Source: Ilumatobacteraceae bacterium (GTDB taxonomy: Bacteria; Actinomycetota; Acidimicrobiia; Acidimicrobiales; Ilumatobacteraceae). Taken from it: 39,026 nt of DNA. Of this stretch, positions 1 through 39,026 are shown one piece after another. The notes under the pieces are model-generated. The model made no database searches, had not been told where the DNA came from, and worked only from the letters and a program-made list of their open reading frames with translations. The stretch is taken from NCBI GenBank assembly GCA_025463425.1, contig JAOBWQ010000020.1, positions 1 through 39,026 of the forward strand, given 5' to 3'. Both the position numbers and the translations under genes were made by a program. How positions within the stretch are numbered: the first letter of the stretch is position 1; every line of letters starts with the position of its first letter.

Positions 1-1
1 C

Positions 2-88
2 AACACCCTCGTGGCCGGCGTCCTCGGCGGCGCGTTGGCCCTGGTGGTCGTGCTCTTGGTGCTCGGCCTCACCGGCGCGTTCAACTGA
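2..88 (+). CDS. C-terminal fragment of a membrane protein (truncated by window edge)
   Basis: Frame 2 reads [28 protein letters not shown] ; single hydrophobic helix, stop at 86-88. Confidence 0.5.
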
Positions 89-108
89 CCGCCGAGCTCG
101 GGTCGCAA

Positions 109-123
109 TACCCCCATGGGGTA
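109..123. promoter_or_regulatory. Candidate CsoR-type copper operator 1 (TACCCCCATGGGGTA)
   Basis: TACCC...GGGTA G/C-tract inverted repeat upstream of copZ-copA-csoR. Confidence 0.65.
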
Positions 124-135
124 CTAGCCTGACCC

Positions 136-150
136 TACCCCCTGGGGGTA
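136..150. promoter_or_regulatory. Candidate CsoR-type copper operator 2 (TACCCCCTGGGGGTA)
   Basis: Palindrome with 7-bp arms around a single central base, 25 bp upstream of the copZ start. Confidence 0.75.
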
Positions 151-174
151 TCCGCCGAGCACGGGAGCAGCGCC

Positions 175-381
175 ATGGCAGTCGAGACCTTCACCGTCGT
201 CGGGATGACGTGCGCGCATTGTGTGGCGGCGGTGTCCGGGGAGCTGGCCAAGGTCGATGGTGTCGGCAAGGTCGACGTCGATCTCACCACCGGCGTGGTC
301 ACGCTCGAATCGATCACCCCGATCGCGCGGGACGTTGTCGCCGCAGCGGTCGACGACGCGGGATACGAGCTGCAGCCATGA
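175..381 (+). CDS. copZ: Copper chaperone, heavy-metal-associated (HMA) domain
   Basis: 68 aa, GMTCAHC metal-binding motif; ATGA overlap with the next gene. Confidence 0.9.
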
Positions 382-2678
382 GCGTGACCGGATCAGCGCG
401 CGAGCAGGTGCGACTCGACATCGAGGGGATGACCTGCGCGTCGTGCGCGATGCGGATCGAGAAGCGCCTCAACCGGCTCGACGGGGTCACCGCCACCGTC
501 AACTACGCCACCGAGCGAGCGACTGTCGTCCTGACCGACACGCTGGTGACCGAGCAGGACCTGCTCGATCAGGTTGCGGCGGCGGGCTACACGGCCAGCC
601 TCCCCGACGCCGCGGGACTGCCGCCGGACCAGACGCACGACCACACAGCGCGCCTTGCAGATCCGGTGTCGGCGGCGCTGCGTCACCGCTTGGTCGGCTC
701 AGCAGTGCTGGCCCTCCCGGTCGTGCTCTTGGCCATGGTGCCCGCGTTGCAGTTCGACTCGTGGCAGTGGCTCTCGCTGACGCTCGCCGCGCCCGTCGTG
801 GTGTGGGGCGCATGGCCCTTCCACCGCGCGGCGTGGACCAACCTCCGCCACGGCGCGGCGACGATGGACACGCTGATCTCGGTCGGCACGATCGCCGCGT
901 TCGGGTGGTCGCTGTACGCGCTGTTCCTCGGCGACGCCGGGCAGCCCGGCTTCCGTGATCACTTCTCGCTGATGCCCGAGCGCGGCATGGGCTCGAGCCA
1001 GATCTACCTCGAAGTGGCCGCAGGCGTCACCGTGTTCATCCTCGCCGGGCGCTTCGCCGAAGAGCGCGCCAAGCGCAGCTCCGGCGCTGCACTGCGCTCC
1101 CTGCTCCAGCTCGGAGCGAAAGACGTCGCAATGGTGCGCGACGGCGTCGAGGTCCGGGTGCCGATCGCGCAGCTCGCCGTCGGCGACGTGTTCATCGTCC
1201 GGCCGGGGGAGAAGGTGGCCACCGACGGAATCGTGGTCTCGGGGACGTCGGCCGTCGACGCGTCGCTGCTGACCGGCGAACCGGTACCGGTCGAGGTCGG
1301 GCCCGGCGACGCCGTGTCCGGAGCCACCGTCAACGCGGGTGGCAGGTTGCTGGTGCGGGCCACCAGGGTCGGCAACGACACCGCGCTGGCCCAGATCGCC
1401 CGACTGGTCGAGGACGCCCAGGCCGGCAAAGCAGCCGTGCAACGCCTCGCCGATCGCATCGCCGGGGTGTTCGTGCCCGTCGTGATCTTGCTGGCCGCGG
1501 CGACGCTGGCGGTGTGGCTGGTGGTGGCCGACACCGACAAGGCCACGACCGCGTTCACGGCTGCTGTCGCGGTGTTGATCATCGCCTGTCCCTGCGCGTT
1601 GGGCTTGGCGACGCCGACGGCACTGATGGTCGGCACCGGGCGCGGAGCGCAGCTGGGCATCCTGATCAAGGGCCCAGAGGTGCTGGAGTCGACCCGAGCG
1701 ATCGACACCATCGTGCTCGACAAGACGGGCACCGTCACCACCGGCAAGATGGAGCTGGTCGACGTCGTCCCGAGCCTCGGCACCAGCGTGGAGGATCTCT
1801 TGGTGCTGGCCGGCTCGCTGGAGGACGCATCCGAGCACCCGATCGGTGCAGCGATCGCCGACGGAGCGCGCCAGCGCGGTGCCGTGCTGTCGACCGTCGA
1901 GTCGTTCGGCAACACCGAGGGCCTCGGCGTGCAGGGCGTCGTCGACGGTCACGCCGTCGTGGTCGGCCGCGAGCGGTTCTTGGCCGACTGGTCGTTGCCG
2001 TTGGGCGAGGATCTGCGTGCCGCGCGGGACGTCGCCGAAGCATCCGGGCGCACACCCGTCTTCGTCGGCTGGGACGGTGCCGTCCGCGGCATGCTCGTGG
2101 TCGCCGATGTCGTCAAGCCGACGTCGGCCGAAGCCATCGCCGGACTGCGCGCCCTCGGGTTGCGGCCCGTGCTGCTCACCGGCGACAACCCCCGCGCCGC
2201 GCGGGCAGTTGCTGACGCGGTCGGCATCACCGAGGTGATCGCGGAGGTGCTGCCCGCCGAGAAGGTGGCCGCCATCGAGCGCCTGCAGGCCGGTGGGCAC
2301 GTGGTGGCGATGGTGGGCGATGGCGTCAACGACGCGGCCGCTCTGGCCCGTGCCGATCTCGGCCTGGCGATGGGCACCGGCACCGACGCGGCCATCGAGG
2401 CCAGCGACCTGACCCTCGTTCGCGGCGATCTCCGGTCGGCGGTCGACGCGATCAGGCTCGCCCGACGAACTCTGGCGACGATCAAGGGCAACCTGTTCTG
2501 GGCCTTGGCCTACAACGTCGCCGCACTGCCGCTGGCGGCGGCGGGTCTGCTCAACCCGATGCTGGCCGGCCTGGCGATGGCGCTCTCCAGCGTCTTCGTG
2601 GTCACCAACAGCCTGCGCCTGCGCCGGTTCACATCGACATACTCAACAGCCGCCAACATCCCCCGGACAGGAGCCTGA
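378..2678 (+). CDS. copA: Copper-translocating P1B-type ATPase
   Basis: Start at 378 ([23 protein letters not shown]...); N-terminal Cxx[30 protein letters not shown] motifs. Confidence 0.95.
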
Positions 2679-2681
2679 GCG

Positions 2682-2966
2682 ATGGCCGCCGCCTACGACA
2701 TGCAGAAGACCGACATCGCCAAGCGCCTGGCGCGCATCGAAGGCCAGGTGCGAGGGATCGCACGGATGGTCGAGGAGGATCGCTACTGCGTCGACATCCT
2801 CGACCAGGTCTCGGCGATCACCAAGGCACTCCAGCAGGTGTCGCTCGGGCTGCTGCGCGACCACCTCGGCCATTGCGTCGCCCATGCGGTGCAAGAGGGC
2901 GGACCCCAGGCGCAGGAGAAGATCGACGAGGCGACCGCGGCGATCGCCCGCCTGATGCGGAGCTGA
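2682..2966 (+). CDS. csoR: CsoR-family copper-sensing transcriptional repressor
   Basis: 94 aa DUF156/CsoR fold sequence with the Cys (YCVDIL) and HxxxC (DHLGHCV) ligand pattern. Confidence 0.9.
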   Translation: MAAAYDMQKTDIAKRLARIEGQVRGIARMVEEDRYCVDILDQVSAITKALQQVSLGLLRDHLGHCVAHAVQEGGPQAQEKIDEATAAIARLMRS

Positions 2967-3079
2967 TCGTTGCGGCGCACACGACGTTTACCGAGAGTTG
3001 ACCGACGACCCCGAGACCACAGGGGCGTCAGGGGGCCGCTCTCCTACACTGGGTCGGTGTTCCAACGCTGCGAGGTGGC

Positions 3080-4024
3080 ATGACCTCCACCATTCCTGAC
3101 GAGACCCCGGCCAACCCGCGCACGCATCGCGCGGTGCTCATCGCCGGTGTGGCGCTCGCCGTCGCGATCGTCGTGCTCGCGATCGCCAGTGGATCCGGTC
3201 CGTTGAGCGCCCCGAAGGCGATCGTGATGGGCCTCGTCGAGGGCATCACCGAGTTCTTGCCCGTGTCGTCCACAGGTCACCTGCTGATCACTCAGCGCCT
3301 GCTCCACCTCGGCAGCGGCGCCGGCAAGACCGCAGCCGACACCTATGCGATCGCGATCCAGTTCGGCGCGATCCTTGCCGTGGTCGCGCTCTACCGCAAC
3401 CGGATCGTGCACCTCGTCCAGGGTGCGATCGGCAAGGACGCCGACGGACGAACCCTGTTGATCCGCCTCATCGTCGCGTTCATCCCCGCTGCGATCATCG
3501 GCGGCGCGCTGGACCACAAGATCAAGGAGCACCTCTTCGCGCCGTGGCCGGTGGTCGGTGCGTGGGCGGTCGGCGGTGTGTTCTTGCTGATCTGGAAGCC
3601 CAAGCACGGAACGAAGACGCTGACCGAGCTCACGGTGCGCAGCGCAGCGATCATCGGCTTCGCGCAGGCACTGGCCCTCTGGCCCGGCGTCAGTCGCAGC
3701 CTCGTAACCATCGTCGCCGCGCTCGCCGTGGGGCTCGACATCGGTGCTGCGGTCGAGTTCAGCTTCCTCCTCGGACTCGCCACGCTGTCGGCCGCGACCG
3801 CACTCGATCTCGCCAAGGACGGCCACACGCTGATCCACGACTACGGGATCCTCACCCCGCTGCTCGGTGCCCTCGTCGCGTTCGTGGCCGCGGTCGCCGC
3901 GGTGCGCTGGCTGGTCAGCTACCTGAACACGCGACCGCTGCGGAACTTCGGCTACTACCGCATCGCTGTCGCCGCCGTCACCGTGGTGCTGATCGCGACG
4001 AACGCCATCTCGGCCAAGCTCTGA
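3080..4024 (+). CDS. uppP: Undecaprenyl-diphosphatase
   Basis: MGLVEGITEFLPVSSTGHLLIT signature and PGVSRS motif, polytopic membrane protein. Confidence 0.95.
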   Translation: MTSTIPDETPANPRTHRAVLIAGVALAVAIVVLAIASGSGPLSAPKAIVMGLVEGITEFLPVSSTGHLLITQRLLHLGSGAGKTAADTYAIAIQFGAILAVVALYRNRIVHLVQGAIGKDADGRTLLIRLIVAFIPAAIIGGALDHKIKEHLFAPWPVVGAWAVGGVFLLIWKPKHGTKTLTELTVRSAAIIGFAQALALWPGVSRSLVTIVAALAVGLDIGAAVEFSFLLGLATLSAATALDLAKDGHTLIHDYGILTPLLGALVAFVAAVAAVRWLVSYLNTRPLRNFGYYRIAVAAVTVVLIATNAISAKL

Positions 4025-4025
4025 T

Positions 4026-4460
4026 TCAGCCGATGGCGCGCATGCGATTGTTGCGCGCGTTGTGCTCCACCTCGGCGAGGCCGAGCTGTTCCAACACCGG
4101 CGGCACGTAGTTCGCGAAGCGACCGCGCAGGCCCTTCTTCAACCCGTACCAACCGCCGACCGGGTTGTCGCCCGAACGACCCCAGGCCTCGACCGTGTCC
4201 GGCTTGGCTTCTTTCTGCTCGTCGGCGTTGCCGAGCGCGACCCAGTCGCCCGCGCCGACCAACATCTGATGGAGGTCGTCGATGCAGCGCAGGTCGTAGC
4301 GCAGCTGCGTGGTGCCGACCTGGACGACGAGCGCCGGCGGGTCAGCAGCCTCGTCGCGCCAGGCCTCGAACTCGGACCCACCTGGTGGCGTCGAGAGGAT
4401 CCAGGGATCCTCGGCCGTTCCCTCACCGCTGGCACTGCTGGTCGTTCCGTTGTCGCTCAT
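4026..4460 (-). CDS. Conserved hypothetical protein (~144 aa)
   Basis: Start MSDNGTTSS at 4460 preferred (ORF can extend to 4490); no diagnostic motif recognised. Confidence 0.7.
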   Translation of the reverse strand: MSDNGTTSSASGEGTAEDPWILSTPPGGSEFEAWRDEAADPPALVVQVGTTQLRYDLRCIDDLHQMLVGAGDWVALGNADEQKEAKPDTVEAWGRSGDNPVGGWYGLKKGLRGRFANYVPPVLEQLGLAEVEHNARNNRMRAIG

Positions 4461-4476
4461 CGGGTGAGTATGGTCT

Positions 4477-4507
4477 GCGGTACCTGACATCTTCTGTCAT
4501 GTACCGC
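4477..4507. promoter_or_regulatory. Candidate operator: 13-bp inverted repeat GCGGTACCTGACA-tcttc-TGTCATGTACCGC
   Basis: 12 of 13 arm positions pair; lies between divergent genes, one encoding an HTH regulator. Confidence 0.7.
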
Positions 4508-4520
4508 GAAGGAGCTGGAG

Positions 4521-5063
4521 ATGCGCGCCGGTCGGCTGGTGCAGATGCTGCGACTGCTGCAGACCCGTGGTCAGCTCACGGTGGCCGAGCTCGCCGCCGA
4601 ACTGGAGGTGTCGACGCGCACGGTCCTGCGCGACGTCGAATCGCTCAGCGGCGCCGGCGTGCCGATCTACGCGGTCCGCGGTCCAAGGGGTGGCATCGCC
4701 CTGCTCGATGCCCAACCCCTGGCCCTCCCCGACCTGCCGCGCGCCGCGCCGGCCGGCGCGAGTCGCGGATCGGGCCGCGCGATGTCGCGGGCCGTCGTGC
4801 TGCTGTCTCCACTCGGGCGGAGGATGGCTGTGCTGTCCGGTCGTCCCGCCGGGCTGCGCATCCGGCGGGCGAGGGAGTCGGCGATCGGTCGGGAGGGCTG
4901 GGTCGAGGCGTCGTTCGCGATCTCGACGATCGATGTCGCGCTGCTCGACGTGCTCACGTTCGGTCTCGAGATCGAGGTCCTCCGCCCGGAATCGCTGCGC
5001 GACGCCGTCGGGGAGATCGGGCGCGAGATCGCCATCCGCCACGGCCGCGGGGAGCGCCGGTGA
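4521..5063 (+). CDS. Short DeoR/YafY-type HTH regulator with abbreviated WYL/WCX-like C-terminus
   Basis: N-terminus [39 protein letters not shown]-terminus resembles the end of WYL regulators; only 180 aa. Confidence 0.8.
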
Positions 5064-5064
5064 C

Positions 5065-6336
5065 CTATGCGATCCCGAACCAGCCGAGCACGGTCTGGAC
5101 CGCGACGAACGCGGCGAGCACGCTGACACCGATCGTGCACACCGTGGCAACGGCGCGGAACACCGGGCCATTCACGTTCGCGCCCATCAGCCGCTTGCGG
5201 TTGGCGAGGACGAGGATGAAGGTCAGCAGGATCGGGCTGATCAGGCCGTTGAGGAACTGGGTGTTGACGAGCAGCTTGAACAGGTTGCCGGGCGCCAGCG
5301 CCACGGCGGCGCCGACGACGATCTGGGCGGTGAACAGGCCGAGGAACAGCTTGGCATCGCGGAACTTGCGCGAGACGCTGCGCTCGGCGCCGATCGCCTC
5401 GGCCAGCGCATACGACGTTGCCAGCGGCACCACGGCGGCCGCGAGCAGGGACGCTCCGAGGAGGCCGATCGCAAAGATCGTCTCGGCGCGATGGCCGGCT
5501 ACGGGCTCCAGCGCCTGGGCGGCCTCCGCCGCCGATGCCAACGGCCCACGCCCGCCGATCGCCGCGGCCGTGGCGATGATGATCGACATGCTGATCAGGC
5601 TGGCGAAGATCGAGCCCGTCACCGAATCGATCCGGATCGCGCGCAGGTCGTCCGCCGCGCCGCCGCGCTCGACCACTGCGGCTGCCTGGTACAGCTGCAT
5701 GTACGGAGTGATCGTGGTGCCGATCAGCGCGACCGTCAGGAACAGGAAGGCCTTGCTCCCGGACAGGTGCGGGATGAACGTGTCCTCGGCGACGCGCGAC
5801 CAGTGTGGATGGCCGAGCAGGGCCGAGATCGGATAGGCCAGGAACACGAGCGACAACAGCACGAACAGCCGCTCGGCGTACCGGTACGAGCCGAGCACCA
5901 CGACCGCCCACACGCCGATCGCCGCCAGCGGCACCGCCACGTAGCGCGAGGCGCCGAGCAGCTCCATCGCCGCGCCGATGCCCGCGAACTCGGACACGAC
6001 CAAGCCGAGGTTGGCGAGCAGCAGGCAGACCACCGAGAACGTCGCGAGGCGCAGCGAGAACTGCTCGCGGATCAACGAGACGAGCCCGTTGCCCGTGGTG
6101 GCGCCGAGGCGGGCGGCCATCTCCTGGACGACGACCAGCGCGACGGTGACGATGGCCATCACGAACAGCGTGCGGTAGCCGAACTGCGCACCGGCGGAGG
6201 CGTAGGTCGCGATGCCGCCGGCGTCGTTGCCGGCGTTGGCGGCGACGAGGCCGGGACCAAGCACGGCGGCCACGGCGAGGGCGCGGCGGATCCGGCGCCG
6301 CAGCGCCGAACGGGCGCGACGCGGGTCGAGCTTCAT
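5065..6336 (-). CDS. Nramp-related divalent metal transporter, probably NRMT-type (Mg2+)
   Basis: Nramp architecture, but the TM1 motif is DAGG instead of DPGN and the TM6 motif is TPY instead of MPH; coupled to an MgtE-N protein. Confidence 0.8.
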   Translation of the reverse strand: MKLDPRRARSALRRRIRRALAVAAVLGPGLVAANAGNDAGGIATYASAGAQFGYRTLFVMAIVTVALVVVQEMAARLGATTGNGLVSLIREQFSLRLATFSVVCLLLANLGLVVSEFAGIGAAMELLGASRYVAVPLAAIGVWAVVVLGSYRYAERLFVLLSLVFLAYPISALLGHPHWSRVAEDTFIPHLSGSKAFLFLTVALIGTTITPYMQLYQAAAVVERGGAADDLRAIRIDSVTGSIFASLISMSIIIATAAAIGGRGPLASAAEAAQALEPVAGHRAETIFAIGLLGASLLAAAVVPLATSYALAEAIGAERSVSRKFRDAKLFLGLFTAQIVVGAAVALAPGNLFKLLVNTQFLNGLISPILLTFILVLANRKRLMGANVNGPVFRAVATVCTIGVSVLAAFVAVQTVLGWFGIA

Positions 6337-7652
6337 CGGTCGCCCACGTTCGGGCGGACTCGACTGGGGGTGCGCGTGAGCGCGTCGAGGACGTCGTCGA
6401 GCAGGATCCGGCCCAGCGGGCGTCCGGCTTCGTCGGCGACGACGATCGAGCTGCGCCGGTTGGAGAGCACTGCATCGACGACGTCGTCGAGTGGTGCGTC
6501 GGGCGCGACCACGATCGGCCAGGGCGGGCCGACGAGATCGCCGATGTCCGTCGCTCGATCGGCAACGGCGAGCTCGAACACCGAGACGTCGTCGAGCAGA
6601 ACGCCGTCCTCGTCGACGACCAGCACTGCGTCGAGGTCGTCGCGGTGGTTCGCCAGCGCGCGGAGGGAGTCGATCACGTCGGCCACCGTCATGCCGCGTC
6701 GAACGATCGCGAGGACGGTCGTCATGATGCCGCCGGCGGTCTCCTCGTCGTAGCCGAGCAGTCGCTGCACCGCGTCGCGAGTCGTCGCGGGGAGGCCGGC
6801 CAGGATCTCGTCGCGAGCGTCGCCGTCGAACTCCCGGAGCGCCTCGGTGGCCTCGTCCGGCTCCATCTCGGCGATGATCGCCGTCGCCCGCTCGGGTGTG
6901 ATCTCGCGCAGCAGCCGGTCGCGCTGCTCGGTCTCCATCTCCTCCAGGGCGTCGGCCGCGACCTCGGCGTCGAGCGAGTCGACCAGGCCCAACCGCTGCT
7001 GCTGGCCGAGCTGCTCCAGCAGGCCGGCGAGATCTGCCGGACGCAGCCGGCGGAGCTCGCGGTTGGCGCGGTCGAGGCGCACGGAACCGACCTCGCCGAC
7101 GAGCTGGATGTCGGTCCAGTCGATCACGCGCTCCGGTGTCGGACGGCTGCGAAACCGTCGTGGGCCGAGTCGGCGCAACAGCGATCGCATGCCGACCTCG
7201 ACTCCGACGAGGCGGATCCGGTCACCGATCGGCGCGAGGTAGAGGTCCGAGGCGCGCACGATCTGCACCCCGTCGATGTCGACCAGCTGATGATCGACGA
7301 CGTCGCCCATCAGCAGCACCTCGCCGTCACGGCGCTCGAACTCGCGGACGTCGAGCTGCGCCGACGACAGGGTGACGGTCTGGCCGGTCAGCGTCGAGAC
7401 CTGCGCAACGGGAACGAACGCGCGCCGCCGGCCGACACGGATCACGAGGCCGGTCACCTCCGGCACCCGCAGTCCGGCGGTGAGCGTGACGACGTCGAAC
7501 ACCCGGCCGACCTCGGCGCCGCCCATCAGCTCGACCGGACGGCCGATCAGACCGGCGACCGAGACGAGCTGCTCGCGAACCGTGCGCACGTCGATCAGAC
7601 GGCGGCGCAGGCGCTTGACAGACGGCAGGGGAACTCCAACTCTGCTGACCAC
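6333..7652 (-). CDS. Soluble MgtE N-terminal-domain/CBS protein with PRC-barrel-like N-terminus
   Basis: MgtE-N repeats (ALEEMETEQRDRLLREITPERATAIIAEMEPDEATEAL) and CBS pair, no TM domain; GTG start at 7652 preceded by GGAGGTGATC; ATGA overlap with the Nramp gene. ORF could extend to 7697. Confidence 0.85.
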   Translation of the reverse strand: MVSRVGVPLPSVKRLRRRLIDVRTVREQLVSVAGLIGRPVELMGGAEVGRVFDVVTLTAGLRVPEVTGLVIRVGRRRAFVPVAQVSTLTGQTVTLSSAQLDVREFERRDGEVLLMGDVVDHQLVDIDGVQIVRASDLYLAPIGDRIRLVGVEVGMRSLLRRLGPRRFRSRPTPERVIDWTDIQLVGEVGSVRLDRANRELRRLRPADLAGLLEQLGQQQRLGLVDSLDAEVAADALEEMETEQRDRLLREITPERATAIIAEMEPDEATEALREFDGDARDEILAGLPATTRDAVQRLLGYDEETAGGIMTTVLAIVRRGMTVADVIDSLRALANHRDDLDAVLVVDEDGVLLDDVSVFELAVADRATDIGDLVGPPWPIVVAPDAPLDDVVDAVLSNRRSSIVVADEAGRPLGRILLDDVLDALTRTPSRVRPNVGDR

Positions 7653-7776
7653 GGTGATCACCTCCGGGCGTTGTTCGAGCGGTCGCTGGGCAACCACCGG
7701 TCGAGGACGCGCTCACACCAGCCGACGCGAGGGCACTGCGACACTACTCGCGAGGGCCTGTCGCGCCGCCGCGCAA

Positions 7777-7835
7777 TTCACTGGATTGAGCGCTCGCACC
7801 GTTGCCTATGATCAACGATCGTGAACTCCAGTGAA
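7777..7835. promoter_or_regulatory. Candidate XRE autoregulatory operators flanking promoter
   Basis: Perfect 9-bp inverted repeat TTCACTGGA (7777-7785) / TCCAGTGAA (7827-7835), with TATGAT -10-like box at 7807-7812 between. Confidence 0.5.
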
Positions 7836-8435
7836 CTGTCCGGACAGCTCGGCCGTGCCGTGCGAACGGCCCGTCTTGAGCGCGGTCTGTCGCTGGGGGA
7901 CGTCGCCGAGCGGGCCGGGTTGTCCAAATCGATCCTGTCTCGACTCGAACGCGGGTCGGGCAACCCATCGATCGAGACGCTGTGGCGGATCGCCCAGGCG
8001 CTGGACGTGCCGCTCGGGTCGCTGCTCGAATCGGACAGCCAGCCGCGGGTCCGCCGCATCGCCTCGCGGACCGGTCAGACCCTGCGCGGCCACTCCGGTC
8101 TCGCGGCCTGGCTCGTGCACGCCGACGCCCGAGGTCATCGCACCGAGCTGTTCGAGATCGACCTGCCGGCGAACTCGACCCACGATGCAGCGCCGCACCT
8201 CCCCGGCACCGAGGAGGTCGTGATGTGCGCCCGGGGGAGTGCCGTCGTCGGCCCGATCGCGGAGGAGGTCAGCCTCAAGGCCGGCGACGCGGCGTGGTTC
8301 GAGGCCGACGGCGCGCACGTCTACCGGGCCGGAGCCAGGGGCGCGCAGCTGTGGAATCTGCTCCTGGTGCCCATCATCGCCGAACACCGCGCCGACCATC
8401 GCGCCGACCATCGCGCCGCAGCGGCCGCACGATGA
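7821..8435 (+). CDS. XRE-family transcriptional regulator with C-terminal cupin domain
   Basis: HTH LGRAVRTARLERGLSLGDVAERAGLSKSILSRLERGSGNPSIETLWRIAQAL followed by a cupin-like region. Confidence 0.9.
   Translation: MNSSELSGQLGRAVRTARLERGLSLGDVAERAGLSKSILSRLERGSGNPSIETLWRIAQALDVPLGSLLESDSQPRVRRIASRTGQTLRGHSGLAAWLVHADARGHRTELFEIDLPANSTHDAAPHLPGTEEVVMCARGSAVVGPIAEEVSLKAGDAAWFEADGAHVYRAGARGAQLWNLLLVPIIAEHRADHRADHRAAAAAR
8388..8418 (+). repeat. 12-bp tandem repeat CGCGCCGACCAT (about 2.6 copies) inside the regulator's C-terminus
   Basis: CGCGCCGACCAT at 8388-8399 and 8400-8411, partial at 8412-8418; encodes HRADHRADHRA. Confidence 0.9.
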
Positions 8436-9637
8436 GGGCAGAACTGCGTTCCCAGCCGATCATCGCCGGGATCATCGCCGCGCTCGTCGGGTTCGCGAGC
8501 TCGTTCACGGTCGTCCTGGCCGGGCTCCGCGCGGTCGGCGCCTCCGACACGCAAGCCGCGTCCGGCCTGCTCGTCCTGTCGATCCTGATGGGCTGCGTCG
8601 GCATCTTCTCCAGCTGGCGGACGAAGATGCCCATCGCCGCCGCGTGGTCCACGCCCGGGGCAGCGCTGATGGTGTCCGGCGGCATGGTCCACGGCGGCTA
8701 CCGCGCCGCGCTCGGCGCGTTCGTCCTCGCCGGGCTGCTGACGGTGATCGCCGGCGTCTGGAAGCCGCTGTCGCGTGGGATCAGCGCGATCCCCGGGCCG
8801 CTCGCGAGCGCGCTGCTGGCCGGCGTGTTGCTGCCCGTGTGCCTCGCCCCGGCGAAGTCGGTGGTCGAGCAGCCGCGCCTCACGATCCCCGTCGTCATCG
8901 CCTGGCTGCTGCTCTTGCGGTTCGCTCGGCGTTGGGCGGTTCCCGGTGCGCTCGTCGCCGCCGTGGTGTCCGTCGCGTTCGGATCGCACGCCGCGTTCGG
9001 CAGCCTCTCGCGCATCTGGCCGCGGCTCACGCTGAACGCACCGGCGTTCGACGTCCGCACGCTCATCGGGCTCGGTGTGCCGTTGTTCATCGTGACGATG
9101 GCGTCGCAGAACGTCGCCGGGATGGCGGTGCTGCGCTCGTTCGGGTACCGGCCCGACCTCGGTCCGCTGATGGTGTCGACCGGTGTCGCGACCGCTGTCG
9201 GGGCCCCGTTCGGGGTGCACGGCGTGAACCTCGCCGCGCTGACCGCAGCGATGGTCGCCGGGCCCGACGCGGACCCCGAGCCGGACAAGCGATGGATCGC
9301 CGCAGCGTCGTCCGGCGCGTCGTACATCGTGCTCGGGCTGTTCGCCGCGCTGGCCACCGCTGCGGTCGCGGTGGCGCCCGCGGTCCTCGTGACAGCAGTC
9401 GCCGGACTCGCTCTGCTCGGCGCGCTCGCGGGCGCGCTGCATGCGGCGATGGCGGATCACGCGCTGCGCGACGCGGCCGTGGTCACGCTCGTCGTCAGCG
9501 CATCCGGCGCAACGGCCTTCGGCATCAGCAGCCCGTTCTGGGGGCTCTCCGCCGGCCTGATCGTCCACGGCCTGGCGCGGTTCCGCGCCGCACCGGCCGT
9601 CTCCACAACATCCACCACCGGCGAAGGGACATCGTGA
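8432..9637 (+). CDS. BenE-family (benzoate/H+ symporter-like) membrane transporter
   Basis: Start at 8432 (MRAELRSQPIIAGIIAALVGFASSFTVVLAGLRAVGAS...), polytopic, MASQNVAGMAVLRSFGY and GAPFGVHGVNLAALTAA motifs. Confidence 0.9.
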   Translation: MRAELRSQPIIAGIIAALVGFASSFTVVLAGLRAVGASDTQAASGLLVLSILMGCVGIFSSWRTKMPIAAAWSTPGAALMVSGGMVHGGYRAALGAFVLAGLLTVIAGVWKPLSRGISAIPGPLASALLAGVLLPVCLAPAKSVVEQPRLTIPVVIAWLLLLRFARRWAVPGALVAAVVSVAFGSHAAFGSLSRIWPRLTLNAPAFDVRTLIGLGVPLFIVTMASQNVAGMAVLRSFGYRPDLGPLMVSTGVATAVGAPFGVHGVNLAALTAAMVAGPDADPEPDKRWIAAASSGASYIVLGLFAALATAAVAVAPAVLVTAVAGLALLGALAGALHAAMADHALRDAAVVTLVVSASGATAFGISSPFWGLSAGLIVHGLARFRAAPAVSTTSTTGEGTS

Positions 9638-10554
9638 TGCCGACACCCGACATGCCACGCCTCAGGCACATCACGATCGACTGCGCTGATCCGTACACGC
9701 TGTCGCGGTTCTGGGCGAAGGCGCTCGGCTTCGCCGACGACCCCGAGGATCTGCCCCAGGTGACCGACCGCGAGGTCGGCCTCCTCGACCCGTTGGCGCG
9801 GCACCCGATGCTGCTGTTCATCGCGGTGCCCGAGCCGAAGGCGGTCAAGAACCGGATCCACCTCGACATCCAGCCGGTGGACACGCGCGATGCCACCGTC
9901 GCGACGTTGCTCGGCCACGGAGCGACGCTCGTCGACGATCAACGCCTGCCAGACGGGCGCGGTTGGGTGGTGCTGGCCGATCCGGAGGGCAACGAGTTCT
10001 GCGTCGAACGATCGGAGGCCGAGCGTGGCCAGCCGGTGGGGGGACAGATGCCGGACGAGGACTTCCCGCCGGGGATCTTCGTCGCCGACGAGCTGGAGCT
10101 GCTCTCGACCATGCTCGAGTGGTACCGGGCAGCCGTGCTGCGCAAGGTTGCCGACCTGTCGTTGCGCACGGCGCGGACATCTCCGGTGCGCACCGGCACC
10201 ACGCTGGCAGGCGTGCTCAAGCACCTCGCGGGTGTGGAGGATGCCTGGTTCGACGGGCGCTTCGCCGGCTCACCGGAACCCGAGCCCTGGGCCTCCATGC
10301 CGCCCGACGATCGCGAGTGGGACTTCACCAGCGCCCTCGACGACTCGCTCGAAGACCTGGTCGAGCTCTATCGCACGTCGTGCGCGCGATCGCGTCGGGC
10401 TGCTGCCGACCACGGGCTCGACGACCTGTCCGCCAACGCGCGCCGGCCGTTCAACCTGCGCTTCGCCTACCTGCACCTGATCGAGGAGACTGCCCGGCAC
10501 CTCGGCCACATGGACATCCTGCGCGAGTACCTCGACGGCACGACGGGGGAGTGA
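9637..10554 (+). CDS. Fusion: VOC/glyoxalase-like domain + DinB (DUF664) domain protein
   Basis: Start at 9637 (MPTPDMPRLRHITIDCADP...); LADPEGNEFCVE of VOC family; DinB-type HLAGVEDAWFD and HLIEETARHLGHMDILREYLDG. Confidence 0.85.
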   Translation: MPTPDMPRLRHITIDCADPYTLSRFWAKALGFADDPEDLPQVTDREVGLLDPLARHPMLLFIAVPEPKAVKNRIHLDIQPVDTRDATVATLLGHGATLVDDQRLPDGRGWVVLADPEGNEFCVERSEAERGQPVGGQMPDEDFPPGIFVADELELLSTMLEWYRAAVLRKVADLSLRTARTSPVRTGTTLAGVLKHLAGVEDAWFDGRFAGSPEPEPWASMPPDDREWDFTSALDDSLEDLVELYRTSCARSRRAAADHGLDDLSANARRPFNLRFAYLHLIEETARHLGHMDILREYLDGTTGE

Positions 10555-10558
10555 CCGC

Positions 10559-11188
10559 TCAGCCGGCGATCGCGGCGTCGACCAGCGTCTCGGCCACCGC
10601 GCGGGCTGCCCCAGCGATGCTCGGATTGCGGTCCATCTTCGCCCCGACGATCGCGCCGTCGTAGAGGAGCGTCAGCTGCTCGGCGAGCTGCTTCGGGTCC
10701 TTGGCCCCGGCGTCGGTGGCGAGCCCGACGATGAGCGCACGCAGCCACCCGCGGTACTCGTCGGACACGACGGCGATGGTGCTGCCCGGGTGGGATTCGG
10801 CGCTGGCGTTGAGGAACGCACACCCTCGGAAGGTCCGGTCGGCGAAGAGATCGTCGAGCGCTTCATAGAGCGCGAGCAGCTTGTCGCGGGGTGAGTCGTA
10901 CAGCGCCAGCTTGGCCGTGATCCGTGCTTCGCGGGCGAGGTGGCGGCGATGCAGGTACGCCCTGATCAGCTCGTCCTTGCTGCCGAAGACGCTGTACAGG
11001 GTCGCCTTGGCGACTCCGGCGCGCTCGATGATCCGGTCGATGCCGACCGACAGGACGCCGTCTTCGTAGAAGAGCTCGTCGGCGGCGTCGAGCAGTCGAT
11101 CGCGCGCCGTGCGCTGCCCGGAGACGTGTCCGGCGTCAAGCGTCGATGAAGACCCGGCCGCAAGCGTCGAGGGAGATTTCGTTGGCAT
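10559..11188 (-). CDS. TetR-family transcriptional regulator
   Basis: DRLLDAADELFYEDGVLSVGIDRIIERAGVAKATLYSVFGSKDELIRAYL; start MPTKSPS at 11188. Confidence 0.9.
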   Translation of the reverse strand: MPTKSPSTLAAGSSSTLDAGHVSGQRTARDRLLDAADELFYEDGVLSVGIDRIIERAGVAKATLYSVFGSKDELIRAYLHRRHLAREARITAKLALYDSPRDKLLALYEALDDLFADRTFRGCAFLNASAESHPGSTIAVVSDEYRGWLRALIVGLATDAGAKDPKQLAEQLTLLYDGAIVGAKMDRNPSIAGAARAVAETLVDAAIAG

Positions 11189-11192
11189 GGGG

Positions 11193-11251
11193 TTGACGAT
11201 ACAGACAGGTCTGTCTAGAGTCAACGGCAACGACCAGACAGACCTGTCTGT
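11193..11251. promoter_or_regulatory. Face-to-face divergent promoters with two TetR-type operators
   Basis: +: TTGACG(11193-11198)-17-TAGAGT(11216-11221); -: TTGACT(11224-11219)-17-TATCGT(11201-11196). 16-bp operators at 11201-11216 and 11236-11251 are exact reverse complements of each other. Confidence 0.8.
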
Positions 11252-11271
11252 TCTCTGACTCGGAGGCCGCG

Positions 11272-12537
11272 ATGAGCAGCACCACCCTCGACACACAGTT
11301 GGCGCCGCCGACCTTCGGCTCGTTCCCCTCGGCGCGGCGGACGTGGTCGCTGCGCACCAGCTTCTTCGCCGTCGCCGCCACGCAGACGCTGCTGCTGGCG
11401 GCGAGCAACTTCCCCACCCCGCTGTTCCCCGTGTACGCCCGCCACTACGGCTTCGGGTCGGGCACGGTGACGCTCCTCTTCGGTGTGTACGTCCTCGCCC
11501 TCATCCCGTCGATGTTGACGCTCGGCCGACTCACCGATCGCCTCGGGCGCCGGCCCGTGTTGGCGACCGGCATCGCACTCACCGCGATCAGCTCGCTCGC
11601 GTTCGCCTCGGCCCGCAGCGTCGGCTGGCTGTTCGCCGGTGAGATCATCTACGGCATCGCGGGTGGCATGGTGATGTCGGCGGCATCGGTGGCCATCCGT
11701 GAGCTCCACCCGAAGCAGAGCTCCGATGGTGGCGCCTTGGCCGCGACGCTGGCTGCGGCGATCGGTCTGGCGCTCGGACCGCTCGTCAGCGGTGTGCTCG
11801 CCACCGTGACGCCGTGGCCGACCGTGTCGCCGTACGTGCTCGACATCGTCGTCGCCGCGATCCTGTTCGTCGTCTTGCTGCGCATCCCCGAGACCAAGCC
11901 GGTGCACGGCTCCGCGGCGTTCGTCACCAAGCGGGTCCCGCTGCTGCACGTCCCGTCGGAGATCCGGCCGATGTTCCTCGCCACGGCGCTGGCCGCCGCG
12001 ACCGGCTGGATGGCGACGGGCTGGGTGTTCGGCCTGTCACCCTCGTTCCTGCACACCGAGCTCGGCGTGCACATCACCCAGCCGATCGTGGCCGGGCTGT
12101 TCGCCGCGCTGATGGTGGCCTCGAACGGTGCGTCCCAGCTGGCGTTCCGCAGGCGGCACTCCTCAGGTGCGCTGCACACCGCCCTCGTCGTGCTCGTCTC
12201 GGGCATGGCGCTGATGGTCGGTTCGACGCTGGTCGACTCGCTGACCGTTGCCCTGGTCGGCTCCGTCGTCACCGGGCTCGGATCCGGCCTCGTGCAGATG
12301 AGCACGATGGCCACGATCTTGCGGATCGCGCCGGCACACGCACGGGGCGGCGTGATGTCGGCGTTCCTGTCCGTCTGCTACCTGGCCCTGAGCCTGCCGG
12401 TGGTGATCGCCGGCGTCGTCGCCGATCGCCTCGGCCTCGGCGTCGTCTCCGCCTGGTACGTCGTCGCCTTCGCCGTGCTGGTGGCGAGTGCGATGGTCGC
12501 CGCGCGCCGTGCTGTGCGGATGGCCATGGTGTCCTGA
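11272..12537 (+). CDS. MFS transporter (putative drug efflux)
   Basis: 12-TM-like protein with GRLTDRLGRRPVL motif; SD GGAGG upstream. Confidence 0.9.
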   Translation: MSSTTLDTQLAPPTFGSFPSARRTWSLRTSFFAVAATQTLLLAASNFPTPLFPVYARHYGFGSGTVTLLFGVYVLALIPSMLTLGRLTDRLGRRPVLATGIALTAISSLAFASARSVGWLFAGEIIYGIAGGMVMSAASVAIRELHPKQSSDGGALAATLAAAIGLALGPLVSGVLATVTPWPTVSPYVLDIVVAAILFVVLLRIPETKPVHGSAAFVTKRVPLLHVPSEIRPMFLATALAAATGWMATGWVFGLSPSFLHTELGVHITQPIVAGLFAALMVASNGASQLAFRRRHSSGALHTALVVLVSGMALMVGSTLVDSLTVALVGSVVTGLGSGLVQMSTMATILRIAPAHARGGVMSAFLSVCYLALSLPVVIAGVVADRLGLGVVSAWYVVAFAVLVASAMVAARRAVRMAMVS

Positions 12538-12557
12538 GCTCAAGCTCCCCAGTCCGA

Positions 12558-13436
12558 TCAGCCAGCGCGGAGCGCGTCGATCAACCGACGGTGGCGGTCG
12601 ACGGCGTTCTTGAGGACGAGAATTTCGCTGCGGTGGACGAGCGACGGGAAGCGAAGTGGCAGGGCGCGCACGCCCGGGCAACCGTCGACGACCCGGCCAG
12701 GGAGCACGGCGAGGCCGTGACCGTTAGCGATCAACGCGAGCATCGTCGCCAAGTCCGTGCCGTCGTAGGTGATGGTCGGCTCGCCGGCAGGACCGCCCTG
12801 CCATCCCGGCAGATCGGCACGCGGTGCGGACAGGGATGGAGCGTCGATCCACTGCGCGTCGACGAGGGCAGCGAGGTCCACCGAAGCACCACGCAGCGGA
12901 TGGTCGGTCGGCAGCGCGACGGCGACGGGCTCCTCGTCGAGCGAGAACGACGCCAGCAGGCCCGCGTCGGTCAACGCCAGAGGATTGCCGGGCGCGACGA
13001 CGCCGTCGATGAGCGCGACATCAGCGCGACCGCTGGCCACCGCCGACACCGCACCGGCGCCGTCGACGCTCGACACCGCGATCTGCAGCCGTGGCGTCGC
13101 GATGCGCGTGCTCCGCAACGCGCTGGCCAGTCGGGCGATCGGCGCGAGCGGCGTGCACGCGACGACGAGGCGGGTCGGCTGCTGCTCCACGCGAGTCAGC
13201 TCACTGCGCGCGACATCGAGGCGGAGCAGGATGTGATCGGCGTGCTCGAGGAGGCGGCGGCCTGCGGGAGTGAGGCGCACCGGGCGGCGATGCAGGAGGG
13301 ACTGGCCGACGGACTGCTCCAACGCGGCGACGTGCTGGGACACCGCGGACTGGGTGTAGCCGAGGTCGGTCGCCGCCTGGGTGAACGAACCCGTGCGCGC
13401 GACGGCGGCGAACGACCGGAGGTCGCGGAGGTCCAT
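12558..13436 (-). CDS. LysR-family transcriptional regulator
   Basis: MDLRDLRSFAAVARTGSFTQAATDLGYTQSAVSQHVAALEQSVGQSLLHR; start at 13436. Confidence 0.9.
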   Translation of the reverse strand: MDLRDLRSFAAVARTGSFTQAATDLGYTQSAVSQHVAALEQSVGQSLLHRRPVRLTPAGRRLLEHADHILLRLDVARSELTRVEQQPTRLVVACTPLAPIARLASALRSTRIATPRLQIAVSSVDGAGAVSAVASGRADVALIDGVVAPGNPLALTDAGLLASFSLDEEPVAVALPTDHPLRGASVDLAALVDAQWIDAPSLSAPRADLPGWQGGPAGEPTITYDGTDLATMLALIANGHGLAVLPGRVVDGCPGVRALPLRFPSLVHRSEILVLKNAVDRHRRLIDALRAG

Positions 13437-13510
13437 GACATCAGCATTGCCGATCTCGGGATCACCGATCATTGTTGGACGTACTGATGGGGAGAGCGCA
13501 CGATCATCGG

Positions 13511-14308
13511 ATGAACGCACCGACCGACTTGTCCGCTCCGCCTCGCCTCGCCCTCGTCGGCGATCGATCGTCCACCGTGCGCGCCCATGAGCGGATCCCG
13601 ACCATCGTCGCGGCCCTGGGCGGCGGCGTCGATGGCGCCCCACTCGAACCGATCGACACCTATTGGCTGCACAGCACGTCGATCGACGAGGAGACCGATC
13701 TCGCCGGCTTCGACGGGATCTGGGTGATCCCCGGGAGTCCGTATGAGCACACGGCCGGCGTGCTGCACGCGGTGACGACCGCCCGCGAGCGTGGCATCCC
13801 GTTCCTCGGCACCTGTGGTGGCTTCCAGCACATGCTGCTCGAGTTCGCGCGCAACGTCGCCGGGCTCACAGCGGTGGAGCATGGTGAGACCGACCCACAT
13901 GCCGAGGAACTGCTCCTCGTCGCGCTCGAGTGCTCGTTGCTCGGCGAGGAGGCGGACATCACCGTCGCGCCTGGCACGCGAGCAGCAGCGATCATGGGCG
14001 CCGGAGACCGGACGGAGCGGTACTTCTGCAGGTTCGGTCTCAACGATGCGTACCTTCCTGCGCTCGAGGCACACGGACTCGTCGTCAGCGGCCGCGACCC
14101 GAATGGCGAGGCGCGGATCGCTGAACTACCGACCCATCCGTTCTTCCTCGGCACGCTGTTCCAGCCGGAGCTCGCCTCCGACTCGACGTGGGTGCATCCG
14201 ATCCTGCGCGCGTTCGGTTCGGCGGTACGCAACCACGCCGGCAGCGGCCAGTCAGGGATCGGGACTGGGATGGGGATGGGGATGGTAAATGCTTGGACGT
14301 CCAACTAA
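13511..14308 (+). CDS. Class I glutamine amidotransferase-like protein (CTP synthase C-terminal region-related family)
   Basis: MNAPTDLSAPPRLALVGDRS..., DLAGFDGIWVIPGSPYEHTAGVLHAV, GTCGGFQHMLLEFARNV, TLFQPEL. Confidence 0.8.
   Translation: MNAPTDLSAPPRLALVGDRSSTVRAHERIPTIVAALGGGVDGAPLEPIDTYWLHSTSIDEETDLAGFDGIWVIPGSPYEHTAGVLHAVTTARERGIPFLGTCGGFQHMLLEFARNVAGLTAVEHGETDPHAEELLLVALECSLLGEEADITVAPGTRAAAIMGAGDRTERYFCRFGLNDAYLPALEAHGLVVSGRDPNGEARIAELPTHPFFLGTLFQPELASDSTWVHPILRAFGSAVRNHAGSGQSGIGTGMGMGMVNAWTSN
14255..14281 (+). other. Potential G-quadruplex motif
   Basis: GGGATCGGGACTGGGATGGGGATGGGG: five G3-4 tracts with 2-3 nt loops. Confidence 0.65.
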
Positions 14309-14311
14309 TGT
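14293..14311 (+). promoter_or_regulatory. Candidate icmF operator/promoter: perfect palindrome TTGGACGTCCAA plus TAATGT -10-like box
   Basis: 12-bp perfect palindrome 14293-14304; TAATGT 14306-14311, then 6 nt to ATG at 14318. Confidence 0.6.
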
Positions 14312-14317
14312 GAGCCC

Positions 14318-17300
14318 ATGACGAGTCCCGGGAACCTGTACAGGCCGATCCATCCGGTTCGCTTCGTGACGGCGGCCAGCCTCTTCGACGGGCACGACGC
14401 GTCGATCAACATCATGCGCCGGATCCTGCAGGCCCAGGGCGCCGAGGTGATCCACCTCGGTCACAACCGCTCGGTCGACGAGATCGTCCGTGCGGCGGTG
14501 CAGGAAGACGTGCACGCGCTGGCGATCAGCTCGTACCAGGGCGGCCACGTCGAGTACTTCTCCTACCTGCTCGATCGGCTCCGCGACGAAGGCCGCAGCG
14601 ATGTGCGGATCTATGGCGGTGGCGGTGGCGTGATCGTCGCCGAGGAGATCGAGCTGTTGCAGTCGCGCGGCGTGGCGCGCATCTTCTCGCCGCACGACGG
14701 TCAGCGGATGGGGCTGGCGGAGATGGTCAACACGATGATCCGCGAATCGGATCGGTCGCTCGACCTCCCTCACCCGACCGAGCCCGGCGCAACCATCGAG
14801 GATCTCCTCGGTGGGTCCGAGCGAGCGCTGGCCCGCATCATCACCGTGCTCGAGTCCGGTGCCGCTCCGGAGGCCCTGCTCGCTGCGATCGCGAGCGCGG
14901 CAGGGAAGCGGATCGTGCCCGTGCTCGGCATCACCGGCACCGGTGGCTCGGGCAAGTCGTCGCTGACCGACGAGCTGCTCCGCCGGTTCCGGCTCGCGCA
15001 GGGCGACAAGCTCAAGATCGCGGTCATCGCGGTCGACCCGACCCGACGCCGTGGTGGCGGCGCCCTCCTCGGCGACCGGATCCGGATGAACGCGATCGAC
15101 AGCCCGAGCATCTTCTTCCGCTCGCTGGCAACGCGCGCCGCTGGCGCCGAGGTGCCCGAGTGCCTGGACGTGGTGATCGCCGCCGCCAAGGCCTGGGGCG
15201 CCGATCTCGTGGTGGTCGAGACGCCGGGGATCGGGCAGGGGGACGCGGCGATCGTGCCGCACGTCGACGTGCCGATGTACGTGATGACGCCCGAGTTCGG
15301 CGCGGCGTCACAGCTGGAGAAGATCGACATGCTCGACTTCGCCGAGGTGATCGTGATCAACAAGTTCGAGCGCCGCGGCGCGGAGGACGCGCTGCGCGAT
15401 GTGCGCCGCCAGTACGCCCGCAACCGCGAGCTGTTCGACGTGGCCCAGGCCACGCTGCCGGTGTTCGGGACGATCGCGTCGCGCTTCAACGACGACGGTG
15501 TCACCGCGCTGCACCGCCATCTGGTGACGTTGTTGGCCGCGCGCGGGCTGCCCACAGAGGGTCCGGCGGACGACACCGCCGTCCGCACATCGACCAACCC
15601 CGGCGTGATCGTGCCGCCCGCCCGGCAGCGGTACCTGGCCGACATCTCCGAGACCGTGCGCAGCTACCACGCGCGAACTGTCGCTCAGGCCGAGGTCGCG
15701 CAGCGTCAACAGCAGCTCGACGCGACGGCACAGCTGCTCGAGGACCGTGGTCTCGACGTCGCAGCCGCTGATGTCGTCGGGCTCGCCCTGGACAACCGCG
15801 CCCACCTCGACCGCGACGTCGAGGCGCTGCTGGAGGCGTGGCCGCAACGTCGCGCGGAGCTGGCCGGCCCTGACCGCGCTGTGCGTGAGTCACTGTCCGG
15901 CACCCTGGTGCCGAAGCTGTCGCTGCCTCGCTTCGACGACCACGGCGCGCTCGTCCGCTGGCTGCGCAGCGAGAACCTGCCCGGGCACTTCCCGTACACA
16001 GCCGGCGTGTTCCCGTTCAAGCGCGAGGGCGAGGACCCGGCGCGCATGTTCGCGGGCGAAGGTGGTCCGGCACGCACCAACCGCCGGTTCAAGCTGCTGT
16101 CCGAGGGCCAGCCGGCGACCCGTCTCTCGACCGCGTTCGACTCGGTCACGCTGTACGGCTTCGACCCCGCCGAACGCCCCGACATCTACGGCAAGGTGGG
16201 CAACTCGGGCGTCTCGATCGCGACCCTCGATGACATGAAGGTGCTGTTCGACGGGTTCGATCTCTGCAGCGCGACGACGTCGGTCTCGATGACCATCAAT
16301 GGGCCGGCACCGACGATCCTCGCGATGTTCGTGTGCACCGCGATCGACCAGCAGCTCGCCGCGTTCGCGGCCGAGCACGGACGCGAGGCGGACGCGTCCG
16401 AAGCTGCCGAGGTGCGCGCTCGCACGCTGCGCACCGTGCGCGGCACGGTGCAGGCCGACATCCTCAAGGAGGACCAGGGCCAGAACACGTGCATCTTCTC
16501 GACCGAGTTCAGCCTCGGCGTGATGGCCGACATCGCGCAGTGGTTCGTCGAGCACGACGTCCGCAACTTCTACTCCGTGTCGATCTCCGGCTACCACATC
16601 GCCGAGGCCGGCGCGAACCCGATCAGCCAGCTCGCCTTCACGCTGTCGAACGGGTTCACCTACGTCGAGTCCTATCTCGCTCGCGGCATGGACGTCGACG
16701 ACTTCGCGCCGAACCTGAGCTTCTTCTTCTCCAACGGGATGGATCCGGAGTACACGGTGCTCGGTCGGGTCGCGCGGCGGATCTGGGCGATCGCGATGCG
16801 CGACCGGTACGGCGCGAGCGACCGCTCGCAGAAGCTGAAGTACCACGTGCAGACGAGCGGGCGCTCGCTGCACGCCCAGGAGATGGCGTTCAACGACATC
16901 CGCACCACGCTGCAGGCGCTGTGCGCGATCTACGACAACGCGAACAGCCTGCACACCAACGCCTACGACGAAGCCGTCACGACGCCGACGAACGAGTCCG
17001 TGCGTCGCGCGCTAGCGATCCAGATGGTGATCAACCGCGAGTGGGGTCTGGCGATGAACGAGAACCCGCTGCAGGGCAGCTTCATCGTCGAGGAACTGAC
17101 CGAGATGGTCGAGGCCGCGGTGCTGGCAGAGCTGGACCGGATCTCCGAGCGCGGTGGCGTGCTGGGCGCGATGGAGACCGGCTACCAGCGTGGGCGGATC
17201 CAGGACGAGTCGATGGTCTACGAGCAGCGCAAGCACGACGGCACGCTGCCGATCATCGGCGTCAACACGTTCCTCGACCCGCACGGTTCCCGTGAGGCGT

Positions 17301-17539
17301 CGACGGTCGAGCTGGCGCGGTCGGACTCGGACGAGAAGGACGACCAGATCCGGCGACTGCGCGACTTCCAGCAGCGCCACGCCAACGATCGCCCGCCGGC
17401 CCTCGAGCGACTGCGCGCCGCAGCGTTGGCCGGTGACAACGTGTTCGCCGTGCTCGTCGATGCCGTGCGCTCCTGCACCCTCGGTGAGATCACTGACACC
17501 CTGTTCGAGGTTGGTGGCCGCTACCGCCGCAGCGTCTGA
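14318..17539 (+). CDS. icmF: Fused isobutyryl-CoA mutase (B12-binding domain, MeaB/ArgK-like GTPase, mutase large domain)
   Basis: 1073 aa; DGHDASINIMRRI B12 motif, GTGGSGKSSLTDE P-loop, mutase TIM-barrel region (YGKVGNSGVSIATLDDMKVLFDGFDL...). Confidence 0.93.
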   Translation: MTSPGNLYRPIHPVRFVTAASLFDGHDASINIMRRILQAQGAEVIHLGHNRSVDEIVRAAVQEDVHALAISSYQGGHVEYFSYLLDRLRDEGRSDVRIYGGGGGVIVAEEIELLQSRGVARIFSPHDGQRMGLAEMVNTMIRESDRSLDLPHPTEPGATIEDLLGGSERALARIITVLESGAAPEALLAAIASAAGKRIVPVLGITGTGGSGKSSLTDELLRRFRLAQGDKLKIAVIAVDPTRRRGGGALLGDRIRMNAIDSPSIFFRSLATRAAGAEVPECLDVVIAAAKAWGADLVVVETPGIGQGDAAIVPHVDVPMYVMTPEFGAASQLEKIDMLDFAEVIVINKFERRGAEDALRDVRRQYARNRELFDVAQATLPVFGTIASRFNDDGVTALHRHLVTLLAARGLPTEGPADDTAVRTSTNPGVIVPPARQRYLADISETVRSYHARTVAQAEVAQRQQQLDATAQLLEDRGLDVAAADVVGLALDNRAHLDRDVEALLEAWPQRRAELAGPDRAVRESLSGTLVPKLSLPRFDDHGALVRWLRSENLPGHFPYTAGVFPFKREGEDPARMFAGEGGPARTNRRFKLLSEGQPATRLSTAFDSVTLYGFDPAERPDIYGKVGNSGVSIATLDDMKVLFDGFDLCSATTSVSMTINGPAPTILAMFVCTAIDQQLAAFAAEHGREADASEAAEVRARTLRTVRGTVQADILKEDQGQNTCIFSTEFSLGVMADIAQWFVEHDVRNFYSVSISGYHIAEAGANPISQLAFTLSNGFTYVESYLARGMDVDDFAPNLSFFFSNGMDPEYTVLGRVARRIWAIAMRDRYGASDRSQKLKYHVQTSGRSLHAQEMAFNDIRTTLQALCAIYDNANSLHTNAYDEAVTTPTNESVRRALAIQMVINREWGLAMNENPLQGSFIVEELTEMVEAAVLAELDRISERGGVLGAMETGYQRGRIQDESMVYEQRKHDGTLPIIGVNTFLDPHGSREASTVELARSDSDEKDDQIRRLRDFQQRHANDRPPALERLRAAALAGDNVFAVLVDAVRSCTLGEITDTLFEVGGRYRRSV

Positions 17540-17640
17540 GCACGAGTCCGGGCCGCTGAGAGACGAGGGGTACGCTCGCCGGCGTCGGTGCGCGGTCGGG
17601 GGATGGACCGCAACTGACGGACGAGATCGGGGAGGCACAG

Positions 17641-18582
17641 ATGGCTGAGCAGGACACACCGGCGACCGGGATGCGGTTCGCAGGACAGGTCGCGGTGGTC
17701 ACCGGCGGCGCGCGCGGGATCGGGCGGGAGTACTCGCTGCTGCTCGCCGCCGAGGGCGCCAGCGTCGTCGTCAACGATCTCGGCGGGGATCGTGCCGGCG
17801 TCGGCGCGGATCCGGGCGAGGCTCAGCGCGTGGTCGACGAGATCACCTCGGCCGGCGGCATTGCCGTCGCCGACGGGCACGACGTGGCCCTCGACGGTGC
17901 CGGGGTGATCGCCACCGCGCTGGCCCAGTTCGGACGGATCGACCTCGTCGTCAACAACGCGGGCATCTCCGGTGGCGGTCGCCTCGACCAGATCCCTCCA
18001 GCGGACTTCGATCGGATGCTCGCGGTCCATCTGGGCGGCACGCTGGCGGTCTGCAGAGCGGCGTGGCCGCACCTCCGTGCACAGGGCTTCGGGCGGGTCG
18101 TGAACACGTCGTCGGCATCGGTCTTCGGCCTCGGCGGCACCAGCGCCTACATCACCGCAAAGGCGGCCATCTTCGGGCTGACTCGGGCGATCGCTCGCGA
18201 TGGCATCGGTGATGGCATCGTCGTCAACGCGGTCATGCCCTCGGCGTACTCACGCCTGACCGCGCAGAGCCCGGAGTTCGCTCCGGTGATGGAGGCCGGC
18301 TTCCCGGCCGGGCGAATCGCGCCGTTCGTCGGCGCGCTCCTGGCGCGCGAGGTGCCATGCCACGGCGAGACGTTCGTGGTCGGTGGTGGCCGGGCGGCGC
18401 GCGTCGTCCTGGCCACGGTGCCCGGGATGATCGACATCTCCACGATCGACGACTGCCTGCAGCGGTTCGACGATGCGATGTCGCTGGATGATCTGTTCGT
18501 GCCGGCTGATGCCGTCGCTGCCGTCGTCTACGAATGCCAGCGGATCGGTCTCGACCTGTCCGCGTTCGCTGCCGCCGACTGA
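17641..18582 (+). CDS. Short-chain dehydrogenase/reductase family protein
   Basis: VAVVTGGARGIGREY, NNAGISG, SSASVFGLGGTSAYITAKAA motifs. Confidence 0.9.
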   Translation: MAEQDTPATGMRFAGQVAVVTGGARGIGREYSLLLAAEGASVVVNDLGGDRAGVGADPGEAQRVVDEITSAGGIAVADGHDVALDGAGVIATALAQFGRIDLVVNNAGISGGGRLDQIPPADFDRMLAVHLGGTLAVCRAAWPHLRAQGFGRVVNTSSASVFGLGGTSAYITAKAAIFGLTRAIARDGIGDGIVVNAVMPSAYSRLTAQSPEFAPVMEAGFPAGRIAPFVGALLAREVPCHGETFVVGGGRAARVVLATVPGMIDISTIDDCLQRFDDAMSLDDLFVPADAVAAVVYECQRIGLDLSAFAAAD

Positions 18583-18656
18583 ACCCCGCGAAGCACGACG
18601 GCTGAGCGGCGGGCGCTCGGCTCTGATCGCCGCGCCATCGGTGGCCCCGGAGGACG

Positions 18657-18686
18657 TTCGGAGAACTTCGGAGGAAGTTCGGAGAA
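18657..18686 (+). repeat. Three direct repeats of TTCGGAG(G)AA spaced 10-11 bp upstream of the cupredoxin gene
   Basis: TTCGGAGAA 18657-18665; TTCGGAGGAA 18667-18676; TTCGGAGAA 18678-18686. Confidence 0.8.
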
Positions 18687-18719
18687 GTTTGCATCCGCAT
18701 TCGATCCGGCGCCGAAAGA

Positions 18720-19208
18720 GTGGCAATGAACATCCGCACCGCCCTTCCTGCCCTCGTGGCAACCATCGGCTTGGCCGCCTTCACGGCCGGCTGCAGCAGC
18801 GACAGCAAGAGCGCCGCGACCACGGCTGCGCCGGTCACCACCGCCGCTCCGGCCGCAACGACGGCAGCGACAGCTGCGCCGACGACTGCTGCCACGACCG
18901 CTCCGGCAGCCTCCTCCGCCGACACGACGGCCGGGTCCACCGCGTCGAGTGGTGCGGCGACCGGCGGGTCCGCCGTCGCCATCGCAGGTTTCAAGTTCGG
19001 CCCGCCCGAGATCGATGTCAAGGTCGGGGACACGGTCACCTGGACCAACAACGACAAGCAGCCCCACACCGCGACGTCGGCGGGCGCATTCGACACCGGC
19101 AGCATCGCCCCTGGCGCGACCGGCACAGCGACCTTCAGCAAGGCGGGCACGTTCGAGTACATCTGCTCGTTCCACCCCTTCATGAAGGGCAAGGTCGTCG
19201 TCAGCTGA
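18720..19208 (+). CDS. Exported lipoprotein with plastocyanin/amicyanin-like cupredoxin domain
   Basis: Lipobox-like TAGCSSD, Thr/Ala linker, PHTAT and YICSFHPFMKG (C-x2-H-x2-M) type-1 copper ligands; start could be 18726. Confidence 0.88.
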   Translation: MAMNIRTALPALVATIGLAAFTAGCSSDSKSAATTAAPVTTAAPAATTAATAAPTTAATTAPAASSADTTAGSTASSGAATGGSAVAIAGFKFGPPEIDVKVGDTVTWTNNDKQPHTATSAGAFDTGSIAPGATGTATFSKAGTFEYICSFHPFMKGKVVVS

Positions 19209-19279
19209 GCTCTGCCGACGATCGGACCATCAACCCCACCCAGCTCCAAACCACCCAGCCTGAACAACAAGGAGACAGC

Positions 19280-20005
19280 ATGCAGATCACCTCACGAGAG
19301 TTCCAGGCGCTTGCCGCCGACGTCGATGACCTCCACAACGAGAGCATGAAGACGTTCGCCGAAGAGACCGCAGAACTCCACCTGGACGCCTACAAGGCCT
19401 CCCGCCGTACCTTCATGGCCGGCTCGGCCGGCCTGGTCGGGGCCGTTGCGATCGGCAGCGCACTCGTGCTCCCCGGCCTTTCCCAGCGGGTTGCTGCGGC
19501 CGGTCTCGACGACAAGACGATCGCCGGCTACGCCCAGAGCGTCGAGCTCGCGGCCGTCGCCGTCTACACGATGGCGGCGCCGCTGCTCACCTCGGCCACG
19601 TTGCCCGTCGCGCAGATGTTCCTGGCCCACCACCAGGCCCACGCCGACGCGTTTGGCGCGGTCGCCGGCGACAAGGCGGTCAAGGCCCCCAACGCCAAGC
19701 TCGTTGCCGCAGTCGGCCCCACGCTGGCCGGGTTGAAGACCGAAGCCGATGCGCTCGGGTTCGCCTTCGTGCTCGAGGGCCAGGCGGCGTACACCTACGC
19801 TGCGGCGCTCACGCTCTTGCAGGATCCGGCCTACGCCGCGGCCACCGCGACGATCCTGCCGATCGAGGCGCAGCACCAGACGGTGCTGGGCATCGCCCTC
19901 GGCAAGAAGGTCACCGATGTCTTCCCGACCGGTGCCTTCGAATCTTCCGCCCTCGGCGATGGCACCGATCCGCTCAAGGGTCTCGACCCGGCGACCTTCG
20001 GCTGA
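19280..20005 (+). CDS. Tat-exported ferritin-like domain protein
   Basis: SRRTFMAGSAGLVGAVAIGSALVL signal; E...HHQAH...E...EAQH diiron-type ligand pattern; SD AAGGAGAC. Confidence 0.85.
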   Translation: MQITSREFQALAADVDDLHNESMKTFAEETAELHLDAYKASRRTFMAGSAGLVGAVAIGSALVLPGLSQRVAAAGLDDKTIAGYAQSVELAAVAVYTMAAPLLTSATLPVAQMFLAHHQAHADAFGAVAGDKAVKAPNAKLVAAVGPTLAGLKTEADALGFAFVLEGQAAYTYAAALTLLQDPAYAAATATILPIEAQHQTVLGIALGKKVTDVFPTGAFESSALGDGTDPLKGLDPATFG

Positions 20006-20034
20006 TCCCGAACTCCACGAAAGGACGATGACTC

Positions 20035-20949
20035 ATGAGCAACAATGACCTCAACAACGAAGAGATCCGCCGCCAGCTGCGTTCCATCGATGCGATGAAC
20101 AAGGAGGCGATGCCGATGTGGCGCAATGCCCTCACCCGGATGTTCGGTGACCCCAACATGTCGACGGACGACAAGGCGGCGCTCCTCGGCGTGCCGGCCC
20201 CTGGTCGCCGCGACATCTTCAAGATGGGCGGTGCCGCGATCGCCGGTGCCGCGCTGCTGGCAGCCTGCGGCAGCGACGACAAGAAGTCGGCCACCACGAC
20301 GGCATCCACCGTTGCGCCGACCACGAGCGTGGCCAGCACGACTGCGGCAACCACGGCGGCCACCACGGGTGCGACGACGCCCGCCACAGAGGGATCCACG
20401 GCGGCGACCGAGGGCTCCACGGCCACCACCGACGGCGGCGGCAACATGGACCTGACGCTGGCCAAGACGGCAGCGTCGCTGGAGAAGCTGGCCGTCGACG
20501 TCTACGGCACCGCTGCGGCGCTGCTCACCACCCCGGCCGTGCTCGACGCAGCGAAGCTGTTCGCCGGGCACCACCAGATGCACCTCGATGCGCTGAACGG
20601 CGTCATCACCGGTGCCGGTGGCAAGGCGGTCACCGAGCAGAACAAGGCAGTGTTCAACGCGCTCATCAAGCCGTCACTGGACAAGGCCAAGAGCGAGTCG
20701 GACGCCCTGATGATCGCAGTGGCCCTGGAAGAGGCAGCGGCGCAGACCTACACCTTCGCCGGCGGTGCGCTCTCCACCCCGGAGCTGCGCTCGACGATCA
20801 TGACGATCGGCGGCGTCGAAGCCCGCCATGCGGCAGTCCTGCGCATGGTCGCCCTGGCGATGACCCCGTTCGACGTGTTCCCCGACAAGCGGGCCTTCTT
20901 CCCCGGCGACAACCCGCTGGCTGCGATCGATGGTGCACTCATCAGCTGA
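20035..20949 (+). CDS. Exported ferritin-like lipoprotein (paralogue of preceding)
   Basis: GRRDIFKMGGAAIAGAALLAACGSDD (Tat/lipobox-like), Thr/Ala linker, E...HHQMH...EE...EARH pattern. Confidence 0.85.
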   Translation: MSNNDLNNEEIRRQLRSIDAMNKEAMPMWRNALTRMFGDPNMSTDDKAALLGVPAPGRRDIFKMGGAAIAGAALLAACGSDDKKSATTTASTVAPTTSVASTTAATTAATTGATTPATEGSTAATEGSTATTDGGGNMDLTLAKTAASLEKLAVDVYGTAAALLTTPAVLDAAKLFAGHHQMHLDALNGVITGAGGKAVTEQNKAVFNALIKPSLDKAKSESDALMIAVALEEAAAQTYTFAGGALSTPELRSTIMTIGGVEARHAAVLRMVALAMTPFDVFPDKRAFFPGDNPLAAIDGALIS

Positions 20950-20975
20950 CCTCCCCCTGCAGCTGAGCAGAGTGT

Positions 20976-21001
20976 CGAGCCCCGGCTTCGGCCGGGGCTC
21001 G
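20976..21001 (+). terminator. Strong hairpin terminator of the cupredoxin-ferritin operon
   Basis: Perfect 11-bp stem CGAGCCCCGGC-TTCG-GCCGGGGCTCG with TTCG loop; no long T-tract follows. Confidence 0.75.
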
Positions 21002-21021
21002 TTCGCGTACAATCTCCGCCC

Positions 21022-22656
21022 ATGAGCAGCGTCAACGTGTCGGATCTCGAGTACGCACCGCCGGGGGCCGATTCGTTGTTCTTCGACGTCAGCTTCGGCG
21101 TCGCGCCGGGCGAGCACGCGGCGTTGGTCGGGGCGAACGGTGTCGGCAAGAGCACGATCCTGCGCATCCTCAGCGGCGAGCTGGAGGCCGATGACGGCGA
21201 GTTCGCGGTGGGCGGCTCGATGCTGTCGATGACCCAGGACGTCGGCATGTCGCGTCCTCAGGACACGCTGCGCGAGATGTTGATCGAGGTCGCCCCGGGA
21301 GCGCTGCGCACGGCCGGTCGGGTGCTGGTGGCGGCCGAGCGCGGACTGCTCGACGGCACCGACGACGGCATGGGCTACGCCACGGCGCTCACCGACTGGG
21401 GCGATCTGGGTGGCTACGAACTGGAGATGCGCTGGGAAGCCGCCGCCCGCCGCAGCGTGAAGACACCGATCGACGACTTCTCCACTCGACTGGTGTCCGA
21501 GCTGTCCGGCGGCGAGCGCAAGCGGCTCGTGCTCGACCTGCTGCTGACCTCCAACGCGGACGTTCTGCTGCTCGACGAGCCCGACAACTACCTCGACATC
21601 CCGACCCGCGGGTGGCTCGAAGAGCAGATCCGCACCAGCAAGTCGACGATCCTGATGGTCAGCCACGACCGCACCCTGCTCGAGCGGGTGGCCACCAAGA
21701 TCGTGGTGATCGAAGGCTCCGGCTGCTGGGTCCACGGCGGCTCGTACCGCACGTTTCCCGAGGCGCGCGCCAAGCGCCAGGAGCTGCTCGGCGATGCCGT
21801 GAAGCGGTGGAACGATGAGGAACGTCGTCTCTTCCAGCACATGAAGATCATGAAGCAGCGTGCTGCGCAGAACTTCAAGAACGCCACCAAAGCCAACGCT
21901 GCTGAGACGCGGTGGGAGAAGTTCGTCGCTGTCGGCCCGCCCCCACCGCCCGTGCCGAACCAACAGATCCACGTTCGCCTGCGCGGTGCCGATTCGGCAC
22001 GACGGGTCGCCCAGATCCAGGACGTCTCGATCGGCGACCTCTTCCTGCCGTTCTCCGACGAGATCCACTTCGGCGAGCGCCTGGGCCTGATCGGTCCGAA
22101 CGGCACCGGCAAGAGCCATCTCCTCGGCGCTTTGGCCGGCAGCGCAGTTCCGGACCACGGCACGATCAGCTTCGGGCCACGCACGTCGGTCGGCGTGTTC
22201 ACCCAGATCAACGACCGGGCCGACTTCCGCGGCCGAACCTGCTTCGAGATCGCCCGCGACCGTCTGCACGACGACGAGCGTTCGATGAAGTCGCTCGCCC
22301 GCTACGGCTTGGTCAACAACGCCCGCCAGGAGTTCCAGACCTTGTCGGGTGGTCAGAAGGCGCGGCTGGAGATCCTCTGCCTCGAGCTCGAAGGTCACAA
22401 CGTGCTCCTGCTCGACGAGCCGACCGACAACCTCGACATCGAATCGTCGGAAGCGCTCGAGCAAGCCCTCGACGGATTCCAGGGAACCGTGGTGGCGGTC
22501 AGCCACGACCGCACCTTCTTGTCGACGTTCGACCGGTTCTTGATGATCACCGACGACGGCGAGGTCTACGGGCTCCCCGACTACGAGATCGCGATGGCCG
22601 GCCTGGCCAAGCCCGATCAGCTGGCCTCGCTGCGCCTCGCCAAGGTGCTGACGTGA
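21022..22656 (+). CDS. ABC-F family ATPase
   Basis: Two Walker A motifs (GANGVGKST, GPNGTGKSH), two signature motifs (LSGGERKRL, LSGGQKARL), no TM domain. Confidence 0.92.
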   Translation: MSSVNVSDLEYAPPGADSLFFDVSFGVAPGEHAALVGANGVGKSTILRILSGELEADDGEFAVGGSMLSMTQDVGMSRPQDTLREMLIEVAPGALRTAGRVLVAAERGLLDGTDDGMGYATALTDWGDLGGYELEMRWEAAARRSVKTPIDDFSTRLVSELSGGERKRLVLDLLLTSNADVLLLDEPDNYLDIPTRGWLEEQIRTSKSTILMVSHDRTLLERVATKIVVIEGSGCWVHGGSYRTFPEARAKRQELLGDAVKRWNDEERRLFQHMKIMKQRAAQNFKNATKANAAETRWEKFVAVGPPPPPVPNQQIHVRLRGADSARRVAQIQDVSIGDLFLPFSDEIHFGERLGLIGPNGTGKSHLLGALAGSAVPDHGTISFGPRTSVGVFTQINDRADFRGRTCFEIARDRLHDDERSMKSLARYGLVNNARQEFQTLSGGQKARLEILCLELEGHNVLLLDEPTDNLDIESSEALEQALDGFQGTVVAVSHDRTFLSTFDRFLMITDDGEVYGLPDYEIAMAGLAKPDQLASLRLAKVLT

Positions 22657-22666
22657 CGGTCCCAGC

Positions 22667-23521
22667 GTGACGCGGCCTGCGATCGTCGCGCTGCTCGGTG
22701 CTGGATGTCTGCTGGTCGGCTGCTCGTCCGACGCGCACGAATCGGCGGTCGCACCGTCCTCCGTCTCGACAGCGGCGTCGATCCCACCCACGTCGGCGAC
22801 GGCCGCCGTCACGCTGCCGGACGTGCCCGCTGCCACGGTCGCGGAGCCGACGACCGCGCCGCCCGCGCCGCCGACTTCGTCCGAGCCGACGACGACTGCC
22901 CCGACCACGACGGTCGCACCGGCCACGACTGTGGCACCGACCACGATCGCCGCGACCACGACGACGATCGCGACGACGACGCCGTACGGGCTGCCCGTGC
23001 CGGCGGGGGGTCCGATCGGCTACGCCCACGAGCACCACGACTACCCGGCCAGCGACGTGTTCGCCGGAGGCTGCGGGTCGCCGATCATCGCGCCGGTCAA
23101 CGGCGTCATCCTCGAGGCCCGGCGCACGGACAGCTGGGTCGCCTCGGTCGACAACCCGGCGACGCGCGGCGGGCGGTCGGTAACGATCCTCGGCGACGAC
23201 GGAGTTCGCTACTACCTGGCCCACTTCCAGGCGATCACCGACGGGATCGAGCCAGGAGTGCGGGTCACGATCGGCCAGTCACTCGGTCAGATGGGCATGA
23301 GCGGCAAGGCAGGTGCGTGCCACGTGCACTTCGCGATCTCGCCACCGTGCCCCGGCCAGGAGTGGGCCGTGCGGCGGGGCGTGATCTGGCCCTGGAAGTA
23401 CCTCGACTCGTGGCGCAAGGGCGAGCAGCTCAGCCCGGTCGGCGAGATCGAACAGTGGGTCGTCGACCACCCGACGGCCTGCGCCGACGCGATGGCCGAC
23501 CCCAACGCCGCGGACTCCTGA
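22667..23521 (+). CDS. Exported lipoprotein with M23-type (LytM) peptidase domain
   Basis: Lipobox LLVGCSS, Thr/Pro/Ala linker, HHDYPASD (HxxxD) and CHVHF (HxH) motifs; GTG start. Confidence 0.85.
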   Translation: MTRPAIVALLGAGCLLVGCSSDAHESAVAPSSVSTAASIPPTSATAAVTLPDVPAATVAEPTTAPPAPPTSSEPTTTAPTTTVAPATTVAPTTIAATTTTIATTTPYGLPVPAGGPIGYAHEHHDYPASDVFAGGCGSPIIAPVNGVILEARRTDSWVASVDNPATRGGRSVTILGDDGVRYYLAHFQAITDGIEPGVRVTIGQSLGQMGMSGKAGACHVHFAISPPCPGQEWAVRRGVIWPWKYLDSWRKGEQLSPVGEIEQWVVDHPTACADAMADPNAADS

Positions 23522-23527
23522 GCCTGC

Positions 23528-24262
23528 TCAGGGTCGGCGGTCGGCGATGGCGCCGATGCGGATCGCCTCACGCTGCTGGTCGCTGAGCGTGTCGCCGACC
23601 GCGCCCACCGCGAGGGTGGCGGCCGACCTGCTGATGCTGCCGCGGTGACGGCGGAGCAGCTCGGTGACCTCGCCCTCGGAGAGCGCGGCGGTGAGCCGGC
23701 CGAGGTCCGCCGCCATCACCTCGCACGCATCGCGGACTCGCTGGAACATCGCGATCGCGTCGGCCGGCCGGGCACCCGCTGCAACGAGATCGGCAATGAG
23801 GTCCAAGGCCGCGGGGGACCGCACCCGCCACTCACCGGGGCGACCGGCGACACGGTCGATCAAGCGTGCCTGGATCGCAGCTCGGCGCAGTGCCGGGCGA
23901 GCCAACGGCGCCAGCAGTTCGAGGAGCTGGTCCTCGGTGCAGAGCACGCTCGCTTCGTCGACCGGAACCAACGCCGCGTCCGTGCCCAGCACGCTGTGCA
24001 GCCCGCCACCTGCCTCCCAGGCTGCGAACAGGTCGCGCATGCCTGCGAGCGAGTAGCCACGATCCTGGAGTCGGGCGATGAGCGCGAGCCGATCGAGGTG
24101 CGCCGACCCGTAGTGGCCGACCCGCCCGTGACGGACGGGCGGCGGCAGCAGGACCTCGGTCTGGTACTGCCGGATGGTGCGCGAGGGGACACCGGACGCA
24201 GCCGTCAACTGGTCGATCGTGAGCTGATCGGGGGTCAGCTTCTCGGGGGTGCTCGCGGCCAT
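23528..24262 (-). CDS. MerR-family transcriptional regulator
   Basis: LTIDQLTAASGVPSRTIRQYQTEVLLPPPVRHGRVGHYGSAHLDRLALIARLQDRGYSLAGMRDL. Confidence 0.88.
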   Translation of the reverse strand: MAASTPEKLTPDQLTIDQLTAASGVPSRTIRQYQTEVLLPPPVRHGRVGHYGSAHLDRLALIARLQDRGYSLAGMRDLFAAWEAGGGLHSVLGTDAALVPVDEASVLCTEDQLLELLAPLARPALRRAAIQARLIDRVAGRPGEWRVRSPAALDLIADLVAAGARPADAIAMFQRVRDACEVMAADLGRLTAALSEGEVTELLRRHRGSISRSAATLAVGAVGDTLSDQQREAIRIGAIADRRP

Positions 24263-24291
24263 GCCGTCAGCCTAGTCCAACTCGAACTTCG

Positions 24292-24320
24292 TTGACCGTT
24301 ACAGTGTTCACTGTTATGGT
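24292..24320 (+). promoter_or_regulatory. Promoter TTGACC-17-TATGGT with embedded palindrome ACAGTG-TT-CACTGT
   Basis: -35 24292-24297, -10 24315-24320, palindrome 24301-24314, GTG start at 24327 (6 nt after the -10). Confidence 0.75.
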
Positions 24321-24326
24321 TGGCGA

Positions 24327-25355
24327 GTGCTCGACGACGACCTCCTCCGCATCCTCGCGGAGCACCTCGGCACGTCGGTGGCCTTCGCCAGCCCACCCGT
24401 GCCGCTGTCGGGTGGCTTCTGGGCGGAGATCTGGTCCTTCCAGATCACCGGCGGGCCGCCGGCGTGGGACCGACCGCTCGTCCTGCGGGTGATGCCGGAT
24501 GCGTTCGTGGCTCGCCGTGAGATCGCGGTGCAACGCGCCGTTGCCGACCTCGGCTTCCCGACGCCGCGGGTGCTGTTCGACGGCGACGATGTCGCCGTCG
24601 GCGGCGCGTTCATGGTGATGGCCAAGGCTTCCGGGACGACGCCATTGGGCGGCCTCGACCTCGGGATCTCCGGCCTGACCCAGCTGCCGCGGACGCTTCG
24701 ACGGCTCCCCGGCCTCCTCGCCTCGGTCGCAGCGCAGCTGCACGGGCTGGAGGTCGAGATAGTGGAGGAGGCCTTCGCCGGAGCCGGTGGTGTGCCCGGT
24801 GCGGATCCACGTCGCCAGGAGATCCGAGCCGCGGCGCAGACCGCCGCCGATGGGTTCGACGCGCTCGACCGGTGGTTCGACGACCACGCGCCGGCCATGG
24901 AGCGGCGGGTGGTGTCGCACGGCGATCTGCACCCGTTCAACCTGCTCGTCGACGACGGCGGGGTCACCGTGCTCGACTGGACGAACGCCAACCTGCTCCC
25001 GGCCGAGTTCGATCTCGGGTTCACGGCCGGGCTGCTGCGCTGCGCCCCGATGGCAGCTCCGCGTCCGCTGCGGCCGGTGGTCCGCAGGGTGACGGCGTGG
25101 CTGGCCGACTCGTTCGTCCGTCGCTACGAGGCGGCCCGGCCCGGATGGTCGCTCGATCCGGCCGCGTTGGCGTGGTTCGAGGCGTTGCAGCACGGGCGGT
25201 GCCTCGCCGAGGTCGCGTCGGCTCGGCGTGGCCTCAGCACCATCGTCGGCGCGGCGCACCCGTTCGAGACATCGGCCGACGCCATGCTGGCCAGGGTCCT
25301 GCGGCTGACGGGAATCAGGCTGACGTTGCCGCCGCGGCTTGCTCCAGCAGGCTGA
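24327..25355 (+). CDS. Aminoglycoside phosphotransferase-like (APH family) kinase
   Basis: VSHGDLHPFNLLVD and VLDWTNANLLPAEFDLGF catalytic motifs. Confidence 0.88.
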   Translation: MLDDDLLRILAEHLGTSVAFASPPVPLSGGFWAEIWSFQITGGPPAWDRPLVLRVMPDAFVARREIAVQRAVADLGFPTPRVLFDGDDVAVGGAFMVMAKASGTTPLGGLDLGISGLTQLPRTLRRLPGLLASVAAQLHGLEVEIVEEAFAGAGGVPGADPRRQEIRAAAQTAADGFDALDRWFDDHAPAMERRVVSHGDLHPFNLLVDDGGVTVLDWTNANLLPAEFDLGFTAGLLRCAPMAAPRPLRPVVRRVTAWLADSFVRRYEAARPGWSLDPAALAWFEALQHGRCLAEVASARRGLSTIVGAAHPFETSADAMLARVLRLTGIRLTLPPRLAPAG

Positions 25356-26217
25356 GCACGGCGGGCGCTGCTCCCCGCCAGAGGGCGGTGAGCGGCCGGG
25401 CGAGGTCGAGCCCATCGACGGCGACGGTGGCGAGCCGTCCCGTCGCGACGTCGTCGCTGACCGCCAGTTCACTCATCACCGTCGGTGCGACGCCAGCAGC
25501 GACGGCATTGCGGACAGCCGCCGTCGATGCCAGCTCCAGCACAGGTTCGACCATCCGCAGCCCGACACGGGCGAGTGCGCGCTCCAGGGTCACGCGTGTG
25601 CCGGACCCCTCCTCGCGCAGCACGAGTGGCGTCTCGGCAAGGTGACGCGGCAGCAGCATCGACCGCCGACGACGCCACGGATGATCGGGCGAGACCACGA
25701 CGACCAGCCGGTCGTGGGCGACGACTCGTGTGTGCAGACCTTGGATCGCCTCCGGCGTCTCCACGAACCCGAGACCCACGTGACCGTTGCGGACCATGTC
25801 GATGACGGCAGCCGAGTTGGCGACCGAGACCTTGATCCGCGTCTGGGGATGCCGAGCGTGCACCACGGCCAGCCATCCCGGCAGCAGCTGCTCGGCGATC
25901 GTCAGGCTGGCGGCCATCGACATCCCGGCGGTCGAGTCCTTGAGCGACTGCACGGCCCGACCCATGCGCTCGGCGTGAGCCAGGATGTCGCGAGACCACT
26001 CGACCATCGCCGCTCCGGCCGGTGTGGGCGTGCAACCCGTCGTCGATCGCTCGACCAGGAGCAGGCCGAGACGGGACTCGAGCCGAGCGATCCGCATCGA
26101 CGCGGCCGGTTGACTCACGCCGTGACGGGCGCCGGCCTGCGACAGGCTGCCGAGCTCGACCACGCTGACCAGCAACGCGAGCGCATCGAGATCGTCGAGG
26201 CCGGGCGTGACTGCCAT
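25315..26217 (-). CDS. LysR-family transcriptional regulator, YeiE-like
   Basis: LDALALLVSVVELGSLSQAGARHGVSQPAASMRIARLESRLGLLLVERS; divergent from a yeiH-like gene. Confidence 0.88.
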   Translation of the reverse strand: MAVTPGLDDLDALALLVSVVELGSLSQAGARHGVSQPAASMRIARLESRLGLLLVERSTTGCTPTPAGAAMVEWSRDILAHAERMGRAVQSLKDSTAGMSMAASLTIAEQLLPGWLAVVHARHPQTRIKVSVANSAAVIDMVRNGHVGLGFVETPEAIQGLHTRVVAHDRLVVVVSPDHPWRRRRSMLLPRHLAETPLVLREEGSGTRVTLERALARVGLRMVEPVLELASTAAVRNAVAAGVAPTVMSELAVSDDVATGRLATVAVDGLDLARPLTALWRGAAPAVLSLLEQAAAATSA

Positions 26218-26287
26218 CAGCAAACCTTATATCGTTGCGTCGTCGAGCCGTCTAGCTGCGGCGACGAAGGCGGCGCACGCTGGGGTC

Positions 26288-27334
26288 GTGACTGCACTGC
26301 TCCATCGTCCCCGTGCGGCGCCGGCGGCCCGATCGAGATCACTGGTGCCCGGACTCGCGTTGACGGCCGCCGCCGTGGCCGTCGGGTTCTGCGTGCACGC
26401 GTTGATCGACTCGGTGTCGCCGCTCGTCGTCGGCGTCGCGCTGGGCGCGATCGTGGCCAACACCGTCGGCATCGGCGACCGGCTGGTGCCCGGCGTGAGG
26501 TTCGCGGCCAAGCGGCTGCTGCGGATCGGCGTGGTCCTGCTCGGCTTCCAGCTCTCGCTCGGTCAGCTGCGCACCCTCGGTGGGCCAGGGCTCGGCGTGG
26601 TTGCGCTCACCGTCGCGGCCACGTTCTTCGGCACGAGGTGGGCGGGTCGTCGGCTCGGTCTCTCGGACGGGATGTCGTTGCTCGTGGCGACCGGCTACTC
26701 GATCTGCGGCGCATCCGCGATCGCGGCTGTCGAGGACATCGCCGGTGCCGACGACGAGGAGGTCGCGTTCTCGATCGCCCTCGTGACCCTGTGCGGGACC
26801 TTGTCGATCTTCGTGCTGCCCGCGCTCGGGAACGTGCTCGGCCTCCATGGCGCGGCGTTCGGAAGTTGGGTCGGTGCCAGCGTGCACGATGTCGGCCAGG
26901 TCGTCGCCGCGGCGACGCCCGGCGGGTCGCTGGCCGTGCAGACAGCGGTGATCGTCAAGTTGACGCGGGTCGTGCTGCTGGCACCGTTGGTCGCCGGCCT
27001 GAGCGTGGCTCGACGCCGGCGCGAGACACGACAGCGAGCGGGCGGGCCGGTCGACACGACGGCGCATCGCCGGCCGCCGATGGTCCCGCTGTTCGTCGTC
27101 GGCTTCCTGGCCGCAGTCGCCGTGCGTTCCTCCGGGATCGTTCCCGGCGCGACGCTGGCGGTGGTCAAGGACGTGCAGGCCGGTCTGCTGGCCGCGGCGT
27201 TGTTCGGGCTCGGCTGCGGCGTGCGCATCGCCCGGCTGCGCCGTGTCGGCGGCCGTCCGCTCGTCCTGGGACTGATCTCGTGGGTGCTCGTCGCGGGTGT
27301 CGCGCTCGCTGCCACGCGCGTCCTGCCGCGGTGA
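26288..27334 (+). CDS. yeiH: YeiH-family putative sulfate exporter membrane protein
   Basis: VALGAIVANTVG, LLRIGVVLLGFQLSL, GYSICGASAIAAVE, VGASVHDVGQVVAA motifs; GTG start inferred. Confidence 0.85.
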   Translation: MTALLHRPRAAPAARSRSLVPGLALTAAAVAVGFCVHALIDSVSPLVVGVALGAIVANTVGIGDRLVPGVRFAAKRLLRIGVVLLGFQLSLGQLRTLGGPGLGVVALTVAATFFGTRWAGRRLGLSDGMSLLVATGYSICGASAIAAVEDIAGADDEEVAFSIALVTLCGTLSIFVLPALGNVLGLHGAAFGSWVGASVHDVGQVVAAATPGGSLAVQTAVIVKLTRVVLLAPLVAGLSVARRRRETRQRAGGPVDTTAHRRPPMVPLFVVGFLAAVAVRSSGIVPGATLAVVKDVQAGLLAAALFGLGCGVRIARLRRVGGRPLVLGLISWVLVAGVALAATRVLPR

Positions 27335-27346
27335 CCGGAGCTCGGC

Positions 27347-28744
27347 TCAGTGCGTGGGGACGATGGCGGGCAGCAGGACCACGAAGGTCGCGCCGCCGCC
27401 GTTGCCCACGCCCGCGCCGGTGACCGTCACCGACCCGTGATGGGCCTGCACGACCCGGCTGACGATCGAGAGCCCGAGGCCGGCGCCACCCTGTTGCCGG
27501 GCACGGTGTTGATCGAGCCGGACGAACGGGTCGAACACCTTGTCGCGATCATCCAACGGCACGCCGGGTCCGTCGTCGCTGACCCGGATCTCGACCATCG
27601 CGCGGCCCGAGACCGGCACGGCGCGCAGGCCGATCGTGACCGTCTGCTCCGCGTGGCGCAATGCGTTGTCGACCAGGTTGGTGACGACGCGGCGGAGCTG
27701 CTCGCCATCGCCGGGGACCTGGATCGCCGGCAGGGCTCCTTCGGCGACCAGGAGGCGGCCCGGCGGCAGCGGGCGAGCGAGCTCCTCCTGCAGCAGCGAG
27801 GTGACGTCGACGCTGGCGATGCGCAGGACCTCTGACCCTGCATCGGCGCGGGCAAGCGTCAGCAGGTCGTCGGTGAGGTGTTGCATCCGTTGATCCTGGA
27901 GCAACACGTCGTCGGCAACCGTCGGCCAGTCCGCTCGGTCGGGGTGGGCCACAGCGACCTCGATCGCCATCCTGATGTTGGCGATGGGGGTGCGCAGCTC
28001 GTGCGATGCGTCGGCGACGAAGCGGCGTTGCGCGTCACTGGATGCCTGCAGCCGGTCGAGCATGTCGTTCAGCGTCACGGCCAGCCGCGCGATCTCGTCG
28101 CCGGTCGGCGGGATCGGCACCCGGCGATCGAGCTGCCGACCGGTGATCGATTCGGCCTCGGTGCGCATCGCCTCGACCGGACGCAGGGCGCGACCGACGA
28201 CGAGCCACACCGTGACGGCGACGATGAGCAACAGGATCGGCACGATCACCAGGAGCGAGGTGCGCAGGAGATCCGCACCGCGGGCGTATCCGCTGAGCGA
28301 TGTGATCACCACGACGGTGCGATCCTGCCCGCCGATCGGGACCACGGCCACCTCCGTCAGCCACGGTCCACCGCGCACGCCGTCGATGTCGTCGACCACC
28401 TTGCGTCGCTGCGGGCCGGGATCGCGCAGAGCGGGTGTGCCGGCCAGCTGGCCGCTGGCGGCAACGACGGTGCCGTCGGCGCCGAGGACCTGGATCAACG
28501 TCAGGTGAGGTGTGTCGAGCGACGGCAACGGGTCGGGCAGCGCTCCGTCGACGGCCAGCGCAGCGACCGCCTGGGCGCGCGCCTCGACCTCGCCCGACTG
28601 GGAGTGCAGGAGGGCGCGGCGGAACAGGCCGAGCAGTGCGAACGACCCGAGAAGGAGCGCGACGAGCACCACGGCGGTGGCGAGGATCGTGATCCGTGTC
28701 CGCACCGAGCCCCTGCGCCGCCGACGGCTTGCGGTCTCAGCCAT
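27347..28744 (-). CDS. Sensor histidine kinase (HAMP, HisKA, HATPase)
   Basis: FVADASHELRTPIANIRMA H-box, LVDNALRHAEQTV N-box, GAGLGLSIV G-box; start chosen at 28744 (MAETASRRRRR). Confidence 0.92.
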   Translation of the reverse strand: MAETASRRRRRGSVRTRITILATAVVLVALLLGSFALLGLFRRALLHSQSGEVEARAQAVAALAVDGALPDPLPSLDTPHLTLIQVLGADGTVVAASGQLAGTPALRDPGPQRRKVVDDIDGVRGGPWLTEVAVVPIGGQDRTVVVITSLSGYARGADLLRTSLLVIVPILLLIVAVTVWLVVGRALRPVEAMRTEAESITGRQLDRRVPIPPTGDEIARLAVTLNDMLDRLQASSDAQRRFVADASHELRTPIANIRMAIEVAVAHPDRADWPTVADDVLLQDQRMQHLTDDLLTLARADAGSEVLRIASVDVTSLLQEELARPLPPGRLLVAEGALPAIQVPGDGEQLRRVVTNLVDNALRHAEQTVTIGLRAVPVSGRAMVEIRVSDDGPGVPLDDRDKVFDPFVRLDQHRARQQGGAGLGLSIVSRVVQAHHGSVTVTGAGVGNGGGATFVVLLPAIVPTH

Positions 28745-29414
28745 CGGAAGCGACGAGTCGATAGCCGCTGCCGCGGACGGTCTCGATCGAGCTCCGACCG
28801 AAGGGCCCATCGATCTTGCGGCGGAGGTAGCCGATGTAGACCTCGACCACGTTCGTGGCGAAGCCGTCCATGCCGTCCCACACGTGGAACAGCAGCTCGT
28901 CGCGGGCCACGATGCGTCCCTCGCGATGGGCCAGGTAGGCGAGCAGTGCGAACTCCTTGGCCGTCAGGACGATCTCGTCGTCGCCCCTCCAGCAGCGGTG
29001 CTTGGAGATGTCGATGCGCAGGTCGCCGATCGTGAACATGGCCGACTGGCTGGTCGACCCGCGCCGGATCAATGCCCGCAGCCGGGCCAGCAGGACAGGG
29101 TATGAGAAGGGCTTGGAGAGGAAGTCGTCGGCGCCGGTGTCCAATGCCTCGGCCTGGTCGAGGTCGCCGTCCTTGGCGGTCAGCATCAGGATCGGCACGG
29201 TCTCGCCGGCGGCCCGCAGCTGGCGGGCGACCAGGAACCCGTTCAGCCCCGGCAACATGATGTCGAGCACCATCGCGTCGAACGAGAACTCCAGGGCACG
29301 GGCGAGGCCAACGGCCCCGTCGTGGACGACATCGACCACGTAGCCCTCGGCTTCGAGGCCGAGACGCAGGGACGCAGCCATCGAGACCTCGTCTTCGACC
29401 ACCAGCACGCGCAT
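28737..29414 (-). CDS. OmpR-family response regulator
   Basis: MRVLVVEDEVSMAASLRLGLEAEGY, VLDIMLPGLNGF, winged-helix C-terminus; overlaps the kinase start. Confidence 0.95.
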   Translation of the reverse strand: MRVLVVEDEVSMAASLRLGLEAEGYVVDVVHDGAVGLARALEFSFDAMVLDIMLPGLNGFLVARQLRAAGETVPILMLTAKDGDLDQAEALDTGADDFLSKPFSYPVLLARLRALIRRGSTSQSAMFTIGDLRIDISKHRCWRGDDEIVLTAKEFALLAYLAHREGRIVARDELLFHVWDGMDGFATNVVEVYIGYLRRKIDGPFGRSSIETVRGSGYRLVASDG

Positions 29415-29539
29415 CCGGGCAGTCTCGCAGGCGTTGCCTAAGGACTGGGTAAGTCGGGGAGACCGGGCCGTGGAGCCGAGGGTCAGGCGCGTGACGGCCC
29501 CTCAGCGTCCTCTTATGTCGTTGTGGTTGAGTGCTCTGC

Positions 29540-29707
29540 ATGAGCTCGCCGACACCAACCTCAAACGGGTCAGCTGCCGGCACGTCGCCAGCAGGACGTG
29601 CTGCAGCGCTCAACCAGTTCCTCAGCCGTGCCCAGCACGCGCTGCTCGCCGCCCGGTTCACGGGCACCACGGCCTCCCTCCTCGATCAGCCCCGCGCCCG
29701 CGTCTGA
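29540..29707 (+). CDS. Possible 55-aa small protein
   Basis: ATG at 29540, reads MSSPTPTSNGSAAGTSPAGRAAALNQFLSRAQHALLAARFTGTTASLLDQPRARV*; fills the gap between genes but SD is weak. Confidence 0.25.
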   Translation: MSSPTPTSNGSAAGTSPAGRAAALNQFLSRAQHALLAARFTGTTASLLDQPRARV

Positions 29708-29725
29708 ACCGGTTATCCTGGTGTC

Positions 29726-30331
29726 GTGCCGCGTCACCACGTCGTCCCGCCGGAGCACATCGCCCGGTTCCGGAGCGGAAGGAGCTGCTTGGACTTCGTC
29801 CACAGCGGCACCGACGAGCACATGCGGGAGCTCGTCCATGACGCCGCCGACCTGGCCACGTGGCTGGCGATCGTCACCGACGCGCCGACCATCCGCGTGC
29901 GTCGCGGCGACCTCGAACGGGCCAAGCAGCTGCGCGAGGCGATCCGCCTGACGGCGCTCGACGTCGTGGCCGGCGTCGCCCTCCGAGCTGAGCACCTGAC
30001 CGTGATCAACACGTGTGCCGAGCAGGCGCCGCTGGTGCCGGCGCTGTCCAGCACCGGTGAGATCCGCTTGCAGTCCGGCACGGCCGTGCAAGCGCTGTCC
30101 TCGATCGCCCGCGACGCGATCGACCTGTTCGCCGCGGAGCTCGATCCGCAGCGGGCTGCTGCGGATCGGCAGTCCGCAGCGCGTCCGTGTCGCTTGCGGG
30201 TCTGCGCCGCCGACGATTGCGGCCTGTTCATCCTCGACACCTCGCGACCGAACAACCGGCGGTGGTGCTCGATGGAACTGTGCGGCAACCGCAGCAAGAT
30301 CCGCGCCTACCGCGCCCGCGCCGGAGACTGA
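29726..30331 (+). CDS. CGNR zinc-finger (ABATE-type) domain protein
   Basis: CRLRVCAADDCGLFILDTSRPNNRRWCSMELCGNRSKIRAYRAR; GTG start 6 nt after TATCCT. Confidence 0.88.
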   Translation: MPRHHVVPPEHIARFRSGRSCLDFVHSGTDEHMRELVHDAADLATWLAIVTDAPTIRVRRGDLERAKQLREAIRLTALDVVAGVALRAEHLTVINTCAEQAPLVPALSSTGEIRLQSGTAVQALSSIARDAIDLFAAELDPQRAAADRQSAARPCRLRVCAADDCGLFILDTSRPNNRRWCSMELCGNRSKIRAYRARAGD

Positions 30332-30336
30332 CGTGC

Positions 30337-30381
30337 TTGCATCGACATCTATGTAACCGCTATAAAGGGTTACATGTCGAT
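30337..30381 (+). promoter_or_regulatory. Promoter TTGCAT-18-TATAAA with nested inverted repeat covering the start codon
   Basis: -35 30337-30342, -10 30361-30366; ATCGACATctATGTAACC ... GGTTACATGTCGAT at 30341-30381. Confidence 0.7.
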
Positions 30382-30802
30382 CGGAAGCATCCAACGGTCA
30401 CGGCAGCGTTGGCGGGTGGTGGTCAGCGCGGGCACCCACGCCGATGGACGCCGCCGGCAGGTCGTCCGCACGGTGGACACCGAGCGCGAGGCGCATCAGA
30501 TGCTGGCGGCGATGGTGGACGAGTTCGGGTTGTCCGCCGAGCGGCGCCGTCACCCGGGACGAGAGTCAGGGCCGCGGGTCTTCAGCGTGTCGTTGCTGCT
30601 GGCCGGCGGTCCGCTCGGCCTGTTGCCGCGCCGGTCGCTGCAATCGGTGGCCGATGCGGTGGGCGTCCCGATCGAGACGGCGCGTGCCGCGTATCACAGC
30701 GGGCTGACGTCGTTCGAAGCTGATCGCTGGGCGGTTGCGTGCAAGGTGCATCCGTTCGAGGTGTGGGGCTGGCCCTGGGTGGACCTCGTCGCGACCGGCT
30801 GA
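30374..30802 (+). CDS. Small protein: integrase Arm-DNA-binding-like N-terminus plus HTH-like C-terminus
   Basis: SIGSIQRSRQRWRVVVSAGTHADGRRRQVVRTVDTEREAHQMLAAMVDEF resembles tyrosine-recombinase arm domains; C-terminal SLQSVADAVGVPIETARAAYHSG...ADRWAVACKVHPFEVWG. Confidence 0.65.
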   Translation: MSIGSIQRSRQRWRVVVSAGTHADGRRRQVVRTVDTEREAHQMLAAMVDEFGLSAERRRHPGRESGPRVFSVSLLLAGGPLGLLPRRSLQSVADAVGVPIETARAAYHSGLTSFEADRWAVACKVHPFEVWGWPWVDLVATG

Positions 30803-30884
30803 GTCGATGCTGGTATGCACACCACCACGCTGTCCGGGGCGCAAGGGTCGTCGTCGACCGCGCAGCGCCGTACGGTCCTGACCC

Positions 30885-32111
30885 ATGCGATTGCCAACGC
30901 CTGCGACTCCTGCCGTCTCCCACCGCGCCGCCAACGTGCGTTCCTCGGCGATCCGCGACCTGCTCGCCAATGCCCGAGTGCCTGGCATGCTCTCGCTGGC
31001 CGGCGGCCTGCCCGAGCCGAGCACCTTTCCGGTGGAGCTGTTGGCCGAGGCCGCACGCCGGCAGGTGCTCGAGCACCGCGACGTGCTCCAGTACGCGCCG
31101 ACCGAAGGTGATCCGCGGCTGCGCGAGCACATCGCCGCCTACGAGTCGGTCCGCCAGTCCCGCCTCGTCGATCCCGACCACGTGCTGGTCACCACGGGGA
31201 GCCAGCAGGCGCTGGCCATGGCGGCCGGTGTGGTTGCCGATGCAGGGGACACGATCGCGGTCCCGCATCCCTGCTACCTCGGTGCGTTGCAGACGTTCGG
31301 CGCGGCCGGGCTGGTGATCCATCCGGTCGGCACTCGCGACGGTCAACTCGATCTCGACCACCTCGAGGCCGAGCTCGTGGGTGGTCTCTCGATCCCCGCG
31401 ATGTACGTCGTCGCCAACCACGGCAACCCCGACGGCACTCGCCTGAACGATGCGACCAACCGCCGCCTGGCCGTGCTGGCGGAGCGATTCGGGTTCTGGC
31501 TGCTGGAGGACGATCCGTACCGCGAGCTGTGGTTCGACGACGCGCCGGTGGCTGCGCTGGGCAGCCACACAGCGAACGTGCTCAGCCTCGGCAGCTTCTC
31601 GAAGACGATTGCGCCGGGTCTGCGCGTCGGCTGGATCGTGGCCGAGGGCGACGCGCGCGGGGCGTTGGTGCGGCTCAAGCAGGCGGCCGACCTGCACACG
31701 CCGGCGTTGTCGCAGGCGCTGATCGCCGACCTGCTCGACAACCGCGGCTGGTTCGTGTCGCACACCGACTCGCTGCGCGCCCTGTACGCGTCGCGCCGCG
31801 ACGCGATGGCCGACGCGCTGCACACCACGTTCGGGTCGCGGTTCCACTTCACGCCGCCGACCGGGGGGATGTTCGCCTGGGGTGAGCTGGAGGACGTCGA
31901 CACGTCCGCCCTGCTGGCCGGCGCGCTGGCCCAGGGCGTGTGCTTCGTGCCGGGCGCGGAGTTCGAAGCCGGCGGTCCGTCGCTCGGATCGTGGCTCCGG
32001 CTCAGCTACGCGACGTTGAGCGCCGACCAGCTCCACGAAGGGGTGCGCCGAGTCGCGGCCGCGGTCGAACTGCTCGACGCCGATCGGGAGTCGCTCGTCG
32101 CGACCAGCTGA
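30885..32111 (+). CDS. PLP-dependent class I/II aminotransferase (2-aminoadipate transaminase-like)
   Basis: LSLAGGLPEPSTFP, LQYAPTEGDPRLREHIA, SFSKTIAPGLRVGWI (PLP lysine), WLRLSYA. Confidence 0.9.
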   Translation: MRLPTPATPAVSHRAANVRSSAIRDLLANARVPGMLSLAGGLPEPSTFPVELLAEAARRQVLEHRDVLQYAPTEGDPRLREHIAAYESVRQSRLVDPDHVLVTTGSQQALAMAAGVVADAGDTIAVPHPCYLGALQTFGAAGLVIHPVGTRDGQLDLDHLEAELVGGLSIPAMYVVANHGNPDGTRLNDATNRRLAVLAERFGFWLLEDDPYRELWFDDAPVAALGSHTANVLSLGSFSKTIAPGLRVGWIVAEGDARGALVRLKQAADLHTPALSQALIADLLDNRGWFVSHTDSLRALYASRRDAMADALHTTFGSRFHFTPPTGGMFAWGELEDVDTSALLAGALAQGVCFVPGAEFEAGGPSLGSWLRLSYATLSADQLHEGVRRVAAAVELLDADRESLVATS

Positions 32112-32128
32112 GCGGCAAGAATGACGTG

Positions 32129-33148
32129 ATGTCGTTCGATCCCCAGTCCAACGATCGTCAGTCCAATGATCCGCAGGGCGGTCCCGGGCGACCACGGTCG
32201 ACCCCGATCCCCGATGCCGACGGCGGTGGGTTCTCGATGCCGCCACCGACTGCGGCGCAGTACCTCGGCGAGCAATCGAGCCTGCCGTGGACGCCGCAAC
32301 CCGGACCGAACGTCAACGCCCCGTTCAACGCCGGCTTCGCCGGCATCGACGCCGGAACTTCGAGTCGATCCGGGCTGAAGATCCTGGTGCTCGTGATCGC
32401 GCTCGTGTCCGTCGTCGGTGCCGGCGCGATTGCATTCGTCGCCTCGCGCGCTGCGGACGACTTCGCCCAGCAGCTCCCGAACTTCCCGCAGGCCCCGACG
32501 ACCTCACCCCGCACGACCGAGAACGTGCACCCGAACGCGACGTCGGTCCTGCCGCCGGTCGTGCTCACGCCGACGACGTTCGGTCCCGCCGTCGTGCTCC
32601 AGCCATCGGCCACAGACGGCCTGGCCACGACCCTGCCGACTCCGCCGCCGACCACGTTGCCGGCCCCTCCACCGACCGACTTCCCCGACGGCGCCGCAAC
32701 GCTGTACGACGGCAGCGCACCGCGAGCGGTCGTCGAGCAGATGTCGTTCGTGCTCGTCGGCGCGCCGCTGACCCAGGTCGTGATCACGTCCGACTTCGCG
32801 GTCGCGACGGCGCAGGATCCCTCGAACCCCGGCCAGCTGATCGGGGCGCAATGGCGCGATCGCAGCGTCAGCAACGCCGACATCACCTCCAGCGGTGGCC
32901 CCCAGGACCTGAGCTTCCAGCTGTTCACCGAGGCCGACGTGAACTGGGAGGCCATCGGCGGGCTGGTCCAGCAGGCACCCGGTCTGCTCGGGCTCGCCGA
33001 CGGCCAGGTGACCCAGGTGCAGGTGCAGCGGATCGGCACCGGCAACCCGCCCCCGGTGGTGATCGACGTGTACGTCGATGGGCCGTCCGGCAAGGGTTTT
33101 GTCGAGGCGTCAGCGGCCGGTGACGTGCTTTCGGCCAACCCCGGCTGA
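32129..33148 (+). CDS. Single-pass membrane/exported protein of unknown function with Pro/Thr linker
   Basis: Start MSFDPQSNDRQ at 32129; Pro-rich N-terminus, TM LKILVLVIALVSVVGAGAIAFVA, Pro/Thr-rich stretch, folded C-terminus. Confidence 0.75.
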   Translation: MSFDPQSNDRQSNDPQGGPGRPRSTPIPDADGGGFSMPPPTAAQYLGEQSSLPWTPQPGPNVNAPFNAGFAGIDAGTSSRSGLKILVLVIALVSVVGAGAIAFVASRAADDFAQQLPNFPQAPTTSPRTTENVHPNATSVLPPVVLTPTTFGPAVVLQPSATDGLATTLPTPPPTTLPAPPPTDFPDGAATLYDGSAPRAVVEQMSFVLVGAPLTQVVITSDFAVATAQDPSNPGQLIGAQWRDRSVSNADITSSGGPQDLSFQLFTEADVNWEAIGGLVQQAPGLLGLADGQVTQVQVQRIGTGNPPPVVIDVYVDGPSGKGFVEASAAGDVLSANPG

Positions 33149-33183
33149 ACCGGCCCGGGCGAGTGGGCCATGATGGCGGGGTG

Positions 33184-35298
33184 ATGCCGAACGGCGAGTC
33201 GGGCGAAGAGCGCGCGGCCGATGACGTGACCGCGTGGTGCGATGCCCATGCGCCAGCCGTGTTCGCATGGTTGTGCCGGCTGGTCGGTGGTCAGGAGGCG
33301 ACGAACCTGCTGCCCGAGGTCTTCGTCAAGGTCTTGCCGGTGATGCCCGTGGAGCCCGACGCGCTCCTCGCGGTTGCGTTCGGCCTCGCCACCGCATCAG
33401 CCGTGGAGTCGGCAAGCCTGGAGGATCCGGAGCCGACGGTGTCGTCCGAGCCGGCCCTGCTGGCAGCGCCGAGCGACCTGACGGTGCTCGACCGCGCCCT
33501 GCTGGATCTGCACAGCGTGCAGGGTCGCTCCGCCGAAGACATCGCGGCGATCATCGGTCGTCCCTCTTCGGAGATCGCAGGCATCGCGTCCGGCGCCGAA
33601 CAGCGAGCACGGGACGTGTTCCCCGACTCGACGTTCGCCGAGATCGGACGCTCGCGCGAGACATGGCTGGACGACCAGACCCGGGCGCGATGCCGCGAGG
33701 CGATCACGGGCATCACCGACTCCTCCGACCCGGCCGATGGCGGTCGACCCGCGGGTGCGCGGCCTGCACGCGGTGCGCGGTCCGCGCGGGGTCCGATGTC
33801 GGCTCGCGCCCGTGCCGTCGCCGTGGTGGCGGTCGTCGCGCTGCTGTCGCTCGGTCTGTACTGGCTGCACTCCGGCACCGAGCCATCCACTCGCGACAGC
33901 GCGACGCCGACCACGCCAGCATCGGGGCCCACCGAGGCGCCGGGCTTCGTGCTCGGTACGGCACCTGCCGGCTTCGTCGCCGCCGGCAGCGTGCGCATCG
34001 AGGCCGCGCCGAGCGGTGGCTCAGCCCCGGGCCAACTGCAGCTGTGGGCCACGCCGGACGCGCAGCGCACCGCCGGGCGCTGGTTCGCCGTCGTCACCGA
34101 GCGCTGCGCGCCGATCGACACCTCGATCACGGTGGCCAGCGGCGCGTCGGCGCGCGTCAGTGTCAACGGGGTGAGCGGTGTGATCACCGGGAGTGCGGAT
34201 GGCGTGCGGACCCTGCGCGCCCAGAGCGGCACGAACGAGCTGACCAGCCGCACCCTCGTCGTCGAGGCCTTCGGGTACACCAACGACCAGCTCGTCGCCG
34301 TTGCTTCGACGGTGCTGCTCGGCGACCGGGTCAAGGATCCGAGCGAGCTGGCCACGCCCAGCTGCGCGACGGACCAACCCGACGTGGTCACCGAGTTCGA
34401 CGCCTCGTTCGGTGCGGTGAAGCGGGGGATGAAGCGGCTGTTGGCGCTGCCGTGGTACGGATCGACCACGCTCGAGCCGGACACGGACGGGCGCGAGCGG
34501 CGCATCGTCGAGTACCGATCGGCTTCGTCGCAGGTACCCGTGCGCGTCACGACGAGGACGCTCGATGAGCACCACGCGACGCTGGTGCGCTTCCTCCAGC
34601 CGGCGTCTGACGACCCACAGGCACCAAGGGCGCCGGCGCGATCTGCCGAGGTGGCCGGACGAGACGCAACGGTGTCCGCCGCGATCGATGCGGCCGGGGT
34701 GGTGATCGGCAACGCGGTCGAGTTCGTCGATGGCAACCGCATGGTCGACGTCAGTGCGCCCGGGACCCTCGCCGAGATGCGGGCGATCCTGGCGACGGCA
34801 CGGCTGGCCACCGACACCGAGTGGGCCGACCTGCGCGTGACCGGAACCGGCGCGAACCCCCCGATCGATCCGAGCTCGCGTCCGCTGCCGTCGGCTCCGC
34901 CGCTCTCGGTGGCCCAGCTGGTCGATGTCGGCTCGTCGACGACGGCCAGCGGGATGACGTGGCAGCTGCTCGTCGGCACCGACCCCGACGTGCTGCAGTT
35001 CGAGCTGCCGGCGCTCGGTGCGGTCTACCAGGAACCGTTCACGCTGGGCAGCGGGCCGGCCGTGCACGCCTTCTACACGGTCGATTCGACGATCATCGTC
35101 GCCTCGCTGGTGCCGCCGGCGCCCGGCCTGTCGGTGCGCGTCACCGTGGCCGGGATCGCCGGACAACCAGCGGCGCTCCGGGCGGCCAAGGGCGATGTGC
35201 AGTTTGCGATCGTCGCGTTCGACGACGTCGGCCCGATCACCGTCGACCTCGTCAACCCCGACGGTTCGGTCGTGCTGCCGCTCTCAGCGATCGGCTGA
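33184..35298 (+). CDS. Sigma-70-like (degenerate ECF-type) N-terminus fused to TM and large extracytoplasmic domain
   Basis: AVFAWLCRLVGGQEATNLLPEVFVKVLP (region-2-like), LDRALLDLHSVQGRSAEDIAAIIGRPSSEIAGIASGAEQRARDV (region-4-like), TM AVAVVAVVALLSLGLYWL; GTG at 33181 also possible. Confidence 0.6.
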   Translation: MPNGESGEERAADDVTAWCDAHAPAVFAWLCRLVGGQEATNLLPEVFVKVLPVMPVEPDALLAVAFGLATASAVESASLEDPEPTVSSEPALLAAPSDLTVLDRALLDLHSVQGRSAEDIAAIIGRPSSEIAGIASGAEQRARDVFPDSTFAEIGRSRETWLDDQTRARCREAITGITDSSDPADGGRPAGARPARGARSARGPMSARARAVAVVAVVALLSLGLYWLHSGTEPSTRDSATPTTPASGPTEAPGFVLGTAPAGFVAAGSVRIEAAPSGGSAPGQLQLWATPDAQRTAGRWFAVVTERCAPIDTSITVASGASARVSVNGVSGVITGSADGVRTLRAQSGTNELTSRTLVVEAFGYTNDQLVAVASTVLLGDRVKDPSELATPSCATDQPDVVTEFDASFGAVKRGMKRLLALPWYGSTTLEPDTDGRERRIVEYRSASSQVPVRVTTRTLDEHHATLVRFLQPASDDPQAPRAPARSAEVAGRDATVSAAIDAAGVVIGNAVEFVDGNRMVDVSAPGTLAEMRAILATARLATDTEWADLRVTGTGANPPIDPSSRPLPSAPPLSVAQLVDVGSSTTASGMTWQLLVGTDPDVLQFELPALGAVYQEPFTLGSGPAVHAFYTVDSTIIVASLVPPAPGLSVRVTVAGIAGQPAALRAAKGDVQFAIVAFDDVGPITVDLVNPDGSVVLPLSAIG

Positions 35299-36246
35299 TC
35301 GGGCCCACAGCGTCGCGGCGACGAGCTCGGCCACGGTCGTCTCGGTCAGCAGTGCGACGACCGGGTCGTCGTCACCGGGATAGCGCACCGACCGTGCCGC
35401 TCCGGCGAGCTCGCCGCCGACCGCGACGAACGTCGACCCGCGCCGAGTCAGCCAATCGACGGCCTGGTCGTCCCACCGTGAGCCGGTGAACACGAGGGCG
35501 CGGTAGTCGAGCGTCTTGGTCAGGTACACGTCGACGTGGCTCCAGTCGCCCGTCTCGCAGCCGACGGCGGCGCGTCGCGGTCCCTCGCGGAGCATCAGCG
35601 CTGATTGCATCGCCGACGATTGCCGCTCCAGCGGTGCGAGCGTCCAGGTGCCGTCCGGCCCGGCCAGGAGATCGGTGGTCGGTTGCAACCAGTCGTCGCG
35701 TCCGTCGAGCAGCGCCTGAGTGGCCGCCGCGGCGCGACGAACGGTGCCCGCGAGCTCGGACTCGTCGCCGAGCATCTCTCGCTCGAGCGCCAGCAGTGCG
35801 ACGAGGGTGTGCACGTAGCTCCGGCATGCGACGCCGCCGAGCTCCGGTTCGGCGAGCATCTCGATCACGGCCGTCGCGTTCGACGTGATCGCCGATGCAG
35901 CGACGTTGGTGAGCGCGACGCGCCGACCGGCCGCCGATGCCGCGAACAACCGGTTGGTCTCGATCGACGTTCCACCGGCGGAGATGCCGACGACGAGGTC
36001 GTGCTCGGCACTGGGGAACGCGATCTCGGCCGATCCGCTCTCGGCGACCGCGATCACCCCTCCGGCGCGGAGCCGCCGCGCAACCACCTGCGCGGCGTAG
36101 AGCGACGAGCCCATGCCGATCATCGTGACGGTTGCCGGGCTCGGGTCGACCGGCCACGCGAACGCCCCAGCGGCGATCGAATCCGCAAGGCGATGGAGGA
36201 CCTCCGGCTTGCGCTCGAGATCTGCCAGGAACAGCTGTGCGCTCAC
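35284..36246 (-). CDS. SIS (sugar isomerase) domain protein
   Basis: VTMIGMGSSLYAAQVVARRL, VVGISAGGTSIETNRLFAASAAG; GTG start overlaps the upstream stop. Confidence 0.85.
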   Translation of the reverse strand: MSAQLFLADLERKPEVLHRLADSIAAGAFAWPVDPSPATVTMIGMGSSLYAAQVVARRLRAGGVIAVAESGSAEIAFPSAEHDLVVGISAGGTSIETNRLFAASAAGRRVALTNVAASAITSNATAVIEMLAEPELGGVACRSYVHTLVALLALEREMLGDESELAGTVRRAAAATQALLDGRDDWLQPTTDLLAGPDGTWTLAPLERQSSAMQSALMLREGPRRAAVGCETGDWSHVDVYLTKTLDYRALVFTGSRWDDQAVDWLTRRGSTFVAVGGELAGAARSVRYPGDDDPVVALLTETTVAELVAATLWARSADR

Positions 36247-37292
36247 GAGTCGACCTGGGGGAACAGCGACTGCAACGCGGCGTCCGGGACGTAGAGCCAA
36301 CGCGGGAGCGACCGTGCGGCGTAGACCAGCTCGTGCAGCTCTTGGATCACCCGGAGGGCCGTGAGCAGAACGCGGTCGTCGGCGCACTCGGCGCGCACCG
36401 TCCGGTACCCGCGTTCGACGCGCTCGACGGCGTCGGCGATGAACCGATCGATGGCGGCCCCGTGCTCGGGGCGTCGTCTGGCGACGATCCGGCCGACGTG
36501 GTCGACCGACTGGATCAGTGCAGCGAGGTCGACCATCGCCGTGCGTCGACGATGGCGTTCGGCGTGGGGAACGATCGGGTTGCCGTCGAAGTCGTTGACG
36601 ACCAGCGCGGTGTCGGACTGCAGCATCTGACCGACGTGGAGATCGCCGTGGACGTGTTGCACCGGTACGTCACCGACCGACCCGGGTGCATCGATCGCAG
36701 CGCGGATCTGTGCGCCGCGGCTGGCAAGCCGTTGGCCCTCGGCTCCTGCCGTGCACGACAGCGCTTCGTCCAGCAGGGCGATGCCGCGGTCGTGTTCATC
36801 CGAGACCGACCTCGTGCCGGTCGGCTCGGCGATCACGTCGGTCGGGGTGGCGAACGCTTCGTGCATCCGGGCGGCGAGCGCGCCCACGGCCTCCGCAGAG
36901 GCGAGCGGCCGCTCGATGGACCCGCCGTCGAGGCCTGCCGTGAGCTCCTCCACGAACCAGTCCCAGCCGTCGAGCGCACCCGGCACGAACGCGGTCACCA
37001 TCGCGTGCACCGACGCCGAGGCCTCGTCGACGAACGGGCCGTAGAAGGTCGGCATCTCGGTGAAGCCGGCTGCCGCGAGGTGACGCAACATCGTCACCGT
37101 GTCCGATGGCTGGGTCACCGGTGGCCGGAGCCACTTGACGACGACGACCTCGCCGACGACCACGCTGACGTTGGTCTGGTCGACGGTGATCGGTCGCTCC
37201 GTGGCGTCAGCGGGGACGACGTCCGGTGCGACGCGACGCGCAGCGTCGACCGATCGTCCCGCGACCGGTGCTGCGCAGGGCGCTGCGCTCAT
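36243..37292 (-). CDS. Maltokinase-like/glucosamine kinase-like phosphotransferase
   Basis: VHGDLHVGQMLQSD and VNDFDGNPIV catalytic motifs; C-terminus ALRVIQELHELVYAARSLPRWLYVPDAAL; ATGA overlap with the upstream gene. Confidence 0.75.
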   Translation of the reverse strand: MSAAPCAAPVAGRSVDAARRVAPDVVPADATERPITVDQTNVSVVVGEVVVVKWLRPPVTQPSDTVTMLRHLAAAGFTEMPTFYGPFVDEASASVHAMVTAFVPGALDGWDWFVEELTAGLDGGSIERPLASAEAVGALAARMHEAFATPTDVIAEPTGTRSVSDEHDRGIALLDEALSCTAGAEGQRLASRGAQIRAAIDAPGSVGDVPVQHVHGDLHVGQMLQSDTALVVNDFDGNPIVPHAERHRRRTAMVDLAALIQSVDHVGRIVARRRPEHGAAIDRFIADAVERVERGYRTVRAECADDRVLLTALRVIQELHELVYAARSLPRWLYVPDAALQSLFPQVDS

Positions 37293-38698
37293 GCCGGGCG
37301 GAAGCCCTCGCGGGCGGTTGGTTCGGCGTGCTTGATCATCACGTGCTGGGCGACGCTGAAGTCGTCGATCGAGTCGTGGCCCATGTCCTTGCCGAACCCG
37401 GACGCACCACGGCCGCCATGGGGCATCTCGCTGGCGATCGGCAGGTGGTCGTTGATCCACGTCACGCCGACCTTCAACCGGTGCGCGACGCGTAGGGCGC
37501 GGTCGACCTGCGGCGTCCACACCGACGACGCCAGCCCGTACTGCGTGTCGTTGGCGAGCGCGACGGCTTCGTCCTCGGTGTCGAACGGCAGCACGGCCAG
37601 CACCGGCCCGAACACCTCGTCGCGAACGATCTCGCTCGACTGCTCCACACCGGTGATCAGGGTCGGCGGGTAGAACCAGCCCGGTCGGTCGGGTACCGCC
37701 CCGCCGCATGCCACCGTCGCTCCGGCCGCTCGTGCTCGCTCGACGAAGCCGTGCACCCGGTTGCGGTGCGCTGACGTGATCAGCGGGCCGATGTCGGCCC
37801 CGTCGTAGGGCCCACCGAGCGTGACGCCGCGCATCGTCTCGGCCAGCGCAGCCACCACGGTGTCGTGCGCCGATCGCTCCACGTAGACGCGAGTGGCTGC
37901 CGTGCAGTCCTGACCGCTGCTGTAGCTGGCGGCCAGCGCGGCTGCCTGTCCGACCGCCACCGGATCGGCGTCGGCGAACACGATCAACGGGGCCTTGCCG
38001 CCGAGCTCGAGGTGCAGGCGTGCGGGTTTGCCGGCGGCCAACGTCATGATCCGCCGGCCGGTGCCGCTCGATCCGGTCAGTGTGATCATGTCGGTCAGCG
38101 GGTGGGCGACGAGTGCCTCGCCGACAGCGGCGTCGCCGGTGACCACGGTCAGCACGCCCGGCGGGAAGCCGACCTGCAGGGCGAGCTCGGCGATGCGGAT
38201 CGAGCTGCGCGGCGTGGCCGGAGCCGGCTTGAGCACCACCGTGCAGCCCGCCGCCAGCGCGGCGCCGAGCTTCCAAATCGCCATGATCAGCGGGAAGTTC
38301 CACGGCGTGATGGCCACCACGACTCCGGCCGGACGGCGGATCAGCATCGACGTGTACCCGGTGCTGAAGATGCCGGCAGCGGTGCCGTCGACGCTGCGCG
38401 CCGCACCGGCGAAGAATCGCAGGTTGTCGAGCGCGAACGGCAGCTCGCCGTCGCGCATCACGGTCCACGGCTTGCCCGTCTCCTCGACCTCGAGCGCACA
38501 GATCGAATCGGCTTCGACCTCGATCGCGTCGGCCAGCCGGTGCAACAGCGAGGCCCGCTCGCCCGGCAGCGTCGTTCCCCACGCGGTGCCGGCGGCCGCT
38601 GCGGCCCGAACGATGCCGTCGATGTCCGCCAGGGGCGTGTCGGGGATCGTGGTGATCACCGCTTCCGTGGCCGGGTTGATCAGCGCACGCTCGTTCAT
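37289..38698 (-). CDS. Aldehyde dehydrogenase (aminobutyraldehyde dehydrogenase-like)
   Basis: TPWNFPLIMAIWKLGAALAAGCTVVLKPA, LELGGKAPLIVFADAD, SSGQDCTAATRVYVE (catalytic Cys), ASGFGKDMGHDSIDDFSVAQHVMIKH. Confidence 0.93.
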   Translation of the reverse strand: MNERALINPATEAVITTIPDTPLADIDGIVRAAAAAGTAWGTTLPGERASLLHRLADAIEVEADSICALEVEETGKPWTVMRDGELPFALDNLRFFAGAARSVDGTAAGIFSTGYTSMLIRRPAGVVVAITPWNFPLIMAIWKLGAALAAGCTVVLKPAPATPRSSIRIAELALQVGFPPGVLTVVTGDAAVGEALVAHPLTDMITLTGSSGTGRRIMTLAAGKPARLHLELGGKAPLIVFADADPVAVGQAAALAASYSSGQDCTAATRVYVERSAHDTVVAALAETMRGVTLGGPYDGADIGPLITSAHRNRVHGFVERARAAGATVACGGAVPDRPGWFYPPTLITGVEQSSEIVRDEVFGPVLAVLPFDTEDEAVALANDTQYGLASSVWTPQVDRALRVAHRLKVGVTWINDHLPIASEMPHGGRGASGFGKDMGHDSIDDFSVAQHVMIKHAEPTAREGFRPA

Positions 38699-38705
38699 CG
38701 ACCGG

Positions 38706-38715
38706 ACTCTAGGCT
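38706..38715. promoter_or_regulatory. Overlapping bidirectional -10 elements (ACTCTAGGCT)
   Basis: +: TAGGCT 38710-38715, 6 nt before GTG 38722; -: TAGAGT 38711-38706, 7 nt before ATG 38698. Confidence 0.5.
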
Positions 38716-38721
38716 TCGGCC

Positions 38722-39026
38722 GTGGCCCAGAAGACGTTCCTGTTCATGCCCGAGAGCGCCTATGGGCCGACCAACAACTGCATCGGGATCGGCAACGTGC
38801 TGCTGCAGCGCGGCCACCGAGTGGTGTTCGCCGCCGAGGCATCGTGGTCGGGGCGGCTGGAGGCGATGGGCTTCGTCGAGGACCTCGTCGACCTCGCTCC
38901 ACCGCCCGAGCCATCGGCAGCCGGCGCTCCGGGAGACGCGCTGGGAGAACACGGCACCGAGCAATCGGCGGGACAGTTCTGGACCGACTTCATCCGCGAC
39001 ACAGCGCCGGAGTTCCGCAAGCCGAC
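38722..39026 (+). CDS. N-terminus of UDP-glycosyltransferase (MGT-like), truncated by window end
   Basis: GTG start; reads MAQKTFLFMPESAYGPTNNCIGIGNVLLQRGHRVVFAAEASWSGRLEAMGFVEDLVDLAPPPEPS...; open at window end. Confidence 0.7.
   Translation, partial: MAQKTFLFMPESAYGPTNNCIGIGNVLLQRGHRVVFAAEASWSGRLEAMGFVEDLVDLAPPPEPSAAGAPGDALGEHGTEQSAGQFWTDFIRDTAPEFRKP

Follow-up and report, generated by a model that had tools for sequence, protein, structure and literature searches.

A cupredoxin gene followed by a pair of ferritin-like genes recurs in Acidimicrobiia and may encode an extracytoplasmic redox-stress module

Introduction

Rubredoxin and rubrerythrin constitute a cytoplasmic system for peroxide reduction. 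In mycobacteria, the SigK-RskA pair is said, in work by Shukla et al. of 2014, to be redox-sensitive. Another described group is the Ferritin_2 family (PF13668), whose named members are RvFeMP-1 (RvY_06210; PDB 8kce, 8w9k, 8wai, 8x1k), DRB0118, PCC13-62 and Rds1. The family occurs in bacteria, plants, fungi and tardigrades and has been linked to desiccation and radiation stress (PMC11616004). Its characterised proteins are Zn/Mg metabolite phosphatases of weak activity, and in RvFeMP-1, Glu90 serves as a bridging ligand and the mutation of Asp135 abolished the activity; we found no biochemically characterised members of PF13668 besides these metallophosphatases (PMC11616004).

Here, we analyze a gene trio from an Ilumatobacteraceae genome (class Acidimicrobiia; assembly of 4.70 Mb in 679 contigs, 79% complete), located in a stretch of 39,026 nt that is hereafter called the window. 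A first-pass annotation of this DNA had listed a cupredoxin lipoprotein, two ferritin-like paralogues and a closing hairpin, and had recognised no named pathway of such composition. All the elements listed were found (Table 1), and our search of the open-access literature likewise revealed no description of the cupredoxin-ferritin-ferritin set.

Results and Discussion

Organization of the locus

Table 1. Features of the trio and its surroundings (positions are those of the window)
Feature	Position	Strand	Remarks
Short-chain dehydrogenase gene	17641-18582	+	First gene 5′ of the trio, with a gap between
CATCC-N15-CCGAA promoter-like element	18692..18716	+	9 nt 5′ of the ATG at 18726
Cupredoxin, amicyanin-like type-1 copper lipoprotein	18726..19208	+	PF00127, PF13473; ligands H114/C147/H150/M153
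Ferritin-like protein 1 (PF13668), Tat signal	19280..20005	+	PF13668, E=4e-15
Ferritin-like protein 2 (PF13668), Tat lipoprotein	20035..20949	+	PF13668, E=2e-17
11-bp perfect hairpin, probable 3′ end of the transcript	20976..21001	+	Inverted repeat
ATPase with two ABC domains	from 21022	+	First gene 3′ of the hairpin

The genes of the trio are separated by only 71 nt (cupredoxin and ferritin 1) and 29 nt (ferritin 1 and ferritin 2), so that they are likely to be transcribed as a single unit. The hairpin behind them, described earlier as strong, proved to be so: all 11 base pairs of the inverted repeat are formed around a 4-nt loop, folding of the 74-nt region gave z=-3.2, and the hairpin sequence is identical at a locus from the same genus (L014). 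It cannot be classed as a typical intrinsic terminator, since a T-run is absent, and for the same reason the terminator scan made no call at this site. A PADLOC search gave no match.

Elsewhere in the window, positions 14318-17539 encode a 1073-aa protein of IcmF-like architecture, in which a B12-binding domain is fused to domains of the MeaB-type GTPase and methylmalonyl-CoA-mutase types.

The cupredoxin

The first gene, for which an alternative start is possible at a GTG (18720), encodes a protein with a Sec-type signal and the lipobox TAGC. It scores 45.4 bits with the Pfam Copper-bind model (PF00127; cut-off 21.2, E=1e-11), also matches PF13473 (E=2.5e-11), and carries all four type-1 ligands, i.e., a histidine followed by C-x2-H-x2-M. 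Profile and ligands (His, Cys, His, Met) together identify it as a type-1 copper protein, and the lipobox, ligands and Pfam score all agree with the amicyanin-like cupredoxin lipoprotein proposed at first pass. The closest solved structures are amicyanins (1sfd, E=9e-18). However, the protein reaches only 66.7 bits with the amicyanin equivalog model TIGR02657 (cut-off 110.2), so it was not accepted as a true amicyanin, and no methylamine dehydrogenase genes were present among the recurring neighbours of the trio. The copper ligands are intact in the trio cupredoxins of the relatives.

At some loci, a small multi-helix membrane domain is fused to cupredoxins or encoded beside them (L020:6177-7169, L024:6945-7652, L010:4548-5456, L018:4808-5290). 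It has a conserved motif of the type V-H-x-x-L-Y-x-x-G-Y-R, matches no Pfam family above the cut-off, and is a possible candidate for a membrane electron partner.

The ferritin-like pair and its export signals

Both ferritin-like proteins belong to Ferritin_2, scoring 56.6 bits (ferritin 1) and 64.0 bits (ferritin 2) against a curated cut-off of 24.7. They share 42% identity over 165 aa (E=1e-22), in line with the paralogy claimed for them. The export signals read at first pass are likewise present as motifs, SRRTFM in ferritin 1 and GRRDIFK together with a LAAC lipobox in ferritin 2, and in both proteins a twin-arginine motif precedes a hydrophobic stretch, as would be expected of Tat substrates; the TAT models of Pfam and NCBIfam gave matches below their cut-offs only. 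Among the ferritins of the class, a Tat motif was found in 30 of 38 first genes and 35 of 38 second genes. The Tat pathway exports folded proteins, which favours metal loading in the cytoplasm, and the Tat motif on the ferritins versus the Sec-type signal on the cupredoxin favours such loading for the ferritins. At L019, L027, L028, L038 and L067, the Ferritin_2 pairs have genes for TatA/B-like proteins (in some cases also TatC-like) no more than a few genes away, which agrees with Tat export of the pair.

In ferritin 1 and its class orthologues, the twin-arginine motif is preceded by a conserved stretch of ~40-60 residues (~40 in ferritin 1 itself, window 19280-19405; e.g., DVDDLHNESM), which is unusually long for a Tat signal; the median RR position in this group is 40. 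This extension was rejected as a second ferritin domain (domain i-E 12).

Ferritin 1 contains no cysteine and ferritin 2 only that of the lipobox; neither has a CxxC pair or a rubredoxin domain. Judged from the sequences, the electron partner would thus have to be a separate protein. An assignment to the rubrerythrins was rejected because the Pfam Rubrerythrin score (12.9 bits) is below the cut-off (22.8) and the rubredoxin-type Cys4 domain is absent.

AlphaFold2, run on the two window ferritin sequences only, predicted a four-helix bundle for each (pLDDT 69.2 for ferritin 1; pLDDT 72.5 and pTM 0.74 for ferritin 2). These fold predictions are of moderate confidence; by sequence position, the metal ligands would sit on the helices of the predicted bundles. 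In Foldseek, both models gave E-values of about 0.002-0.01 and TM-scores mostly of 0.55-0.72, the matches being mini-bacterioferritin and Dps-like folds for ferritin 1, and DPSL, bacterioferritin-like folds and RvY_06210 for ferritin 2. Searching the PDB with single sequences returned chance matches only; with the class profile, RvY_06210 was recovered (E=0.004).

A class-wide ligand change in the metal site

The ligand pattern E / HHQxH / E / ExxH noted earlier is present in both window ferritins, each of which carries the complete set: E89, H118, H121, E166, E196 and H199 in ferritin 1, and E150, H180, H183, E232, E262 and H265 in ferritin 2. In the class alignment, the ligand columns read E / H-x2-H / E / E-x2-H, whereas the proteins from the other classes of the phylum keep the classical E / ExxH / E / ExxH. 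The count over 117 proteins of this one phylum clearly showed the difference: the first position of helix 2 is His in all 81 class proteins versus Glu in all 36 proteins from the other classes. The mapping of this column is independently backed by the profile alignment to RvY_06210, which has Glu90 there and His93 three residues later. The helix-2 Glu-to-His exchange is a fixed first-shell ligand change throughout the class. The dinuclear site proposed in the first-pass annotation is thus borne out as far as its conserved ligands are concerned, but not as a diiron-carboxylate site: the canonical set E / ExxH / E / ExxH was rejected because His takes the place of the usual helix-2 Glu, the other ligands being kept.

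Some class proteins have lost ligands, with the second His of helix 2 replaced in 17 of 81 (A, Y, Q or T) and the helix-4 Glu in 15 of 81 (D, A or S), so that in some lineages one of the two partners may play a structural part.

The first-pass annotation had also suggested assays for ferroxidase and peroxidase activity, neither of which has a counterpart among the characterised PF13668 members that we found. After export, the pair might instead act as metallophosphatases of the RvFeMP/DRB0118 type and clear damaged or excess metabolites under stress, the cupredoxin being merely a co-regulated stress protein. Such a function would be in keeping with the common Pfam family and its stress link (PMC11616004), and both the class profile and the ferritin 2 model align with RvY_06210, whose structure is the only one solved in the family. 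We nevertheless consider it rather improbable, since the residues that matter in RvFeMP-1 are changed. The Asp135 column, three residues after the helix-3 Glu, holds Ala in both window ferritins, so that they lack this mark of RvFeMP-type enzymes; it holds Ala in 73 of 81 class proteins and Gly in 32 of 36 from the other classes, with no Asp among the residues counted in the 117 proteins. The absence of Asp135 from the window ferritins weakens a phosphatase reading, as do the replacement of the bridging Glu90 by His in every class protein and the retention of the canonical helix-4 His.

The extra His, favouring softer metals, might suggest that the site binds copper and that the trio serves to buffer or store this metal outside the cytoplasm with the cupredoxin as a shuttle. 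The window does encode a copper-type P1B ATPase (CopA-type, HMA domain) and, after it, a metal-sensitive repressor of the CsoR type (378-2966); however, these genes lie 16 kb from the trio and outside its recurring neighbourhood, and a copper link through them was rejected as too distant and not recurrent. In addition, the site still contains three carboxylates, and Tat export favours loading before export, in the cytoplasm, where free copper is very low. We regard copper handling as improbable; the metal in the site would more likely be Mn or Fe than Cu.

Recurrence of the trio and of the pair

The survey sample comprised 61 genomes, i.e., our own and 60 relatives. Ferritin_2 was present in 44 of them and a cupredoxin match in 49, in some as low-complexity matches only. 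A comparison of coordinates showed the cupredoxin gene just upstream of a tandem Ferritin_2 pair, on the same strand, in 13 of the 44 ferritin-bearing genomes (G000, G001, G004, G005, G019, G023, G028, G034, G037, G039, G041, G044, G056; in G005, the second ferritin extends past the contig end). The co-occurrence is thus not confined to one genome, the case in which the first-pass proposal would have failed. Of 20 class loci picked solely by their ferritin match (L033-L052), six have a cupredoxin next to the pair (L033, L035, L038, L042, L043 and L044, being 3′ of the pair in L044), versus none of 20 loci from the other classes of the phylum (L053-L072). Taken together, the genomes and loci place the trio in at least 11 families (f1, f2, f4, f6, f9, f21, f22, f26, f27, f49, f63). 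Genes in the fetched loci were called by a simple script, which missed the pair in L042; this pair was read by hand.

The Ferritin_2 genes nearly always occur in tandem pairs. A tree of 108 core domains contains two first-gene and two second-gene lineages within the class, and all proteins from other classes form a separate, well supported group. These parallel lineages indicate that the pairs descend together, and cupredoxins accompany both deep pair lineages. Many class pairs have no adjoining cupredoxin (e.g., L025-L032, and L009, the second pair of our own genome, which lies behind a P-type ATPase gene), so that the pair can either work without a cupredoxin or use one encoded elsewhere. 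Although such pairs would be in keeping with chance or purely positional adjacency of the trio genes, without any joint function, this is highly improbable given the upstream, same-strand position of the cupredoxin in so many families and in both deep ferritin lineages; at ~2 cupredoxin genes per ~3,500 genes, we estimate the probability of chance adjacency at ~1/1000 or less per locus.

At a number of class loci, the Ferritin_2 pair stands behind a gene for an FGGY-type sugar/glycerol kinase (L029-L032, L035, L036, L048, L049, L051, L052), the kinase gene being directly 5′ except in L035, where the pair stands two genes behind it. Eight of these loci also have genes for FAD-dependent glycerol-3-phosphate-dehydrogenase-like and FAD-oxidase-like proteins 5′ of the pair.

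Sigma factor genes and a promoter-like element

By cluster count, ECF sigma factor genes lie near 14 of 61 ferritin loci and anti-sigma genes near 11 of 61, plus L042. The RskA_C domain scored over the cut-off in every anti-sigma protein tested, including one from our own genome, and sigma/anti-sigma genes beside ferritins were also found outside the class, in family f75 (L056, L057, L060, L070). These data make sigma control of Ferritin_2 pairs in general likely.

For the window trio, the promoter-like element (Table 1) would give rise to a nearly leaderless mRNA. A same-genus locus (L013) matches the window exactly over about 50 nt, from GTTTGCATCC into the start of the coding sequence, and diverges in the preceding DNA. 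CATCC-N15-CCGAA resembles what we take to be the mycobacterial SigK consensus and also occurs at -32 of the sigK-rskA operon of our own genome. Upstream of the class pairs and trios, this motif, picked after inspection, was found in 11 of 38 cases versus 6 of 178 controls (p=7e-6). Since the motif is post hoc and is present at only one of the 11 sigK operons tested, being absent upstream of the other 10, the case for SigK/RskA-type control of the trio is only suggestive.

The sigK-rskA region is present in our own assembly in two near-identical copies on separate contigs (L075 = G000:C287, L076 = G000:C273), perhaps reflecting a strain mixture or a duplication. Just 5′ of the promoter-like element lie three phased direct repeats of the CGGAG type with a spacing of 10-11 nt (window 18648-18689); they were rejected as an operator because they are absent in L013.

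Direction of electron transfer

The pairing of a type-1 copper carrier with exported dinuclear ferritin-like proteins, the core of the first-pass proposal, is supported by its recurrence and by the conserved ligands of both partners, even though the diiron part of it had to be given up. Sequence alone does not distinguish between the oxidation of Fe or Mn, a role in oxidative stress and the handling of copper. The helix-4 His, the predicted Tat export, the lack of a rubredoxin domain and the presence of a blue-copper protein next to the pair fit an electron-transfer enzyme, and the sigma/anti-sigma link together with the rubrerythrin parallel led us to rank the reduction of peroxide or O2 first. 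Its main rival is the oxidase direction, in which the pair would oxidise Fe(II)/Mn(II) outside the membrane, either to detoxify the metal or to form minerals, and the cupredoxin would pass the electrons to the respiratory chain. This direction fits the same trio anatomy; cupredoxins act as electron carriers in known iron-oxidation chains, and the small membrane protein fused to or beside the cupredoxin in L020, L024 and L018 could be an electron acceptor. Yet genes for cytochrome c or oxidases do not recur beside the trio, and the pair exists in many lineages without a cupredoxin, so that we consider the oxidase direction unlikely, if less so than the other alternatives weighed above.

Conclusions

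Our preferred explanation, held tentatively and at somewhat less than an even chance, is that the trio forms a one-transcript extracytoplasmic redox-stress module in which the cupredoxin delivers electrons to the ferritin-like pair. The two Ferritin_2 paralogues, which are divergent and maintained as a pair, would be exported via Tat in a folded state, one of them with a lipid anchor, and their metals would already be bound in a dinuclear site E / HxxH / E / ExxH. With this site, the blue-copper lipoprotein, exported via Sec, would exchange single electrons, most likely as the donor, and the pair would act at the cell surface to reduce peroxide or O2; expression of the trio would probably be under an ECF sigma factor of the SigK/RskA type. 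The redox-stress module is supported by the recurrence of the set, the intact copper ligands, the nearly invariant dinuclear ligands, the RskA_C anti-sigma and ECF sigma genes beside the pairs, and the upstream element in common with the sigK-rskA operon of the same genome. Against it stand the cupredoxin-less pairs, the phosphatase function of all the characterised PF13668 proteins that we found (PMC11616004), the ligand loss in some paralogues and the post hoc promoter element, and the sequence fixes neither the metal nor the electron direction.

If the proposal is true, the trio adds to the rare cases in which a ferritin-like enzyme is served by a copper protein. The fixed class-wide change of a bridging ligand, the dedicated copper carrier and the stress sigma factor amount to a natural experiment on the tuning of the PF13668 site, and this setting makes the function of the family directly testable. 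A bolder reading, which we find doubtful, is that of a new class of envelope enzyme, i.e., a paired ferritin-like oxidoreductase with a three-Glu/three-His site, a dedicated blue-copper donor and a redox-sensing SigK/RskA switch, serving the class as a surface defence against peroxide or oxygen in place of rubredoxin-rubrerythrin.

As to the known systems, the cupredoxin shares the fold family and the four copper ligands of amicyanins and plastocyanins, but differs from amicyanin in being a lipoprotein and in scoring below the equivalog cut-off. The single-chain predicted fold of the ferritins resembles Dps and bacterioferritin. With the RvFeMP-1 group, they have in common PF13668 membership, export, a dinuclear four-helix-bundle site and the stress association of the family (PMC11616004); unlike that group, they carry His for Glu90 and Ala for Asp135, keep the helix-4 His, and are encoded as a tandem pair with a cupredoxin and sigma-factor neighbours. 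The mycobacterial SigK-RskA regulon is governed by a sigma/anti-sigma pair of the type that lies beside Ferritin_2 pairs (RskA_C domain) and likewise comprises exported proteins, but its target genes differ from the window trio (PMC7509140). Finally, in rubredoxin-rubrerythrin a small one-electron metalloprotein likewise stands beside a ferritin-like dinuclear protein, whereas the trio has blue copper, is placed outside the membrane, lacks a rubredoxin domain and has His-swapped ligands. In other words, the trio is perhaps the copper-protein counterpart of the cytoplasmic rubredoxin-rubrerythrin system.
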